From: Stigmatella erecta
GTDB lineage: Bacteria > Myxococcota > Myxococcia > Myxococcales > Myxococcaceae
Length of the DNA: 64,000 nt
Assembly: GCF_900111745.1 (NCBI RefSeq)
Contig: NZ_FOIJ01000004.1
Span: forward strand, 124,001-188,000
Reading direction: 5' to 3'
The translations under genes and the position numbers were made by a program. Below, piece by piece: positions 1 through 64,000 of the stretch (its first letter is position 1; every line of letters starts with the position of its first letter). The notes under the pieces were generated by a model. The model made no database searches. It was not told where the DNA came from and saw only the letters and a program-made list of their open reading frames with translations.

Positions 1-85
1 AGGACAAGAGTTCGAACATGGTGTCTCAGGGGTGAGGGCCGGGCTGTATGGCCCAGCGCGTTGGGGAGGGGGGGAAGGGAGCCGG

Positions 86-1126
86 TCACTCCGGGCTGAG
101 GAACTTGTTGACGACCGGGTTGTTATTGGAGTCCCAGCCCAGCACGCCCAGGTACAGGCCCCGGCGGCCCCCGTCATCGGTCTGCGCGTCGAAGTTGATG
201 GGGCAGGGGCTGCCACCGCACAGCCAGCCGTGGAAGAAGATCCGCTGCCCCTCGTCGATCGCCGCGGCGATGTCCGCGCCGCCGGGACCGCACACGCCGC
301 CCGTGTTCGAATCCGTGAGCAGGGTGTGCTGCGTGACGCTGTTGAAGGCGTTGGTGCCCACGCCGTTGGCCCGCATCCAGATGGTCTCGTAGGTGCACTT
401 GTTATACGGCCCGCGAGAGGCGAACAGGATGTAGTCCCCGGCGCGCTTCACCAGGACCGGGTTCTCCACGATGCGGTCCGAGCGCAGCAGCTGACGGCTG
501 GTGGCATCGACCGCCACGTGGGTGCCGGCGGCGTTGAGCCGGACGATGCGCAACGACGAAGGCAGTTGCTGCGTCTTGTAGAGCAGGAAGCGCGCCCCGT
601 CGCTGTCCTTGAACCCGGACGGGTCGATGACGCCGGCGGTCGCGATGGGGCGGCCCGGGACGGTGTCATCCGGCGAGGGGACGTCCGCCGCCCCCGGGCA
701 GACCAGCGGCCCGCCCACGACCGGAGTGAACGGCCCGAGTGGCGAGCTGGCGGTGGCCGCGCCGATACAGCGCTGGTTGGCGTCCAGCCCGTTGACGGGG
801 GCGGCGAAGTAGAGGACCCACTCGTTCGCGCTGATCCGCTCCAGATCCGGGGCCCACATGCCGCCGCCCGTGGCCCACGAGGGCTTCGAGGTGAGGGCAG
901 GCCCCTCGGCGCCCCATGGACCGGAGGCGATGTTCCCCTGGGCCGAGGGGACGAGGCTTCCGGTCGCCATGCCGTAGAACTGGCTGTTGTGGTTGACCAC
1001 GGACGGATCCGCGAACCCACCACTCGGCGCATACACGGGCCGGGGCGCAGCGCCTGCGCTGAAGGAGATGCTGAGGCAGGCGGCGAACGCGGCGGATGCG
1101 CCCAGGGCGCGACGGCGGGGTGTCAT
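86..1126 (-). CDS. Secreted glycoside hydrolase family 43-like protein
   Basis: A 346-residue exported protein with an N-terminal signal peptide (RRRALGASAAFAACLSISFS, cleavage near AGAAP). The mature part reads as a five-bladed beta-propeller of the GH43 type, which cleaves arabinans, xylans or related plant polysaccharides. The three expected acidic positions are visible: Asp in GGFADPSVV near the mature N terminus, Asp in AGVIDPSGFKD, and Glu in IVENPVLVKRAG. The exact substrate cannot be read from sequence. ATG at 1126 is used; a TTG directly before it is also in frame, and an AGGAGG-type ribosome site lies about 11 bases upstream. The upstream DNA (about 1140-1195) is AT-rich compared with the rest of the window and probably holds the promoter. 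It lies downstream of, and on the same strand as, the larger glucanase, but a terminator separates them, so the two are probably transcribed apart. The family call is fairly secure, the specificity is not. Confidence 0.8.
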   Translation of the reverse strand: MTPRRRALGASAAFAACLSISFSAGAAPRPVYAPSGGFADPSVVNHNSQFYGMATGSLVPSAQGNIASGPWGAEGPALTSKPSWATGGGMWAPDLERISANEWVLYFAAPVNGLDANQRCIGAATASSPLGPFTPVVGGPLVCPGAADVPSPDDTVPGRPIATAGVIDPSGFKDSDGARFLLYKTQQLPSSLRIVRLNAAGTHVAVDATSRQLLRSDRIVENPVLVKRAGDYILFASRGPYNKCTYETIWMRANGVGTNAFNSVTQHTLLTDSNTGGVCGPGGADIAAAIDEGQRIFFHGWLCGGSPCPINFDAQTDDGGRRGLYLGVLGWDSNNNPVVNKFLSPE

Positions 1127-1235
1127 CAACGGGGAATCCTCCTGGAGGGCTTATACGTTTATTTCTGTTTAAAATGAATAGACTCGTATTTCAGCTTTTG
1201 TGGACGGGGCAACACAGAGTGCTGGGCTTACCGGC

Positions 1236-1280
1236 ATGAAGGCAGCGGGAGTCGAACCCGCACATTCCTCCTCAACAGCG
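1236..1280 (-). other. tRNA/tmRNA-like 3' fragment (T-arm remnant)
   Basis: On the minus strand, bases 1261 to 1245 form a perfect T-arm: five-base-pair stem GCGGG/CCCGC around the seven-base loop TTCGACT, followed by TGCCTTCATGCC where an acceptor 3' strand would be. No matching 5' acceptor strand, D-arm or anticodon arm could be found upstream, so this is not a working tRNA. The loop and stem resemble the 3' end of a tRNA or of tmRNA. Such fragments are often left where integrative elements recombine into tRNA genes, but no integrase is present here. The T-arm match is direct; the origin is inference. Confidence 0.4.
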
Positions 1281-1321
1281 GTGAGTTCGAGCCCCATGCG
1301 CCCCCTCGCCCAGATTAGAGG

Positions 1322-1489
1322 GTGAGCAATGCTGTCTTGGGCTTTGCTGTGTCCTTCGCCGCGGGTTTCACGGTGGGCAACGCGGAACAGAGCGCGGCGC
1401 CGGAGCCTGAATCCTCCGTGGTTCCCAACTGTGGGGAGATCTGTGGCGGGGCGTACATCATCGTCCGCGGACAGTGCGTCTGCATGTAA
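1322..1489 (+). CDS. Possible small exported Cys-rich peptide (start uncertain, perhaps decayed)
   Basis: A 55-codon frame starting at GTG 1322 encodes a hydrophobic stretch (AVLGFAVSFAAGFTVGNAEQ) that looks like the core and cleavage site of a signal peptide. It is followed by a short Glu/Pro linker and a Cys-rich tail, VVPNCGEICGGAYIIVRGQC then VCM and stop, with four Cys in 18 residues. Myxobacterial genomes carry many short exported peptides of this build. Against it: an in-frame TAG sits just upstream at 1316-1318, the N-terminal positively charged part of a signal peptide is missing, and no well-spaced ribosome site is seen. The gene may have lost its 5' end or use another start. A terminator follows at 1556-1592. 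Confidence 0.4.
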   Translation: MSNAVLGFAVSFAAGFTVGNAEQSAAPEPESSVVPNCGEICGGAYIIVRGQCVCM

Positions 1490-1555
1490 GCCGCGCTGCC
1501 CCGAGCCTCGCGGGCGGCCTCCTGCTGCACGTGCAGGGGCGGGGGGAGGGCAAAG

Positions 1556-1592
1556 AAAAACCCAGCAACCTGTCAAGGATTGCTGGGTTTCT
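1556..1592. terminator. Bidirectional rho-independent terminator
   Basis: Perfect inverted repeat AAACCCAGCAA / TTGCTGGGTTT around an 11-base loop, flanked by an A-run on the left (1553-1560) and T-rich bases on the right (1588-1592). It lies 18 bases beyond the stop codon of the minus-strand glucanase gene and can also end plus-strand transcription from the small peptide frame. Confidence 0.8.
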
Positions 1593-1609
1593 TGGGATGG
1601 AGCGGAGCT

Positions 1610-4600
1610 TTACCAGCCGCTGTTGCCGGACACCTTGTTGAAGGTGAACCGGTTGCTGGGGTTCAGCAGGCCTCCCGAGGCCGAGCCCGTCACGGTCACG
1701 TTGGTGCAGGTGGCCGTTCCCGGCACGTTCTGGGTCTCCAGCCCATAGGTGCCCGAGCCCTTGATGGTGATGTTGTTCAGGGTCACGTTGGAGATGGGCT
1801 CGTTGTTCACGGCAGGAGTGGTGGGCGGCGGCGTCTTTCCGAAGCTGAACTTGACGCCCGAGAAGGTGCTGTCGTTGAGCTCCACCCCGTCCACGAGGAT
1901 GTGGCCCGTGATGGCCTTGCGCGACGCGTGGATCCACACCGCTCCGGCCGTCATCCCGAAGTTCACCGACTGATCGCCGCCGGTCCGGTTGAACGTCACC
2001 CGTTTGATCTCGGTGGTCCCCAGGAAGGGCAGGTCCGCGAACCAGTCGGTGACGAGCACGCCCGACGAGGCGTAGTGCGTGTCCGAGCCCACGCTGTCGA
2101 GGAGCTTGTTGTCCCGGCCGTTGTAGATGGCGAAGGTGTTGGCGAGGTTGGGCAGCTGCGCGGTGTTGTAGCGGAACGTGCAGTTCTCGTTGATGTTGCC
2201 GTCGGACCACATGGCGAAGGCGTCATCGCCCGTGTTGCGGGTGTGGACGTGGCTGACCGTCGAGTTCTTGATGCCCGCGTGGAGGTTGATTCCGTCCGCG
2301 TAGACGTTGCGCACGCGGCCGTTGACGATGAACAGGCCGTCCGTGGGAGGCCGGATCCAGTAGGCCACCTTGGCGTGCTCGATCCAGATGTTCTGGAAGT
2401 GCGAGCCCGTGCCGAAGCTCTCCTGGAACGCCGCCCGGTCCGGGTCGTCCCTGCGCTCGACGATGTCGCCGAAGTACGACAGGTCGAACACCTTGACGTT
2501 GTTCCCCGTGCCGTAGAAGTGCTCACCGTAATTGGTGGCCTGGAGCCGCGTGTACCAGGGGCCCGCGCCCCGCAGGTGGATGTTGTCCAGGTCCACCCGG
2601 CCATTCATGTGGAAGACGCCCGCGGGAATCCAGACGCCCACCTTGCCGGTGGACTTCGCGTTGCTGATGGCGTTGCGGATCGCCTGGGTGTCATCCGTGC
2701 CATCGTCCGCCCGGGCCCCGAAGTCCGTGATGCTCACGAAGTTCATGGGCATGGTCAGCGCCGGGTCCACCTGCTCGAGGTCAATCAGGTCGACCGTGTA
2801 GTAGGCCGCCGTGTCGCCGCTGTCCTTCTGCAGCTTGACGGTGGCCCCCGCCGGAATGGACGGCAGCAGGAACCGGCTCTCGTCATAGAAGCGGTGCGGA
2901 CCCGGATCCCACTCGTTGGGCTTGGAGGGGGTGCTCGGGCTGTTGCCGTAGGGGTAGCCGCCGTAGACCCAGGCATGCTTGGAGCTGAGCGGCAGGGCCT
3001 GGACCTTGCTGCCGTTGACGTACAGGCTCAGCGTCGCGTTGGTGCCGGTGCCCGTCGACGTGTCCGGCATGCTGTAGCGCACGACGAGCGAGTTGGCCGC
3101 CTGCGGCGCGGTCCACTGCACGTAGTGGCCCGTCTGGGTGAGCTTGACGGCCCGGCGCCCCGAGGACTCGGCCTCCACCGTGCCCGGCGTCCGGTTGGGG
3201 CTGAGCACCGCGGCGTTGGTCGAGCCCGCCTCGGCCTCCAGCTCCTGGTAGGGCAGGGTGGCGCCCCGGGCCGAGAGGGCCTTGCCATCGACGATGGCCA
3301 CGGCGTTGATGTTCACCCCGCCGGTGGTGCCGGGATCATACTGGTAGGTGATGGTGTTGAGCCCCCGGCGCAGGGTCAGGCTCTCGGTCTTCAGCGCCCA
3401 GCCCGAGGTGCTGGTGCTGGCCAGGTTCGTCGTCGCGAAGTACAGGCCATTGACGTAGACGTTCAGGGTCTTGGTGGTGCCCGAGGGGTTCGCGTAGTGC
3501 AGCCCCACGGTGTGGTTCTTCGCGGTGTCCGCGTTGACCGTGAAGATGGCGCGCGCGCCCACGGCGGCGAAGTTCCGCAGGTGGGTGGACTCGCGGATGA
3601 CGCCGCCGGAGAAGAACTGCTCCTCTGCCTCATACACGAAGCCGGAGCCCGCGGGCGGAGCGGGAGGCGGCGGGGGCGGCGGGGCCACCGCGCTGACGTT
3701 GAGGCTGTCCAGGTTGACGTTGCCCGAGTCGGACGTGTCGAACTTGTAGCTCAGCGTCTGGGCACCCGCGTTCAGGGTGAGCGTCTCGGTTTGCGTGCCC
3801 CAGGTGTCCCAGTTGGCCGTGGCCTCGAGCGGGATCTGCTTCAGCTTCGTGGTGCCCTGGTAGAGGCTCAGGGTCATCACGCTGCCGGTGCCGTTGGCAT
3901 AGCGAAGCGCCACCTCGTAGGTGCCCGCGGCGGCCGCGGTGACGGTGAAGCGGACGGCGGCATTGCCCTTGTTGCTGTCGGTGAAGCCGCCCACGAAGGC
4001 GCTACCAGAGGCGCCCGTGTGGTCGGTGGCCCGCACCGTGCCGCCCAGCAGCTCCGCGTTCTCCGCCTCGTAGAGGGGGCCCGAGCCCTGGGGCGGCGGG
4101 GTCACCACCGCGTTCACGCTGAGGCTGTCCAGGTTGACGTTGCCCGAGTCGGACGTGTCGAACTTGTAGCTCAGCGTCTGGGCACCCGCGCTCAGGGCGA
4201 GCGTCTCGGTCTGCGTGCCCCAGGTGTCCCAGTTGGCCGTCGCGGCCAGGGTGACCTGCTTCAGCTTCGTGGTGCCCCGGTAGAGGCTCAGGGTCATCGG
4301 GCTGCCGGTGCCGTTGGCATAGCGCAGCGTCACGTCGTGGTTGCCCGCGGAGGCCGCGGTGACGGTGAAGCGGACGGCGGCATTGCCCTTGTTGCCGTCG
4401 GTGAAGCCGCCCACGAAGGCATTGCCGGAGGCGCCGGTATGGTCGGTGGCCCGCACCGCGCCGCCCAGCAGCTCCGCGTTCTCCGCCTCATAGACCGTGG
4501 CGGCCGCCTGCTGTTCCAGCGCCCAGCTTTCCTCGGGGGACAGCGCCTCGGGGGACAGGCATCCCGCGCCCGCGCTCAAGCTCGTCATCAGGAGCATCCG

Positions 4601-4630
4601 CGTGCCCCACGTTCTCCATAGGCTCTTCAT
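1610..4630 (-). CDS. Large secreted GH87-like (alpha-1,3-glucanase/mycodextranase type) hydrolase with three carbohydrate-binding modules
   Basis: A 1006-residue exported protein. Residues 1-40 form a lipoprotein-like signal (LLMTSLSAGAGC). Two nearly identical CBM6/CBM35-like beta-sandwich modules follow (about 46-325, each starting VYEAENAELLGG or LYEAENAELLGG), then a Pro/Gly linker, a third more distant module (about 330-455) and another beta-rich segment (about 460-635). The C-terminal 370 residues open with VSITDFGARADDGTDDTQAI, the start of a right-handed beta-helix. Near residue 778 the motif ADGINLH is followed by NTGDDAFAMW, so one Asp is followed by an Asp pair 23 and 24 residues later, the pattern of the GH87 active site. 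GH87 enzymes cut alpha-1,3-glucan of fungal walls or related glucans, which suits a predatory or saprophytic bacterium. A GAGAGGA ribosome site precedes ATG 4630. A pectate-lyase-superfamily enzyme of other specificity remains possible. Confidence 0.78.
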   Translation of the reverse strand: MKSLWRTWGTRMLLMTSLSAGAGCLSPEALSPEESWALEQQAAATVYEAENAELLGGAVRATDHTGASGNAFVGGFTDGNKGNAAVRFTVTAASAGNHDVTLRYANGTGSPMTLSLYRGTTKLKQVTLAATANWDTWGTQTETLALSAGAQTLSYKFDTSDSGNVNLDSLSVNAVVTPPPQGSGPLYEAENAELLGGTVRATDHTGASGSAFVGGFTDSNKGNAAVRFTVTAAAAGTYEVALRYANGTGSVMTLSLYQGTTKLKQIPLEATANWDTWGTQTETLTLNAGAQTLSYKFDTSDSGNVNLDSLNVSAVAPPPPPPPAPPAGSGFVYEAEEQFFSGGVIRESTHLRNFAAVGARAIFTVNADTAKNHTVGLHYANPSGTTKTLNVYVNGLYFATTNLASTSTSGWALKTESLTLRRGLNTITYQYDPGTTGGVNINAVAIVDGKALSARGATLPYQELEAEAGSTNAAVLSPNRTPGTVEAESSGRRAVKLTQTGHYVQWTAPQAANSLVVRYSMPDTSTGTGTNATLSLYVNGSKVQALPLSSKHAWVYGGYPYGNSPSTPSKPNEWDPGPHRFYDESRFLLPSIPAGATVKLQKDSGDTAAYYTVDLIDLEQVDPALTMPMNFVSITDFGARADDGTDDTQAIRNAISNAKSTGKVGVWIPAGVFHMNGRVDLDNIHLRGAGPWYTRLQATNYGEHFYGTGNNVKVFDLSYFGDIVERRDDPDRAAFQESFGTGSHFQNIWIEHAKVAYWIRPPTDGLFIVNGRVRNVYADGINLHAGIKNSTVSHVHTRNTGDDAFAMWSDGNINENCTFRYNTAQLPNLANTFAIYNGRDNKLLDSVGSDTHYASSGVLVTDWFADLPFLGTTEIKRVTFNRTGGDQSVNFGMTAGAVWIHASRKAITGHILVDGVELNDSTFSGVKFSFGKTPPPTTPAVNNEPISNVTLNNITIKGSGTYGLETQNVPGTATCTNVTVTGSASGGLLNPSNRFTFNKVSGNSGW
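3690..4500. repeat. Two in-frame 420-bp tandem copies (140-residue binding module)
   Basis: Identical blocks recur exactly 420 bases apart, for example the run from 3702 (GAGGCTGTCCAGGTTGACGT) and again from 4122. The two copies encode the first two carbohydrate-binding modules of the GH87-like enzyme. They differ at scattered positions and in the linker, where the left copy has a longer Pro-rich stretch. The high nucleotide identity points to a recent duplication or to gene conversion. Confidence 0.85.
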
Positions 4631-4680
4631 CCGGGTCCTCTCGTTTTTCCGGGCGCAGGTGCGGCCAGAGACCGGGAAGA

Positions 4681-4735
4681 TGACCCAGAAATACTTGAAT
4701 TTAACGAAAAATAAGTATTCTTGTTATTGATTGGA
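4681..4735. promoter_or_regulatory. AT-rich promoter region with inverted repeat upstream of the GH87-like gene
   Basis: This AT-rich island in otherwise GC-rich DNA contains the inverted repeat AATACTT (4690-4696) / AAGTATT (4713-4719). It lies 60-90 bases upstream of the start codon at 4630 and may hold the promoter and an operator. No regulator is identifiable. Confidence 0.35.
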
Positions 4736-4770
4736 AGCCGGCTTTGACGGCTTGCGGCATTCGGGGTGGC

Positions 4771-5412
4771 TCAATCCCTCGGGGGCCTGCGGGGCAGCTC
4801 CGCGCTGAACACCGCTTGCAGCAGGTCCATCAGCCCGGGCCAGGCTTCGGCGGACAGCCAGAGCCCCTCGCCATCGTGCTCGGCGGAGAGCACCAGCGAG
4901 GAGGTGTCGAAGAGCCGGGCGGGCACCACGCCGTGGGCGGGGAGCTTGCCCTCCACCTCCAGCACCTGTCCGTTCCAGCGCAGGCCGGGCGGCAGCAGCT
5001 TGCCGGCCAGCACCCGCACCGCCTCGTTCCCGGCCCCCGCGCGCAGCACCCCCATCAGCGCGGAGGCCGTCAGGGACTCCTCCAGCTCGACCTTGCCTGG
5101 GGTGCGCAGCCACAGCTTGTAGCGGCCGGAGGACAGCTCCACCTGCTCCAGCGTGGCCTCCACGCGAAGCCGCCAGCCGCTCACCGCCAGGCGCACGTCG
5201 TACACCTCGGGCCGGGACTCCCACGCGCGCAGCTCCAGCGCCTTCACGTGGCGCAGCGCCTGGCGCGTGAGCGCCTCCACGCGCGTGTGAGACAGCCGCA
5301 TCCGCTTGTGTCCCACGTCGACCGTCACGTCCTTCGCCAGGGCCGAGGGCAGGCGCTTCACCCAGTCGAGCGCGCCCTCCAGCACCTTCGTCGTCCGCGA
5401 TTGACCGGCCAT
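4771..5412 (-). CDS. Hypothetical protein, soluble, 213 residues
   Basis: Not recognised. The protein starts MAGQSRTTKVLEGALDWVKR, has no signal peptide and no long hydrophobic segment, and looks like a mixed alpha/beta protein with amphipathic strands (YDVRLAVSGWRLRVEATLEQ, YKLWLRTPGKVELEE) and a C-terminal helix. It could belong to a lipid- or ligand-binding beta fold, but no motif supports that. ATG 5412 was chosen because a strong GGGGGAGGA ribosome site stands about six bases upstream; the frame stays open further upstream without a better start. It runs divergently from the FHA-domain gene, the two starts being about 145 bases apart, so they share a promoter region. Confidence 0.65.
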   Translation of the reverse strand: MAGQSRTTKVLEGALDWVKRLPSALAKDVTVDVGHKRMRLSHTRVEALTRQALRHVKALELRAWESRPEVYDVRLAVSGWRLRVEATLEQVELSSGRYKLWLRTPGKVELEESLTASALMGVLRAGAGNEAVRVLAGKLLPPGLRWNGQVLEVEGKLPAHGVVPARLFDTSSLVLSAEHDGEGLWLSAEAWPGLMDLLQAVFSAELPRRPPRD

Positions 5413-5557
5413 TGCGTGTCCTCCCCCGCGGAACTCTGCCTGGATTCCCGCCGCGCGGCGATCCTCACCGGGCGTCCGGGCCCCCGTCAAAATCGTCACC
5501 GGGGGCCTGGCCGGGCGTTCGTGGATGCCTCGCCGGTCGTGTAGGCTCGGGGGAACG

Positions 5558-7237
5558 ATGTGGCAGATCATCATCAACGGTCCGGGCTATTTCGATACCC
5601 CCTATGACTTGCCGGAGGGCATCACCTGCCTTGGCCGCGCGGATGAGAATGACATCGTGCTGGGGGGGGATCTCGTCTCGCGCCGGCACGCGCGATTGCA
5701 CGTGGAAGGCGACGCGCTGCGCATCGAGGACATGGGCAGCCGCAATGGCAGCCGCGTCAATGGCACCCCCCTGCAGGGCAGCAAGCCGCTGAACCCCGGT
5801 GACACCGTCACCCTGGGCGAGAACACCCTGACCATCCGCCAGCCCCACACGGTGGAGAGCGCCGCCACGGAGATGGTCGACCTGGGGGCCGGTGGGGTCC
5901 GCCGCTTCGGCCACGGGGAGGATGTGGCCCCCGCCGTCATCCTCACCAAGAACATGAAGGACCTCGACGTGCTGCGCGCGCTCGACAACTTCACGCCCTT
6001 TCCCTTCGAGGAGAACCTTCAGGCCAGCCCCATTGGCACCGCCGCCCCGCGCGTCTCCTACGAGACGCTCGTGCTGATGCTCCGCGCCGCCGAGGCGCTG
6101 GCCTCCTCCGAGACGCTCGCCTCCTTTCTCGACAACGTCATGGACCGGGTGCTCGAGCGCACCGAGGCCACCACCGCCGTGGTGTTGCTGCGCCACCCCA
6201 CCGGCGCGCTCGTGCCCGCCGCGGTGCGCCACCGGGGCAAGCTGACGGCCGGCGAGGTGCCCGTCTCGGATGCCATCGTCGAGGAGGCGCTGCGTCAGGG
6301 CCGCGCCCTGGCCGTGGGGGATGTGCGCGATGACCGGCGCTTCGCCAGCCGCGAGAGCGTCATCCTCTATGGGGTGGACCGGGTGCTCTGCATTCCCATT
6401 GGCCGGGAGGCGCCCTTCGCGGGCGTGCTCTACGTCAACACGCCCGCGAGCGGAGAGACCACGCTGGAGGTCATGCTCGATGCGTGCTCCGCCGTGGCCC
6501 ACCTGGTGGCCAGCGGCGTGCAGCGCTTTCACCCCAAGGAGGGGGGGAGCACCTCCGCGCTGCGCCGCACCCTGGATCGCTTCCACTCGCCCGAGGTGGC
6601 CGAGCGCCGCGCCACGGAGGCCCTGCGCAGCGGGGGCCGTCTGCCCGGACTGGAAGAGCGCACCCTCACGGTTCTTTATGTGGAGATGGTGGGCTTCGCC
6701 GCGCTCTCCGCCAAGCTGGGGGCCCTGCGCGCGGGCGCGGTGCTCTCCGAGTTCCATGCCAAGATGAGCGGGCTCATCTTCAGCTTCGAGGGCTCGGTGG
6801 AGGCCTTCCTGGGCGAGTCCATGCGGGCCCTGTTCGGGGCGCCCTACAGCCAGCCGGACGATGCGGTCCGGGCGGTGCGGGCCAGCCTGGCGCTGCGCAT
6901 GGACTGGGAGCGCGCCATGTCCCGCCGTCCCGCCGAGGAGCGGTGTGGGTTGCGCATCGGCCTGCATACCACCAAGGCGCTGGTGGGCATGGTGGGGGAG
7001 CAGACCCGCCTGGACTTCGCCGCCGTGGGGGAGGGGATGCCGGTGGCCCGGTGGCTGGCGGCCACCGCCACGCCCGGGCAGGTGCTCATCACGGGCAAGA
7101 CGCTGGCCTCCATCGGGGCCCGGTTCGACGTCCTCCCGCTGGGAGAGCGGGTCATCCGCCCGCCGAGGGACCGGACGGCCGCTTTCGAGGTGCTGGAGGA
7201 GGACATCGCCCAAATCACCCGGCCGGGGGTCAAGTAA
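5558..7237 (+). CDS. FHA-GAF-class III cyclase-like signalling protein with altered catalytic residues
   Basis: A 559-residue cytoplasmic protein of three domains. FHA (1-95) shows GRADENDIVL, SRRHARL and DMGSRNGSRVNG, the phosphothreonine-binding signature. GAF (about 165-315) is a small-molecule or redox sensor. A class III nucleotide cyclase homology domain follows (about 365-535). In that domain the two metal-binding Asp positions are Glu (VLYVEMVGF where FADIRGF is usual, and AFLGESMRALFG where GD is usual), and the region normally reading VNxAxR reads MPVARW without the Asn. It may therefore be inactive as a cyclase, or make a different product, and act as a regulator. The FHA domain suggests it binds a phosphorylated kinase; a Hanks-type kinase gene follows 100 bases downstream. 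ATG 5558 is preferred over upstream starts because FHA homology begins there and a GGGGGAA site precedes it. Confidence 0.82.
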   Translation: MWQIIINGPGYFDTPYDLPEGITCLGRADENDIVLGGDLVSRRHARLHVEGDALRIEDMGSRNGSRVNGTPLQGSKPLNPGDTVTLGENTLTIRQPHTVESAATEMVDLGAGGVRRFGHGEDVAPAVILTKNMKDLDVLRALDNFTPFPFEENLQASPIGTAAPRVSYETLVLMLRAAEALASSETLASFLDNVMDRVLERTEATTAVVLLRHPTGALVPAAVRHRGKLTAGEVPVSDAIVEEALRQGRALAVGDVRDDRRFASRESVILYGVDRVLCIPIGREAPFAGVLYVNTPASGETTLEVMLDACSAVAHLVASGVQRFHPKEGGSTSALRRTLDRFHSPEVAERRATEALRSGGRLPGLEERTLTVLYVEMVGFAALSAKLGALRAGAVLSEFHAKMSGLIFSFEGSVEAFLGESMRALFGAPYSQPDDAVRAVRASLALRMDWERAMSRRPAEERCGLRIGLHTTKALVGMVGEQTRLDFAAVGEGMPVARWLAATATPGQVLITGKTLASIGARFDVLPLGERVIRPPRDRTAAFEVLEEDIAQITRPGVK

Positions 7238-7248
7238 ACAGACCTGGA

Positions 7249-7266
7249 GGGCCCCTTTGGGGGCCC
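7249..7266. terminator. GC-rich hairpin between the FHA gene and the kinase gene
   Basis: GGGCCCC / GGGGCCC, seven base pairs around TTTG, 11 bases after the stop codon of the FHA gene. There is no T-run, so it may be only a weak terminator or an mRNA 3' end stabiliser. Confidence 0.35.
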
Positions 7267-7337
7267 CGGGTGGGTTGCCGGGTTGAGAGCAGGCGCCGAA
7301 CCGGCTTGAATGCGGTCCCCGTGGGCTTCCACACCGC

Positions 7338-10181
7338 ATGAACTCATCCTTGCCCTCAGCCCGGCTGCGTCCTTTCCGTCCGCAACCGTTCGGCCGCTAT
7401 ACCCTGCTGTCGCAGCTGGCGACGGGCGGGATGGGAGAAATCTACCTGGCGCGGCTGGAGGGGGCGCAGGGCTTCGAGAAGCTCTGTGTCATCAAGCGCA
7501 TCCTGCCGCAGCTGGCCGCGGACTCGGAGTTCGTCGAGCGCTTCGTGGGCGAGGCACGGGTCCTGGTGAAGCTCAGCCACGGCTCCATCGCCCAGGTGCT
7601 GGACATGGGGCTGCACGAGGGCGATGCGTACATGGCCCTCGAGTACGTGGACGGCAAGGACCTGCGCAAGGTGGCCGGGCGGGTGAGGGACCGGCAGTCC
7701 CCGCTGCCGCTCACCTTCGTGCTGTACGTCATGACGCGGGTGCTGGATGCGCTGGCGTACGCGCACCGCAAGCGGGATGACGACGAGAAGGAGATCCACC
7801 TGGTCCACCGGGACATCTCCCCGCAGAACATCCTCATCTCCTATGAAGGGGAGGTGAAGGTGATCGACTTCGGCCTGGCCAAGAGCCGGCTGTCGGCGGC
7901 GAAGACGAACCCGAGCATCATCCTGGGCAAGTTCCTCTACATGTCGCCGGAGCAGGCGCGGCACCAGCAGGTGGACCGCCGGAGCGATCTGTACGCGGTG
8001 GGGCTGTGCCTCTACGAGCTGCTGTCCGGCAAGAACCCCTTCGACAGCGTCCCCCCGGGCGAGCTGATGACCGCCGTGGCCCAGCCCCGCGTCGCGCCGC
8101 TGAGCGAGGTGGAGCCGATGACGCCACCCCAGGTGGCGCAGGTGGTCATGAAGGCGCTGGCGGTGGACCCGGCCCAGCGCTTCCAGTCGGCCGAGGAGTT
8201 CCGCGGCAAGCTGACGAGCTGCCTGCAGGAGATTGATCCGCAGGCGGGCCCGGAGAGCGTCAGCCGCTTCATGCGCGAGCTGTTCGCCGTCGAGTACCAG
8301 GGCGAGCGCAAGCTGCTCGCGCAGCTCAAGGACGTGCCCCGGATGGCCGAGCCCTCGGTGCGCCCCGCCATTCCCTCGGACCCGGCCCTGGCGCGCGTGG
8401 CCAACCCCGCGCTGCCTCCCCGGACGATCCGCCTGGATGGGCCCGTCGAGCCCCTGTCCTTCCAGCCCACGCCCCGCAGCCGGGACGGGGCGCCGGTGGA
8501 CGAAGGAGAGACCCGGCCCGGCGTGATGGTGGATGAGTCCACCCGGCCCGGCGTCTACCTCGAGGAGATCGACGAGGCGGCCGCCGAGCGGTCCCCGCCG
8601 CCCGTGGAGCTCCGCCATGGGCCCCCGCCGCCTCCTCCTCCGGACATCGAGGCGGTGGTGCCTGGAAGTGGGCCCTTGCCGCCGCCCCCCGCCTTCTCGC
8701 CGCCCCCGCCGCCTCCGCCGGCGGCCCGGGCCTCCGAGCCGCCCCGGCCCATGGCCCCCCCGCCCGTGAGCAGCCCTCCGCTCCGGCCCGCGGAGCCTGT
8801 CCGGACGCCCCCTCCGCCCTCCGCCGCGTCCCGGCCCGCGAGTGGGGCTTCGGCCGCGCCCGCGTATGTCTCCCTGGCCATGGAGGTGAGCCGCTCGATG
8901 ATGGCGCAGGCGCCTGCCCGGCCCGCGCTTCCCGAAGAGGCCCCCACGGTGCCCGACGCCGCCCCGGCCGCGCCCTCCTATCCGGAGTTCGAGGCGCCCG
9001 TCTCCCCGCCGCCGGTGCCGCCGCCCGCGCGGCCCGCGGTGGCCGCGGCCCCGTCCGAGCAGAGCCGTCGCGGCCTGGACGACACCCACCCGAGCTACCA
9101 GATGCTCACCCCGGCCCAGCACGAGGACACCCACCCGCGGGTGGTGCTGGACGAGGCCGCGCTGCGGGAGGATGGCCCCCCCGAGGAGGAGGCCTCCGTC
9201 CGGGTGGCCGCCAGCAGCGAGGAGGAGCCCCCCACCACGCCGGTCCGCCCGAGGACGGCGACCTCTCCACGCATGCGCGTGTCCACCACGGGGATGCCCT
9301 CGGTGGCCCGGAGTGGCAGCCCGCGCAGCGGTTCGGTCCGCACCGTCTCCGTGGAGTTCCCCCTGGAAGAGGGGCAGGGCCGAGATCCCCGCGAGGAGAC
9401 CCGCCGGACCGCCGCGCCCCCGCCGGGGGAGGCACCCCGCCGCATCCACCGGGAGGACACCCGGCGCACGGCCATGCCCCCCCGCGCGCGCAAGGCCTCG
9501 TGGGTCCGGCTCGCCGTGGGATTGGGGCTGCCGCTGCTGCTGGTGGGCGCGGTGCTGGTGGCGCTCCCCTGGTTGAGGCCGCTGCTCCAGCAAGCCTTGC
9601 AGGAGCCGGTGCGCCCTGCGCCCGCGCCGGTGCGCCCCACGCGCGCCGCGTCCGAGCCGAAGCCCGCCCCGCCCCTGGCCCCTGAGGCGGCGGCCCTCCC
9701 GGAGGCGGAGGGGCACCAGGAGGCGGTGCCCCCCGCGGCGCCCGCGAGGTCGCCCTCGGAGCCGCCGGTGGCCGCGGACCCGGGCCCGGAGGCGGCTCCT
9801 GCCCCGCCGCCCGTGGCCAACCCGGGCCTCACGGCGGTGGAGGTGGCGGAGAGCGAAATGTTCGTCCCCCTGACGCCCACGCCCTCCGAGCCCGCGGCGC
9901 CCGCGGCGCCCGCGGCCAAGAGGCCCGCGAAGAATGCCGCGCCCGCGAAGAAGGTGATGCGCAAGGAGCTGTCGGAGCTCCAGCGGGATTGGAACGCGAC
10001 GCGCAACGCCTTCTCCCGGCTGACCCACGAGCACTCGTGTGACAGCCCGCGGATCGGCATCCTCTGCAACCGCTTCGAGAACCTGCAGAATGATGTGTTG
10101 GATCTCGGGGATGTGTACGACAGGCGGACGCATGACCGGGTGAAGGAGCTGCGCCGGGCCCTTCAGCAGGCGGCGGACTAG
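7338..10181 (+). CDS. Hanks-type Ser/Thr protein kinase with long Pro-rich region and one transmembrane segment
   Basis: A 947-residue protein. The kinase domain occupies about 15-285 and has the Gly loop (LATGGMGEIYLA), the ATP-binding Lys (CVIKRIL), the catalytic loop (VHRDISPQNIL), the metal motif (IDFGLAKS) and a PEQAR activation-segment end, so it should be active. Residues 330-710 are low-complexity, rich in Pro and Ala with scattered acidic clusters, followed by a single membrane helix (about 715-745, LAVGLGLPLLLVGAVLVALP). After a second Pro/Ala-rich stretch comes a folded C-terminal segment (about 870-947) with two Cys (SCDSPRIGILCNRFENLQ). The kinase faces the cytoplasm and the C terminus would lie in the periplasm. 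It follows the FHA protein, a plausible phospho-peptide partner. ATG 7338 sits 100 bases after that gene. Confidence 0.9.
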   Translation: MNSSLPSARLRPFRPQPFGRYTLLSQLATGGMGEIYLARLEGAQGFEKLCVIKRILPQLAADSEFVERFVGEARVLVKLSHGSIAQVLDMGLHEGDAYMALEYVDGKDLRKVAGRVRDRQSPLPLTFVLYVMTRVLDALAYAHRKRDDDEKEIHLVHRDISPQNILISYEGEVKVIDFGLAKSRLSAAKTNPSIILGKFLYMSPEQARHQQVDRRSDLYAVGLCLYELLSGKNPFDSVPPGELMTAVAQPRVAPLSEVEPMTPPQVAQVVMKALAVDPAQRFQSAEEFRGKLTSCLQEIDPQAGPESVSRFMRELFAVEYQGERKLLAQLKDVPRMAEPSVRPAIPSDPALARVANPALPPRTIRLDGPVEPLSFQPTPRSRDGAPVDEGETRPGVMVDESTRPGVYLEEIDEAAAERSPPPVELRHGPPPPPPPDIEAVVPGSGPLPPPPAFSPPPPPPPAARASEPPRPMAPPPVSSPPLRPAEPVRTPPPPSAASRPASGASAAPAYVSLAMEVSRSMMAQAPARPALPEEAPTVPDAAPAAPSYPEFEAPVSPPPVPPPARPAVAAAPSEQSRRGLDDTHPSYQMLTPAQHEDTHPRVVLDEAALREDGPPEEEASVRVAASSEEEPPTTPVRPRTATSPRMRVSTTGMPSVARSGSPRSGSVRTVSVEFPLEEGQGRDPREETRRTAAPPPGEAPRRIHREDTRRTAMPPRARKASWVRLAVGLGLPLLLVGAVLVALPWLRPLLQQALQEPVRPAPAPVRPTRAASEPKPAPPLAPEAAALPEAEGHQEAVPPAAPARSPSEPPVAADPGPEAAPAPPPVANPGLTAVEVAESEMFVPLTPTPSEPAAPAAPAAKRPAKNAAPAKKVMRKELSELQRDWNATRNAFSRLTHEHSCDSPRIGILCNRFENLQNDVLDLGDVYDRRTHDRVKELRRALQQAAD

Positions 10182-10194
10182 GCACCGCCCGCCC

Positions 10195-10971
10195 GTGGAA
10201 CCCCTCCTCGCCACCCAGGGACTCGTGGCCGGGTATGGGCCTTCGCCCGTGCTCCGGGGCGTGGACTTCACGGTCCACGCGGGCGAGCTGTGGGCGGTGC
10301 TCGGGCCCAATGGCACGGGCAAGAGCACCCTGCTGCGCGGGGTGCTGGGCGTGCTGCCCTGGACGCGGGGCGGGGTGCGGCTGCTGGGGCGCGAGCGCCC
10401 GGCGTGGGAGCCGCGCGCCCTGGCCCGGCAGGTGGCGTGGGTGCCGCAGACCTTCGAGCCAGCAGAGGGCTTCCGGGGGCTGGAGCTGGTGCTGATGGGG
10501 CGCAGCCCGCACCTGGGCCTGTGGGGGCTCACCTCCGAGCGGGACGTGGCGCTGGCCACCGCCGTGCTGGAGGAGCTGGGGGTGGGGGACCTGGCGGACC
10601 GGCCGGGCGAGGCCCTGTCCGGGGGCGAGCGCCGGATGTTGCTGCTCGCCCGGGGGCTGGTGCAGCAGCCCGCGCTGCTGTTGCTGGACGAGCCCACCGC
10701 CTTTCTCGATGTGGCCCACCAGGTGAGCGCGCTCGCGCGGGTGCGCGCCCGGGTGGACGCGGGGCTGGGCGCGGTGGCGGTGCTGCACGATGTGAACCTC
10801 GCCGCCGCGTTCGCCACCCACGCGCTGCTGCTGCGCGACGGCCTCGTGCTGGCCCAGGGCCCGGTGGAGGCGGTGCTGGAGCGCGAGCGGCTGGAGACGC
10901 TCTACGGCCTGCCCCTGGAGACGGCCCTCGCGCCCTCGGGCGTCCGCCTCTTCGCGCCCCGGGCCCGGTGA
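10195..10971 (+). CDS. ABC transporter ATPase, metal/siderophore/heme type, without neighbouring permease
   Basis: A 258-residue nucleotide-binding subunit: Walker A GPNGTGKST, signature LSGGERR, Walker B LLLLDEPTAFLD, switch His in VLHDVNLAAAF. The overall form resembles FecE/ZnuC/BtuD-like ATPases that energise uptake of metal chelates, but no membrane subunit or binding protein lies next to it, so the substrate is open. The GTG start at 10195 stands 13 bases after the kinase stop, so the gene may be co-transcribed with the kinase and with the DoxX-like gene that follows. Confidence 0.85.
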   Translation: MEPLLATQGLVAGYGPSPVLRGVDFTVHAGELWAVLGPNGTGKSTLLRGVLGVLPWTRGGVRLLGRERPAWEPRALARQVAWVPQTFEPAEGFRGLELVLMGRSPHLGLWGLTSERDVALATAVLEELGVGDLADRPGEALSGGERRMLLLARGLVQQPALLLLDEPTAFLDVAHQVSALARVRARVDAGLGAVAVLHDVNLAAAFATHALLLRDGLVLAQGPVEAVLERERLETLYGLPLETALAPSGVRLFAPRAR

Positions 10972-10982
10972 GATGTGATGAC

Positions 10983-11450
10983 ATGGCCCCCATGTCCCCT
11001 TCCGCCTCCCGCTTCTCCGTCTCCAACGAGGCCGCCGCCTACGCCTTGCTGCGTTTCACCCTGGGCCTCAACATCCTGATGCACGGGGTGGTGCGGCTGG
11101 CCATGGGCCCCTCGGTCTTCGCCGCCACGCTGGAGAAGGGCTTCACGGAGACCCCGCTGCCGCTGCCCCTGGTGCATGCGTTCGCCTGGCTGCTGCCGTT
11201 CTTCGAGACCCTGGCGGGCGCGCTGCTGATGGTGGGCGGGTGGACGCGCGCGGCGCTGCTGGGCGGGGGAGTGCTCATGGCGGCGCTCGTCTTCGGCACC
11301 GCGCTGCGCAGCCAGTGGGACACGCTCGGCCTGCAGATGATTTACGTGGCCCTGTACTCCGCGCTGCTGGCGGCCGAACGCTTCAACACCCTGTCGGTGG
11401 ATGGCTGGCGGGCGCGGGGAACCTCCCCGGGCACGCCTCGCGCCCCGTGA
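10983..11450 (+). CDS. DoxX-like small integral membrane protein
   Basis: A 155-residue protein with four predicted membrane helices (YALLRFTLGLNILMHGVVRL, FAWLLPFFETLAGALLMVGG, ALLGGGVLMAALVFGTALRS, MIYVALYSALLAAERF), as in the DoxX/DoxD-like family linked to quinone-dependent redox or oxidative-stress functions in some bacteria. The motif GLNILMHG and the Phe-Glu-Thr of the second helix fit the family. The start may be ATG 10983 or ATG 10992. It follows the ABC ATPase gene by 11 bases and is probably in the same transcript. The specific role is unknown. Confidence 0.7.
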   Translation: MAPMSPSASRFSVSNEAAAYALLRFTLGLNILMHGVVRLAMGPSVFAATLEKGFTETPLPLPLVHAFAWLLPFFETLAGALLMVGGWTRAALLGGGVLMAALVFGTALRSQWDTLGLQMIYVALYSALLAAERFNTLSVDGWRARGTSPGTPRAP

Positions 11451-11538
11451 AGGCCAGAGGTCGTCCGCTGGACGCTCCGGCACGGCACACCGTGGATGGG
11501 GCATGCCATCCGCCCGAGGGTGTGCGAGGGTGTCAGGG

Positions 11539-13590
11539 ATGGCGGCTTCCGTGAAGCTCCTCGTCCTGATTCGGGACCTCGTCCAGCGATTGCTGCAGGC
11601 GGCCCAGCGGCTCCGGCTGCCCGGCCCCTCGGTCCTGCCCGTGGCCGGCGCGGTGGTGGGGGTGTACAGCGGCCTGGCCGCGGGGCTCTTCGCCAACCTC
11701 ATCGCGCTCGTCAGCGGGGTGAGCTTCGGCCTGCGCACGCTGATGGAGGCGTTCCGGCCGGACTCGGCCGTGCGCCAGCGGCTGGGCGAGGCCTTCGCCG
11801 AGGCGCACTGGCACTTCGAGTTCATCATCGTCGTCATCCCGCTGGGGCTGGCGGCGCTGGGGCTGACGCGCCTCATCGCCCCCGGCGGGCCGAGGGATGT
11901 GGTGAAGCGCCGCCTGGAGGTGCTGTCGCTGCTCATCCTGGGCGCCCTGTCGCTCTACTACCCGCTCGTGGCTCTGGCGGCGGTGAACTCGGGGCTCGGC
12001 CACGGGCACGACGCGGGGCGCGCCCTGCACCACATCTCCCCCTTCTTCGTGGTGCTGGCGCCCATGCTGGGCGGCGCGGTGGTGGGGCGGCTGCTGCGCA
12101 ACAGGCCGGAGACGCACGGCCACGGCGTGCCCGAGGTGGTGGCCGCCGTGGAGAAGGAGGGCCGGCTGCCGGCGCGCAACGGTCTGCTCAAGCTCGTGGC
12201 CTCGGCCGTCACCATTGGCACCGGCGGCTCCGCGGGGCGCGAGGGGCCCATGGTGTACGGCGGCGCGGCGCTGGGCTCGGAGGTGGGGCGCACCCTGGGC
12301 TTCACCCAGCGGGAGCTGTCCATCCTGATGGCCAGCGGCGCCGGCGCGGGCATCGCCGCCTCCTTCAATGCCCCGGTGGCCGGCGCCATCTTCGCGATGG
12401 AGATCCTGCTGCGCGAGTTCCAGCTCCGGGTCTTCTCGCCCATCATCCTCGCCAGCGTCACCGCCACCATGGTGGGGCGCGGCGTCATGGGCAACGCCGC
12501 CATGCTGGAGCGCGTGGTGTACACGATGCGCAGCGGCTGGGAGGTGGTCTTCTACGCCCTGCTCGGCCTGCTGTGCGGGGGCCTGGCGTACGCCTTCATC
12601 CAGGCGCTGCACGGCGTGGAGGAGTTCTTCCAGGGGCACCGCCCCGGCAAGGTGTCGGCCTTCCTCGGCAAGAAGCCGCTGGCGATGCGGGCGGGCCTGG
12701 GCGGGGCGCTGGTGGGCCTGCTGGCCCTGGCGCACCCGGTGGTGTGGGGCACGGGGCACGAGTATGCCAACGGGGCCCTGGTGCGGGAGCTGTCGCTCGC
12801 GCTGCTCGCCTCGGGATGTATCCTCAAGCTGGCGGCGACGGCGCTGACGCTGGGCTCGGGCGGCTCGGGCGGAACGTTCTTCCCCGCCACCGTCATCGGC
12901 GCCATGGGCGGGGGCGCCTTCGGCGAGCTGCTGCACGTGCTGCTGCCCGGCGTCTCCGCCTCCAGCGGCGCCTACGCCATGGTGGGCATGGGCGGCGCGG
13001 TGGCGGCCATGACGCGCGGGCCGCTGACGGGGATGATGATGATGTACGAGCTGAGCGGGAACTACGCCATCATCCTGCCGCTCATGGTGACGTGCACCCT
13101 GTCCTCCGCGCTCTGCCACGCGCTGATCGAGCGCCGCGCGGCGCGGCTGCGGCTCGAAGGACAGACGCTGCGGCGCACGCCCATCCGGCACCTGGTGCAC
13201 TGGGAGGAGCCGGTGCTTCCGGAGGCCGGGGTGGAGGCGCTGAGCGAGCGGCTGCTCACCTCCGGGGCGGCGGCCTTGCCGGTGCGGGACGCGGACGGGA
13301 AGCTCCGGGGCGTGGTGGAGGCCGGGGCGCTGGGCGAGCGCTGGCGCCAGGCGGGCGTGGACGCCACCGTGGCGGCGCTCCTGGACGAGGCGCCCGCGCT
13401 GTCCGCGGAGGCGCCGGTGGGCGAGGCCCTCGCGGCGATGGAGGCCCGCTCCCTGGCGGTGCTGGCGGTGGAGGACGGCCCGCGCGTGGGGCTGGTGACG
13501 CGGGCCGGGCTGGAGCGCTTTCTCCGGATGGGACTGCATGCGGCCGTGGTGCCGCCGCCCCCCTTCACCGTCACCGAGATGCAGCGCTGA
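11539..13590 (+). CDS. CLC-family chloride channel/transporter with C-terminal CBS domains
   Basis: A 683-residue inner-membrane protein. The CLC core (about 30-435) has the ion-pathway motifs GTGGSAGREGP, including the gating Glu, and GSGGSGGTFFPA, plus the AMEILLREF segment. The C-terminal 120 residues form a CBS-type regulatory pair (HWEEPVLPEAGVEALSERL and ALLDEAPALSAEAPVGEALA), which usually binds adenine nucleotides. It exchanges or conducts chloride, possibly for pH or osmotic balance. ATG 11539 is preferred: the frame is open upstream, but that segment is Arg/Gly-rich and not protein-like. No partner gene is evident. Confidence 0.9.
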   Translation: MAASVKLLVLIRDLVQRLLQAAQRLRLPGPSVLPVAGAVVGVYSGLAAGLFANLIALVSGVSFGLRTLMEAFRPDSAVRQRLGEAFAEAHWHFEFIIVVIPLGLAALGLTRLIAPGGPRDVVKRRLEVLSLLILGALSLYYPLVALAAVNSGLGHGHDAGRALHHISPFFVVLAPMLGGAVVGRLLRNRPETHGHGVPEVVAAVEKEGRLPARNGLLKLVASAVTIGTGGSAGREGPMVYGGAALGSEVGRTLGFTQRELSILMASGAGAGIAASFNAPVAGAIFAMEILLREFQLRVFSPIILASVTATMVGRGVMGNAAMLERVVYTMRSGWEVVFYALLGLLCGGLAYAFIQALHGVEEFFQGHRPGKVSAFLGKKPLAMRAGLGGALVGLLALAHPVVWGTGHEYANGALVRELSLALLASGCILKLAATALTLGSGGSGGTFFPATVIGAMGGGAFGELLHVLLPGVSASSGAYAMVGMGGAVAAMTRGPLTGMMMMYELSGNYAIILPLMVTCTLSSALCHALIERRAARLRLEGQTLRRTPIRHLVHWEEPVLPEAGVEALSERLLTSGAAALPVRDADGKLRGVVEAGALGERWRQAGVDATVAALLDEAPALSAEAPVGEALAAMEARSLAVLAVEDGPRVGLVTRAGLERFLRMGLHAAVVPPPPFTVTEMQR

Positions 13591-14008
13591 GCCGGCCCTC
13601 GCCCTGCCGGGGCTGCGCTGGCGCCCATCAGGAAGGACAGGACGAGCCGCGCCACCACGGGTGCCGGGCTCCAGTCCCCCTGGGATAGGGACTCGCCCAC
13701 ATGGGCCAGGGGCCCGTGGTGTGCGAGGTGTGCCCCCAGCAAGGCCCGCCCTGGGTACGCGCGCCGGCTGTCACGGGGCGTCTCGGTGGCGAGAAAGGGC
13801 AGGACGGCGGGAAAAACCCGTGTGGGTGCGGCAGCTTGGCCCTCCTCCTGGGCCCGCGGACCCTCGCGTCACGGTGGGTTGCCCGGTGGACAGGGCAGGG
13901 GCCCCCGCTGGGACTTTGAGGAGGGACGTCTTCGGCGGGGCTCACGGTTGCTGGTCAAAACAAACGCTTTCGTCTCTGATGGTGGGGGGCGAGCGCTGGA
14001 GAAGGGGC
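13591..14008. other. Gene-poor stretch; possible vestigial minus-strand frame
   Basis: No gene is well supported here. A minus-strand frame runs without stops from about 13872 into the CLC gene and reads like protein in part (FPAVLPFLATETP, ALLGAHLAHHGPLAHVGESL, VVARLVLSFLMGAS), but it has no convincing start or ribosome site, and its third-codon GC is weaker than that of neighbouring genes. It may be the decayed end of a lost gene or chance. Confidence 0.3.
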
Positions 14009-14869
14009 ATGCGAAGCCGTCTGCAGGGTGGGCTGGTGATGGGGGTGATGGCGGCCGCCATTGGCTTGGCGCTCTATGGCCAGGCCCAGGAGCGCCAAGC
14101 GCTGAGCGAGGGCGCCGCCGCCTCCTCCGAGGCGGCGAAGGCCGCCGGCGTGGCGTGGGAGGCAGCCCCCTGGGACGAGTTGCCCGTGACCGTGCCGAGG
14201 ACCTTGCCGATGGCCGAGAGCGCCAGCGAGGCGGACGGCCTGCTGGACCTGCGGGTGACGGAGGGCGGCCGCCCCGTCTCCCGGGCCCAGGTCCGGCTCT
14301 ACCAGCGCGGGGGACGGCTGCCCGAGACGGGCCAGGTGGACTGGCGGCTGGCGGGCGCCGGGGCCACCGGGGACGATGGGCGGCTCCTGATGCCCGCGCG
14401 CGCCGGGGCCTACCTGGTGGCGGCCCACGCGCTGGGCGCGGCGCCGGCGTGGCGGGAGCTGATCCACCCGCTGAGCGGCAACCGCACGCCGGTTCACCTC
14501 AGCCTGGTCACCGGGGGAAGCCTGGCCGGACGCACCGTGGAGCAGGGCTCGGGGCAGCCCCTGGGGGGCGCGGAGCTCGTGCTCACCCCCCACGTGAGCG
14601 TGTGGGAGCCGTCCGCGCGCGCGGACGTGCCCCCCGAGGAGCGGGTGATGGGCCAGAGCGATGCGGCCGGCCGCTTCTTCTTCGACGGGCTGGCACCGGG
14701 GGTCTACACCGTGGCGGCCCGGGCGCCGGGCACGGCCCGGGTGACGGAGTGGAGCGTCCGGATTCCCACGGAGGAGGCCCGGCTGCTGGCGCTGCCGGAC
14801 CCGGACGACCGGGTGGGGCGGCGCAAGCCGCGCAAGGCCCCCTCCCAGGAGCTGCGCTGCGGCATCTGA
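14009..14869 (+). CDS. Membrane-anchored protein with carboxypeptidase-regulatory-like repeats
   Basis: A 286-residue protein with an N-terminal signal or anchor helix (MRSRLQGGLVMGVMAAAIGL) and two Ig/transthyretin-like segments. The first (about 85-160) is GLLDLRVTEGGRPVSRAQVR, the second (about 170-255) contains GGSLAGRTVEQGSGQPLGGA and FFFDGLAPGVYTVAARAPG, the typical carboxypeptidase-regulatory-like fold. These domains are found on many myxobacterial surface or periplasmic proteins; no enzymatic motif is present. The tail is basic (GRRKPRKAPSQELRCGI). ATG 14009 follows a GAGAAGGGG ribosome site. It converges on the HIT gene with nine bases between. Confidence 0.7.
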   Translation: MRSRLQGGLVMGVMAAAIGLALYGQAQERQALSEGAAASSEAAKAAGVAWEAAPWDELPVTVPRTLPMAESASEADGLLDLRVTEGGRPVSRAQVRLYQRGGRLPETGQVDWRLAGAGATGDDGRLLMPARAGAYLVAAHALGAAPAWRELIHPLSGNRTPVHLSLVTGGSLAGRTVEQGSGQPLGGAELVLTPHVSVWEPSARADVPPEERVMGQSDAAGRFFFDGLAPGVYTVAARAPGTARVTEWSVRIPTEEARLLALPDPDDRVGRRKPRKAPSQELRCGI

Positions 14870-14878
14870 GCGCGGGCG

Positions 14879-15220
14879 CTAGCCCGGGGGCCAGCGCAGC
14901 GAGCGTCCGGCCAGCAGGTGCAGGTGGATGTGGAACACCGTCTGCCCCGCGTCGGCGTTGCAGTTCATCACCAGGCGGTAGCCCTGCTCGGAGTGGCCGC
15001 GCTCCCGGGCCAGCTGGGCCGCCGCCGTATAAAGGTGGCCCACCGTCTGCCGGTCCGCGGGGGTGATGTCGTTCACCGTGGCGATGTGCTGCAGTGGAAT
15101 GAAGAGCACATGCGTGGGGGCTTGAGGGTTGATGTCCTCGAAGCCCAGACACACTTCGTCCCGGTAAACGACCTTGGCGGAAATCTGACCATCGCGAATC
15201 TTGCAAAAGAGACAGTCCAT
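14879..15220 (-). CDS. HIT-family (histidine triad) nucleotide hydrolase
   Basis: A 113-residue protein with the full histidine triad HIHLHLLAG near the C terminus and the N-terminal CLFCKI zinc-type Cys pair found in HinT-like phosphoramidases and AP4A-type hydrolases. The PLQHI and NCNADAGQTVFH segments are also as expected. It acts in the cytoplasm on AMP-linked substrates; the physiological one is unknown. It is divergent from hprK, the two starts being 114 bases apart. Confidence 0.9.
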   Translation of the reverse strand: MDCLFCKIRDGQISAKVVYRDEVCLGFEDINPQAPTHVLFIPLQHIATVNDITPADRQTVGHLYTAAAQLARERGHSEQGYRLVMNCNADAGQTVFHIHLHLLAGRSLRWPPG

Positions 15221-15334
15221 GGGGGCGGCTTAGCAATGCCACCCGTTCCTGGAAATGGTCTCGTGCGTTTGAGTGCCAAGGACCACACAGGGGCATTTCA
15301 AACGGGCCGCTGGGTGATATCCACACCTTCGCCG

Positions 15335-16305
<971 letters not shown>

Positions 16306-16309
<4 letters not shown>

Positions 16310-17169
16310 GTGCGCCTGCCAAGCAGATCATCATCATCACGGGCATGTCCGGCTCGGGGAAGTCCACGGCCATCCGGGCGCTGGAGGACTCGGGGTTCTT
16401 CTGCATCGACAACCTGCCGGTGCTCCTGCTGCCGAAGCTGACGGAGCTCGCGGGCAGCGGGCAAATCGAACGCATGGCGCTGGTGGTGGACGTGCGCGAG
16501 GGCGTCTTCCTCAAGGAGGCGCCGCGCGTGCTGGACGAGGTGCGCCGGGCGGGCCACCAGGTGGAGGTGCTCTTCCTGGATGCCAGCGACGACAGCCTCA
16601 TCCGCCGCTTCAGCGAGACGCGGCGCCGCCACCCCCTGGCGCCCACCGGCTCGGTGGCCGAGGGCATCGCCGCCGAGCGCGAGAAGCTGCATGACTTGCG
16701 CGAGCTGGCCGACCAGGTCATCGATTCGTCGGTGCTCAACGTCCACGACTTGAAGCGCATGGTGCAGGCGCGCTTCAGCCCGGAGCCGGCCGCGGGGCCC
16801 TCGCTGTCGGTGATGTCCTTCGGCTACCGGCACGGGGTGCCGCCGCAGGCGGACCTCGTGCTGGATGTGCGCTTCCTGCCCAACCCCTACTTCGTGCCGG
16901 AGCTCAAGGGGCTCACCGGGAAGAACCCGAAGGTGGCCGCCTACGTGCTGGACCGCGAGGAGACGCAGCAGTTCCTCGAAAAAGTCGTGGACCTGTGCCG
17001 CTTCCTCTTCCCGCGCTACCAGAAGGAGGGCAAGGCATACTTGACGGTGGCGCTGGGGTGCACGGGCGGCAAGCACCGCTCGGTGGCCATCGCGGCGGAG
17101 CTCACCCGGCGCCTCCAGGCGGACATCCCGCGCATCCAGCTGTGGGACCGGGACGTCGAGAAGGAGTAG
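16306..17169 (+). CDS. rapZ: RapZ/YvcJ-family nucleotide-binding adapter
   Basis: A 287-residue protein with Walker [10 protein letters not shown] at residues 11-19, the CIDNLPVLL segment, DVRFLPNPY, and the family-specific C-terminal motif [11 protein letters not shown]. In enterobacteria RapZ binds small RNAs of the glucosamine-6-phosphate pathway and guides RNase E; in Gram-positives YvcJ is a GTPase of less clear role. In many proteobacteria the gene sits beside hprK and PTS genes, as here. The GTG start overlaps the hprK stop. Confidence 0.93.
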
Positions 17170-17173
17170 CGCC

Positions 17174-17824
17174 TCAGGGCCGCGTCACGTCCCACCAGCC
17201 GAAGTACATGGTCCGCTGCTCCGTGAGGTGCACCCACCCCGGGGCGTGGACATAGCGGTGGGGCAGCAGGCTGTTGTCCGCGAGCGCCCGGGCCGTCTCC
17301 TCGAACGAGGGGAAGGACAGGGCCACCGAGGGGCCCGCCGTGCGCACCTGCCGCTGGGGGACTTCGTGCCCGTCCAGCCCGGGCCTGCGCTCGAGCACCG
17401 TGAAGAGCATGCGCCCGCCGGGCTTCAGCGCGGCGGCGAGGTGGCCCAACACCTCGTGCAGGTTGGCGCAGAAGTCCAGGCAGCCAATGGCCAGCACCAC
17501 GTCGAAGCGCCCCAGCGCCGGGGGGATGGGCTGGTGGTAGCTGTGCGTGTGCCACTGGCCGGAAGGGCGGCCCCGGCGCGCCAGCTCGAGCATCTCCGGG
17601 GAGAGGTCCAACCCCACCACCTCCACGGCCGGCTCCAGGAAGCGCGTGAGCAGCCCCGGCCCACACCCCACGTCGAGCACCCGGCAGGGCGGCATCGCCA
17701 CCTCGGCCAGGAAGCCCTCGACCCGGTCCCCGTACCGGTGAAGCGCCGGAAAGAGGGCCTCGTAGGAGGGGGCAATCTCCTCGTAGACCTGCCGGACGTG
17801 CTGCTCGTTCGGGTTGGACCCCAT
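17174..17824 (-). CDS. SAM-dependent class I methyltransferase
   Basis: A 216-residue protein with the Rossmann motif [10 protein letters not shown], the acidic motif II end [11 protein letters not shown], and [12 protein letters not shown] plus [13 protein letters not shown] as later motifs. The C-terminal part is shorter than in characterised families, and the substrate cannot be predicted. ATG 17824 is used; upstream sequence in frame is not conserved-looking. It converges on rapZ, leaving four bases between stops. Confidence 0.85.
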
Positions 17825-18065
17825 ATGGGCGCGGCAGCCTAGCCAGAGAGGCCCACGCGAGTCATCCGCGTGTACCCCGGAATCACCGCCAATCTTCGCG
17901 AAGGCGGGCGGGGCCCCTGGGCGGTACGGCAGGCGGGCGCTCCCCTGCCCTGTGAATCCGTCCCGCACCTCGAAGACAATGGCGGGGCGGGTGTTTCACC
18001 CGGTCCTTTGTTGCAGCGGCCTCCTGTTCGATGGACGCTCTGGGCACCTGGAGGAAAGAGGAACG

Positions 18066-19661
18066 ATGAGGGCCAGCATCGGCCGGCGGCTGTACGTGTC
18101 TTTTGGCTTGCTCGTGGTGGCCTTCGCCATTCTCGGTGGTGAACACGTGGTCTCCTCCACCCGGATGGCCTCGGACGTGGAGTCCTCCATGGAGAGCACC
18201 TTCTCCACCGTCTCGGCGCTGCTGCAGCTGCGCTCCCTGCAGCAGCAGGTGGTGGCCCTGGTCTACTCGGTGGAGGAGGGCCGGGGCCCCGGAACGCTGG
18301 AGCAGCTCGCCACGCTGGAGGAGCGGGTCTCCGCCCAGCTCTCGGTGCTCCAGTCCCAGGGGTACGCCGAGGACAAGTTCCAGGAGGTGAGCCTGCGCTT
18401 CCAGGGGATGCTGCGCGAGGCGCGGCGGCTCCTGGAGGCGGAGTCCAGCCCCCGGCAGGCCGCCGGGGCGGCCTCGGCCCGGCGGTTTCACGAGCACACG
18501 GGCCGGCTGGTGCCGCTGCTGGAGCGCTCGGTGGTGCAGGAGGGGCAGACGGCGCGCGCGGCGCTGCACAGCCTGCGCTCGGACTTCCTGTACAGCGCGA
18601 GCCTCTTCGGGGGGAAGATCCTGGGCTGCATCGCCCTGGCGCTGATGCTGGCCTTCTGGGTGCGCCACTCCCTGGTGCACCCGCTGCGCGAGCTGACGCG
18701 CGTGGCGCAGGACATCAGCGTCAACGGGGACCTGTCGCTGAAGGTGCCCGTGCGCTCCAGCGACGAGGTGGGGCAGCTGGCCGGGGCGTTCCGGGACATG
18801 GTGGAGCGGCTGCGCACCATCCACAGCGAGCTGCGCTCCTCGGGCGACAAGCTCGCCGAGTCCGTGGCGTACATGCGCAACTCCTCCGAGCAGCAGCAGG
18901 AGACGGTGAGCAGCCAGGCCGCCGCGCTGTTCCAGACGCGCACCACCGCCGAGGAGCTGCGCCGCACCTCGGCCCTGGCCGCGCAGAAGGCCGCCACCGT
19001 GCTGGAGGTCGCCGAGCGCGCCGACACCCTGGGCCGCCAGGGCGAGGCCTCGCTGGCGCTCACCATCGAGGGGCTGGCCACGCTGGGCGAGCAGGTGCAG
19101 GAGATCGCCCAGCGCATCCGCAAGCTCGGCGAGAGCACCCAGCAAATTGGCGCCATCACCCAGACGGTGAAGAACCTGGCCGACCAGTCGAACATGCTGG
19201 CGCTCAACGCCGCCATCGAGGCGGTGCGCAGCGGCGAGCACGGCAAGGGCTTCGGGGTGGTGGCCCGCGAAATCCGCTCGCTGGCCGACCAGTCCATCGA
19301 GGCCACCGTGCGCGTGCGCGAAATCCTCGAGGCGGTGGGCCACGCGGTGACGGAGACGGTGAACATCACCCAGAAGGGCGCCGAGCGGATGCAGAACGGG
19401 CTGGCCCAGGTGAGCGCCACGGGCGAGAGCCTCAGCGAGCTGTCGGCCATCATGCGCGACAACGCCAGCGCCGTCCGGGAGATCGCCGGCGCGGTGAGCC
19501 AGCAGGACGAGGGCATCGCCCAGATTTTCGGCGCCGTGAGCGAGCTGTCGCGGATGATGGACGACACCGAGCAGCAGCTCGGGGCCACGCGCACCGCGGC
19601 GATGACGCTCGATGATGTCTCCCGCCGCCTGACCGAGGTGGTGACCCGCTACCGCACCTGA
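18066..19661 (+). CDS. Methyl-accepting chemotaxis protein
   Basis: A 531-residue transmembrane receptor. Membrane segments lie at about 10-30 ([19 protein letters not shown]) and 180-205 ([15 protein letters not shown]) and enclose a roughly 145-residue periplasmic helical sensor. A HAMP domain follows (about 205-260, [15 protein letters not shown], ending [12 protein letters not shown]) and then the signalling coiled coil with the hairpin tip [28 protein letters not shown]. There is no C-terminal CheR/CheB pentapeptide. No che genes are nearby, so it is an orphan receptor. A GGAGGAAAGAGGAACG ribosome region precedes ATG 18066. Confidence 0.93.
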
Positions 19662-19976
19662 CGTGTGGGACTCACGCCTGCACGCCTGCTGGGCAGGCGG
19701 CGAACACCTACCCGCTTTCGAGGGGGGAGCAGGCCGCATCCTTCCCGGTTCATGCACATCTCAAGAGCAGAAGGCGCATGGGGGCGTCTTCCCGTCCGGT
19801 ACGCAACGGCGCCCTGCCGCCCGGAGGGAAGGAATGTGGGCGTTCGTTCCGAATCGATCTTACCTTTGGAGACAACAGGGTAGATTGGAGTAGGTCGCGG
19901 GCGCGGAACCTTTCAACAAGGTTGCACGTCGCATCATTCAGGCGTAGGACGCAGAAGCCTGGAGGGTGGTCAGGGA
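19662..19976. other. Intergenic region upstream of the PTS operon; no gene seen
   Basis: About 320 bases with no convincing coding frame. The DNA near 19850-19895 is less GC-rich (TTCCGAATCGATCTTACC, then TTTGGAGACAACAGGGTAGATT) and is the likely promoter region for the PTS genes, though no consensus could be fixed. Confidence 0.3.
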
Positions 19977-19982
19977 GTGAAC

Positions 19983-20405
19983 ATGGTCGGCCTCGTCATC
20001 GCAGCTCACGGGCGTCTGGCGGAAGAACTGGTCTCCACCGCGGAGCAGATCGTGGGCAAGTTGCCCGCGGTCGCCACCTGCAGCATCGAGCCGGGCACGT
20101 CCGTCGAGGACTTGCGCGCGAAGATGAAGCAGGCGGTCGCCCGGGTGGACGACGGAGAGGGCGTCATCGTCATGGCGGATCTCTTCGGAGGTACCCCCTG
20201 CAAGGAGTCGCTGATGATGTGTCAGCGGGGGAACCTGGAAGTTCTCGCGGGCGTCAATCTTCCCATGTTGCTCAAGGCCAACTCGCTCCGGGGCGAGCAC
20301 CTGCCCCTCCCGGAGCTGGCGAACCTGCTGGCGTCGTACGGCCAGCGCAACATCACCTGTGCCTCGGCCCTGCTGCGCGAGGCCCAACAGCCGTCACGAA
20401 CTTGA
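19983..20405 (+). CDS. PTS mannose-family EIIA component
   Basis: A 140-residue protein of the EIIA-Man fold. The phosphorylated His is in VGLVIAAHGRLAEELV (His9), and the family segment MADLFGGTPCKESL is present. It receives phosphate from HPr and passes it to EIIB. ATG 19983 follows a CAGGGAG ribosome site; a GTG at 19977 would add two residues. It is the first gene of a six-gene plus-strand operon (EIIA-EIIB-EIIC-EIID-HPr-EI). The protein is a stand-alone EIIA rather than the EIIAB fusion of enteric ManX. Confidence 0.92.
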   Translation: MVGLVIAAHGRLAEELVSTAEQIVGKLPAVATCSIEPGTSVEDLRAKMKQAVARVDDGEGVIVMADLFGGTPCKESLMMCQRGNLEVLAGVNLPMLLKANSLRGEHLPLPELANLLASYGQRNITCASALLREAQQPSRT

Positions 20406-20438
20406 CGGCGTGGCCCGGCTCGGCCATTCGAGGCGGTT

Positions 20439-20924
20439 GTGATTTCCCTGGTCCGCGTCGACAACCGTCTCATCCATGGGCAAGTGGTCGAGGCCTGGTT
20501 GCCGCACCTCAAGGTCTCGCGGCTGATCGTCGCGGATGACGAGGCGGCCTCCAGCCCGCTCATCCGGGCCGCCATGGCGCTCGCGGTGCAGAGCGCCATC
20601 GAGGTGCAGATCCTCCCCCTGGCCGAGGTGGACTTCGCGGCCCTGTCCAAGGACGGGGTGCGCACCCTGGTGCTCCTGAGGGACGTGGCCTCGGTGCCGT
20701 TCGCCCACGCGCACGGGCTGGCGATGGAGCAGCTGAACCTGGGCAACGTGCACTTCGGCGCCGGGCGGCGGCAGGTGTCCCCCTCGGTGTTCCTGGCGGA
20801 GGCGGAGCTCCAGGCCCTGCAGGGGCTGCAGGCCCAGGGCGTCCGGGTGGAGGCCCGGGCGGTGCCCTCGGAGAAGCCCATCGACCTGGGAGAGCTGGCC
20901 GAGCGCTGGACCAAGGCCGGGTGA
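20439..20924 (+). CDS. PTS mannose/fructose/sorbose-family EIIB component
   Basis: A 161-residue protein with the hallmark N-terminal segment VRVDNRLIHGQVVEAWLPHL, whose His in LIHGQV carries the phosphate transferred to the sugar. Length and start (GTG 20439) fit the family. It lies 33 bases after EIIA and four bases before EIIC. Confidence 0.92.
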   Translation: MISLVRVDNRLIHGQVVEAWLPHLKVSRLIVADDEAASSPLIRAAMALAVQSAIEVQILPLAEVDFAALSKDGVRTLVLLRDVASVPFAHAHGLAMEQLNLGNVHFGAGRRQVSPSVFLAEAELQALQGLQAQGVRVEARAVPSEKPIDLGELAERWTKAG

Positions 20925-20928
20925 GGCG

Positions 20929-21645
20929 GTGAGCGTGGCCTGGACGCAGGTGGCGCTCGCGGGGCTCTGGGGCGGCATGGTGGCCGTGGAGCGCAAGGCG
21001 TTCCTCCAGGCCATGCTCTCGCGCCCGCTGGTGTCCGCCACGGTGATGGGGCTGCTGCTGGGCGATGTGTCCGCGGGCCTCTACATCGGCATGCTGCTGG
21101 AGCTGTTCTACCTGGGCACGGCCAACCTGGGCGCCTCTCTGCCCGAGAACGACACGCTGTCGGCCACGGGCACCGCGGCGGCCGCGGCGGGCATGGCGGT
21201 GGCCACCGGCGCGGACTCCACCCAGGCCATCTGGTCCGTGGCCGTGCTGCTCTTCATCCCGCTGGGGCGCCTGGGCCGCTACGGGGACCGGCTGCTGGAG
21301 GGCTACATGGCGCGGCTGGCCCGGGTGGCGCTGGCCTCGGCGGAGGCGGGCAACCTGTCGCGCGCGGTGCGCCAGAACCTCTGGGGCATGTGGCCGCACT
21401 TCGTCATCTACGGCGCGGTGTGCTCGGGGTGCGTGGTGCTGGGCGGCGCGCTCGGGCCGCTGGTGGGGCTGCTGCCGCTGTCGCTGCTGCGGGGGCTGGC
21501 GTGGGCCTTTCCCGCCATGGCCTCGGTGGCGGCGGTGCTGGCCGCGCAGGGCAGCCACGCCCGGCGCGCGCCCCTCTTCGCGGCCCTGGGCGCCGCGGGG
21601 GTGTGCCTGGCCATTCTCCTGGCGCTCTCGCGGGAGGCGGCATGA
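20929..21645 (+). CDS. PTS mannose-family EIIC permease
   Basis: A 238-residue membrane protein with several hydrophobic helices. The segment LLLGDVSAGLYIGMLLELFYLGTANLGASLPEND is characteristic of ManY/AgaC-type EIIC, which forms the sugar channel with EIID. The GTG start is at 20929. Its TGA overlaps the ATG of the EIID gene (21642-21645). Confidence 0.9.
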   Translation: MSVAWTQVALAGLWGGMVAVERKAFLQAMLSRPLVSATVMGLLLGDVSAGLYIGMLLELFYLGTANLGASLPENDTLSATGTAAAAAGMAVATGADSTQAIWSVAVLLFIPLGRLGRYGDRLLEGYMARLARVALASAEAGNLSRAVRQNLWGMWPHFVIYGAVCSGCVVLGGALGPLVGLLPLSLLRGLAWAFPAMASVAAVLAAQGSHARRAPLFAALGAAGVCLAILLALSREAA

Positions 21646-22406
21646 GCGGCCCAGCCGCCCTGTCCCGGGGAGTGCTGCTGCGCGTCTTCCTGCGCTCGCT
21701 GCTCCTGCAGGCCTCGTGGAACCCCAAGGGCATGCAGAACCTGGGGCTTGCCTACACCGTCTTCCCGGCGCTCAAGTCGCTCTACCCGGAGAAGGAAGCC
21801 CAGGAGGCCGCGGTGCGCCGGCACCTGGCCTTCTTCAACACCCACCCCTACGTGGCCGCCGCCATTGTCGGCGGGGTGCTCTACCACGAGCAGCGCATCG
21901 CCCGGGGCGAGGAGCCCCCGGACAAGGTCATGGCCTTCAAGGCCGCGCTCATGGGGCCCCTGGCGGCGCTGGGGGATGGGTTCTTCTGGCTGTCGCTCAA
22001 GCCGGCCGTGGGCGCCATCTGCGCCGGGCTCGTCCCCCTGCTGCATGCGTGGGCGGCCGTGCTCTTCCTCGTGCTCTACAACCTCGTGCACATCACCTTG
22101 CGCGCGCGCCTCTACTGGATGGGGCTGTCGCTGGGGGACCGGCTGGTGGAGGCGGTGGCCCGGGACAAGCTGCCGGCGCGCGGGGCCCGGCTGCGCTCGG
22201 TGGCGGCGGCGTGCTCGGGCGGGGTGGCGGCCTGGCTGGCGGTGGACCTGGGGCACACGGCGGGCGGGGCCCCCGCGCCCTGGCTGGTGGCCGGGTGCAT
22301 GGTGCTGGGCGTGGTGTCCTATGTGCTCGTGCAGCAGCGGGTCCCCAACTATGTGGTGCTCTACCTCGCCGCGGCGCTCGCCTGCGTGGCGGGGGCGTTC
22401 CTTTAA
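21642..22406 (+). CDS. PTS mannose-family EIID permease
   Basis: A 254-residue protein. ManZ-type features are the N-terminal RVFLRSLLLQASWNPKGMQNLG, the FFNTHPYVAAAIVGGV segment, and KAALMGPLAALGDGFFWLSL, followed by four or five hydrophobic helices. With EIIC it makes the membrane channel. The ATG overlaps the preceding stop by four bases, indicating coupled translation. Confidence 0.92.
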   Translation: MSGPAALSRGVLLRVFLRSLLLQASWNPKGMQNLGLAYTVFPALKSLYPEKEAQEAAVRRHLAFFNTHPYVAAAIVGGVLYHEQRIARGEEPPDKVMAFKAALMGPLAALGDGFFWLSLKPAVGAICAGLVPLLHAWAAVLFLVLYNLVHITLRARLYWMGLSLGDRLVEAVARDKLPARGARLRSVAAACSGGVAAWLAVDLGHTAGGAPAPWLVAGCMVLGVVSYVLVQQRVPNYVVLYLAAALACVAGAFL

Positions 22407-22427
22407 GCGGTGGGAGTCGAGGAGTTC

Positions 22428-22706
22428 ATGGCAAACGTGGCCGAAGGGACATTCGAAATCGTCAACGCGCTGGGGCTGCACGCCCGCGCGGCCGCCCAGC
22501 TGGTCAAGGTGGCCAACCGCTTCAAGAGCGACACCACCATTGAACATCAGGGCCAACGCGCCAACGCCAAATCCATCATGGGTGTGCTGATGTTGGCCGC
22601 GGGGCTGGGCTCCCAGGTGAAGCTCACCTGCAAGGGCGAGGACGCGGCGGCGTGCCTGGAGGAGCTCCGGCGCCTCATCGCGGACCGGTTTGGGGAGGCG
22701 CAGTAA
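22428..22706 (+). CDS. ptsH: Phosphocarrier protein HPr
   Basis: A 92-residue protein with both regulatory sites: the EI-phosphorylated His in NALGLHARAAAQLV and the HprK target Ser in NAKSIMGVLMLAAG. Because hprK is encoded in the same window, dual phosphorylation is expected. ATG 22428 has a GAGGAG site four bases upstream. It is the fifth gene of the PTS operon. Confidence 0.95.
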   Translation: MANVAEGTFEIVNALGLHARAAAQLVKVANRFKSDTTIEHQGQRANAKSIMGVLMLAAGLGSQVKLTCKGEDAAACLEELRRLIADRFGEAQ

Positions 22707-22730
22707 CACAACCCGCTGAACGGAGGACCC

Positions 22731-24497
22731 GTGAGCACGCAGGCCACACCCACCTTGAGTCTGAAGGGCATCGGCGCGTCCCCGGGCGTCACGGTGGGCA
22801 ACGCCTTCATCCTGGACCGCAAGCGGGTGCGCACCCCCAAGCTGCGGCTGGCCGAGGCGGAGGTGGAGCCCGAGCGGCTGCGGATGAAGACGGCGCTGGA
22901 GCTGTCGGACGGCCAGCTCGCCGAGCTCAAGGAGCAGATCTCCCGCGCGGAGGGGCATGACCACGCCCTCATCCTCGAGGCGCACCGGATGATGCTCCAC
23001 GACCCGATGCTCGTGGACGAGGTGGACCGGCTCATCGTCGAGGACCGCATCAACGCCGAGTGGGCGGTGCGCCGCGTGGCGCGCAAGCTCAAGCACCTGT
23101 TCGACAACATCCCGGACGAGTACTTCCGCGAGCGGCGCTCGGACGTGGACTACGTGGCGGACCGCGTGGTGCGCAACCTCATGGGCCAGGAGGTGGACGA
23201 GGAGGTGGCCCTGCCCGAGGGCGCCATCGTCGTGGCGCACGACCTGTCCCCCGCGGACGCGGCCATGATGGCCCGCTCGGGCCGGGTGGGCGGCTTCATC
23301 ACCGACCTGGGCGGCCAGACGAGCCACACCGCCATCGTGGCCCGGGCGCGCGAGACGCCCGCGGTGGTGGGCGCGGGGCGGGCCAGCGAGCAGATCTCCC
23401 CCGGAGACCTGGTGGCGCTGGACGGGGAGACGGGCGTCATCCTGGTGAACCCCACCCCGGAGCAGATCGCCCTGTTCCAGGAGGCGCGGCGGGCGCGGCA
23501 GGAGAGCGAGCAGCTCGCGCTGCGCACCAAGGATTTGCCCGCGGTGAGCACGGACGAGTACCGCATCCGGCTCAACGGCAACATGGAGTTCCCGGAGGAG
23601 ATCCCCTCGCTCCTGGCACACGGGGCGGAGGGCATCGGCCTGTACCGCACCGAGTTCATGTTCCTGGACCGCAAGACGGTGCCCACCGAGGAGGAGCACT
23701 ACCGGGCCTACAAGCAGGTGCTGGAGTCCATGGGCGGCCGGCCCGTCACCATCCGCACGCTGGATTTGGGCGGTGACAAGGTGCCGGGCAAGACGAAGCA
23801 CGAGAAGGAGCCCAACCCGGCCATGGGCCTGCGCGCCATCCGCTACTGCCTGGCCTACCGGGAGCTGTTCCGCGCGCAGCTCCGGGCGCTCCTGCGCGCC
23901 AGCGCGCACGGGAACCTGCGCATCATGGTGCCGCTCATCAGCGGGGTGAGCGAGCTGCGCGAGGCCCGGAGCGAGCTGGAGGCGTGCCGCACCGCGCTCA
24001 GCCGCGCCGGGGTGCGCATCGGCAACCGGATTCAGGTGGGCATCATGGTGGAGACGCCCAGCGCGGCGCTCATCGCCGACCGGCTGGCGCAGGAGGCGGA
24101 CTTCTTCTCCGTCGGCACGAACGATCTCATCCAGTACACCATGGCCATCGACCGGCAGAACCGGGACGTGGCCTACCTCTACAAGCCGCTGCACCTGGCG
24201 GTGCTGCGCTCCCTGCAGAACATCGTCGGGGCGGCGAAGGCGGCGGGCATCCCCGTGTCCATGTGCGGGGAGATGGCCGGAGACCCGCTCTACGCCCTGG
24301 TGCTGCTGGCGCTGGGCTTCGACGAGCTGTCCATGACGGCCGGCCAGGTGCCCCTGGTGAAGAACATCCTGCGGCGCTCCAGCCGCGCCGAGGCCCTGGA
24401 GCTGCTCAACGCCGCCATGGAGCTGACCACGGCGGAGGAAATCGAGCGCCACATCCGCACCGAGATGGAGCGGCGCTTCCTCTCCGCCGAGCCATGA
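22731..24497 (+). CDS. ptsI: PTS enzyme I (phosphoenolpyruvate-protein phosphotransferase)
   Basis: A 588-residue protein with the phosphohistidine motif GGQTSHTAIVARA, the PEP-binding domain segments EGIGLYRTEFMFL, RTLDLGGDK and FFSVGTNDLIQYTMAIDR, and the catalytic Cys in VSMCGEMAGDP. All key residues are present, so it should start the phosphate chain. The GTG start is at 22731 after GGAGGACCC. It is the last gene of the operon, so the locus encodes a complete mannose-type PTS. Confidence 0.95.
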   Translation: MSTQATPTLSLKGIGASPGVTVGNAFILDRKRVRTPKLRLAEAEVEPERLRMKTALELSDGQLAELKEQISRAEGHDHALILEAHRMMLHDPMLVDEVDRLIVEDRINAEWAVRRVARKLKHLFDNIPDEYFRERRSDVDYVADRVVRNLMGQEVDEEVALPEGAIVVAHDLSPADAAMMARSGRVGGFITDLGGQTSHTAIVARARETPAVVGAGRASEQISPGDLVALDGETGVILVNPTPEQIALFQEARRARQESEQLALRTKDLPAVSTDEYRIRLNGNMEFPEEIPSLLAHGAEGIGLYRTEFMFLDRKTVPTEEEHYRAYKQVLESMGGRPVTIRTLDLGGDKVPGKTKHEKEPNPAMGLRAIRYCLAYRELFRAQLRALLRASAHGNLRIMVPLISGVSELREARSELEACRTALSRAGVRIGNRIQVGIMVETPSAALIADRLAQEADFFSVGTNDLIQYTMAIDRQNRDVAYLYKPLHLAVLRSLQNIVGAAKAAGIPVSMCGEMAGDPLYALVLLALGFDELSMTAGQVPLVKNILRRSSRAEALELLNAAMELTTAEEIERHIRTEMERRFLSAEP

Positions 24498-24576
24498 GCC
24501 CCTCCAGGAGTTCACGCGCAAGCGCTGAATTCCTGATTTGAAGGGTGTTGAGTTTAAGCAGAAAATTCTGCATTGT

Positions 24577-24609
24577 GTGTCCTCCGTGCGACACCCCGGA
24601 GGACACCGG
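24577..24609 (+). promoter_or_regulatory. Perfect 10-bp hairpin sequestering the ribosome-binding site of the DUF1800 gene
   Basis: GTGTCCTCCG (24577-24586) pairs exactly with CGGAGGACAC (24597-24606) around a ten-base loop. The right arm contains the GGAGGA ribosome site (24598-24603), six bases before ATG 24610. In the folded mRNA the site would be masked, implying translational control or a need for unfolding. A second palindrome, GCAGAA/TTCTGC, lies just upstream (24558-24571). Confidence 0.6.
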
Positions 24610-26283
24610 ATGATCCGACGTACCGCCCTTGCCCTCGCCCTGTGCGCGACGGCCTGCGCCCCCGAGGAGCAGCTCCCGGCCGATGAGAACGCGGCCGAGG
24701 CGCTCCGGCAGGTGGAACAGGCCGCTGAGCCGCTCGACACCCCCACGGAGCGCAACGCCATCCGGTTCCTGGAGCAGGCCACCTTCGGCCCGCGCCTGGC
24801 CCGGGGGGCGAGCCCCCGGCCCATCGACGCGGTGGAGCAGGTGGTGGCCGTGGGCATCTCCAAGTCCATCACCGCGCAAGTCAGTGCCCCGCGCTCCACG
24901 TTCGATGGCACCAACGACAGCAAGGACCTGGGCTCCCAGTTCTTCGTCAACGCCGTCACGGGACAGGACCAGCTCCGGCAGCGCGTGGCGTTCGCGCTGA
25001 GCCAGATCTTCGTCGTCTCGCCCAGCGGCATCGCCAACATCACCGCCACGCCCGAGTCGGAGCCGAAGGTGGCGATGGCGGGCTTCCTCAACATGCTGTC
25101 GTCGAACGCGTTCGGGAACTTCCGCACCCTGCTGGAGGCGGTCACCAAGGACCCCGCCATGGGGAACTACCTGGACCTGGTGAACAACCGCGCGTTCGAC
25201 ACGGCCGGCAAGGCCAAGGAGCCGAACGAGAACTACGCGCGCGAGATGCTCCAGCTCTTCACGCTGGGCCTGCACAAGCTGAACGAGGACGGCACCGTGC
25301 AGCTCAACGCGGAGGGGCTGCCCACGCCCGCGTACACCGAGGCGCACGTGCAGGCGTTCTCCCGCGCCCTGTCCGGGTGGACGTTCGCCGCGGCGGCCGG
25401 GTGCCCCACCATTGGCCGCACCAACCCGGCCAACTACACGCAGCCCATGCTGGGCTGTGACGCCAACCACCTGTCCACGTCCCAGACGCTCCTCCGGGGC
25501 GCGGTGACGACGGCGGGCGGGGGGGCCGCGGCGCACCTCAAGCAGGCGCTGGACAACGTCTTCGCCGATCCGAACCTGCCGCCCTTCATCTGCAAGCAGC
25601 TCATCCAGCACCTCGTCACCAGCAACCCGAGCCCCGCCTACGTCAGCCGGGTGGTGGCGGTCTTCAAGAACAACGGCAGCAACGTGCGCGGCGACCTGGG
25701 CGCGGTGGTGCGCAAGATCCTCGAGGACGACGAGGCGCGGGGCCCCCAGCCGCCGATGTCCCTCTACGCCACCTACGGGCACCTGCGGCCGCCCGCGCTG
25801 TTCATCACCTCGGTGGTCCGCTGGCTGGGCGGCACGCTCGACACCTCCGCGGGGCTGGACCCGGGGGCGAAGCTCAACGGGTGGAGCAAGGCCATGGGCC
25901 AGGACGTGCCCCGCCCGCCGTCCGTCTTCAGCTACTACCCGCCGAACGCCACCGCGCCCGGAGGCAATGGGCTGCTCGGCCCGGAGTTCGCCATCCTGGA
26001 CACCGCGACGGCCACCGCCCGCGCCAACGTCCTCTACGACATGCTCTTCTCGAGCTCGACGGCCAGCGCGGGCGTGCTCATCGACGTGAGCACGCTGCCC
26101 ACGGACCCGAGCGATCTCGTGTACACGCTGGGCCGCTACTGGATCCACGACGCGATGTCCTGGAGCCTCCAGGTCGCCGTCTACAACGCCATCACCGACA
26201 CGCGGGCCGGCAACACGCTGCGCAAGCAGCGGCTGGCCGTGTACCTCACGTCCCTCTCTCCCGAGTACCAGATCCAGAGGTGA
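24610..26283 (+). CDS. DUF1800 lipoprotein
   Basis: A 557-residue exported protein with a lipoprotein signal (MIRRTALALALCATAC, lipobox ATAC). The body matches the DUF1800 family: FLEQATFGPRL near the N terminus, QLRQRVAFALSQIFVVS, NENYAREMLQLFTLGLH and FICKQLIQHLVTSNPSP. The function is unknown. These genes nearly always precede a DUF1501 gene, as here, and are common in planctomycetes, myxobacteria and other environmental bacteria. ATG 24610 was chosen by the signal peptide; its ribosome site lies within a hairpin. Confidence 0.88.
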   Translation: MIRRTALALALCATACAPEEQLPADENAAEALRQVEQAAEPLDTPTERNAIRFLEQATFGPRLARGASPRPIDAVEQVVAVGISKSITAQVSAPRSTFDGTNDSKDLGSQFFVNAVTGQDQLRQRVAFALSQIFVVSPSGIANITATPESEPKVAMAGFLNMLSSNAFGNFRTLLEAVTKDPAMGNYLDLVNNRAFDTAGKAKEPNENYAREMLQLFTLGLHKLNEDGTVQLNAEGLPTPAYTEAHVQAFSRALSGWTFAAAAGCPTIGRTNPANYTQPMLGCDANHLSTSQTLLRGAVTTAGGGAAAHLKQALDNVFADPNLPPFICKQLIQHLVTSNPSPAYVSRVVAVFKNNGSNVRGDLGAVVRKILEDDEARGPQPPMSLYATYGHLRPPALFITSVVRWLGGTLDTSAGLDPGAKLNGWSKAMGQDVPRPPSVFSYYPPNATAPGGNGLLGPEFAILDTATATARANVLYDMLFSSSTASAGVLIDVSTLPTDPSDLVYTLGRYWIHDAMSWSLQVAVYNAITDTRAGNTLRKQRLAVYLTSLSPEYQIQR

Positions 26284-26288
26284 GCCCC

Positions 26289-27833
26289 ATGAAGCTTTCC
26301 CGACGCCACTTCCTTCGCGACGTCTCCCGGGGCCTGGGCTGCCTGGCCACCGCCGCTGCCCTTCCGCGCTGGCTGGGGGAGGCGGAAGCCGCCTCGATCA
26401 GCGGGTACGCGGGCTACCGCGCCGCCGTCTGTGTCTTCCTGCTGGGCGGCAATGACTCCAACAACCTGCTCATCCCCAAGCTGAGCACGCCCTATGCGCA
26501 GTACAAGGCGGCGCGGCCCAACATCGGCATCGCCAACGCCGACCTGCTGACCCTCAACCCCATTGGCCAGCCGGCGGCCTCCTACGGGTTGCACCCCTCG
26601 CTCGTGAAGCTCCAGGCGCTCTTCGAGCAGGAGAAGGCCGCCCTCGTGTGCAACGTGGGGCCGCTCGTGCTGCCCATGAAGAAGGCCGACTACGTCACCG
26701 GGGCCGTGGCGCGGCCGGACAACCTGTTCTCCCACGCGGACCAGCAGGACGCCTGGGCCAGCTCCATCGCCAACCCGTCCTCCATCTCGCTGCCGATGGC
26801 GCTCATCGGCAAGGTGACGGGCTGGGCGGGCCGGACCGCGGACAAGATCTCCGGGCTGAACACGGGAACGCAGTACCCCGGGGTGACGTCCTTCGGAGGC
26901 AAGGCGATCTTCTCGGCGGGGGCCTCCAAGCAGCCGCTGATCGTGTCGTCGAACGGCACGCTGGGCTTCCGGACGTCGAGCGACACGGGCTTCAACGCCC
27001 TGTACCAGGAGTCGCTCACCGAGGTGCTCAAGATCCACAACGACGTCACCCTGCAGGCCTCTTACGGCGGCACCTTCACCACAGCGCAGACCTTCGCTTC
27101 GGCGAGAACCGCCGCGCGCGAGGCGGCGTGGCTGCTGCTGCCCCAGGCGACGCGCGAGGCCATCGACGCCCTGTTCGTGCTGCCCGAGGGCGGCTCGGGC
27201 TGGGGGCTGCCGGGCCAGCTCTACCAGGTCGTCCGGGACTTGGTGGCGGGCGCGACGCCCGCGGCCAGCGGGGGCCTGGGCCTCAAGCGCCAGGTGTTCT
27301 CCGTGGGGCTGGGCGGCTTCGACACCCACACGGGGCAGGACACGGCTCAGAGTTCGCTGTTCAAGCAGCTCGACTTCGCCCTCGATGCGTTCCACCAGGC
27401 GCTCACGGTTCTGCGGGCCACCACGAACTTCGGCGCCACGCCTCCGCAGACCACGCTCTTCACGATCAGCGACTTCGGCCGCACCTTCGTGGAGAACTCG
27501 GACAAGGGCACGGACCACGGCTGGGGCAGCCACATGATCGTCCTGGGCGACCGCGTCGCGGGCAAGCGGCTCTACGGCGCCTTCCCCAACCTGGACCTGA
27601 CGAACGGCGGGGCGAACAACCTGGACACCACCGACTCGCGGGGCCGCTGGATTCCCTCGCTGACGGTGGACCAGTACGCCTACTCCGTCGCCGCGTGGCT
27701 GGGCCTGTCGACCACCGCGGAGCGGGACTACGTGTTCCCGAACCTCGCGGCCTATGTCTCCGCCGCGGCGGCCAACCAGTTCCCCGCCGACGCGCAGAAG
27801 ACGAAGATCGGCTTCCTGCTCGCGGACCCCTGA
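26289..27833 (+). CDS. DUF1501 protein with Tat signal
   Basis: A 514-residue protein starting KLSRRHFLRDVSRGLGCLAT, a twin-arginine signal, so it is exported folded. The family is distantly related to sulfatase/alkaline phosphatase-like enzymes. Typical segments are AAVCVFLLGGNDSNNLLIP, SVGLGGFDTHTGQDT, TLFTISDFGRTFVENSDKGTDHGWGSH and the C-terminal AAWLGLS. The clusters of Asp, His and Asn suggest a metal site, but the substrate is unknown. It follows the DUF1800 gene by five bases and forms an operon with it. Confidence 0.88.
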   Translation: MKLSRRHFLRDVSRGLGCLATAAALPRWLGEAEAASISGYAGYRAAVCVFLLGGNDSNNLLIPKLSTPYAQYKAARPNIGIANADLLTLNPIGQPAASYGLHPSLVKLQALFEQEKAALVCNVGPLVLPMKKADYVTGAVARPDNLFSHADQQDAWASSIANPSSISLPMALIGKVTGWAGRTADKISGLNTGTQYPGVTSFGGKAIFSAGASKQPLIVSSNGTLGFRTSSDTGFNALYQESLTEVLKIHNDVTLQASYGGTFTTAQTFASARTAAREAAWLLLPQATREAIDALFVLPEGGSGWGLPGQLYQVVRDLVAGATPAASGGLGLKRQVFSVGLGGFDTHTGQDTAQSSLFKQLDFALDAFHQALTVLRATTNFGATPPQTTLFTISDFGRTFVENSDKGTDHGWGSHMIVLGDRVAGKRLYGAFPNLDLTNGGANNLDTTDSRGRWIPSLTVDQYAYSVAAWLGLSTTAERDYVFPNLAAYVSAAAANQFPADAQKTKIGFLLADP

Positions 27834-27888
27834 GCTTCCGGCACGGACGGCGACGTCGTCGCGAATGCCCTCCGGCGGGGACCCGCCA

Positions 27889-27956
27889 CTCCCTGCGGCT
27901 CACGGCAGGGAGAGGAAACGCAGAGAAAGGCAGACCGGTGGGGATGGCCCCCACCG
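27889..27956. terminator. Two hairpins between convergent genes
   Basis: CTCCCTGC/GCAGGGAG (27889-27912) and CGGTGGGG/CCCCACCG (27936-27956) are both perfect eight-base-pair stems. They lie between the DUF1501 gene and the convergent peptide gene and can end transcripts from either side. T-runs are weak. Confidence 0.5.
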
Positions 27957-28000
27957 TGTCTGTCCCATGCTCCAACAGCGAGCGTGGCTCTCTGTCCTTG

Positions 28001-28156
28001 CTACGCGCCCGACTCTTCAGCCAGAGCGTACGTGGTGAACGGCCCCGAGGCGCTAACCGTGCTCGCGGCACTCTTTTTGCCCTCGATGCGGGCAAGATCC
28101 TGAATGAACAGCTGCTGGGTCCGCTGAGTCTTCTGCTCCTGATTCTCGCGCTTCAT
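28001..28156 (-). CDS. Graspetide precursor peptide, plesiocin-like (group 2 type)
   Basis: A 51-residue peptide with no signal sequence and a very strong ribosome site (AGGAGG, six bases before ATG 28156). The leader half is hydrophilic except for LFIQDLARIEGK (16-27), which matches the leader recognition motif (LFIEDL type) known for plesiocin precursors. The C-terminal half, ASTVSASGPFTTYALAEESG, contains TT (41-42), four residues, then EE (47-48), the TT-x4-EE core of group 2 graspetides. In that class an ATP-grasp ligase joins the Thr hydroxyls to the Glu side chains as esters, giving a nested hairpin-like double ring. There is one core rather than the several tandem cores of plesiocin. 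The ATP-grasp gene lies 188 bases upstream on the same strand. No protease or transporter gene is adjacent. The two motif matches are direct; the product structure is inferred. Confidence 0.85.
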   Translation of the reverse strand: MKRENQEQKTQRTQQLFIQDLARIEGKKSAASTVSASGPFTTYALAEESGA

Positions 28157-28180
28157 GACAACCTCCTGAAGGCAGAAATG

Positions 28181-28199
28181 CCGTGGGCCCATCCCACGG
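28181..28199. promoter_or_regulatory. Stem-loop in the leader of the graspetide precursor mRNA
   Basis: CCGTGGG/CCCACGG, seven base pairs with a five-base loop, about 13 bases upstream of the AGGAGG site of the precursor gene and inside the gap between ligase and precursor. It could protect the 5' end of a processed precursor message or weakly attenuate read-through. Confidence 0.35.
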
Positions 28200-28344
28200 G
28201 GATAAAGGACAGCACTCTTTTCCGCCGTGCGTCCCTTGAGGCAGAAGTTGGGTCCGCTCCGGGCCCCAGCCAAGGCAAAACCCGATATTTTTGGAAAGCG
28301 TTCGAAGGGCTCGCGGGGAGGCCGGGGCCCGAGTGCCTGCCTGC

Positions 28345-29301
28345 TCAGGGACGCGGAGCGCGGGCCGCCTGCACGAGGCCCCGGGCGAGGTGCCCGAGGA
28401 TGTCCGTGCCCGCGCGCGCATCGAAGCCCAGGAACATGGGCGACTCGTTGAGTTCGAGGATGCGCAGGGTGCCCTCGGCATCGCGCTTGAGGTCCATCCC
28501 CGTCCAGCGCAGCCCCAGCACCTGCGTGGCCCGGAGACACTGCGCCGCCACCTCGGGGGGCAGCGCGAAGGACTCGACGCGCTCCTCGTTCTGCCGGAAG
28601 TCGATGGCCTGGGAGAGGATGCGGATGCTGGCGATGACTTCCCCATCGAGCACGTAGACGCGCACGTCCTCGCCGGGCAGGAGGGCCTGGAAGGTCACGG
28701 GCGCGGCCCCCAGCGCGGCGAGCCGTTCCTCGGAGAGGTCCTCGGGGCCCAGCGCCCGCGTGGCCGCGCCGCCGCCCACGGGCTTGTAGGCCACGCGTCG
28801 GCCGGCGGCGAAGCGGCGCACCGCCTCGGCGTCATTCGTCCAGAGCGTCTCCGGCACGGGCAACCCCGCCTGGGCGAGCAGCGCGAGCTGAAGGGGTTTC
28901 TGGATGCGCCAGCTGGTGGACTCGGGGTTGTAGAAGGGCACGCCCAGCGCTTCCCAGCGGCCCAGCAGGCCCCGTAGCAGCGTGGCCTTCTCGCGGAAGG
29001 CCACCAGCGTGGTGCGCCAGTCCGCGTCCATGTCCGCGTCCGCGTCCACGCCAAAGGCGAGCGGGTGGGTGTAGACGCTGCGCAGGTAGACGGCCCCGGG
29101 GATTCCAAGCCGCTGCCCATTCACGGTGATGCCGTCGAGGCCCTCCGTCAGCGCCAGGCGCGTCTGCCCGGGGAAGGCGAGGGTGTCCACCACGAGGGTG
29201 TCCACCCCCAGCGCTTCGATGCTGCGGGCCAGGTGCGAGATGTGCTCGTCGTCGCGGGATCCAACGAGGAACACGGGGCGGGCGGGCGCGGGGGGCGTCA
29301 T
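28345..29301 (-). CDS. RimK-type ATP-grasp ligase, predicted graspetide macrocyclase
   Basis: A 318-residue protein. The N-terminal domain (1-110) opens PVFLVGSRDDEHISHLARSI. The ATP-grasp part follows with WRIQKPLQLALLAQAGLPVP, the nucleotide Lys and Gly loop VAYKPVGGGAATRAL, FQALLPGEDVRVYVLDGEV, and metal ligands in GMDLKRD and RILELNESPMFLGFD. This is the form of the MvdC/MvdD/PsnB ligases that make ester or amide cross-links in graspetides, and the candidate precursor is the next gene on the strand. ATG 29301 has AAGGAG upstream; a GTG at 29337 would add 12 residues. It follows a hypothetical gene by under 60 bases and may be co-transcribed. A RimK- or glutathione-synthase-like role on another substrate is the alternative. 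Confidence 0.87.
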   Translation of the reverse strand: MTPPAPARPVFLVGSRDDEHISHLARSIEALGVDTLVVDTLAFPGQTRLALTEGLDGITVNGQRLGIPGAVYLRSVYTHPLAFGVDADADMDADWRTTLVAFREKATLLRGLLGRWEALGVPFYNPESTSWRIQKPLQLALLAQAGLPVPETLWTNDAEAVRRFAAGRRVAYKPVGGGAATRALGPEDLSEERLAALGAAPVTFQALLPGEDVRVYVLDGEVIASIRILSQAIDFRQNEERVESFALPPEVAAQCLRATQVLGLRWTGMDLKRDAEGTLRILELNESPMFLGFDARAGTDILGHLARGLVQAARAPRP

Positions 29302-29358
29302 GGAGCGATGCTCCTTGATTCCCGCTGTGCGCGCCACCGCCCCTGCGCGTGCCGCGGA

Positions 29359-29898
29359 CTACCAGCCGCCTCCACCGCCCTGGGTGGGGGGAGTTCTCGG
29401 CGCGAACGCACCCTGAATGCCCTCGACGGCAGACATTCCAACGCCGCCAATGAGGTTGATCGTCGCTCCGAAGAGCTCCATGTCCGCCTGGAGGGGCCTG
29501 CCGTTGATGAGGCTTTGGAAGGCGTCCCGGGCGAAGGTCCTCGCCTCCCGGAAGTGGGCCTCGGACTGGGGCATGGTGCCCTGGCTGACTCCCCGCAGGT
29601 TCTCCATGACGCTCCGCTGGGAAGCAGGGGAGATGCCGTACCCTCCCGCCTGCAGCAGGCCGTTCACCGTGCCCACGAGACTTCCGTAGAGGCTGGGGTT
29701 GTTCTGCGCCTGAACCCCGATCTCCGTGCGCAGCCGGTCCGTCTGGGTGAAGTCGGACAGGTGGGGGTTGGCCGGCTCGGTGGTGGCGGCGGCGGGGACG
29801 ATATTCGGCGCGGACGCGGCAGGGGATCCTGGCTGCACGCCGGCGCTGGGGGGAGGACTGATGGGACGGCTTCCGGAGGCTCCGACCGGTGACGTCAT
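29359..29898 (-). CDS. Hypothetical protein upstream of the graspetide ligase
   Basis: Not recognised. A 179-residue protein without a signal peptide. The first 45 residues are disordered (Pro, Ala, Ser, Gly). The middle (about 45-130) is helical (TDRLRTEIGVQAQNNPSLYG, ASQRSVMENLRGVSQG, AHFREARTFARDAFQSLING). Next come a glycine-rich apolar stretch (ATINLIGGVGMSAVEGIQGA) and a Gly-rich tail ending QGGGGGW. A clear AGGAGAAGAACC site precedes ATG 29898. It is on the same strand as the ATP-grasp and precursor genes and may belong to their operon. It could be a secreted or structural protein, but nothing shows that. Confidence 0.7.
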   Translation of the reverse strand: MTSPVGASGSRPISPPPSAGVQPGSPAASAPNIVPAAATTEPANPHLSDFTQTDRLRTEIGVQAQNNPSLYGSLVGTVNGLLQAGGYGISPASQRSVMENLRGVSQGTMPQSEAHFREARTFARDAFQSLINGRPLQADMELFGATINLIGGVGMSAVEGIQGAFAPRTPPTQGGGGGW

Positions 29899-30041
29899 GG
29901 TTCTTCTCCTGGCGAAAAACAGCTAAGACGCGGATTTTAGCGCATCCAGAAAAACCGTCCATCCCGGGAAGTTTTCCCAAGGCATGAGAGAGATTTCCTG
30001 GCTGGGTGCTTGAGCCCCAACCGCTTGAGCGGAGGAGCGGC

Positions 30042-31178
30042 ATGACACATGCCTTGAGGCAATTGCTGGAAGAGGGCCGCATTCGCGAGGCGCGAGAGGC
30101 CGCCACGCATCAGCTCTCCCAGGATCCGGAGGACGAGGAGGCCCTGCTGGCGCTGGCCAAGGTGGCCCTGGTGGACGCCCGGCCGGAGCAGGCCGAGCAG
30201 CTGCTGTCGCGGGTGAAGTCCGAAGGCGCGCAGCGGGAAGTCACCCTGTTGCGCGGTGCCGTGGCCATTCAGCACCAGGACTTCGTCCGGGCGCGGGAGC
30301 ACTACGAGGTACTCATTCGCCAGCCCACGCCCCCGGCCGAAGCCTGGCATGGCCTGGGCGTCGCCCAGCTGGCCCTGGGCGCGGTGGCCGAGGCCCGCGA
30401 GGCGCACGAGCAGGCCGTGGCGCTCAGACCCCAGCAGTCTGGCTTTCGCTTCGAGTTGGGCATGGCGCTGGTCATGGAAGAGCGGCCCCGGGCCGCGGCG
30501 CGGGAGTTCGTCCAGTGCTTGCGGCTGGATGCCCGGGACGCCCGTGGCTACTGGGCCTTGGCCCAGCTGCTCGGGCAGCGGGGCAAGGTGCGGTCGGCCC
30601 GGCGCATGCTGGAGGCAGGGCTGACGCAGGCGCCTCAATCCCAGCTGCTGCGCGAGACGCTGGCGGCGAACCAGGAGCCCTCCGAGGACCGCGAAGAAGC
30701 GCCGGACGTGGCGCTGTTCCACGAGGCCTCGAGGCTCGTGGAGCGCAAACGCGGCCGGGAGGCCCTGACGCTGCTGCGGGAGGGCTGGGCGCAGGGGACG
30801 CGCTCCCTGCCGCTCAAGCTCCTGGAGGCCGAGGCGTGCAAGGTGCTCCAGCCCCCGGACATGCCCGGCATCATCCACGCTTACGAGGAGGCGATTGCCT
30901 TCGCGCCGGAGCACTGGGAGCCCTACACGCGCCTGGGGGTGTGCTTGTTGAAGGAGGGGCACCGGCACGAGCCCCGCGCCATCGAACTGCTGGAGACGGC
31001 GCGGCGGCTCGAACCTGGAATGCCCGAGACCTCGCTCAACCTGGTCCTGGCGTACGTCAAGGCCCAGCGCATCGCCGAAGCCCGCGCCCTGGCGCAACAG
31101 GTGGTGGAGGGCCTGACGCCGGAGCACCCGCTCTTCGCGCAGGCCACCCGTCTTCTGGAAGCCCTGCGCAAAGTGTGA
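30042..31178 (+). CDS. Tetratricopeptide-repeat protein
   Basis: A 378-residue cytoplasmic protein built of TPR-like helix pairs: EEGRIREAREAATHQLSQDP, VDARPEQAEQLLSRVKSEGA, EAWHGLGVAQLALGAVAEAR, GYWALAQLLGQRGKVRSARR, and a C-terminal set with HWEPYTRLGVCLLKEGHRHE. There is no signal peptide and no enzymatic domain, so it is a protein-protein interaction scaffold of unknown partner. ATG 30042 follows GGAGGAG. It is divergent from the hypothetical gene at 29898, with 143 bases between the starts. Confidence 0.85.
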   Translation: MTHALRQLLEEGRIREAREAATHQLSQDPEDEEALLALAKVALVDARPEQAEQLLSRVKSEGAQREVTLLRGAVAIQHQDFVRAREHYEVLIRQPTPPAEAWHGLGVAQLALGAVAEAREAHEQAVALRPQQSGFRFELGMALVMEERPRAAAREFVQCLRLDARDARGYWALAQLLGQRGKVRSARRMLEAGLTQAPQSQLLRETLAANQEPSEDREEAPDVALFHEASRLVERKRGREALTLLREGWAQGTRSLPLKLLEAEACKVLQPPDMPGIIHAYEEAIAFAPEHWEPYTRLGVCLLKEGHRHEPRAIELLETARRLEPGMPETSLNLVLAYVKAQRIAEARALAQQVVEGLTPEHPLFAQATRLLEALRKV

Positions 31179-31187
31179 GCGCGGGCG

Positions 31188-31755
31188 TCAGTTCGCGCTC
31201 GCCGCGGCGGCGGTCACATCCAGGCGGGCCTTCCAGGGGTCCGCCCCGGCCACCGGGGCTCCTCCCGCCGAGGAGTCCATGAGGAGATCCGAGCGGGCCT
31301 CGGAGCGCGGCCAGGCCGGGAGGCCGGATGGGGCCGGGTCGCCCGCTTTGGCGAACTGGGCGAAGTAGGCTTGGGTCTCGCGGCCCACCTTCCGGTCCTG
31401 ATCCGTTGCCGCCGCGCCATACCGGGCCTCGACCGTGTTGAACACGTAGGGAATCTCGGTGGCGTGCGGGGCGCCGGTCTTCTACTCGCTGCGCATGGAT
31501 TCGGCGACATAGGAGAAGCGGTAGTGGTAGGCGGGCACGCCCTGGGCAGCCACTTGGTGCGCCGTGTACCGCGCGGGCTCGAGCATGGTTCGATCCATCG
31601 CGGTGAGGGTGGCCACGGTCTGCACGCTGGCGGAGCCATCGGGATCATAAGCGGCCCGGGCCGCCGCGGGGTCCGGGAAGCAGTATCTCCTTGTCCGAAG
31701 AACACCCGGCCAGCTCCGCCGCCAGCGCGGCCAGCAGGATCATTCGAGATTTCAT
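31188..31755 (-). pseudogene. Decayed type B carboxylesterase (internal deletion, nonsense codon)
   Basis: The minus strand keeps a lipoprotein-like start (ATG 31755, MKSRMILLAALAAELAGCSS). It then jumps, out of frame, directly to the C-terminal third of a type B carboxylesterase: FPDPAAARAAYDPDG, VPAYHYRFSYVAESMRSE, stop, KTGAPHATEIPYVFNTVEAR, ETQAYFAQFAKAGDP and ADPWKARLDV. A TAG at 31482-31484 stands where this family usually has a codon such as TGG just before the GAPHATEIPY segment, whose His belongs to the catalytic triad. The nucleophile-Ser region and most of the protein (about 1 kb) are missing. Three lesions (deletion, frame change, stop) show it is dead. Confidence 0.85.
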
Positions 31756-32052
31756 GGGGAACCTTTCAAGGCAGTGGGGGAAGTTCCATGTATCCGGCGT
31801 GTCTCATGGTTGCTCCCCCAAAAGAGGGCAGCAAGCGCCACCCCGCCGGGGCCTGTGGCTCACCTAGCTGGTGAGAGTTGTGAAAACAGGAAGAGCAGTG
31901 AGGCTGGGGTGTTTTTCGAGGATGGACAGAAATACCAGTAAATAGAGGGCTGGCTTTGACGAGTCTTTCCCTGCACAGGACAGCCATGCCTAGGGTAGAG
32001 TGAAGTTGTTTCTGCTGCCGGTCGTAGCACCATCAATCATTCGAGGTCGTGC
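31756..32052. other. Intergenic region, no gene seen
   Basis: About 300 bases between the decayed esterase and the repeat lipoprotein gene. Base composition drops towards the lower-GC lipoprotein gene. No ORF, hairpin or promoter consensus could be supported. Confidence 0.3.
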
Positions 32053-33144
32053 ATGGGACACATATCCTGCCGGATTTTGTTGATCGGTGTTTTGGTGTTG
32101 ACGTCAGCATGTGCATCAAGCCAGGGAAAGCCTGGTCTGAAGGTAGGCAGTACAAGCCTCGATGGCGGTGCAAGCCTCGATGGCGGTGCAAGCACTGATG
32201 GCGGTGCAAGCACTGATGGCGGTGCAAGCACTGATGGCGGTGCAAGCACTGATGGCGGTGCAGGAAACAAGTATAAGAAAATTTCGTGCCCAAATTACGC
32301 GTATGAGGCCGTCGTGTCGTGGAACCAGGGAAAGCCTGTCTACGCGTGTGTTGCCGACAATCGGAAGCACATTCAGCCTCAACAAATGAACACGCAGGAT
32401 GAAGTCTTCATGGGATTGCTGGCACGGTGTGCGGCAGCAGAATCGGAAATGCAGAGTAGAGCCAAGTGCTCGCAGAGAGTGAGGTGGGTTACTTTTATTG
32501 CTGGAACCGCCTCCACGCTTACTGCTGCTGCTTTGACAGGAATTAATAGTTCCAACAGTCCTGACTTCGTCAAGGTACGTAACACCGCAATCGGGCTAGG
32601 TGTGGGGGGGAGTCTTTTCTCGGCTATTTCGGGAGTTGGCTTGTTCGGCGAGCGCGCAAATGCTTCTGCTTCTTCCTTGGGAAGAGTTCGAGCAGCAATG
32701 GATGGGGCAAGGGCGGAATGGCCTGTTGCGCGTCTTGATAGGGCTGAAGCTCAGCGAGTACTGAGGTCCATGGCGTCTGCATGTTCTGAAACGCTCTCGC
32801 CGGAAATCATCCGGATCGCACAGCCGAGTGAGGGGGCGGAGAAGCTGAATTTCCTTAAGGTTGCTCAGAACGCTGCGTCTGATGCAGAGCAGGATATCGA
32901 TGTCGCGGTCAAAAAAGCCGCGCCTGGACCTGGAGCGTTTGATCTGACGGAGTTGGATCAATTGGAAAAATTGCTCGGTGGCGTCTTGACGGGTGATTGG
33001 GATGCGAGACTCAAGATTGCTGCTAAGGATGTGATTGATAAAGTGGGGGTACTTAAGAGCAGTCAGACTGCTGGTAACGCGGGTGAACTCCAGAAATCCC
33101 TGCGGCACTTCCAGAAGGTTGCTGGAAGTCTTTTGTTGTGGTGA
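32053..33144 (+). CDS. Lipoprotein with six-residue DGGA repeats, lower GC than neighbours
   Basis: A 363-residue protein with a lipoprotein signal (ILLIGVLVLTSAC, cleavage before Cys20). It is followed by a linker made of six copies of S(L/T)DGGA, then a Cys-containing domain (KKISCPNYAYEAVVSWNQGK), two glycine-rich apolar segments that may contact membrane (WVTFIAGTASTLTAAALTGI and NTAIGLGVGGSLFSAISGVG) and a helical C terminus. Not recognised. The gene is visibly less GC-rich than the rest of the window, with many AT-ending codons, suggesting transfer or relaxed selection. A CGAGG ribosome site precedes ATG 32053. The kinase gene follows 13 bases after the stop, so lipoprotein and receptor-like kinase form an operon and may work together at the envelope. 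Confidence 0.75.
   Translation: MGHISCRILLIGVLVLTSACASSQGKPGLKVGSTSLDGGASLDGGASTDGGASTDGGASTDGGASTDGGAGNKYKKISCPNYAYEAVVSWNQGKPVYACVADNRKHIQPQQMNTQDEVFMGLLARCAAAESEMQSRAKCSQRVRWVTFIAGTASTLTAAALTGINSSNSPDFVKVRNTAIGLGVGGSLFSAISGVGLFGERANASASSLGRVRAAMDGARAEWPVARLDRAEAQRVLRSMASACSETLSPEIIRIAQPSEGAEKLNFLKVAQNAASDAEQDIDVAVKKAAPGPGAFDLTELDQLEKLLGGVLTGDWDARLKIAAKDVIDKVGVLKSSQTAGNAGELQKSLRHFQKVAGSLLLW
32152..32259. repeat. Six tandem 18-bp repeats encoding S(L/T)DGGA
   Basis: Copies 1-2 read (A/G)CAAGCCTCGATGGCGGT and copies 3-6 read GCAAGCACTGATGGCGGT, perfect within each type. Being a multiple of three, copy-number change would lengthen or shorten the linker behind the lipid anchor without breaking the frame. 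Confidence 0.95.
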
Positions 33145-33157
33145 GGGACTCTCTTGA

Positions 33158-34525
33158 ATGGCGGTAAACTCCCACGGCGTGAGTCTGGTCTTGGCTGTTC
33201 CTGGAACCGAGGTGGGCACTTGGCGCGTGCTGGAGCAGCGCGGGCAGGGCTCCTATGGCACCGTTTACCGGGCTGAGAAGGTGGGGCAGCCCGAGGCAGG
33301 GTCTTTCGCGTTGAAGCTGGCGCTTCACCTGAACGATCCCCGTTTCGAACGCGAGGCGGAACTGCTCTCCCGGCTCCAGCACCCGCATGTTCCCAGGTTG
33401 CTGGAGCAGGGCACCTGGGAGGTGCCGGAGGGTGGAGGCTTTCCCTTCCTCGTCATGGAGTGGATGGAGGGCGTGCCCTTGTATCGGTGGGCGGCTCAGC
33501 AGCCCTTCACCTCGCGTCAGGCTTCGAGGCTCCTGGCGCAGGTGGCCTCGGCCCTGGCGGCGACGCACGAGGCTGAAGGGGTCCACCGCGACGTGCGGGG
33601 AGACAATGTGCTCGTGCGGACGGGGACGCTCCAAGCCGTGCTGCTGGACTTCGGCTCGGCGTATTACCGGCGGGCCCGGGTGCTCACGCACCAGTTTCCG
33701 CCTCCCGGAACGCCCGAGTACCAGAGCCCTGAGTGTCAGCGCTTCCAGTGGGAGTACCGGCACCAGCCGGGCGCCCGTTATGAGGCGCAGCCCTCAGATG
33801 ACCTGTATGCCCTGGGTGTGATGGCCTATCGGCTCGTCACCGGCGGGTATCCGCCAGCGGCCTTGGAGCTGAAGGTGACCGGAGAGGGATTCGATTTCTT
33901 TTCGCCTCCCTGGGTCCCCCCCGAGAGCCGGGTGTCCGTATCGCCAGCGCTGGCGGAGCTCATCCGGCAGTTGCTTCACGAAGAGCCTGCCGCGCGCGGA
34001 ACCACCGGCGAGGTGGCCGAAGCGCTGGACCGTCTGGCGAGAACGGCCGGGCCTCTGGAGGATCGCCTCATCCTCCCAGTGGCGGCGCCTGAGGACCTCT
34101 CCCAGGTTCGCCCGCCCGAGTCGGTGGGGACGGAGGCACCCTGGCTGGCCATGGTGGCGCTGGTGTACCTGGTGATAGGGGCTTGGTGGGTGCAACCCAG
34201 GACCGGGTTTCCCGCTGGGAGCCTTCAAGAGGGGCCGCCCAGCGCGGGGACGGCCGGGCTTGGGGAAGAGGTGCTCGCCAGCCCCGCCCTGATGGGTCCT
34301 CATGAGTCCGGCGTCAAAGGACTGGGGCTCGACATGCCCAAGAAGCCCTTCCCGGGCCAGCAGCGCCCTCCCTGCGAAAAGCCCTTGGTGGAAATCAATG
34401 CGGGGTGCTGGGGCCGCCTGGGCGATGCCCTGCCGCCCTGTGGCGCCACCTCCTATGAGTGGAAGAAGGGATGTTACTGGCCCCATATTGATCCCCGGCG
34501 GCCTTCGACCTCAAATCCGCCATGA
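33158..34525 (+). CDS. Transmembrane Ser/Thr protein kinase with Cys-rich C-terminal tail
   Basis: A 455-residue protein. The kinase domain (about 20-290) has the Gly loop GQGSYGTVYRA, Lys in FALKLAL, catalytic loop HRDVRGDNVLV, DFGSAYY and the PEYQSPE segment with an insertion before SDDLYALGVMAYRLVTG. A membrane helix follows (about 328-347, PWLAMVALVYLVIGAWWV). The periplasmic tail ends in four Cys (RPPCEKPLVEINAGCWGRL, ALPPCGATSYEWKKGCYWP), a tail type seen in many myxobacterial kinases. The catalytic residues are intact. It is co-transcribed with the upstream lipoprotein gene; the stop overlaps an in-frame ATG of the GST frame. Confidence 0.88.
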   Translation: MAVNSHGVSLVLAVPGTEVGTWRVLEQRGQGSYGTVYRAEKVGQPEAGSFALKLALHLNDPRFEREAELLSRLQHPHVPRLLEQGTWEVPEGGGFPFLVMEWMEGVPLYRWAAQQPFTSRQASRLLAQVASALAATHEAEGVHRDVRGDNVLVRTGTLQAVLLDFGSAYYRRARVLTHQFPPPGTPEYQSPECQRFQWEYRHQPGARYEAQPSDDLYALGVMAYRLVTGGYPPAALELKVTGEGFDFFSPPWVPPESRVSVSPALAELIRQLLHEEPAARGTTGEVAEALDRLARTAGPLEDRLILPVAAPEDLSQVRPPESVGTEAPWLAMVALVYLVIGAWWVQPRTGFPAGSLQEGPPSAGTAGLGEEVLASPALMGPHESGVKGLGLDMPKKPFPGQQRPPCEKPLVEINAGCWGRLGDALPPCGATSYEWKKGCYWPHIDPRRPSTSNPP

Positions 34526-34551
34526 GCCCGCCCTCACTCAGGAGAAGCCCC

Positions 34552-35190
34552 GTGCTCAAGCTGCACCACCTCGTGAACTCCCGCTCGCAGCGCATCCTCT
34601 GGCTCCTGGAGGAGCTGGGGCTCGACTACGAGCTGGTCGTTTACCCGCGTGACCCGAAGACGAACTTCGCGCCTCCCGAGCTCAAGGCCATCCATCCGCT
34701 CGGCAAGTCCCCGGTGCTGGAGGACGGGGGACGGTTGCTCGCCGAGTCCGGGGCCATCATCGACTCCGTGGTGCGCCGCCATGGCCAGGGCCGGCTGGCA
34801 CCCGCGCCAGACTCGGCCGAGTACGACACCTATGTGCATTGGCTGCACTACGCCGAGGGCTCGGCCATGTTGCCCCTCATTCTCAGCGTGTACATGGGGC
34901 GTCTGGGCGAGGCCGGCGCGCCACTTCAGCCCCGCATCTCCAGCGAGGTGAAGAACCACTTGGGCTACATCGCGGAAGCGCTGGAGGGACGGGATTACCT
35001 GGTGGGCAACACCTTCAGCGCCGCCGACATCCAGCTGAGCTTCGTGCTGGAAACGGCAAAGCACCTGGGGGCTCTGGCGCGGTTTCCCACCATCGTTGTC
35101 TATCTGGAGCGGCTGCACGCCCGTCCCGCCTACCAGCGGGCCGTTCAGAGGAGCAGTTCGGCGGACCTCGGCGGTCCGGGAAAGCGCTAA
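34552..35190 (+). CDS. Glutathione S-transferase family protein
   Basis: A 212-residue protein with a thioredoxin-like N-terminal domain (VLKLHHLVNSRSQRILWLLE, NPLGKSP-type loop IHPLGKSPVLEDGG, ESGAII glutathione-binding turn) and an all-helical C-terminal domain (EGRDYLVGNTFSAADIQLSF, the N-capping Asp motif). The GTG at 34552 is preferred because the fold starts there and AGGAG lies seven bases before it; an ATG at 34522 overlapping the kinase stop is also possible. The catalytic Ser or Tyr is likely in HLVNSRSQR. It conjugates glutathione or reduces substrates in the cytoplasm; the substrate is unknown. Confidence 0.88.
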   Translation: MLKLHHLVNSRSQRILWLLEELGLDYELVVYPRDPKTNFAPPELKAIHPLGKSPVLEDGGRLLAESGAIIDSVVRRHGQGRLAPAPDSAEYDTYVHWLHYAEGSAMLPLILSVYMGRLGEAGAPLQPRISSEVKNHLGYIAEALEGRDYLVGNTFSAADIQLSFVLETAKHLGALARFPTIVVYLERLHARPAYQRAVQRSSSADLGGPGKR

Positions 35191-35201
35191 AGGGGCAACG
35201 C

Positions 35202-35630
35202 ATGTTCGACATCCAAGGCCGATGCCACTGCGGGAACATTCGCGTTGCGATTCACCTCACGCGTTCACCTGAGTCCTACTCACCACGCGCTTGCGACTGT
35301 GGCTTTTGCCTCAAGCACGCAGCCGCGTATGTCTCGGATCCAGAGGGTACCGTCGAGTTCGACGTCCGCGACTCGCTGCAAGTGGGAAGGTACAAGCAAG
35401 GAAGCCAAACGGCGGAGTTTCTCTTCTGCAAGGGCTGTGGCGTTCTGGTGGGGGTTGTCTATCCCTCGCGCGAGGGAACCTTCGCCGCCATCAACAGCAG
35501 GATCGTTGAAGATGCTCGATTCGGTCCCGAAACGGCGGTGTCTCCCCAGAAGCTGTCCGCCGGTGAGAAAGTCAAACGGTGGGAGGAAGTTTGGTTTTCG
35601 AAGGTGGCGATGCCTGCGCTCCGCGATTGA
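35202..35630 (+). CDS. GFA-family (CENP-V/glutathione-dependent formaldehyde-activating-like) zinc protein
   Basis: A 142-residue protein with the family's zinc Cys sets: CHC near residue 8, CDCGFC near 32-37, and CKGC near 76-79. The beta-tent fold is clear from FDIQGRCHCGNIRVAIHLTR and FLFCKGCGVLVGV. Members of the family bind glutathione adducts or are simply zinc proteins of unknown role. It lies 12 bases after the GST gene, which supports a glutathione-related function. Confidence 0.88.
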   Translation: MFDIQGRCHCGNIRVAIHLTRSPESYSPRACDCGFCLKHAAAYVSDPEGTVEFDVRDSLQVGRYKQGSQTAEFLFCKGCGVLVGVVYPSREGTFAAINSRIVEDARFGPETAVSPQKLSAGEKVKRWEEVWFSKVAMPALRD

Positions 35631-35675
35631 GGGGACGGTAGGATGGTCCTCCTCGCGAGCCGAGAGGAGCCTCTG

Positions 35676-35972
35676 ATGAGACGGTTGCTGGTGTCGATGT
35701 TGGCGATGGTTGCGATTCACGCGGCGGGGTGTGGTGGGACCGGTGAGGAAGAACTGTCCACTCCGTCCGAGACGGACAAGACCCAGGCAGGGCCCGTGGA
35801 TGGCCCGCGCCAGGGGACGCGCAAGACCTACTTCAGTGATGCCTCCCTCACCACCGTCGTGGGCCAGCGCGAGTCTGGCTGTCCTCCTTCGACCTCGATG
35901 ATCAACTGGGGCGTCACGAGCAGCTACTTCGAGACGATGACCTTCTTCTGTTACCAGGAGCCGCAGGAGTAG
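35676..35972 (+). CDS. Small lipoprotein
   Basis: A 98-residue lipoprotein (MRRLLVSMLAMVAIHAAGCG, lipobox HAAGC). A short acidic linker leads to a compact C-terminal domain with two Cys (TYFSDASLTTVVGQRESGC and TFFCYQEPQE), probably one disulfide. Many myxobacterial genomes encode such small exported proteins of unknown function. ATG 35676 follows GAGAGGAG. Confidence 0.7.
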   Translation: MRRLLVSMLAMVAIHAAGCGGTGEEELSTPSETDKTQAGPVDGPRQGTRKTYFSDASLTTVVGQRESGCPPSTSMINWGVTSSYFETMTFFCYQEPQE

Positions 35973-35984
35973 GCCTGGGGCCGC

Positions 35985-37052
35985 TCACCGGCGTCTGGCC
36001 ATGCGCCGCAGGTAGAGCGGGGCCACGAGGAAGATGAAGAGCACCCGCCCGACCTGCACGGCGAGCACCAGCGTGAGGCTGGCGGGGGTGCCCAGGGCGA
36101 TGGCGAGCACCGAGTCCGCCCCTCCGGGAGACGTGGCGAAGTAAGCGGTGAGCACGTCCACGTCTCCCAGGGCCGACCAGCCCCAGGCCAGCAGGGCACA
36201 CCCGGCCACGAGGGCCAGGGCGGCCACCAGCGCGGCCAGGGCCACGCGCTTCAGCTCGCGCACCGCCCCCTCGTCGAAGTGGCTGCCCACGCGCGTCCCA
36301 ATGGCCCAGAGCGACAGGGGCAACAGCCCCGGAGGCCACACCCCCACGGGGACGCCCAGGGCCGTGAGCGGGATGCCCACCAGGAGCGGGCCCAGGAAGG
36401 CCCCCGCGGGCAGCTTCAGCCACGTGCCCACCGCCGCGCCCCCGGCGGCGACGAGCGCGGACACGCCCCAGGCCATCCACGGCAGGGCGGGCGGGGGGAG
36501 CACCTCCACCGGGGAGGGCGCCGGGGTGGGGTCCGTCCCGGCCCAGCGGCTCACCCCCACCGCCACGAGGATGACAACCCCCAGGCGCAGGTACTGGAAG
36601 AACGTCACCAGCCGCTCATCGGCGCCCACCTCGCCGCTCAGGGCCGTCATGGCGGAGGCGCCGCCGGGCAGCAGGCCAATGGTGGCGGTGAGGGAATCCA
36701 CGCCCGTCCACCGGCTGAAGAGGAGTGCCACGGCCTGGGAGACCCCCACCACGCCCACCACGTTGAGGAGCGCGACGGGCCAGTTCTCCGCGAGCGTGGT
36801 CCAGGCCTCGGGCGTGAGCGAGGCGCAGATGGCGGTCCCCAGCACCGCCTGCGCGCCCAGCAGCAACCCCCGTGGGACGGGCACGTGGACCGACAGTGTG
36901 AGGGCCGCCATCAGGGACACCGCCATCCCGCCAAGCAGGGCCCCTGCGGGAATGTGGGCTGCATGGGCCAGGGCCGCGCCCAGCAGCGTGGCCCCGGTCA
37001 GGGCCCCCACACGGAAGCGAGCGCGGTCTTCGGTCCCGGAGGGCGGCGTCAT
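35985..37052 (-). CDS. AbrB-family integral membrane protein
   Basis: A 355-residue protein with about ten membrane helices in two related halves, each with a Gly/Pro-rich motif: GLLPGGASAMTALSGEVGAD in the first half and YFATSPGGADSVLAIALG in the second. This duplicated motif is the mark of the AbrB/YdhP-type permease family (distinct from the AbrB transcription factor), sometimes labelled ammonia monooxygenase-like. The substrate is unknown. The stop is 12 bases beyond that of the convergent small lipoprotein gene. Confidence 0.82.
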   Translation of the reverse strand: MTPPSGTEDRARFRVGALTGATLLGAALAHAAHIPAGALLGGMAVSLMAALTLSVHVPVPRGLLLGAQAVLGTAICASLTPEAWTTLAENWPVALLNVVGVVGVSQAVALLFSRWTGVDSLTATIGLLPGGASAMTALSGEVGADERLVTFFQYLRLGVVILVAVGVSRWAGTDPTPAPSPVEVLPPPALPWMAWGVSALVAAGGAAVGTWLKLPAGAFLGPLLVGIPLTALGVPVGVWPPGLLPLSLWAIGTRVGSHFDEGAVRELKRVALAALVAALALVAGCALLAWGWSALGDVDVLTAYFATSPGGADSVLAIALGTPASLTLVLAVQVGRVLFIFLVAPLYLRRMARRR

Positions 37053-37086
37053 CAGGAGGGGCTACGGTAGCGCAGCCTCCCGGGGC

Positions 37087-38595
37087 TCAGGTGCCGTCGA
37101 TCAGCCGGATGGCCAGGTCCGGGCTGAACTGCCCGGCGGCGGCGCCCGGGGCGATGCCGCAATTGCCATCGGATTCACCGACGGACTTCACCCACAGGAG
37201 CAGCTCGGCGCCCGTGCCCGTGCTTACCTGGGACGTGACGCCCAGCTTGCGCCCGCCGGGGTTGCACCACTCGCCGTTGGAGCCGTTGCCGTTGCGGCTG
37301 GTGTCCACGGCGAACGCCTTCGTGTAGCCGTATCGGCTGGACAGGGCGTTGCTGACCGACGTGCCGTACGGGTTCGACTCGGCCGTGGTGTAGAAGTTCG
37401 ACACGTTGAGCGCGAAGCCCCGGATGTTCTTCACGCCGGCGGAGTCGAGCCGCTGCGCCATCGTGTCCGCGCCGATCCATCGGGCGTTGCCGCCGTCCAG
37501 GTACGTCCACGTGTTCACCGCCTTGTCGCGCAGCTGCTCGGTGGCATAGCGCAGCAGCCCCAGGCGCACCTGCCGCTCGGAGTCCGTCTTCAGGCAGTCG
37601 AGCTGGGCCACCGCGTCCGGCTCGATGATGACGACGGCGGGCCGGTTGCCGATCGCCGTGGCGAACGCGGAGATCCACGCCCGGTAGGCCTCGGGGCTGC
37701 CCGCGCCGCCCGCCGAGTGGCTGCCGCAATCCCGGCCGGGGATGTTGTAGGCCACCAGCACCGGCAGCTTGTCGGCGGCATCGGCCGCCGCGACATAGCC
37801 CGACACCGCCGCGCCGATGTCCCCGCTCCAGTTGCCGAACCAGCGCGCGCCCGGCTTGCTCGCGATGGACGCCTGGATGCGCGAGGCGCGCGAGTCCCCG
37901 CCGTTGGCGCGCACCCAGCCCGCGGCCCCCGAGTTGGGGTCCACGTAGAAGCCGCTCGTCATGGCGATGGGGCCCGAGCCGCCGGGCGGGGGCTGGGTGG
38001 TGCCGTCCGTGGTGAGGGAGATGTCATCCAGGAAGAAGGTGGCCGCCGCGGAGCGGCCCCCGAGCTGGAAGGTGACCTGGCCCTGGCTCGTGCTCAGCGA
38101 CGAGGTGAGGGGGAACGAGAACTGCTGCGAGGTGGTGGTGACGGAGAACTGCTGGGTGAGCACCGAGGTATAGGGCGCGCTCTCCTGCTGCACCGTCGTG
38201 CGCACGGTGAAATTGGACGAGGCCGAGGCCTTGAAGGACAGCGTGTACGCCTTGCCGCTCACCAGCGGGATGCCGCTCTGGCCGATAATGGCGTCCCACA
38301 GGTTGGCGGTGCCGGCGACATCGACCCGCAGCCGCCCGTTCTCGACGCGCACTTGGGTGCTGGCGTTGTTCCACCAGGGGGCCACCGCGCCGTTGCCGAA
38401 GGTGCCGTTGGTGACGAGCTCGGTGGTGGCGGTGAGCCGGGGCGCGTCCGACAAGGCCGCCGCCGACTGCGCCGTCAGGGGAGCCTCCTCCTCGGGCGCC
38501 GGGCCACAGGCCAGCGCCAGCCCGGAGGCGAGCGTCAGGAAGAGGGAGCTGCGGTGCCAGGAGGAACGGAGCGCAAGGAAGCCACGGGCTTGCAC
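37087..38595 (-). CDS. GH6 cellulase lipoprotein with N-terminal carbohydrate-binding module
   Basis: A 502-residue exported protein. The signal ends LASGLALACGPAPEEE (lipobox LALAC), so it is anchored to the envelope. Residues 60-200 form a CBM4/9-like beta-sandwich (VTNGTFGNGAVAPWWNN to FFLDDISLTTDG); after a PPPGGSG linker comes the GH6 domain (about 215-502). GH6 signatures are VLVAYNIPGRDCGSHSAGGA, AVVIIEPDAVAQLDCL (catalytic-region Asp), TWTYLDGGNARWIGA, CNPGGRKLG and LLLWVKSVGESDGNCG. It hydrolyses cellulose or beta-1,4-glucan. The GTG start at 38595 gives the signal peptide; a longer upstream frame has no signal. It is divergent from folD. Confidence 0.88.
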   Translation of the reverse strand: MQARGFLALRSSWHRSSLFLTLASGLALACGPAPEEEAPLTAQSAAALSDAPRLTATTELVTNGTFGNGAVAPWWNNASTQVRVENGRLRVDVAGTANLWDAIIGQSGIPLVSGKAYTLSFKASASSNFTVRTTVQQESAPYTSVLTQQFSVTTTSQQFSFPLTSSLSTSQGQVTFQLGGRSAAATFFLDDISLTTDGTTQPPPGGSGPIAMTSGFYVDPNSGAAGWVRANGGDSRASRIQASIASKPGARWFGNWSGDIGAAVSGYVAAADAADKLPVLVAYNIPGRDCGSHSAGGAGSPEAYRAWISAFATAIGNRPAVVIIEPDAVAQLDCLKTDSERQVRLGLLRYATEQLRDKAVNTWTYLDGGNARWIGADTMAQRLDSAGVKNIRGFALNVSNFYTTAESNPYGTSVSNALSSRYGYTKAFAVDTSRNGNGSNGEWCNPGGRKLGVTSQVSTGTGAELLLWVKSVGESDGNCGIAPGAAAGQFSPDLAIRLIDGT

Positions 38596-38834
38596 GGGGA
38601 GGATCCTTTCACGTGAACGCAATGTTTCATGCGTGCCGCACTGAGGGACGGGAGGCCGCCTATCGAGACCCCAACACGACAGCGCCAGTCTGCATTCTCG
38701 CCAGGAGTTCCGGCAATGGGGCGATTCATGGTTTGGCGGTTTGGGCGGGACCTGGATTGTGTTGACTTCGCCCATCCCGGCGGTGGCCGCGCTGGAGTCC
38801 CCTCGGGAGCGGTGCCAGAGTGCGCGCCCTTCTC

Positions 38835-39707
38835 ATGACTGCACAACTGATCGACGGCAAGGCGATCGCCGCCCAGCTCCGCCAGCACATCGCCCAGCGC
38901 GTCAGCGAGCGGCGGCAACAGGGGCTCCGCGTCCCGGGGCTCGCCGTCATCCTGGTGGGGACGGATCCGGCCTCCCAGGTCTACGTCTCCCACAAGCGCA
39001 AGGACTGCGAGGAGGTTGGCATCCTGTCGGTGGCGCATGATCTGCCCGCGGAGACGTCCCAGGCGGAGCTGCTGTCGCTCATCGACCGCCTCAACGCGGA
39101 TCCGGCCATCGATGGCATCCTCGTGCAGCTGCCGCTGCCCGCGCACCTGGACGCCTCGCAGCTCCTGGAGCGCATCCGGCCGGACAAGGACGTCGACGGG
39201 TTCCACCCCTACAACGTCGGACGCCTGGCCCAGCGCATCCCCCTGCTGCGGCCCTGCACCCCCAAGGGCATCATGACCCTGCTGGCCAGCACCGGTGTGG
39301 ACACGTACGGCCTGCACGCGGTGGTGGTGGGCGCGTCCAACATCGTGGGCCGGCCGATGGCGCTGGAACTGCTCCTGGCTGGGTGCACCGTGACCGTCAC
39401 CCACCGCTTCACGCGGGAGCTCGCCCACCACGTGGGCCAGGCGGACCTGCTGGTGGTGGCCGCGGGCAAGCCCGGCCTGGTGAAGGGCGAGTGGATCAAG
39501 CAGGGCGCCATCGTCATCGACGTCGGCATCAACCGCCAGGCGGATGGCAAGCTCGTGGGGGATGTGGAGTACGCCCCGGCGCTGGCGCGCGCCGGGTGGA
39601 TCACCCCGGTGCCAGGCGGCGTGGGCCCGATGACCCGCGCCAGCCTGCTGGAGAACACCCTGTACGCGGCGGAGACCCTGCACCGCCCGTCCGGCGGCCC
39701 CGGTTAA
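38835..39707 (+). CDS. folD: Bifunctional methylenetetrahydrofolate dehydrogenase/cyclohydrolase
   Basis: A 290-residue protein with the FolD signatures [20 protein letters not shown] (catalytic Lys in the YVxxK motif), [28 protein letters not shown] and [11 protein letters not shown], and the NADP loop [17 protein letters not shown]. It interconverts methylene-, methenyl- and formyl-tetrahydrofolate. ATG 38835 gives the usual length. No neighbouring folate genes. Confidence 0.95.
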
Positions 39708-41540
39708 TCAGGGGGCCGGGGGCGGGGGCGGGGGCAGGGCGCACACGTAGCTGGCCATGCCGGCGCACGTCACGTCATTCCAGGTGCCGGCCGCCCCGTA
39801 GAGCTGCACGCAGTCCTCGATGTTGTCCTGGTTGTTGGGCTCGCTGGGGGCCCACAGGGTGAAGTTGACGGGCGTCTTGTCGCTCCAGTCGAAGGTGCCC
39901 TCCTGGGCCGAGTCGTTCAGGCCGAGCCACCAGGGGCCAATCGACAGCGCGCGCGCGCCCGCGCGCACGGCGTCCTGGGTCGCCTGGTCGTGGATGGAGA
40001 CCAGGTGCCCGCCCTGGGCCACGCAGTCCGACTCGGCCGCCGTCCAGGTCACCGTCTCCGTGCAGAATGCGAGTTGCCCGCCCGCGGGGGCCGGCGCCAG
40101 GGTGCACCGCTCGCAGTTAGCCGGATCAATGCACCCGAGCCGCAAGCGGACGTCGGTGGGCCGGTTCTTCAGGAAGTCGATGACCTCGGTCATCTTGTTG
40201 AACACCGTCCCCACGTCCACCTCCTTGCGCAAGTCCTCTTGGACGTCCGTCCAGAGGAAGGTGCCCAGCGCCATGGCCTGGTCCACCAGCGCCAGATCCG
40301 AGACCCGCTGGAGCACCTGCTCGTAGGCCTGGGCCAGCCGCTGCCGGCAGGGGAGCGACTCGACGCACATCCGCTGCAAGCGCCCGTGCGCCGCCCACGT
40401 GTCGGTGTACTGGCCGAAGGTCTGGTCGATGCCCCAGGGGATGAAGACCCACCGCGAGTCCGAGGGGCGGCGGTAGATCATGAAGTTGTTCCGGTAGGAG
40501 ACGTAGCCGTCCCAGTGGCCCATGAAGAGTTCCGTGGCCGCGAAGCGCAGGTAGCTGTCGATGTCGATGACCTGGGCCACGTCCTCCACGAAGGTGTCCG
40601 GGTTGGTCATCTGGTCGAGCGCCTGCGTGAGCGCGGCGATGTCGGCGAAGTTCACGTCCTCGCCCTTGTCCAGCTCGAAGGTCGCCTCCATGCCAGGATA
40701 GAAGTCGCTGCCGTACTGGCCCTCGTACAGGTTGCCTTTGTTGCTGCCGAACCAGCGCTTGAGGAAGACGGAGTTGTCGGTGGACTCGATGGCGGCGTAG
40801 ACGCCATACAGCGCGCCGTTGATGCGGACCGTGGCGTGCGCGGCCCGGGGGGCGGGCACCTCCATGGCCCGGAAGAGCGCATAGCCGAGCCGCTCGTGAA
40901 TCATGCTCGGGTCCTGCACCATGTTGTTGAGGGTCAGCTTCTTCAGGCCGAGCAGATCCTGGTCATCGTCGAACTTGTCGAACTTGAGCACGAAGGCGGC
41001 CTTCTGGCTGAGCGGGCGGAAGGAGCCGAGCTGGCCCTTGAGGCGCACGCCAATCTCCGGCAGGTCCAGGGTCTGCGGCCCCACCTGCAGGTGGAGGTCT
41101 CCCTTCACATACGTGTCGGGGTCGGCCTGAAGGGCCGCGAGGGCCTCCGGCGAGACGGTGAGTTCGAAGCGGGAGATGTGAGCCCCCGAGAACAGCGGCT
41201 CGGCGGGATCGGCCGAGGGCGGCCCTCCGTCCGTTCCGCCCGCATCGCCCGCGTCGCCGGGGCCGCCGGCATCGCCCGGGTCTCCCGCGTCGCCCGCGTC
41301 GCTGGGGTCTCCCGCGTCGCCGGGGTCTCCCGCGTCGCCGGGCTCACCCGCGTCGCCCGCGTCGCTGGGGTCTCCCGCGTCGCCGGGGACGCTTGCATCG
41401 GGGGAGTCCCCCGCATCGTCCGGGGTGCCTCCTGCATCGGTGGGAGGGTTTCCTCCGGTTTTGTCCTCTCCGCATGCAGAGGGAAGGAGGGCCAAGGACA
41501 GCACAAGCGAGAGCAGCAAGAGAGGGCGGAAAGCAGTCAT
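39708..41540 (-). CDS. CotH-kinase/C-type-lectin fusion lipoprotein
   Basis: A 610-residue lipoprotein (lipobox LLPSAC). A roughly 75-residue linker of GDAGDP/SDAGDAG repeats leads to a CotH-type atypical protein kinase domain (about 118-455). It begins HISRFELTVSPEALAALQAD and includes IGVRLKGQLGSFRPLSQKAA, KKLTLNNMVQDPSMIHERLG, YGVYAAIESTDNSVFLKRWF and FIPWGIDQTFG. The C-terminal 120 residues (about 485-605) are a C-type lectin-like domain with Cys pairs and EPNNQDNIEDCVQL, TWNDVTCAGMASYVC. CotH kinases phosphorylate extracellular proteins; the lectin part suggests glycan targeting at the cell surface. ATG 41540 starts the signal peptide. Confidence 0.85.
   Translation of the reverse strand: MTAFRPLLLLSLVLSLALLPSACGEDKTGGNPPTDAGGTPDDAGDSPDASVPGDAGDPSDAGDAGEPGDAGDPGDAGDPSDAGDAGDPGDAGGPGDAGDAGGTDGGPPSADPAEPLFSGAHISRFELTVSPEALAALQADPDTYVKGDLHLQVGPQTLDLPEIGVRLKGQLGSFRPLSQKAAFVLKFDKFDDDQDLLGLKKLTLNNMVQDPSMIHERLGYALFRAMEVPAPRAAHATVRINGALYGVYAAIESTDNSVFLKRWFGSNKGNLYEGQYGSDFYPGMEATFELDKGEDVNFADIAALTQALDQMTNPDTFVEDVAQVIDIDSYLRFAATELFMGHWDGYVSYRNNFMIYRRPSDSRWVFIPWGIDQTFGQYTDTWAAHGRLQRMCVESLPCRQRLAQAYEQVLQRVSDLALVDQAMALGTFLWTDVQEDLRKEVDVGTVFNKMTEVIDFLKNRPTDVRLRLGCIDPANCERCTLAPAPAGGQLAFCTETVTWTAAESDCVAQGGHLVSIHDQATQDAVRAGARALSIGPWWLGLNDSAQEGTFDWSDKTPVNFTLWAPSEPNNQDNIEDCVQLYGAAGTWNDVTCAGMASYVCALPPPPPPAP
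41215..41440. repeat. Short in-frame repeat encoding GDAGDP/SDAG linker
   Basis: Imperfect 9-18 base units (for example GTCTCCCGCGTCGCCGGG) repeat through this stretch and encode the acidic Gly/Asp/Ala linker between lipid anchor and CotH domain. Similar Asp-Gly-Ala linkers occur in the unrelated lipoprotein at 32.1 kb. Confidence 0.85.
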
Positions 41541-41639
41541 CACGGCGCGGAGTGTACGGATTCGAGTGCACCGGTCGACCGCAAAAGACACAGATTTCCG
41601 GGTAGGCGGGAATGTAAGAGCTGAAGCGACATTTCCATT

Positions 41640-41675
41640 TTAAATTGACGGCAATTGAGTTGTGCGCAATTTAGT
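41640..41675. promoter_or_regulatory. AT-rich promoter region with repeated CAATT/AATTG half sites
   Basis: AAATTGACGGCAATTGAG then TTGTGCGCAATTTAG holds inverted AATTG/CAATT half sites and a TGCGCAAT element resembling the palindrome before the regulator gene at 42.8 kb. It lies 55-90 bases upstream of the esterase start, a suitable place for control by that MarR-type regulator. Confidence 0.4.
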
Positions 41676-41726
41676 TAAGTGTTCTCAGCAACCTTCGCTC
41701 TGAGCGCAATCACAGGAGTTCATTCC

Positions 41727-42737
41727 ATGAAGCTGTCTTCCCTGGCCGCCGGTCTTCTGGCGGTGTCCGCCCCCCATGCCGTTGCCGCGCCGCTCGAGCC
41801 CTCCACGCAAGCGTTCGTGGACAGTCTGGCCAAGGCCGGAGGCCCTCCCATCTACACGCTGTCGCCGAAGGACGCCCGCGAGGTGCTGCGCGGAGCCCAG
41901 GCCGGGGCGGTGAAGAAGCCAGAGGCGGCCATCGAGGACCGGACCATTCCCGGTGGGGGAGAGCTGGGCAATGTCTCCATTCGCATTGTCCGGCCCAAGG
42001 GGGTCTCCGGGGCCCTGCCCGCGGTCATCTACATTCATGGCGGCGGCTGGGTGCTGGGGGACAAGGACACCCATGACCGGCTCGTGCGGGAGCTGGCCGT
42101 TGGCGCGCAGGCGGCCATCGTGTTCGTCAACTACAGCCCCTCTCCCGAGGCCCGCTTCCCCGTCGCCATCGAGCAGTCCTACGCGGTGGCCAAGTGGGTG
42201 GCCGAGCACGGCAAGGAAGCGAAGCTCGACGGCGCGCGCCTGGCGATTGCCGGCGACAGCGTGGGCGGTGACATGACGGCCGCGGTGACGCTCCTGGCGA
42301 AGCAGCGGGGCCTGCCGAAGTTCCGCTACCAGGTGCTCTTCTATCCGGTGACCGATGCGGCCTTCACCACGGACTCCTACCGCGAGTTCCAGAATGGCCC
42401 CTGGCTCACGAAGCCGGCCATGGAGTGGTTCTGGGCGCAGTACGTCCGCGATGACGCGGACCGGGCGAACATCCTCGCCTCCCCGCTGCGGGCCTCCCTC
42501 GAGGAGCTGCGCGGGCTGCCCCCCGCCCTGGTCATCACCGACGAGAACGACGTGCTGCGCGACGAGGGCGAGGCGTATGCCCGGAAGCTCTCGCAGGCCG
42601 GTGTCCGCGTCACCGCCACCCGGTACCTGGGCACCCTCCATGACTTCGTGATGCTCAATGCCGTCGCGGACACCCCGGCGGCCCGGGCCGCCATTCAGCA
42701 GGCCAGCCAGGCGCTGAAGGACGCCCTGAAGAAGTAG
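41727..42737 (+). CDS. Exported alpha/beta-hydrolase (HSL-type esterase)
   Basis: A 336-residue protein with a signal peptide (MKLSSLAAGLLAVSAPHAVA). The hormone-sensitive-lipase-type fold shows the oxyanion motif IYIHGGGWVLGDKDTHD and the nucleophile AIAGDSVGGDMTAAV (GDSVGG). A catalytic Asp is likely in ALVITDENDVLRDEG, and the His in GTLHDFVMLNAV. It hydrolyses short-chain esters in the periplasm or outside. ATG 41727 follows CAGGAG. An OhrR/MarR-type regulator gene follows 126 bases downstream on the same strand, with related operator-like sites before both genes. Confidence 0.88.
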   Translation: MKLSSLAAGLLAVSAPHAVAAPLEPSTQAFVDSLAKAGGPPIYTLSPKDAREVLRGAQAGAVKKPEAAIEDRTIPGGGELGNVSIRIVRPKGVSGALPAVIYIHGGGWVLGDKDTHDRLVRELAVGAQAAIVFVNYSPSPEARFPVAIEQSYAVAKWVAEHGKEAKLDGARLAIAGDSVGGDMTAAVTLLAKQRGLPKFRYQVLFYPVTDAAFTTDSYREFQNGPWLTKPAMEWFWAQYVRDDADRANILASPLRASLEELRGLPPALVITDENDVLRDEGEAYARKLSQAGVRVTATRYLGTLHDFVMLNAVADTPAARAAIQQASQALKDALKK

Positions 42738-42783
42738 CGCGCCTTGCCGCCCGGCGGGGCAGGGGGCGGCCGGGGGGAGGGTG

Positions 42784-42804
42784 GCGCGCAATCCTATTGC
42801 GCGC
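42784..42804. promoter_or_regulatory. Perfect 9-3-9 palindrome, probable operator of the MarR/OhrR-type gene
   Basis: GCGCGCAAT CCT ATTGCGCGC is a perfect inverted repeat with a three-base spacer, 60-80 bases before the start of the regulator gene. MarR-family dimers bind such sites, usually in autoregulation. The ATTGCGC half site recurs in the esterase promoter. Confidence 0.65.
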
Positions 42805-42863
42805 AATGCATCCTGGACCCATCGTTATTTCCAGGCGCGTCCAGCCCCGCGAGGCCGAGTCCC

Positions 42864-43319
42864 ATGCCCAAGAAGCGACCAGATCCCCTGCACCTGAGCG
42901 AGCAGCTCTGCTTCTCGCTCTACTCGGCGGTCCATGCCCTCCAGCGCACCTACCGCTCCCTGCTGGAAGACCTGGGCCTCACCTATCCGCAGTACCTGGT
43001 GATGCTCGTGCTGTGGGAGGAGGAGGGCCTGGCGGTGAAGGCGCTGGGAGACCGGCTGCACCTGGACTCCGGCACGCTCACGCCGCTGCTGAAGCGGCTC
43101 GAGGCGGCGGGCCTCGTCGTGCGAACCCGGGATCCTCGGGACGAGCGGCAGGTGCGCATCGGGCTGACGGCCCAGGGCCGGGCGATGCGCACGCAGGCCG
43201 AGGGCATCCCGCGCGCGCTGCTGGAGGCCTCGGGGTGCACCTCGGGGGAGCTGCAGACCCTCAAGGGCGAGATTGTCCGCTTCCGGGATGCGCTCAACGC
43301 GCGCCTGGAGTCCGAGTGA
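42864..43319 (+). CDS. MarR-family regulator, OhrR-like (single-Cys peroxide sensor type)
   Basis: A 151-residue winged-helix protein. The N terminus LHLSEQLCFSLYSAVHALQR contains the Cys of OhrR proteins, which is oxidised by organic hydroperoxides to release DNA. The DNA-binding part reads LTYPQYLVMLVLWEEE, VKALGDRLHLDSGTLTPLLK, with wing RTRDPRDERQVRI. It probably represses itself through the palindrome at 42784-42804 and may control the upstream esterase. No ohr peroxidase gene is adjacent, which is unusual. Confidence 0.87.
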   Translation: MPKKRPDPLHLSEQLCFSLYSAVHALQRTYRSLLEDLGLTYPQYLVMLVLWEEEGLAVKALGDRLHLDSGTLTPLLKRLEAAGLVVRTRDPRDERQVRIGLTAQGRAMRTQAEGIPRALLEASGCTSGELQTLKGEIVRFRDALNARLESE

Positions 43320-43340
43320 CGGAACGGTCCCCGCCGCCTG

Positions 43341-44918
43341 TCAGAAGGACGTCCGGCCGGGGCCCGAGTAGGTGTACTCGAGCGTGAAGGTGCCGCTCGC
43401 GTACGTGAGGATGCGCACCTTGGCGAAGGCGCCCTCCACGGTCTTCACCAGGAAGACGCGCGCCTTGGGCGTCACCCCGTGGGAGGCCGGGTCGTAGTCG
43501 TACCAGTCGTTGAGCACCGCGTTGCCCGAGGCCTCGCCGCTGCCCGGGGGCCCAGCCACCGGCATCATCGTGTCCACCGTGTAGGGCCCCTCCGAGGCGC
43601 GGGGGACTTCCGCGAGCTCCGTGGCCTCCGTCGCGAGCGCTCCCGCCTGGCCGCTGCCGCTCGTGCCGCTGTTGGTCTGCAGCCACGTGCGCTTGAAGCT
43701 GATGTCCCAGTCTCCGGACGTGGGCTCGGTGAGCGCGGCCACGGTGCCCTGGCTCAGCCGCACCCCCACGGTCTTCGCCGAGTCAGAAGCATCCACGGTG
43801 AGGCGGACGGTCTCGGCCTGCGCGGGGATGGCGGTGAACAGCACGCTGTACTTGCCCGAGGCGTAGCTGTTGATGCGCAGGCGCGCGTAGTCCCCCTTCG
43901 CGGTGCGCACCAGGAAGACGCGGTTCTTCGGCGTCAGGACGTGCGTGTTGACGTCGTAGTCGTACCAGTCATTGAGGGTGGGGTTGGCCGGCGCCGTCGT
44001 GCCGCTGCCCGGAGGGCCCGCCACGGGCTGCTGCGCGTCGAGCGCGTAGCCCACCGTGAGCGCGCGCTGCACGGACGCGAAGTCGGTCTCTTCCGCGATG
44101 CGCGCCCCGCCCACGCCCTGGCCGCTGACGCCCCCGTTGGTGCGGAGCTGCGTGCGCCGCACGGCCACGTCCCACTCCAGCGAGCTCTCCGGGTTGGAGA
44201 CCTGCACCACGCCCTTGCCCGCCTGGAGGTAGATCCACTCGGTGGAGCTCTCGGCGTTCACCTGCAGCTCCGCGCTGCCCGGCGCCTGGACCGGGCCCCA
44301 GCGGAGCTGGAGCATGGCGGGCGTCCCGGCCGTGTCGTAGTAGCCGGTGAACTGGAGCTTGAAGTAGGCGCCCGCGTCCGAGCGGACGACGTAGACCTGC
44401 GTGCGGGGCGCGAGCTTGTGCGTCGCCACGTCATAGCTGTACCAGCCCTCGCCCACCTCGAAGGGGGTGTCCGGGTTGGTGTCGGCATCCTCGCCGTCCA
44501 CCGCGTCGGCGGCGTAGCCGGCCTGGGGCGCCTGGCGCACCTGCGTGAGGTCCGAGCCGGCCAGCATCGCCACCTCCACCCCGCCCGTGCCGCTCGAGCC
44601 CCCGCGCGAGCGGACATGGAAACGCTGGAAGGCCACGTCCCACTTGGCGTCCTCGTTCGCGTTCTCCTGGCGGCGCGTGTCCAGGTCCAGGCCAATCCAC
44701 TCCGTCTGGCTCGTGGCATCCACCGTGGTGGTGAAGGTGCCATCCCCGTTGTCCACGTGGCGCAGGTGCGTGTCCTGGGGGTTCTCCGGTGGGTTTTCGG
44801 GAGGCGGCTCGCCCGGCTCGGGCTGGAGGTCCGGGCCGCACGCCACGACCCAGCCCGTGAGGAGCAGGGCGGAGGCCGCGCGGCGGAGGAGGGGAAAACG
44901 GGAGGCGAAGGCGGTCAT
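43341..44918 (-). CDS. HmuY-type heme-binding lipoprotein with three tandem domains
   Basis: A 525-residue lipoprotein (lipobox WVVAC) with a Pro-rich linker and three tandem HmuY-like domains (about 45-210, 210-375, 375-525). Each carries a TEWI/TVGV strand and a WDV(A/I) core (TEWIGLDLDTR then WDVAFQRFHVRS; STEWIYLQAG then WDVAVRRTQLRTNGG; AKTVGVRLSQ then WDISFKRTWLQTNSG) and ends with a YDYD/SYDV and heme-site-like segment (LNDWYDYD...HVLTPKNRVFLV). HmuY proteins of Bacteroidetes have one domain and pass heme to a TonB receptor. The gene follows such a receptor by 25 bases on the same strand. Repetition may raise avidity or bind a larger ligand. Confidence 0.83.
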   Translation of the reverse strand: MTAFASRFPLLRRAASALLLTGWVVACGPDLQPEPGEPPPENPPENPQDTHLRHVDNGDGTFTTTVDATSQTEWIGLDLDTRRQENANEDAKWDVAFQRFHVRSRGGSSGTGGVEVAMLAGSDLTQVRQAPQAGYAADAVDGEDADTNPDTPFEVGEGWYSYDVATHKLAPRTQVYVVRSDAGAYFKLQFTGYYDTAGTPAMLQLRWGPVQAPGSAELQVNAESSTEWIYLQAGKGVVQVSNPESSLEWDVAVRRTQLRTNGGVSGQGVGGARIAEETDFASVQRALTVGYALDAQQPVAGPPGSGTTAPANPTLNDWYDYDVNTHVLTPKNRVFLVRTAKGDYARLRINSYASGKYSVLFTAIPAQAETVRLTVDASDSAKTVGVRLSQGTVAALTEPTSGDWDISFKRTWLQTNSGTSGSGQAGALATEATELAEVPRASEGPYTVDTMMPVAGPPGSGEASGNAVLNDWYDYDPASHGVTPKARVFLVKTVEGAFAKVRILTYASGTFTLEYTYSGPGRTSF

Positions 44919-44943
44919 GCGGAGAACCTCGGGGGAAAGCGCG

Positions 44944-46905
44944 TCAGAGCTGGGCCGAGAGGCCGGCCTGGAGCACGCGGGGGGGGATGGGCAGGTCCGT
45001 GGGGTTGCCCGCATCCAGCAGGTTGGAGCCCGCGATGAACAGGCGCAGGCCCGCGGGCAGCCGCCGGGAAATCCGGGCATCCAGCGTGACGTAGGACTTG
45101 GAGCGGTAGGGGTCGGCCACCCCGTCGCCATCGGTGTCCGGGTAGAAGGGCCGCGAGCCCACGAGCGCGCCGCGCACCCACGTCTCCAGCCCCCAGGGCC
45201 GGAAGCGCCACGTCACCTGGCCGGTGAGCCGGTGGCGCGCCTGGCCCTCCAGCGGCTCATCCGTCTCGCGGTTGCGCCCGTCGGTGAGCGTGTAGCCCAG
45301 CTCCAGCTGCACGCTGCCGGGCAGCTTCTGGCGCACGCCCACCTCGCCCCCGCGCACGCTCGCGCGGTCCAGGTTGGCGTAGACGAAGCGCATGCCCTCC
45401 GGGTCCTGCTGGAGGCTGTAGGAGATCATGTCCCGCAGCGAGTGCTGGAAGAGGTTCACCCACAGCAGTGAGGCGCTGGCGGGCCGGACCTCCGCGGACA
45501 CGTTCACGCTGCGCGAGCGCTCCGGCTTCAGGTCCGGGTTGCCGCGCACGGTGTAGCCCACGGCCGGGTTCTCGAAGTCGAGCAGCAGCTCCTGGAAGCT
45601 GGGCGCGCGCAGCCCCCAGCCGTAGCTGGCCCGGAGCGTGAGCTGGGACAGCGGGTCCACCCGGAGCGCCAGCCGCGGCGTCACGGCCGTGCCGAACTGG
45701 GAGTCGGCATCCAGGCGCACGCCGGGCACGAGCGCCAGGTTCGGCGGGGCCACCACCGTCCAGGTGTCCTGGGCATAGAAGGAGAGGCGGCCCCGCTCGC
45801 CGCTCGCGTCCTCCAGCCGGTCCGAGGTGAGGTGCTCGCCGAGCAGCTCCACCCCGGCCACGAGCGCGTGCCGCTCCCCCAGGCGCGCGTCGAGCTGGCC
45901 GCCGAGCCGGGCGAGCTGGTCGCGCGTGTCCTCCACCGTGTCGAGCGCGGAGGCCTGGCGCTGGTCGTTCACGTAGCGCCGCTTGAAGCCCGTGTAGTGC
46001 CCATCCGTGCGCAGCGTCACCGCGTCGCCCAGGCGCCACGCGGGCGACAGCCGCACGGTCAGCTCGTCGTCCCGGCTGGCGCGGTCGAAGATGGCCCCGG
46101 TGGCCCCCAGGTCCACGCCCCGCTGGACGCGCCGCTCGTAGGACACGGTGCTCGACAGCTCCAGCGGCCCCTCGCGCTTCAGGTCCCCGCGCGCGGACAC
46201 GTTGAAGCCCGAGAGGCTGCTGCCCGTGGTGCTGAGGTCCAGGGGCTCCAGGTCGTAGGCATCCCGGCGCTGGAGGCCGCCGCTCACCCGCAGGCCCCAG
46301 TCCTCGCGCCGGGCCTCGGCGGTGGCATCCAGGTCGATCCACTGGAGGCTTCCATAGGAGAGGCGCAGGTCTGCCCCGAGCGGCTTCCGGGCCTTCCGGG
46401 TGATGAAGTTCACCACGCCGGCCACCGCGTCGCTGCCATAGAGCACCGAGGAGGGGCCCTTGACGATCTCCACCTGCTCGATGTCCTCCATGGACAGCCG
46501 CGACAGGTCGATGGCCCCGTTCACCCGGCCGGTGACGCGTTCCCCGTCCACGAGCACCAGGGCGTGCTCGGAGCCGAGCCCCTGCACGCGCAGGTTCGCG
46601 CCCGCGAACGTGGAGGCCACCTCCAGGCCCGGGTGGGCGGCCAGCAGCTCCGCGGCATCCCGCGCCCCGCTGGCGACGATCTCCGCCCGGGTAATCACCT
46701 CGGTGGCCACGGGGGTGTTCTCCAGCCGCTCCGGGCTGCGGGCGGCCGTCACCACCGTCCGGGCCACGGGCACGTCCTCGGGGGCCGCGGTTTCCTCGGA
46801 GGGCGGCACGGGCTCCACGGCCGCGGGCGCCTGGGGGGGCTCCTGGCTCCAGGCCAGCCCCGGCAGGGCGCACAGCACGATGAGGAAGCTCCACCACCCG
46901 GACAT
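44944..46905 (-). CDS. TonB-dependent outer-membrane receptor, probable heme/iron uptake
   Basis: A 653-residue protein: signal peptide (MSGWWSFLIVLCALPGLAWS), plug domain (about 45-170, VVTAARSPERLENTPVATEV, YGSDAVAGVVNFITRKA), then a 22-strand barrel with RPASASLLWVNLFQHSLRDM and a C-terminal AQL end. No TonB-ExbBD genes are nearby. With the downstream HmuY-like lipoprotein and a Fur-box-like sequence upstream, heme or iron chelate transport is the best reading. ATG 46905 has GGAGGA upstream. Confidence 0.9.
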   Translation of the reverse strand: MSGWWSFLIVLCALPGLAWSQEPPQAPAAVEPVPPSEETAAPEDVPVARTVVTAARSPERLENTPVATEVITRAEIVASGARDAAELLAAHPGLEVASTFAGANLRVQGLGSEHALVLVDGERVTGRVNGAIDLSRLSMEDIEQVEIVKGPSSVLYGSDAVAGVVNFITRKARKPLGADLRLSYGSLQWIDLDATAEARREDWGLRVSGGLQRRDAYDLEPLDLSTTGSSLSGFNVSARGDLKREGPLELSSTVSYERRVQRGVDLGATGAIFDRASRDDELTVRLSPAWRLGDAVTLRTDGHYTGFKRRYVNDQRQASALDTVEDTRDQLARLGGQLDARLGERHALVAGVELLGEHLTSDRLEDASGERGRLSFYAQDTWTVVAPPNLALVPGVRLDADSQFGTAVTPRLALRVDPLSQLTLRASYGWGLRAPSFQELLLDFENPAVGYTVRGNPDLKPERSRSVNVSAEVRPASASLLWVNLFQHSLRDMISYSLQQDPEGMRFVYANLDRASVRGGEVGVRQKLPGSVQLELGYTLTDGRNRETDEPLEGQARHRLTGQVTWRFRPWGLETWVRGALVGSRPFYPDTDGDGVADPYRSKSYVTLDARISRRLPAGLRLFIAGSNLLDAGNPTDLPIPPRVLQAGLSAQL

Positions 46906-46986
46906 GCCCCGTCCTCCGCCACTGGGCCGGTGGGCCCTCCAGCGGACGGAAGGGCGCGCTACTCCCGGCTGCGAATGGCGCGGACG

Positions 46987-47009
46987 GTATTGATATTCAT
47001 TATCAAAGT
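46987..47009. promoter_or_regulatory. Fur-box-like site upstream of the TonB receptor
   Basis: TATTGATATTCATTATCAAA contains the palindromic core TTGATATTCATTATCAA, close to the Fur consensus (GATAATGATAATCATTATC), in an AT-rich spot about 85-100 bases before the receptor start. It indicates iron repression of the receptor-HmuY operon. Confidence 0.72.
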
Positions 47010-47061
47010 CAAATCTTGGGTTGCCGGGTCCCGGCCGAGGGCCCTCCGGGGGGGCGTGGGG

Positions 47062-47952
47062 CTAGAGATCGTAAACGAGCGCGGCCTGGAGGATGGGCGT
47101 CTGCCGGACGTAGCCGTTCAGGCGGTTGAGGACGGGCACGCGCACCCCGGCTTGAATCACCATGTCCGTGGTGGGGCTGAAGAGGACATCCGGCGAGAGG
47201 AAGCCAATGAAGCCGCTGCCCTCGGTCTCGGCCACGCCGAGGGTGTCGCTCTTGCCCTCCAGGCGCGTGTCCGCCGCCAGGCGCAGGGCCCACCGGGCCT
47301 TGGGTTGGTACTGGGCGGCGAGCGTGCCGCGCAGCGAGGCGCCGCCCCGGAAGTCCTCACGGCCCCGGGTGGGCAGGTAGCCCGTGGCGCTCACCAGGAA
47401 GGACCACGCGTCCTGGAAGCCGGTGTAGGCCACCCCGGCGAAGGGGTCCACGGAGCCGCTGCCGAGCTGGGCATCCAGCGAGAGCGGGCGGCCCTGCGTA
47501 TCCTTTAATGTGCGGGCGGTGGGCAGCTCCGCGCCGGCCAGCAGGCTGAAGAGGTGGTTGGGGGCGAAGTTCCGGTCCCGGAAGAAGGTGGCCCGGGCGC
47601 TGACCTCCACATCGCCGATGCCCCAGCCCCGCTCGCGCGCCAGGCTGACCTCGCGCACCGTGCGCGTCTGCAGCGGCACCGTCACCGCCAGGGTCAGCCA
47701 CGGCAGGGGCACGTAGGCCGCGGACACGTCCATGCGCAGCTCCCGCAGGGAGACGGCGCTGTCCTGGCTGGCCCCGGAGGTGAGCCCCCAGGCGCGCATG
47801 GTGCTGGCCAGCCGCAGGCGCCCGGCGAAGGGCTGCTCGGTGCCCATGGAGGTGAGGGTGGGGTCTCCACAGGCGCAGGTGGCGCACGCGGACGCCTTCC
47901 CCGGCGTCAGGAGGAGCAGGGCTGCGGCAAGGGCGAGACAGGGCTTCCACAT
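47062..47952 (-). CDS. Exported beta-barrel-like protein with N-terminal CxxCxC motif
   Basis: A 296-residue protein with a signal peptide (MWKPCLALAAALLLLTPGKA) and then CATCACGDPTL, a short Cys cluster just after the cleavage site. The remainder is a run of amphipathic strands (RLRLASTMRAWGLTS, LRMDVSAAYVPLPWLTLAVT, GDVEVSARATFFRDR, LRGTLAAQYQPKARWALRLA) typical of a porin- or transporter-like barrel, ending QAALVYDL. The Cys cluster could bind metal or form disulfides. ATG 47952 or GTG 47964 may be the start. The role is unknown, but it adjoins an iron-uptake locus. Confidence 0.72.
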   Translation of the reverse strand: MWKPCLALAAALLLLTPGKASACATCACGDPTLTSMGTEQPFAGRLRLASTMRAWGLTSGASQDSAVSLRELRMDVSAAYVPLPWLTLAVTVPLQTRTVREVSLARERGWGIGDVEVSARATFFRDRNFAPNHLFSLLAGAELPTARTLKDTQGRPLSLDAQLGSGSVDPFAGVAYTGFQDAWSFLVSATGYLPTRGREDFRGGASLRGTLAAQYQPKARWALRLAADTRLEGKSDTLGVAETEGSGFIGFLSPDVLFSPTTDMVIQAGVRVPVLNRLNGYVRQTPILQAALVYDL

Positions 47953-48048
47953 GGCGGGAGGCACTGTAACGGGCCGCCCTCGGCGGCCCCTGCGGCGTGT
48001 TGTCGCGGTGTCCTCTTCCGGGCAGCCCTCCGGGGCAGGGCCGTGACG

Positions 48049-48774
48049 TCAGGCGGACAGTTGGGGCAGGTGCCAGAGGAAGGCGTCCGACAGCGAGCGC
48101 ACCCCGATGTGGCCGCACACCTCGGGGATGGTGCCCTGGTCCAGCACCCGGCCGCGGTGCAGCAGCACCACCCGGTCGCACAGGGACTCGGCGTCCCCCA
48201 GCGCGCTCGAGGACAGCAGCACGGACAGGCCCGCCTCCCGCGCCGCGCGGATGGTGATGTGCAGGAAGCGCGAGCTGAGCATGTCCAGCGAGTGCGTGGG
48301 CTCGTCCAGGATGAGCACCGCCGGGTCCTTCATGAAGGCGCAGGCCAGGTTGGTGCGCTGCCGCTGCTCGGCCGTGAGCGTGGCGCACGGCAGCGCCGCG
48401 AAGCGCTCCATCTCGAAGGTGTTGATGAGGTCCTCCAGGCGCCGCTCCATCACCTCCTGGCTCAGGCCCTGCAGCTGGGCCTGCTGGATGAGCAGCTCCC
48501 GAGGCGTGGGGTGGGGCGGCAGCGGCTGGTCCCCGGACACGAAGCCCACCCGGCTCTTGATGCGGAAGGGCTGCGTCGCGGTGCTCACGCCCGCCACGTT
48601 GGCCTCCCCCGACGAGGGGGCCAGCAGTCCCGCCAGCATGCGCAGGAGCGTGGTCTTCCCGGCCCCATGGGGGCCCACCACACCCACCACCTCGCCCGGG
48701 CGCACGTGGATGCTCACGCCCTGCACCGCGGTGGTCGTCGGATAGCTCTTGGACAGATCCTTGGCCTCGATCAT
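48049..48774 (-). CDS. ABC transporter ATPase (ABC-2/NatA-like) with altered signature motif
   Basis: A 241-residue ATPase: Walker A GPHGAGKTT, Q-loop region GFVSGDQPL, Walker B AVLILDEPTHSLD. The ABC signature, usually LSGGQ, reads LTAEQRQR, keeping only part of the motif, and the switch His after Walker B is not obvious (SSSALGDAESL). It might be weakly active or regulatory. No permease gene is adjacent. ATG 48774 follows CAGGGGGTC. Confidence 0.82.
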   Translation of the reverse strand: MIEAKDLSKSYPTTTAVQGVSIHVRPGEVVGVVGPHGAGKTTLLRMLAGLLAPSSGEANVAGVSTATQPFRIKSRVGFVSGDQPLPPHPTPRELLIQQAQLQGLSQEVMERRLEDLINTFEMERFAALPCATLTAEQRQRTNLACAFMKDPAVLILDEPTHSLDMLSSRFLHITIRAAREAGLSVLLSSSALGDAESLCDRVVLLHRGRVLDQGTIPEVCGHIGVRSLSDAFLWHLPQLSA

Positions 48775-49148
48775 GACGCATGACCCCCTGCTGCGGTGAA
48801 CACACCACGGGACACAGTCCCGCGCTGGCCCTCGCACCGCACGGGCCAGAGAGAACGGTTGGGAGCGCCGGTCCATGGGACCAGCAAGGCGCGGGGAAGG
48901 GCGGCTCACCTGCTGCGAGCGCCCTGTCCGCGAATGGCCGAGAAGTCGCTGATCTCGAGACGCCCGAGCAATCCTGCTCTCGTCCCAGTGAGATCCGCTT
49001 GTGAGACCCATGAACAGGGTAATGCCGTCTTTTTTTTGCGTCAACGATCGGCTGGCGCGGATCCAACCTTCCTATTAGGGAGGAATTGTCGAGGCTGACG
49101 AAACAATGTGAGCTGTTTCACGCCAGCGCTCCCATTCAGGGGGGGCCC
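48775..49148. other. Intergenic region, no gene seen
   Basis: About 370 bases between two minus-strand genes. Frames on either strand are short and not protein-like. A T8 run at 49029-49036 and lower GC from 48940 on suggest the promoter of the ABC ATPase gene, but no consensus could be fixed. Confidence 0.3.
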
Positions 49149-49748
49149 CTACTCTCCCAGCTCGATCTTCTCGTCGATGTCCTGCTCGGTGAGCTTCGGG
49201 TTGGGCAGCGTGGAGAGCGTGGCCATGAGCAGCTTGTAGGAGGGCACCACGTAGGGCTCCACGGTGGGCCCCAGCTGCGAGACGTACTGGTCGGTGCGCT
49301 CGCGGAACTTGTCGTCGCGGGAGCTCCAGCTGCCGCCGGCCTCGGCGCTCCAGACATCCTCCCCATCCCCGCAGCGCACGAGCCGCGCCTGGACCGCGGC
49401 CTCCGCCCCGTCCTTCGTGCGCTTCACCTGCGGGTGCAGCCAGAGCACGCCCTCGATGCCCTCGACGCACAGGGCCTGCACGCCCGCGTCGTCCAGCGGG
49501 TCCGGCGTGGCGACGTTCTCCTTCACCAGGAAGTCGCGGTTCTGGTTGACGTACTGGCGGGCGATGAGGCTCCACAGCTCGCCCACCGCCTGCTGGCCAT
49601 CCGGCAGCGGCTGCGTCACCACCACCAGCCGCTTCACGCGCTGCTGATCCACCTGCGCGTAGTCGGGGCGGATGGTGCTCTTCTTCACCGCCGAGCAGCC
49701 CGTGAGCAGGGCCAGGCCCAGCGTGAGCGCGATGTGCTTCGTCGTCAT
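49149..49748 (-). CDS. Lipoprotein of unknown function downstream of the MMPL exporter gene
   Basis: A 199-residue lipoprotein (MTTKHIALTLGLALLTGCSA). The rest is an alpha/beta domain reading RVKRLVVVTQPLPDGQQAVG, VEGIEGVLWLHPQVKRTKDG, AAVQARLVRCGDGEDVWSAEAGGSW and a C-terminal helix. The layout resembles small periplasmic lipoproteins that report an activity as a score, but no family is recognised. It follows the RND/MMPL gene on the same strand by 72 bases and may assist it. The ribosome site GGGAGAGGGAGAAC precedes ATG 49748. Confidence 0.75.
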   Translation of the reverse strand: MTTKHIALTLGLALLTGCSAVKKSTIRPDYAQVDQQRVKRLVVVTQPLPDGQQAVGELWSLIARQYVNQNRDFLVKENVATPDPLDDAGVQALCVEGIEGVLWLHPQVKRTKDGAEAAVQARLVRCGDGEDVWSAEAGGSWSSRDDKFRERTDQYVSQLGPTVEPYVVPSYKLLMATLSTLPNPKLTEQDIDEKIELGE

Positions 49749-49820
49749 GTTCTCCCTCTCCCGGCCCCACCGCGCACGGTGGGGCCTCCGTTCACAACTC
49801 ACCCGTGTCCCGGCCGGGGC

Positions 49821-52430
49821 TCAGGCCGCCCGGTTCTCGCCGCTGGACGCACCCGGCGGCAGGGCATCCCCGGGGGACTGGCCTCCGCCCTTGCGCACGC
49901 GCCGGTCGTGCAGGAGCTGCATCACCGCGGCGAGCACCGTGAAGGACACCACCAGCGTGGTGATGAGGCCGATGCACGCCACCAGGCCCATGGAGCGCAG
50001 GCCGTTGTGGCTCGCCGCCAGCAGGGCGCCGAAGCCCGCCACCGCCGTCAGCGTGGAGGAGGCCACCGCGGCCCCCACGCTGCGCAGCGCCACCACCGGG
50101 GATGTTCCTTCCAGGAAGCGGTGGAGCAGGTACAGGCCGTGGCTCACCCCGAAGCCCAGGAGGATGGGCAGGATGATGACGTTCATGAAGTTCAGCCGCA
50201 GGTCGAACAGCGACATGAACCCCAGCATCATCGCCAGGCCCACCGTGAGCGGGATGACCGAGGCGAGCGCCAGGGGCACGCTGCGGAAGTCGGCGAAGTG
50301 CATGACGAGGATCCACAGCGTGGCCAGGAGCACCGTGAGCCGCCCGTCCGCCAGCACGATGCGCGCCAGGCGCGAGTAGAGCTGCGCCGAGCCCGAGGCG
50401 CGGAACGTCTTGCCCGAGGCGGTGTGGATGACGCTCGTCTCGTCGGCGAACTGGAGCATGAGCTTGCCGTCCCACAGGTCCACGCCCGGGTAGATGAACG
50501 TCAGGTAGCCGTGGTTCTCCGGCTTCGTGGAGGGCAGGTGGCGGAACTGCTTGGCGTAGAGCTCCGGCACGCCGTTCACGTCGAAGGGCCGCGCCGACAG
50601 CATCTTCATGAAGATGCCGGCCTTCTCCTGCATCTCGGGCGGCAGCGACTCCACGTCGATCTCCTTCAGCTCCTCCTGCCACTCCTCGAGAATCTTCGTG
50701 TTGGCGGCGGCGATGTCCGGCGGCGGGACGAAGGTGTAGACGCTCACCACCTGGTCGATCGTCGGGTACTTCTGACGGTTCTGCGTCAGCTCGTCGTAGA
50801 CCTCCTTCGCCTCCTCGCGCGTCTTCGTGTAGACGGCGATGGGGTCGCTGGAGATCTGGAACCGCTCGTTGATCTCATCCTGCAGGCGCACGGAGGGCTG
50901 CCCCGCGGGCATGAGCGCGCGCGTGTTGTAGTTGAAGCGCACGCCGTACTGCAGGCGCTCGAAGAAGCCCAGCTCCTTGCCCTGGGGCGGCTCCGCCGGG
51001 TTCCAGGGCACGGCGGCGGCGCACACCAGCGCGACGATGACGGTGCTGATGCCCAGCATCAGCCCGGGGCGCGGCAGGCGGAGCTCCTTGCCCGTGGCGC
51101 TGCTGGTGGCCGGGGGCTTCATGGTGCCGATGAGCTTCTCGGGCAGGGCGGGGTTGAGCCGGCCCGCGAGCGACAGCAGCGCCGGGCTCCAGGCGAACAG
51201 GGTGAAGCCCAGGATGAGCGTGCCGCAGCCCGCGAGGAAGCCGAACTGGCTGAAGCCCCGGAACTCGCTCACCATCAGCACGAAGAAGGAGCCGGAGGTC
51301 ACCACCGCGGAGACCAGCGCGGGCCGGCCCGCGTTGATGATGGCATCCCGGATGGCCACGTCGTACGGCTTGCCCGCGCCCAGCTCCAGCCGCGTGCGGA
51401 ACACGAAGTGGATGCCGTAGTCGATGCCGAACCCCATCAGGATGCCACCCAGGATGCTGGTGATCATGTTGAGCTCGCCCACCGTCGCGTAGGTGAAGCC
51501 CAGGGTGATGAGGGTGCCAATCACCATGCCGCTCACCACGATGAGCGTGGGCGCCCACTTGCGGAAGAACACGATGGTGATGAGCAGGATGGAGACGAAG
51601 GCGATGAACGCCACGGGCGTCAGCGACTCGTCGATGGCGTACGAGTCGTCCAGCGACGTCTTGTAGGAGCCCGTGTAGCCGTAGGCGACCGTCTTCGCGT
51701 CGCCCATCAAGTCATAGTCCTCCACCAGCTTCACGCCCGCGGTGTTGGAGGCCGAGTACTGCGCCAGGTCGCGGTTCAGCTTGTCGACGTAGTCCTTCGT
51801 CCGGCCGATCTCGTTGGTGTCCCACATCGGCTTGACGAGCATCATGATCATCTTGCGATCGGGCGAGATGTTGTAGTCGTCGCGGATGCTGCGCTTGCCG
51901 ACGCTGGAGTACTTGTCGACCAGGTCCTGCAGCTCCAGCTTCACCGGCTCGGTCTTCTTCAGCTCGATGAAGAACGGGTTGTTGCGGCGCAGCTGGTCCT
52001 TCATGTAGGCCATGATGCGTTTCTTGCCCTCGGCCAGGTCCTCCGTCTTCACGAAGAGGACCATGTTCTGCTGGGCGAACTCGACGGGCAGCTTGTGGCT
52101 GACGGAGCGGACGTGCTCCTTGTCCGCGGCCATCATCGCCGCCAGGTCATCCGAGACGCGCTTGAGCGTGGCCTCGTCCGAGGAGCGCAGCGCGAGCATG
52201 AAGTGGCCGCTGCCGCCCACCATGTCGATGATGCGCTTGACGTCCTTCACCTCGTCCAGTTCCTGGGAGATGAGGTCAAGCTGGTTGGAGTTGATGGTCA
52301 GCTTCAGCGTGCCCCACACGGAGGCCGCGAGCAGCGCGAGGATGACGAGCAGCACCGTGCCGGGGCGGCGGACCATCAGTCCTGCGTAGGCAAGGGCGAA
52401 GCGGTTGGGAGGGTGGGGCGAGGCACTCAT
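49821..52430 (-). CDS. MMPL/RND-superfamily exporter (HpnN-like)
   Basis: An 869-residue inner-membrane protein with 12 predicted helices in two halves, each preceded by a large periplasmic loop. Typical segments are RPGTVLLVILALLAASVWGT (helix 1), FGIDYGIHFVFRTRLELGAG and LGFGVSHGLYLLHRFLEG (the paired helix-4-type motifs), and AVAGFGALLAASHNGLRSMG. It probably moves lipids such as hopanoids or other hydrophobic molecules using the proton gradient; hpnN-type genes often stand with an MlaC-like gene, and one lies 2.3 kb upstream. No hopanoid synthesis gene is in the window, so the substrate is open. Confidence 0.87.
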   Translation of the reverse strand: MSASPHPPNRFALAYAGLMVRRPGTVLLVILALLAASVWGTLKLTINSNQLDLISQELDEVKDVKRIIDMVGGSGHFMLALRSSDEATLKRVSDDLAAMMAADKEHVRSVSHKLPVEFAQQNMVLFVKTEDLAEGKKRIMAYMKDQLRRNNPFFIELKKTEPVKLELQDLVDKYSSVGKRSIRDDYNISPDRKMIMMLVKPMWDTNEIGRTKDYVDKLNRDLAQYSASNTAGVKLVEDYDLMGDAKTVAYGYTGSYKTSLDDSYAIDESLTPVAFIAFVSILLITIVFFRKWAPTLIVVSGMVIGTLITLGFTYATVGELNMITSILGGILMGFGIDYGIHFVFRTRLELGAGKPYDVAIRDAIINAGRPALVSAVVTSGSFFVLMVSEFRGFSQFGFLAGCGTLILGFTLFAWSPALLSLAGRLNPALPEKLIGTMKPPATSSATGKELRLPRPGLMLGISTVIVALVCAAAVPWNPAEPPQGKELGFFERLQYGVRFNYNTRALMPAGQPSVRLQDEINERFQISSDPIAVYTKTREEAKEVYDELTQNRQKYPTIDQVVSVYTFVPPPDIAAANTKILEEWQEELKEIDVESLPPEMQEKAGIFMKMLSARPFDVNGVPELYAKQFRHLPSTKPENHGYLTFIYPGVDLWDGKLMLQFADETSVIHTASGKTFRASGSAQLYSRLARIVLADGRLTVLLATLWILVMHFADFRSVPLALASVIPLTVGLAMMLGFMSLFDLRLNFMNVIILPILLGFGVSHGLYLLHRFLEGTSPVVALRSVGAAVASSTLTAVAGFGALLAASHNGLRSMGLVACIGLITTLVVSFTVLAAVMQLLHDRRVRKGGGQSPGDALPPGASSGENRAA

Positions 52431-52508
52431 GTGCGCGCGACCCTACCGGCAAACCGTGCGGCCCGGAAGCGTTGCCAGAGTGCCCGCCCGCTGGGGCAGC
52501 CAACATCC

Positions 52509-54656
52509 TCAGCCCTCGGTCTGGGCAGGCGCGGCCACGGGCTCCGGCGGGGCCATGGGAGCGGGCGTGCTGGCGGGGGGCAGGAGGAACGAGCGGGGCT
52601 CCTTCAGCAGGCGCAGCCCCACCCACCGCATCAGCCGCCAGCTCTCCTGGGAGGAGACGTCCCGCGCCCGCAGGGCCACCGTCAAGGCCAGGGCGAACGA
52701 GACGCCGATGTTGAGCGCGGCGATGCCCAGCGTCCCCAGCAGGGCGGCCAGAAAGCCCCAGGTGAGCACGGACTGGGCGCCCAGCGCGCCTCCGGCCAGC
52801 GCCAGGGAGCCCAGGGAGAGGGTGACATGACGGACTTCCAGGGGCAGGCCGAAGAACGAGCCCACCTCGGGCACCAGGGCCAGCAGCAGCCCCAGCGTCA
52901 CCCCGCCGCCCAGGCCGGCCACGTGGCGCAGCATGAAGCCCGCGAAGTCATGGGCCCCGGTGTTTCCCAGCAGCCGCTGGAGGCCCCGGTGGTGGGCCAG
53001 GGCCTCGGGGAGGCGGCGGTAGACGAAGAAGTTCTCCAGCCAGCCGGAGGCCAGGCTGGAGGCCCACAGCAGCACCCCCGTCAGGGCCGCCCAGGCCAGG
53101 GTGGCGCTGCGCCAGGGGTGGAGGGAGGCAATCACCGCCTGGGCCTGCCTGGGCTCCAGGAGCGGGCGGCCCGTGAACTGGTGGAAGACCAGGGTCAGCC
53201 CCACCGAGGCGAGCAGGACGCAGCTCAGGTTGCCCAGGAGCGCCGCGAGCTGGGAGCGGGTGAGGCAGGGGATGAGCTCCTCCAGCCGCTCCATGCGCCC
53301 TGGCCGGGGGGCCTTGCCGCCCAGGGCCCCCGCGAGCATGGCGGCCGTCATCGACGGTTGCCGGGCGGCCAGCGTGAAGCCCAGGAACTGCATCGCCACG
53401 AAGCTGCTCGCGTAGTTGAGCGTGGAGAGCAGGCCTTCGAAGAAGGGGGCCAGCGACAGCTTGCCGATGAAGAGGGACAGGGCGGCGGTGAGGGCGGCGA
53501 GCAGGCCCCCTCCGGAGGCCGAGTGCACCATGCCGTGAAACTCGGTCCGCGTGGAGATGAGGGGGTGCTCGCCCGAGTGGCCCACGCGCTCGATGGTGGT
53601 GCGCGCCATGAGCCGCAAGTGCGTCTGCGCCAGCTCGCGCACGGAGCGCTCCTCGTGGGCCTGCCGCAGCAGGTGGAGGATCAACGTCAGCCCCTCGCGG
53701 CAGCGGTCCTCCCCGGGCGCGGCGCCCAGCACCCGCGCGATGGCCTCCATGCGCTCCAGGCCGCCCCGGATGGAGTCCAGCCGGTACACCAGCTGCACGC
53801 TCAGCCCGGAGGTCTCCAGGTGCTGGGTCACGGTGTCCGTCACGCTGCGGCAACCCACCACGGCGGCTTCCAGCTCCTGGAGCGTGTCCGGCGCCGCGTT
53901 CCGGGCGAGCACGCTGTCGCAGGCGCGGCGCAGGCGCAGGAAGGGCGAGGCGCGGAAGGCCAGGCCCGGGCTGCGGTCGCGCACCTCCTCGGTCAGGCCC
54001 TGGGCGGCGATGCGCGCGCCCAGCAGCGTGAGCGCATCCACCAGGTAGGCCCGGAACACCATGCCGGGGTCGGGCAGCGGGGGCGGCGGCTCACCCACCA
54101 TGGCCAGGAGCCGGGCCAGCGTCCCCGCGGGCAGCGACTCCAGCCAGGAGACATCCCCGGGCTTGGGAAACAGGTGCAGCAGGTCGGAGAAGCGCTCCGG
54201 GTCGGGGGGCGTGGGCAGCAGCCGGTGCAGCACGCGGTCCGCCAGCTCGGAGAGGAGGCCCGGGTGGTCTCCGAGCCCCACCTGGGCGAAGAGCTTCAGG
54301 CCATGCGCCTCGGCGCAGACGGCGCCCACGAGCCGCGACAGGGCCAGCCGCGTGGCGCGCTCGCCCTCCAGCACGCGCACCAGCAGCTTCAGCCGGGAGG
54401 CGGCCAGGGGCTGCGGCTCCTCTTCCTCGTGGAGGCCGGAGGCGGAGCGCGGCTCTCGCAACCAGGCGATGCAGCGCTCCACCCACGCATCCCGGGCCTC
54501 CCGGTCCTCGCTGGGGATGACGTACAGCAAGCGGCACAGGTCCCTCACCGCCGCATGCCCCGGGGCGCGCGGGGCGTACCTCACACAGAAGGCATCCATC
54601 TCGCGGCCCGAAGGCTCGCTGCGGAGGGGAACGGAGAGGGCTGCGGAAGCGGACAT
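52509..54656 (-). CDS. Gcr/SpecificRecomb-family membrane protein
   Basis: A 715-residue protein with a helical N-terminal half and about six membrane helices in the C-terminal half (LLAALTAALSLFIGKLSLAP, AALLGNLSCVLLASVGLTLV, ATLAWAALTGVLLWASSLAS and later ones). ERVGHSGEHPLISTRTEFHG and SWLESLPAGTL match the family labelled site-specific recombinase (Gcr) in databases. No recombinase active site is visible and the protein looks membrane-bound, so the label is probably historical. It sits between the MMPL exporter and an MlaC-like gene on the same strand. ATG 54656 or 54659 may be the start. Confidence 0.75.
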   Translation of the reverse strand: MSASAALSVPLRSEPSGREMDAFCVRYAPRAPGHAAVRDLCRLLYVIPSEDREARDAWVERCIAWLREPRSASGLHEEEEPQPLAASRLKLLVRVLEGERATRLALSRLVGAVCAEAHGLKLFAQVGLGDHPGLLSELADRVLHRLLPTPPDPERFSDLLHLFPKPGDVSWLESLPAGTLARLLAMVGEPPPPLPDPGMVFRAYLVDALTLLGARIAAQGLTEEVRDRSPGLAFRASPFLRLRRACDSVLARNAAPDTLQELEAAVVGCRSVTDTVTQHLETSGLSVQLVYRLDSIRGGLERMEAIARVLGAAPGEDRCREGLTLILHLLRQAHEERSVRELAQTHLRLMARTTIERVGHSGEHPLISTRTEFHGMVHSASGGGLLAALTAALSLFIGKLSLAPFFEGLLSTLNYASSFVAMQFLGFTLAARQPSMTAAMLAGALGGKAPRPGRMERLEELIPCLTRSQLAALLGNLSCVLLASVGLTLVFHQFTGRPLLEPRQAQAVIASLHPWRSATLAWAALTGVLLWASSLASGWLENFFVYRRLPEALAHHRGLQRLLGNTGAHDFAGFMLRHVAGLGGGVTLGLLLALVPEVGSFFGLPLEVRHVTLSLGSLALAGGALGAQSVLTWGFLAALLGTLGIAALNIGVSFALALTVALRARDVSSQESWRLMRWVGLRLLKEPRSFLLPPASTPAPMAPPEPVAAPAQTEG

Positions 54657-54758
54657 CACCGGCCGAGGTTCGAGGGAGGCCAGAGCCTACACGGCGGACT
54701 GGCTGCCTCCTACGCCCGGAGGCCTGGCAGGTGGGGCAGGAGGCAGTGGAGCGCGGGG

Positions 54759-55343
54759 TTACTTCAGCGGGACCTTGGACATCTCCTGGTCCTTCTCGCG
54801 CATCGCCTTGAGCAGCGCGTCCCAGCCGCCCTCCTTGAGGAGGGGGCGCACCTGGTCATCCCGGATGCCGGTGAGCATGGAGTCGCCCAGCACCACCACG
54901 TCCACCACCTTCCACGCGGCCTTGTCCTTGGCCAGGCTGTACTTGAGCTTGATCTCCTGCTTCTTCATCGGGTGCTCGATGACGACGGTGGAGGCCAGCT
55001 TGGCGTCATTGCCCGTCACCTCGGGCTCCGCGTAGTTGATGGCGGCCAGGTTCTTGAAGTTGTCGCGCACCTTGGGGAAGGCAATCTTCGCGAAGAGCGT
55101 TTGAAACAACTGGAGGAACTCCTTGCGCTGGGCCTCCGTGCCCTTCTCCCAGTCCTCGCCCACCAGGAAGCGCGCCTGCTGCTCGCCATCCATGAACTTG
55201 ATGGCCGCCAGGTCCTTTCCGTAGCGGACGGATTGGACCATGCTCTTCACGGGCTTGGCGACCTCCTCGCCCGGCGCGGCGAGCGCGGGGACGGCCAGGA
55301 GGAGGGCTGCCAGAAGGGGGACAGTGCGGGCGCGGACGTTCAT
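54759..55343 (-). CDS. MlaC/Ttg2-like periplasmic lipid-transfer protein
   Basis: A 194-residue protein with a signal peptide (MNVRARTVPLLAALLLAVPALA). The mature part fits the MlaC family: RKEFLQLFQTLFAKIAFPKV, ASTVVIEHPMKKQEIKLKYS, WKVVDVVVLGDSMLTGIRDD. MlaC-like proteins ferry phospholipids or hopanoids across the periplasm. It is the promoter-proximal gene of the minus-strand group that includes the Gcr-family protein, the MMPL exporter and the lipoprotein. Confidence 0.88.
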   Translation of the reverse strand: MNVRARTVPLLAALLLAVPALAAPGEEVAKPVKSMVQSVRYGKDLAAIKFMDGEQQARFLVGEDWEKGTEAQRKEFLQLFQTLFAKIAFPKVRDNFKNLAAINYAEPEVTGNDAKLASTVVIEHPMKKQEIKLKYSLAKDKAAWKVVDVVVLGDSMLTGIRDDQVRPLLKEGGWDALLKAMREKDQEMSKVPLK

Positions 55344-55566
55344 TCGGATCCTCGGTTCCTCTCGTCAGAAAGCGGGCGCTTCCTGTAGCCCAAGGGAACG
55401 CGCCCTGCCGTGCAAAATTCACCCCGCTCCGCCGCCGCCGCGCCCGGCCGCCTGGCCCCGGCCCCCGGGATTCCCGGGGACTTCGAGGTGTTTGACTCGC
55501 CAAGTTGCTCACGTCTACTGTTCAAGCCTGCCGTAGTTTTCGACGGCCCGTCCTTTTCGAGAAGAC

Positions 55567-56748
55567 ATGCCTACCGACTTCCTGTTCACGTCCGAATCCG
55601 TCACCGAAGGCCACCCGGACAAGATCGCCGATCAGATCTCCGATGGTGTGCTGGATGCCATCATCGCCAAGGACCCCCAGGCGCGCGTCGCCGTGGAGAC
55701 CCTGGTCAAGACCGGTCTCGCCATCGTCGCGGGCGAGGTGACCACGAACTGCTACGTGGACATCCCGAAGATCGTCCGGAGCACCATCTGCCGCATCGGC
55801 TACACGGACAGCTCCATGGGCTATGACGGCCACACCTGCGGCGTCATGGTGGCCATCGAGGGCCAGAGCCAGGACATCGCGCGCGGCGTGGACAACAAGA
55901 AGGACCAGGGCGCCGGCGACCAGGGCATGATGTTCGGCTACGCCTGTGACGAGACGCCGGAGCTGATGCCGGCCCCCATCCACTACGCGCACGCGCTCAC
56001 CCGGCGGCTGGCCGAGGTGCGCCGCAAGTCGCACCCGTGGATCCGTCCGGACGGCAAGAGCCAGGTCTCGGTGCAGTACGTGGACGGCCGCCCGGCGCGC
56101 ATCGACACCGTGGTGGTGTCCACGCAGCACGCCGAGGAGATCTCCAACAAGAAGATCCACGAGGCGCTGCGCGAGGATGTCATCGCCCGCGCGCTGCCGG
56201 CCAAGCTCATCGACAAGAAGACCAAGTTCTTCATCAACCCCACGGGCCGCTTCGTGGTGGGTGGCCCCATGGGCGACTCGGGCGTGACGGGCCGGAAGAT
56301 CATCGTCGACACCTACGGCGGCATGGGCCGTCACGGTGGCGGCGCCTTCTCCGGCAAGGATCCGTCCAAGGTGGACCGCTCCGCGGCGTACATGGGCCGC
56401 TACATCGCCAAGAACGTGGTGGCCGCAGGGCTGGCGCGCCGGTGCGAGGTGCAGGTCTCCTACGCCATCGGCGTCGCGGAGCCCGTGAGCGTGATGGTGG
56501 AGACGTTCGGCACGGCCACCGTCCCCGAGGAGAAGATTGCCCTGGCGGTGCGCCAGGTGTTCGGCCTGCGTCCGCGCGAAATCATCGAGAACCTGGACCT
56601 GCTGCGGCCCATCTACCAGAAGACCGCCGCGTACGGTCACTTCGGCCGCGCCGAGAAGGAGTTCACCTGGGAGCGCACCGACAAGAAGGATGCGCTGCGC
56701 GAGGCCCTGGGCGGCCGCACCCGCCTGAAGGCCGTGGGCAGCCCGTAG
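55567..56748 (+). CDS. metK: S-adenosylmethionine synthetase
   Basis: A 393-residue cytosolic enzyme making SAM from ATP and methionine. Signatures are [20 protein letters not shown] at the N terminus (ATP-binding His), [30 protein letters not shown], and the phosphate loop [19 protein letters not shown]. Length is normal and all motifs are present. The ATG is at 55567 after CGAGAAG. The 220 bases upstream have a GC-rich palindrome but no recognisable SAM riboswitch. Confidence 0.96.
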
Positions 56749-56777
56749 CACCTCTGTCCTTTCAGTGAGCAGAACCC

Positions 56778-56815
56778 GCGCGCGGTCTTCCCCTGGGGAG
56801 GCCGCGCGCTGTGTT
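56778..56815 (+). terminator. metK terminator hairpin
   Basis: GCGCGCGG/CCGCGCGC outer stem (eight base pairs) with an inner TCCCC/GGGGA pairing, followed by TGTGTTT. It lies 30 bases after the metK stop and before the convergent YchJ-like gene. Confidence 0.7.
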
Positions 56816-56822
56816 TGGGGGC

Positions 56823-57293
56823 TCAGCCGGGGAAGGTGGCCAGCGTGAGCTGCCCGGGCGGACAGGGCAGCTCGCCCGGTTGGCGCAGCTGTCCGGAGAC
56901 GTAGCGCCACCCGGTCCCATCATGGCGGAAGTCCGACCGCTCCACGAAGGAGCGGTCCTTGCCGCGCTCGAAGACCTTGGCGAAGAAGAGCACCTGCGCC
57001 ACGCCCTGGGCATCGGGCGGCCTGCGGTCCAGCACCACGAGCCCCGGGTACTGGTGGCTCTGCGCGGAGGTGCGCAGCTCGCGCAGCATGTCCGCCTCGG
57101 GGCGGGCGCGGTCCGGGTGCTCCGGGTGCAGCGTCTTCCAGAGGTAGGCCACCTCCCGGAGCGCGAAGGCGCTGTAGCGCGAGCGCATCAGCGCTTCGGC
57201 GTCCGGTGGCTCGGCTTGCCCCCGGTGGTAGGGGGCGCAGCACTGGCGGTAGCGGAGGCCCGAGGAGCAGGGGCAGGGGGGCGCGGGGGGCAT
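56823..57293 (-). CDS. YchJ-family protein with SEC-C zinc motif
   Basis: A 156-residue protein with the N-terminal SEC-C motif CPCSSGLRYRQCC (four Cys, zinc) and the YchJ body (EALMRSRYSAFALREVAYLW, FERGKDRSFVERSDFRHDGTGWRYV). Function unknown; the domain occurs on SecA and many stand-alone proteins. It converges on metK and is divergent from uppP, the two starts being 130 bases apart. Confidence 0.87.
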   Translation of the reverse strand: MPPAPPCPCSSGLRYRQCCAPYHRGQAEPPDAEALMRSRYSAFALREVAYLWKTLHPEHPDRARPEADMLRELRTSAQSHQYPGLVVLDRRPPDAQGVAQVLFFAKVFERGKDRSFVERSDFRHDGTGWRYVSGQLRQPGELPCPPGQLTLATFPG

Positions 57294-57423
57294 GGTCGGG
57301 GCGCAAGCCTAGCCCCAAGCGGCCCTGCCCACCGCCGGACGATTCGGCGGGGAACCCTCCCCGGGCCCCGGACATGGCCCTTGCGGGCAGGAGGGGGAGG
57401 GCATACATCCGGCACCCTCCACT

Positions 57424-58317
57424 ATGAGCCTCATCGAAGCCATCGTCCTGGGACTGGTCCAGGGCCTCACCGAGTTCCTCCCCATCAGCTCCACGGCCCA
57501 CCTGCGCATCGTGCCGGAGCTGTTCGGCTGGAAGGATCCGGGGGCGGCGTACTCCGCCGTCATCCAGCTGGGCACCGTGGCGGCCGTGCTCATCTACTTC
57601 CGCAAGGACTTGGTGCAGCTCACCACCGCCTTCTTCCAGGGGCTCGTGCGCCGCCAGCCCTTCGCCACCCTCGAGTCCCGGCTGGCGTGGTTCGTCCTGG
57701 TGGGGACGCTGCCCATTGGCGTGTGCGGCCTGGCGCTCAAGAAGTACATCGAGAGCTCCCTGCGCTCGCTCTACATCATCTCCGGCAGCCTCATCGTCCT
57801 GGCCCTCATCCTGTTCGTCGTGGAGCGGATGGCCTCGCACAAGCGCACGCTGCAGGACATGCGCTGGAAGGACGGCATCATCATCGGCCTGTGGCAGGCG
57901 CTGGCCCTCATCCCGGGCTCCTCGCGCTCGGGCACCACCCTCACCGGGGCGCTGTCCCTGGGGCTGCGGCGGGAGGATGCCGCGCGCTACTCCTTCCTGC
58001 TCTCCATCCCCGCCACCTCCCTGGCGGGCCTCTTCGAGCTCAAGCACCTGCTGGAGGCCGATGCCCGGCCGTCCGCCGTGGCCCTGTGGACCGGCACGCT
58101 CGTGGCCTTCGGCTCGGGCTGGGCCGCCATCGCCTGGCTGCTGCGCTACCTGCGCACCCGCACCACCCTGGTGTTCATCGTGTACCGGGTGGCCCTGGGG
58201 CTGGTGCTGATTGGCCTGCTGCAGGCCGGGGTGCTCCAGCCGCTGTCGGGGGTGGAGAACGTCACGCCTCCCGAGCAGCCGGTGAAGGCCCCGGTGGAGA
58301 AACAGGTGACGGACTGA
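57424..58317 (+). CDS. uppP: Undecaprenyl-diphosphate phosphatase
   Basis: A 297-residue membrane protein with the BacA/UppP motifs: QGLTEFLPISSTAHLRIVPE (Glu-rich catalytic segment with the SxTAHL variant) and PGSSRSGTTLTGALSLGLRR, plus about eight helices. It recycles the lipid carrier of peptidoglycan and other surface glycans and can confer bacitracin tolerance. ATG 57424. The Nudix gene follows after one base. Confidence 0.93.
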   Translation: MSLIEAIVLGLVQGLTEFLPISSTAHLRIVPELFGWKDPGAAYSAVIQLGTVAAVLIYFRKDLVQLTTAFFQGLVRRQPFATLESRLAWFVLVGTLPIGVCGLALKKYIESSLRSLYIISGSLIVLALILFVVERMASHKRTLQDMRWKDGIIIGLWQALALIPGSSRSGTTLTGALSLGLRREDAARYSFLLSIPATSLAGLFELKHLLEADARPSAVALWTGTLVAFGSGWAAIAWLLRYLRTRTTLVFIVYRVALGLVLIGLLQAGVLQPLSGVENVTPPEQPVKAPVEKQVTD

Positions 58318-58318
58318 C

Positions 58319-58909
58319 GTGACCGCGCTCTTCGACGCCCTGGAGACCCGGCTCTCCACGCTGCCACCCCGGGCCCTGAACCTGCCGGGGCTGGTGCTGC
58401 GGGAGTCCGCGGTGCTCGTCCCGCTCTTCGAGCGCGAGGGCGTGACGCACATCCTCTTCACGCGCCGCCCCGCCCACCTGCGCAACCACGCCAACCAGTT
58501 CTCCTTTCCCGGGGGCCGGAGAGACCCCGAGGACGTGACGCCGCTGCACACCGCGCTCCGGGAGACGGAGGAGGAGCTGGGCATTCACCGGTCTCACGTG
58601 CGGGTGCTCGGCATGCTGGACGAGGTGCCCACCACGACGGCCTTCCGCATTCAGCCCTTCGTGGGCGTCATCCCGGGGGATGCGCAGTACCGGCCGAACG
58701 CGGAGGAGGTGGAGTTCATCCTCGAGGTGCCGCTGCGCGGGCTGCTGGAGCCCAGCCTCCACCGCACCGAGAAGCGCACGGCCCAGGGCATCGAGTACGA
58801 CGTGGACTTCTATACCTACAACACCCACGTCGTCTGGGGGGCCACCGCGCGCATCCTCCGGAGCTTGCTGGCGCTGGCGTCCGAGGTGGGGCCTCAGAAC
58901 TGGAGGTAG
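58319..58909 (+). CDS. Nudix hydrolase, CoA pyrophosphatase (NudL-like) type
   Basis: A 196-residue protein with the CoA-Nudix motif LFTRRPAHLRNHANQFSFPG running into the Nudix box GGRRDPED..TALRETEEELGI, with the Glu cluster for metal. It probably cleaves CoA or similar pyrophosphates. GTG start at 58319, one base after the uppP stop. Its last 16 bases overlap the convergent MBOAT gene. Confidence 0.9.
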   Translation: MTALFDALETRLSTLPPRALNLPGLVLRESAVLVPLFEREGVTHILFTRRPAHLRNHANQFSFPGGRRDPEDVTPLHTALRETEEELGIHRSHVRVLGMLDEVPTTTAFRIQPFVGVIPGDAQYRPNAEEVEFILEVPLRGLLEPSLHRTEKRTAQGIEYDVDFYTYNTHVVWGATARILRSLLALASEVGPQNWR

Positions 58910-60312
58910 ACGTAGGGCCGCATCTCCACCGCCGACAGGTGGCGGATGCCCAGGCCGATGAGCACCAGCACCACCGCGCGCACCGGCACGGGCATGCGCA
59001 CGAAGAGCGTCCCGGCGTCATGGAACAGGCGCATGGGCAGCAGGTGGCTCACCCCCGCCACGCCCAGCATGGCCCACACCAGGCCGCTCACGTTGTCCAG
59101 GCCCGGCATGCCCAGGGCCATGCGCGCGTAGAACTCGCCCGCATGGGCCAGGTCCGGCGCGCGGAACACCACGCGGGTGAGCACCACCACCGTGAAGGTG
59201 GCGAGGATGCCCACGCCGATGCGCACCGGCCCTGCGTCCTCGGGCCTTCCGCCGCGGATCCACCACCAGGTGCGCAGCAGCCCCAGGCCCACCCCGTGTG
59301 CCGCGCCCCAGATGGCGAAGCGCCAGTCCGCCCCGTGCCACAGGCCGCCCAGCACCATCACCGTCATCAGGTTGAAGAGCACGCGCGGCTTGGAGCGCCG
59401 GTTGCCGCCCAGGGGAATGTACAGGTAGTCCCGGAGCCAGCTCGACAGGCTCATGTGCCAGCGGTTCCAGAACTCGAACAGGTTGCGCGCCAGGTAGGGC
59501 CGCTGGAAGTTCTCCGGGAACTCGAAGCCGAAGAGCGCCGCGGCGCCGATGGCCACGTCCGAGTACCCCGAGAAGTCCAGGTACAGCTCGAAGGTGTAGG
59601 CCACCGCCGCCACCAGGCACTCCGCCGAGGTGTAGGCCTCGGGGTTGCCGAACACGGGGTCCACCAGCCCGCTGCCCAGCACGTCCGCGATGACCAGCTT
59701 CTTCACCAGGCCCACGGCGATGCGGTACAGCGCGCGGCCCCCGGCCTCGGGCGAGAGCGTGGGGACGTCCTGGAAGCGCTCCAGCAGCGCCGAGGCCCTC
59801 ACGATGGGGCCCGACACCACGCGCGGGAAGAAGAGCAGGTAGAGCAGGTGCTCCAGGTAGCTGTGCTCCGCGCTCGCCTTGCCCCGGTACACGTCCACCA
59901 CGTAGCTGATGGCCTGGAAGCACAGGAAGGACAGCCCCACGGGCAGCAGCCACCCGAAGGGCTCGGTCCGCACGTGCACGCCCAGCGGCGCCAGCAGGGA
60001 CTGGGCCGTCTGGCGGAACAGGTCCGCGTACTTGAAGGTGCCCAGCAGCCCCAGGTTGAAGACCACGGAGGCCGTCACCAGGGCCTTGCGCGTCCGGGGG
60101 GACTGCGACCGGGCGAGCCCCTTCACCACCAGGTGATCGAAGCCCGCGCCCACGAAGAAGACGGCGATGGGCAGCGGCGTCCACGCCACGTAGAAGCACA
60201 CGCTCGCGGCGAGCAGCACGCCCAGCCGCGCCACGCGGTGGCGGTGCACGGCCCAGTACAGCGCGAAGGTGAGCGCGAGGAAGACCAGGTAGGGGATGCT
60301 GGTGGACTGCAT
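58894..60312 (-). CDS. MBOAT-family O-acyltransferase (AlgI-like)
   Basis: A 472-residue membrane protein with about ten helices and the MBOAT marks: LLYLLFFPRVVSGPIVRAS, YLDFSGYSDVAIGAAALFGF, NFQRPYLARNLFEFWNRWHM, LSSWLRDYLYIPLGGNRRS and the catalytic His in VMVLGGLWHGADWRFAIWG. AlgI-like proteins move acyl groups across the membrane for O-acetylation of exopolysaccharides. The start ATG 60312 meets the stop of the upstream double-SGNH gene, so the two are coupled and act together. Confidence 0.92.
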   Translation of the reverse strand: MQSTSIPYLVFLALTFALYWAVHRHRVARLGVLLAASVCFYVAWTPLPIAVFFVGAGFDHLVVKGLARSQSPRTRKALVTASVVFNLGLLGTFKYADLFRQTAQSLLAPLGVHVRTEPFGWLLPVGLSFLCFQAISYVVDVYRGKASAEHSYLEHLLYLLFFPRVVSGPIVRASALLERFQDVPTLSPEAGGRALYRIAVGLVKKLVIADVLGSGLVDPVFGNPEAYTSAECLVAAVAYTFELYLDFSGYSDVAIGAAALFGFEFPENFQRPYLARNLFEFWNRWHMSLSSWLRDYLYIPLGGNRRSKPRVLFNLMTVMVLGGLWHGADWRFAIWGAAHGVGLGLLRTWWWIRGGRPEDAGPVRIGVGILATFTVVVLTRVVFRAPDLAHAGEFYARMALGMPGLDNVSGLVWAMLGVAGVSHLLPMRLFHDAGTLFVRMPVPVRAVVLVLIGLGIRHLSAVEMRPYVYLQF

Positions 60313-60313
60313 G

Positions 60314-62662
60314 TCAGCCGCCCTCCGCGGCATGGGCGGTGGGGGCGGCGGGCACGGGCAGGGCCCCCTTCGTCTGGACGCGGGCCTGGCCTGCCTCCGC
60401 GGAGGTGGCCTTGGAGGCGTCGTAGCCCGCCAGCAGCTCCTTCACGAAGGTGCCCGCGAGCCGCTCGGCGCCCTCGGGCGTCAGCTGGGCGCCATCGCCG
60501 AGCGCGGGCACCGCGCGCTGCCAGCGCAGCATCGAGCGCTCGCCGCCCATGGCGGCCCGGGCCGACCAGTAGGCACAGCCCGCGTCCCGGGCGACTCCCG
60601 GCAGCGTGGAGAGCACCTGGCTCAGGGCAGGGGCCTCGGTCCAGCGGCCCTGGGTGTCCTGCTGCAGGGAGTCCGGGGGGCCGATGAGCAGACACTCGGC
60701 CCCCGTGGCGGCGCGCAGCCGGGAGATGGCCGCCGTGTACGCCTGGGTCAGCGCCTCCGGATCCAAGGAGGGCTCGCCGGCCTCGAGGGCGCCATACCGG
60801 AACACGAGCAGCTGGGGCTTGCGCGGGGCGAGCCGCGCCTCGAGCGTCTCCAGCGCCTGGCCGTTCAGCGTGAAGGCCGTCGCGCCGGGCGTCTCGAGCG
60901 TGTCATAAGTCACGCCCGGGCCGGATGCGCCGAAGCGCTTGGCGAGCGCCCCTTGCACGGCGAGGGGGAAGCCCGGAAGGGGCCGGTCGGAGGCGCCGAG
61001 CTGGACGATGTCCAGCGGCTCGCCCTCCTTCGCGTCTTCCAGCGCCCGGAGGCGCGCGAACGTGCTCCGCAGGGAGGCGCCGCTGTCGAGGAGCCCGGCG
61101 GGGTCCTCCACCTGCAAGCGCTGCGGGTGCTGCCGGGCATAGGCGCGCTGGAGGGCGAAGTCGAACAGGTGGCCCATCAGGTCCGAGCCCCGCGCGCGGG
61201 GGTGCACGAGGTCCTCGTTCAGCAGCTTCAGCGGCAGCCAGCGGATGGCGGCGCCCTCTCCGCCCATGGCGGCCAGGGAGTCCCAGAAGGCGCATCCGCC
61301 GTCCCGGGCCACCTCGCGGAGGATGCGGCCCACCTCCTGCGTGCCCCGGCGCGGCACCAGCTCGCCGCCCATGGTGCGCACCGCCGCGTCCAGCGGGGAC
61401 ATGACGAGGCAGGCCGAGTCCGGCACGGACTCCCGCACCCACTTCACCAGCTCCACCGCCGAGGCGCGGATGTCCGCGGGCTTCGTCCGGTCCCGCGAGA
61501 GGTAGAAGGCCTCGTTGCCGCCCACCATCAGCACCACGAGCGAGGGCTTGCGGTGGCGGAGCTGGGCGCGGAAGGCCTCCCGCTTGGCCCGCAGGAACAC
61601 CTCCGCGGTGGCGCCCGGCAGGCCGACGGTGTCGTAGACGATGCCCGGCTGGCCACTCTCCATGGAGACGCCGTGCAGCTCCACCTTGCCCGAGGTGTGC
61701 AGCGACAGCGTCTGGGTGCCCTCGGGCAGGGCCACCCGCGCGAAGGCCATCTGGGGCGACTCGAAGTGGGTGAGCAGGCGCTGCAGCGGCTTGCCGTCCG
61801 CGCTGAACATCACCGTGCCGCCCTGGGGCTGCGTCTGGAAGAAGAGCTCCGCGGTGCGGGCCCCTTCGGCCGGGAAGCGCGCGCTCGGCGAGCCCTGGCC
61901 CGTGGAGGCGAAGGCCACGCCGGTGAAGCCCAGCCGCTCCTTGGGGTAGTTGCGGTCGATGATGCGGGTGATTTGCCAGCCCTCGCTGGCCGTCCCCGCG
62001 CGCACCGTGCGCCCCGCCCCGGTGGGCCGGTCGATGTAGAGCAGCCCCTTGCCGCCCGAGCCGTGGCGCTCCTGGAGCCGGTCCCGGATGACGTCCGTGA
62101 TGTGGTCCGAGGCGATGAGCGAGTCGCCCAGGTGCACCACGCGCACGGGGGTGCGCCGCGTGTCCTCGCGCAGCGCGCTCAGGGACTGGAAGAAGGGGAC
62201 GAGCCCGTGCTCCTCGCACCCCGAGGGCCCCGGGCGGCGGCAGCCCAGCTCGATGTCCACGTGCTGGGAGGCCACGCGCTCGCGCAGGCTCTCCAGCGAC
62301 AAGGCGCGGGCGCGCGTGAGGGCTCCCAGCCCCTCCAGGTCGGAGGGGGGCGCCATCACCGTGGGGGCCTCGGCCTCCTCGGGCTCGGGGGCCTCGTCTT
62401 CTTCCTCGGGAGGCAGCGCGTCCGGGGTGCCCGGGGCGGCCAGGGGGGCGGCGGTCAGCACGTCCTGGGGCGGGGCCGTGGCGGGGCTTCCGGTGAGGAC
62501 GCGAGGAAGGAGCAAGGCGGCCAGCCGGGGCGCGACAGGGCCCTCCTGGCGCAGGCGGGGGATGGGACGCAGGGACTCGGGCAGCGGGGCGAAGGACAGC
62601 CCAAGCGCGAGCGCGCCGGTGAGGACGATGGTCCACCCGGTGGATGTGGCCTTGAAGTTCAA
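60314..62662 (-). CDS. Double-SGNH-domain protein, O-acyltransferase partner; second domain degenerate
   Basis: About 780 residues with an N-terminal membrane anchor (WTIVLTGALALGLSFAPLP), a Pro/Glu-rich linker and two SGNH-type domains. Domain 1 (about 125-450) has VVHLGDSLIASD (nucleophile Ser near 181), VVLMVGGNEAFYL and DLVHPRARG with the Asp-His pair, so it looks active. Domain 2 (about 500-750) keeps the fold but reads LGASDRP for GDS, RYGALEAG without the Asn, and DGAQLTPEG where DGVHLTPEG is usual, so the catalytic His is Gln. Its start is unclear; TTG 62662 is the best candidate. It sits directly before the MBOAT gene, as in AlgJ/AlgX-AlgI or DltD-DltB pairs, and probably finishes acyl transfer in the periplasm. 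Confidence 0.82.
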   Translation of the reverse strand: MNFKATSTGWTIVLTGALALGLSFAPLPESLRPIPRLRQEGPVAPRLAALLLPRVLTGSPATAPPQDVLTAAPLAAPGTPDALPPEEEDEAPEPEEAEAPTVMAPPSDLEGLGALTRARALSLESLRERVASQHVDIELGCRRPGPSGCEEHGLVPFFQSLSALREDTRRTPVRVVHLGDSLIASDHITDVIRDRLQERHGSGGKGLLYIDRPTGAGRTVRAGTASEGWQITRIIDRNYPKERLGFTGVAFASTGQGSPSARFPAEGARTAELFFQTQPQGGTVMFSADGKPLQRLLTHFESPQMAFARVALPEGTQTLSLHTSGKVELHGVSMESGQPGIVYDTVGLPGATAEVFLRAKREAFRAQLRHRKPSLVVLMVGGNEAFYLSRDRTKPADIRASAVELVKWVRESVPDSACLVMSPLDAAVRTMGGELVPRRGTQEVGRILREVARDGGCAFWDSLAAMGGEGAAIRWLPLKLLNEDLVHPRARGSDLMGHLFDFALQRAYARQHPQRLQVEDPAGLLDSGASLRSTFARLRALEDAKEGEPLDIVQLGASDRPLPGFPLAVQGALAKRFGASGPGVTYDTLETPGATAFTLNGQALETLEARLAPRKPQLLVFRYGALEAGEPSLDPEALTQAYTAAISRLRAATGAECLLIGPPDSLQQDTQGRWTEAPALSQVLSTLPGVARDAGCAYWSARAAMGGERSMLRWQRAVPALGDGAQLTPEGAERLAGTFVKELLAGYDASKATSAEAGQARVQTKGALPVPAAPTAHAAEGG

Positions 62663-62797
62663 CTCCGCGATATGAGACTGGCTTTTCGGCCTGGGGTCAA
62701 AACTCCGCCCTCGGCACGGATGCCTGGTAGACGGTAGGGGGAGCAAGCAGGCAAAGCCCCGTCCTTCCCCGCGGGGAGGCGCTATGGTGCGCCGCCC

Positions 62798-63862
62798 ATG
62801 GCCCTCTATCCCGTCATCATGGCCGGTGGTTCCGGCACGCGCTTCTGGCCCCTGTCCCGTCAGGCCCGCCCCAAGCAGTTCCTGCCCCTGGCCTCGAAGC
62901 TCCCCCTCATCACCGACACCACCGCCCGGCTCAAGGGGTTGGCCTCGCTGAAGGACACCTTCATCGTCTGTGGCCCCCTGCACGCCAAGACCGCCGCGAA
63001 GCTGGTGAAGGGGCTGCCCCCGAAGAACCTCCTGGTGGAGCCCGTGGCCCGCAACACCGCGCCGGCCATCGCCCTGGCCACGGTGCAGGTGGCGGCCCGG
63101 GACCCGGAGGGCATCCTCCTCGTGCTGCCCTCGGACCACCACGTGGCGGACCCGGCGGGCTTCCGCAAGACGCTCGCCGAGGCGGCCCGGCTGGCCGAGG
63201 GCGGCCACATCGTCACCCTGGGCATCCAGCCCCACCGCCCGGAGACGGGCTACGGCTACATCCAGCTCGGCGAGCCCCTGGAGGGGGGCGGCCGGAAGGT
63301 GAAGGCCTTCAAGGAGAAGCCGGACCTGGAGACGGCGCAGGGCTACCTGAAGTCCGGCGAGTTCCTGTGGAACGGCGGCATCTTCGTCTTCCGGGCGGAT
63401 GTGATGCTGGCGGCGCTCGCCGAGCACATGCCGGAGATGAAGAAGGGGCTCACGGCCCTGAAGGGCGCGGTGGGCAAGCGCACCTTCCCCTCCGTGCTCA
63501 AGAAGGTGTTCCCCAAGCTGCCCGCCGTCTCCATCGACTACGGGGTGATGGAGAAGGCCTCCAACATCGCCGTGCTGCCCGGGGACTTCGGCTGGTCCGA
63601 CGTGGGCTCCTTCGCCGCCATCCCCGAGGTGCGCCCCGCGGATGCCCGCGGCAACGTCATCTCCGGAGACGAGACCGTCGTGGTGGACTGCGACAACTGT
63701 GTGGTGCTGGGCGACAAGCGGCCGCTGGCGGTGGTGGGCCTCACGGACGTGGTGGTGGTGGACGCCGGGGACGCGGTGCTCGTGGTGCCCAAGGACAAGA
63801 GCCAGGATGTGCGCAAGGTGGTGGAGGCGCTCAAGGCCCGCAAGCGCCAGAAATACCTCTGA
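62798..63862 (+). CDS. Mannose-1-phosphate guanylyltransferase
   Basis: A 354-residue enzyme with the nucleotidyltransferase signature MAGGSGTRFWPLSRQARPKQ and the GDP-mannose pyrophosphorylase segments FKEKPDLETAQGYLKSGEFL, WNGGIFVFRADVML and VSIDYGVMEKASNIAVLPGDFGWSDVGSF. There is no C-terminal cupin, so it is the monofunctional form. It makes GDP-mannose for surface polysaccharides, which fits the neighbouring O-acyltransferase genes. ATG 62798; it is divergent from the double-SGNH gene. Confidence 0.93.
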   Translation: MALYPVIMAGGSGTRFWPLSRQARPKQFLPLASKLPLITDTTARLKGLASLKDTFIVCGPLHAKTAAKLVKGLPPKNLLVEPVARNTAPAIALATVQVAARDPEGILLVLPSDHHVADPAGFRKTLAEAARLAEGGHIVTLGIQPHRPETGYGYIQLGEPLEGGGRKVKAFKEKPDLETAQGYLKSGEFLWNGGIFVFRADVMLAALAEHMPEMKKGLTALKGAVGKRTFPSVLKKVFPKLPAVSIDYGVMEKASNIAVLPGDFGWSDVGSFAAIPEVRPADARGNVISGDETVVVDCDNCVVLGDKRPLAVVGLTDVVVVDAGDAVLVVPKDKSQDVRKVVEALKARKRQKYL

Positions 63863-63961
63863 AACAAGGTTCAGGGTCCTTTAACGCATTGCGTGAGATA
63901 GGCGCCCCCTCGGCCCGGCAAGCCGGCTATCCTGCTGGGTTGGGAGGGCATCCTCGGTCTC

Positions 63962-64000
63962 ATGAACGTCGTCTTTATCTCTCCTCATTTCCCGTCGCAC
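63962..64000 (+). CDS. Start of a further gene, cut by the window edge
   Basis: Only 13 codons are visible (MNVVFISPHFPSH). The start MNVVFISPHFP is common in ATP-grasp proteins and also in glycosyltransferases, so no choice can be made from so little. It follows the GDP-mannose pyrophosphorylase gene by 99 bases on the same strand. Confidence 0.5.
   Translation, partial: MNVVFISPHFPSH

Follow-up and report, generated by a model that had tools for sequence, protein, structure and literature searches.

Does a short open reading frame (ORF) beside an ATP-grasp gene of Stigmatella erecta, a predatory myxobacterium of the soil, encode the substrate of that enzyme, and what product would the pair make? 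We analyzed this in a window of 64,000 nucleotides (the whole stretch of DNA under study), in which both genes lie on the minus strand: an ATP-grasp protein of 318 amino acids (28345..29301) is followed by a 51-residue ORF (28001..28156). The original prediction took the pair for a group 2 (plesiocin-like) graspetide locus. We conclude that it is very probably a plesiocin-type cassette reduced to ligase and precursor, because the enzyme belongs to the PsnB-type family, the precursor is conserved and the required residues within it are conserved as well. Group 2 graspetides have been reported before; new is this member, with a single core common to its whole branch and a missing exporter common to part of it.

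The Ligase Is a Close Relative of PsnB

We compared the window ligase with proteins of solved structure using phmmer. The best match by far is PsnB (7drm and three further entries), which aligns to ligase residues 10-311 with an E value of 3.8e-93 and 155 of 302 aligned residues identical (51%). It is followed by the microviridin-type ligase 5ig9 (E 6e-11), and glutamate ligases are weaker still. Judged by its 51% identity to the crystallized PsnB, the fold of the window ligase is fixed. Homologues of the ligase occupy 27 loci at 64-100% identity among the 145 genomes of the order that we searched, with the next full-length match at 38%. PsnB as the query retrieves the identical 27 loci at 51-54% identity, the remainder lying at 39% or less. 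In our tree, PsnB is the sister of a 28-row clade that holds the window ligase (support 88/91), and RimK-like ligases, glutamate ligases and 5ig9 fall outside the group formed by PsnB and this clade; long branches leave the outer joins unsure, which does not affect the grouping with PsnB against RimK. Across the 28 rows and PsnB, 83 positions are invariant, including Arg-214, Asp-270, Glu-283, and Asn-285, which we take from general knowledge of ATP-grasp enzymes to be ATP/Mg-site residues.

The enzyme might instead attach glutamate to a protein as a RimK-type ligase, with the small ORF present by chance. The Pfam RimK model indeed scores above its cut-off, and there is weak similarity to RimK and to glutamate ligases. 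PsnB, however, scores 316 bits against the window ligase, compared with 41 or less for glutamate ligases and RimK-like chains, and the peptide recurs in related loci of several genome contexts (26 of 28, see below). The tree, in joining the ligase to PsnB, rejects a RimK-type identity, and we regard this explanation as highly improbable. Database search and tree thus both bear out the family assignment that had been proposed. TIGR00768 reaches 56.8 bits, far under its cut-off of 143.4. The best NCBIfam models are ATP-grasp peptide maturases, every one far below its cut-off, and the branch is therefore not covered by a curated NCBIfam model.

The Precursor Carries a Leader Element and a Single Core

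Read from 28156 to 28001, the 51-residue ORF translates to MKRENQEQKTQRTQQLFIQDLARIEGKKSAASTVSASGPFTTYALAEESGA. A ribosome binding site, AGGAGG, is located five bases 5' of the ATG (28162..28167, minus strand), and its GGAGG is kept in genomes G078, G077, and G079. Residues 16-21 form the leader recognition element LFIQDL (28094..28111, minus strand), the counterpart of LFIEDL in the PsnA2(14-38) fragment co-crystallized with PsnB (7drm). The core TTYALAEE spans residues 41-48 (28013..28036, minus strand). Gene, ribosome site and both motifs are found exactly where they had been predicted. The plesiocin system (PsnA2/PsnB) shares with the window the PsnB-type ligase and a leader of the form LFI[EQ]DL, and its core TTLAIGEE is likewise TT-x4-EE with a like loop pattern, the TT and EE being invariant there and in the relatives. 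Plesiocin has four tandem core units, whereas the window precursor contains TTx4EE once, and its core is separated from the leader element by a longer spacer.

A chance occurrence of both motifs had been judged unlikely, and our counts agree with this. In a six-frame scan of the window, LF[IV]xD[LM] and TTx4EE each occur once, both within the precursor ORF. In 300 randomized copies of the window (order-2 Markov), the two motifs never occurred jointly; TTx4EE had 0.41 matches per copy and LF[IV]xD[LM] had 0.013. When the 51-residue peptide was compared with solved chains, the only match was the PsnA2 fragment bound to PsnB, a weak one (E 1.2).

We examined conservation of the precursor in 28 related loci, comprising the 27 from the order-wide search and that of Sorangium cellulosum So ce26. 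In 26 of them the ligase has a single-core precursor nearby; none turned up in G108 or G097 (in G097, 1.5 kb was read on each side). The only invariant residues in an alignment of 15 precursors, the PsnA2 fragment included, are Leu-16, Phe-17, Thr-41, Thr-42, Glu-47, and Glu-48; LF, TT, and EE are thus kept without exception, and together with the grouping of the ligase this supports the group 2 reading. The first residue of the core loop is always Tyr, Phe, Leu, or Met in the aligned precursors and the last is mostly Gly, as in the plesiocin core. The single core and the position of the precursor downstream of its ligase had been thought to set this locus apart. Both turn out to be normal for the branch, whose precursors as a rule have just one core and are often encoded downstream of the ligase.

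Within the genus of the window, the precursor ORF is intact end to end in all four genomes that have the locus (window and three others). Compared with G077, the window shows 85% DNA identity within the ORF, against 76% over the 250 bases that precede it and 34% over the stretch that follows. Precursor dN/dS values in the genus range from 0.14 to 0.83; they are moderate, noisy on 51 codons, and not by themselves strong proof of selection.

The Product Is Predicted to Be a Single Bicycle

We propose that the ligase would bind LFIQDL of the 51-residue peptide and, using ATP, would activate the side chains of Glu-47 and Glu-48 and join them to Thr-42 and Thr-41, respectively. PsnB forms two lactones per PsnA2 repeat in Escherichia coli (PMC9484694), and from this analogy two nested Thr-Glu esters are expected in TTYALAEE. 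The product would be one hairpin-like bicycle with the loop YALA near the C terminus, formed with the loss of 36.02 Da. The computed MH+ of the unmodified, untagged full-length precursor is 5600.84, and the unmodified tryptic fragment SAASTVSASGPFTTYALAEESGA is calculated at 2175.01; the predicted values after modification are 5564.82 and 2138.99, respectively. A counter-case is provided by Gra-5 of Glaciecola sp. KUL10, a group 2 member that lost only one water in E. coli (PMC9576775). Like the window precursor it is described as having fewer donor and acceptor residues than plesiocin, and its host belongs to another phylum of Gram-negatives.

Plesiocin inhibits serine proteases, and its inhibition becomes stronger with more repeats (PMC13097080). 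By analogy, it seems fairly likely that the window bicycle would act as a serine-protease inhibitor as well, and the hydrophobic first loop residue (Tyr here, Phe, Leu, or Met in relatives) would perhaps fill the specificity pocket of the target. As the strength of plesiocin grows with repeat number, we predict that the single-core product inhibits less strongly than four-repeat plesiocin or is tuned to a particular target. A natural minimal plesiocin system, with one ligase, one 51-residue substrate and one bicycle, is well suited for testing ring number against inhibitor strength.

The microviridin system MdnB-MdnC resembles the window locus in having an ATP-grasp peptide ligase with a similar N-terminal domain and ester crosslinks, but the similarity is distant (see 5ig9 above). 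Neither the microviridin leader PFFARFL nor the core TxKxPSD was found in the window precursor, and there is no second ligase at the window locus to make up the microviridin pair of ester and amide (lactam) enzymes. "Microviridin" type clusters have been described as conserved in Archangium, Cystobacter, and Sorangium, with no precursor or chemistry given for them (PMC12766979). The class covers ligases of the present kind, and these clusters may thus include relatives of the window locus.

The Exporter of Related Loci Is Missing

Thirteen of the 23 loci that we inspected contain a C39 exporter beyond the ligase-precursor pair, on the opposite strand and convergent with it. The protein has about 740 amino acids and consists of Peptidase_C39, ABC membrane, and ABC ATPase domains. 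Among the same 23 loci, it is absent from the window locus, from those of three congeners, and from G076, G047, and the small-genome Myxococcus group. From this distribution on the tree we infer that the exporter was lost on at least two branches. G047 has an orthologous exporter (64% identity) elsewhere in its genome (C1:328699). The window genome contains no orthologue, and its only C39-peptidase transporter, located on another contig (contig 18), is 35% identical to the exporter of the relatives. At the window locus, no other transporter lies directly beside the pair and no leader protease is linked to it; the leader would be cut off by an unlinked protease. Group 2 loci often include an NHLM-type transporter (PMC13097080), linked NHLM or C39 transporters being frequent but not defining, and C39 peptidases typically lie outside graspetide loci at large (PMC8939145). 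The missing protease and exporter, listed in the original prediction as a distinguishing feature, are thus not unusual for graspetides generally, but they do distinguish the window lineage from its exporter-bearing relatives.

It is conceivable, if doubtful, that the graspetide is not secreted but kept in the cell with its leader attached, where it would regulate proteases of the producer itself. The locus has neither the C39 exporter nor another transporter beside the pair, and the genome is without an orthologue. In addition, So ce26 and the exporter-bearing relatives of genus g3 have GG after the leader, where the window has GK and G076 has GD. On the other hand, exporter-bearing Myxococcus-like precursors mostly do without GG too, so that its link to the exporter is suggestive only. 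The transporter on contig 18 could act in trans, and C39 peptidases are often unlinked to graspetide loci (PMC8939145). A specific form of this idea, which we consider rather unlikely, is that the branch twice lost the exporter (in the window genus with G076, and in the small-genome Myxococcus group), kept ligase and precursor, and now would use the bicycle as an intracellular, leader-attached inhibitor of the producer's own proteases. Which molecules graspetides target in nature is unknown (PMC9826346), a question that a conserved, exporterless myxobacterial version makes testable.

The absent exporter, together with a precursor dN/dS of up to 0.83 in one genome pair, could also mean that the pair is a decaying remnant that is no longer functional. 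Yet neither ORF is disrupted in the four genomes of the genus or in G076, the motif residues are all kept, the ribosome binding site and a downstream hairpin are largely kept, and the ligase is 86-97% identical across the genus. Decay is thus very unlikely, and the reduced plesiocin-type cassette remains our preferred reading.

Gene Neighborhood and Regulatory Elements

Outside the genus of the window, the neighborhood has only ligase and precursor in common with related loci, except for a generic kinase match in locus L034. A 179-residue protein of unknown family is encoded 57 bases upstream of the ligase (29359..29898, minus strand) and is perhaps co-transcribed with it. It adjoins the ligase only in this one genus, and its homologues in many myxobacteria are unlinked and lie elsewhere in the genomes; it is probably not part of the cassette. 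A sigma-70-like promoter 5' of this gene (29934..29961, minus strand) is the only promoter-like site in 27800-30100, where 0.1 would be expected. Between ligase and precursor, an A+T-rich element (28270..28309, minus strand) differs little among four genomes, in contrast to its variable flanks, and it is a possible second, separate promoter for the precursor. The strong hairpin 3' of the precursor (27931..27964, minus strand; RNA fold -35 kcal/mol, z -3.6) is largely conserved in the genus and is the probable transcript end. A palindrome, CCGTGGG-ATGGG-CCCACGG (28184-28202), is located about 17 bases 5' of the precursor ribosome binding site and has a core that does not vary among four genomes. 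A riboregulator at the hairpin before the ribosome binding site was considered and dropped: the sequence is kept, but its fold is not stronger than that of shuffles (z 0.05).

The gap from the precursor to the next gene is a variable spot. It measures 0.17 kb in the window, but in two congeners (L036 9300-11760, L037 9300-13340) it extends over 2.5-4 kb and contains unrelated ORFs. We considered whether an exporter lies between precursor and next gene in G077 and G079, but none of the ORFs in that DNA is related to the exporter. Farther along the window, an 18-base tandem repeat (32146-32262, 5.7 copies, DGGAST units) lies inside an ORF (32053-33144) that is followed by a protein kinase gene (33158-34525).

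Four-cysteine Relatives

Six of the related loci, five of genus g3 and that of So ce26, encode precursors in which four cysteines surround this core; an example is CPDITTYACGEEPPGCLAC. A C39-like/VKOR/thioredoxin fusion is located just upstream of the ligase in five of these six and in none of 17 other loci (Fisher p about 2e-4 for 22 loci, with kinship ignored). The core TTxACxEE and the fusion occur together in L038, L041, L042, L043, and L034 (G043, G045 twice, G048, and So ce26). The sixth locus, L039 of G047, has a four-cysteine precursor and ligase without a linked exporter or the fusion. VKOR and DsbA-like thioredoxins make disulfides, and the four-cysteine relatives are therefore predicted to be graspetides carrying both ester and disulfide bonds. 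Our literature search, with most subscription journals outside its scope, found no paper on disulfide-bonded graspetides with a VKOR fusion. In L043 (12317-14323) and L042 (12326-13300), one or two additional ATP-grasp proteins are encoded within 6 kb of the graspetide ligase; they share 29-32% identity with the window ligase and possibly represent a second graspetide system.
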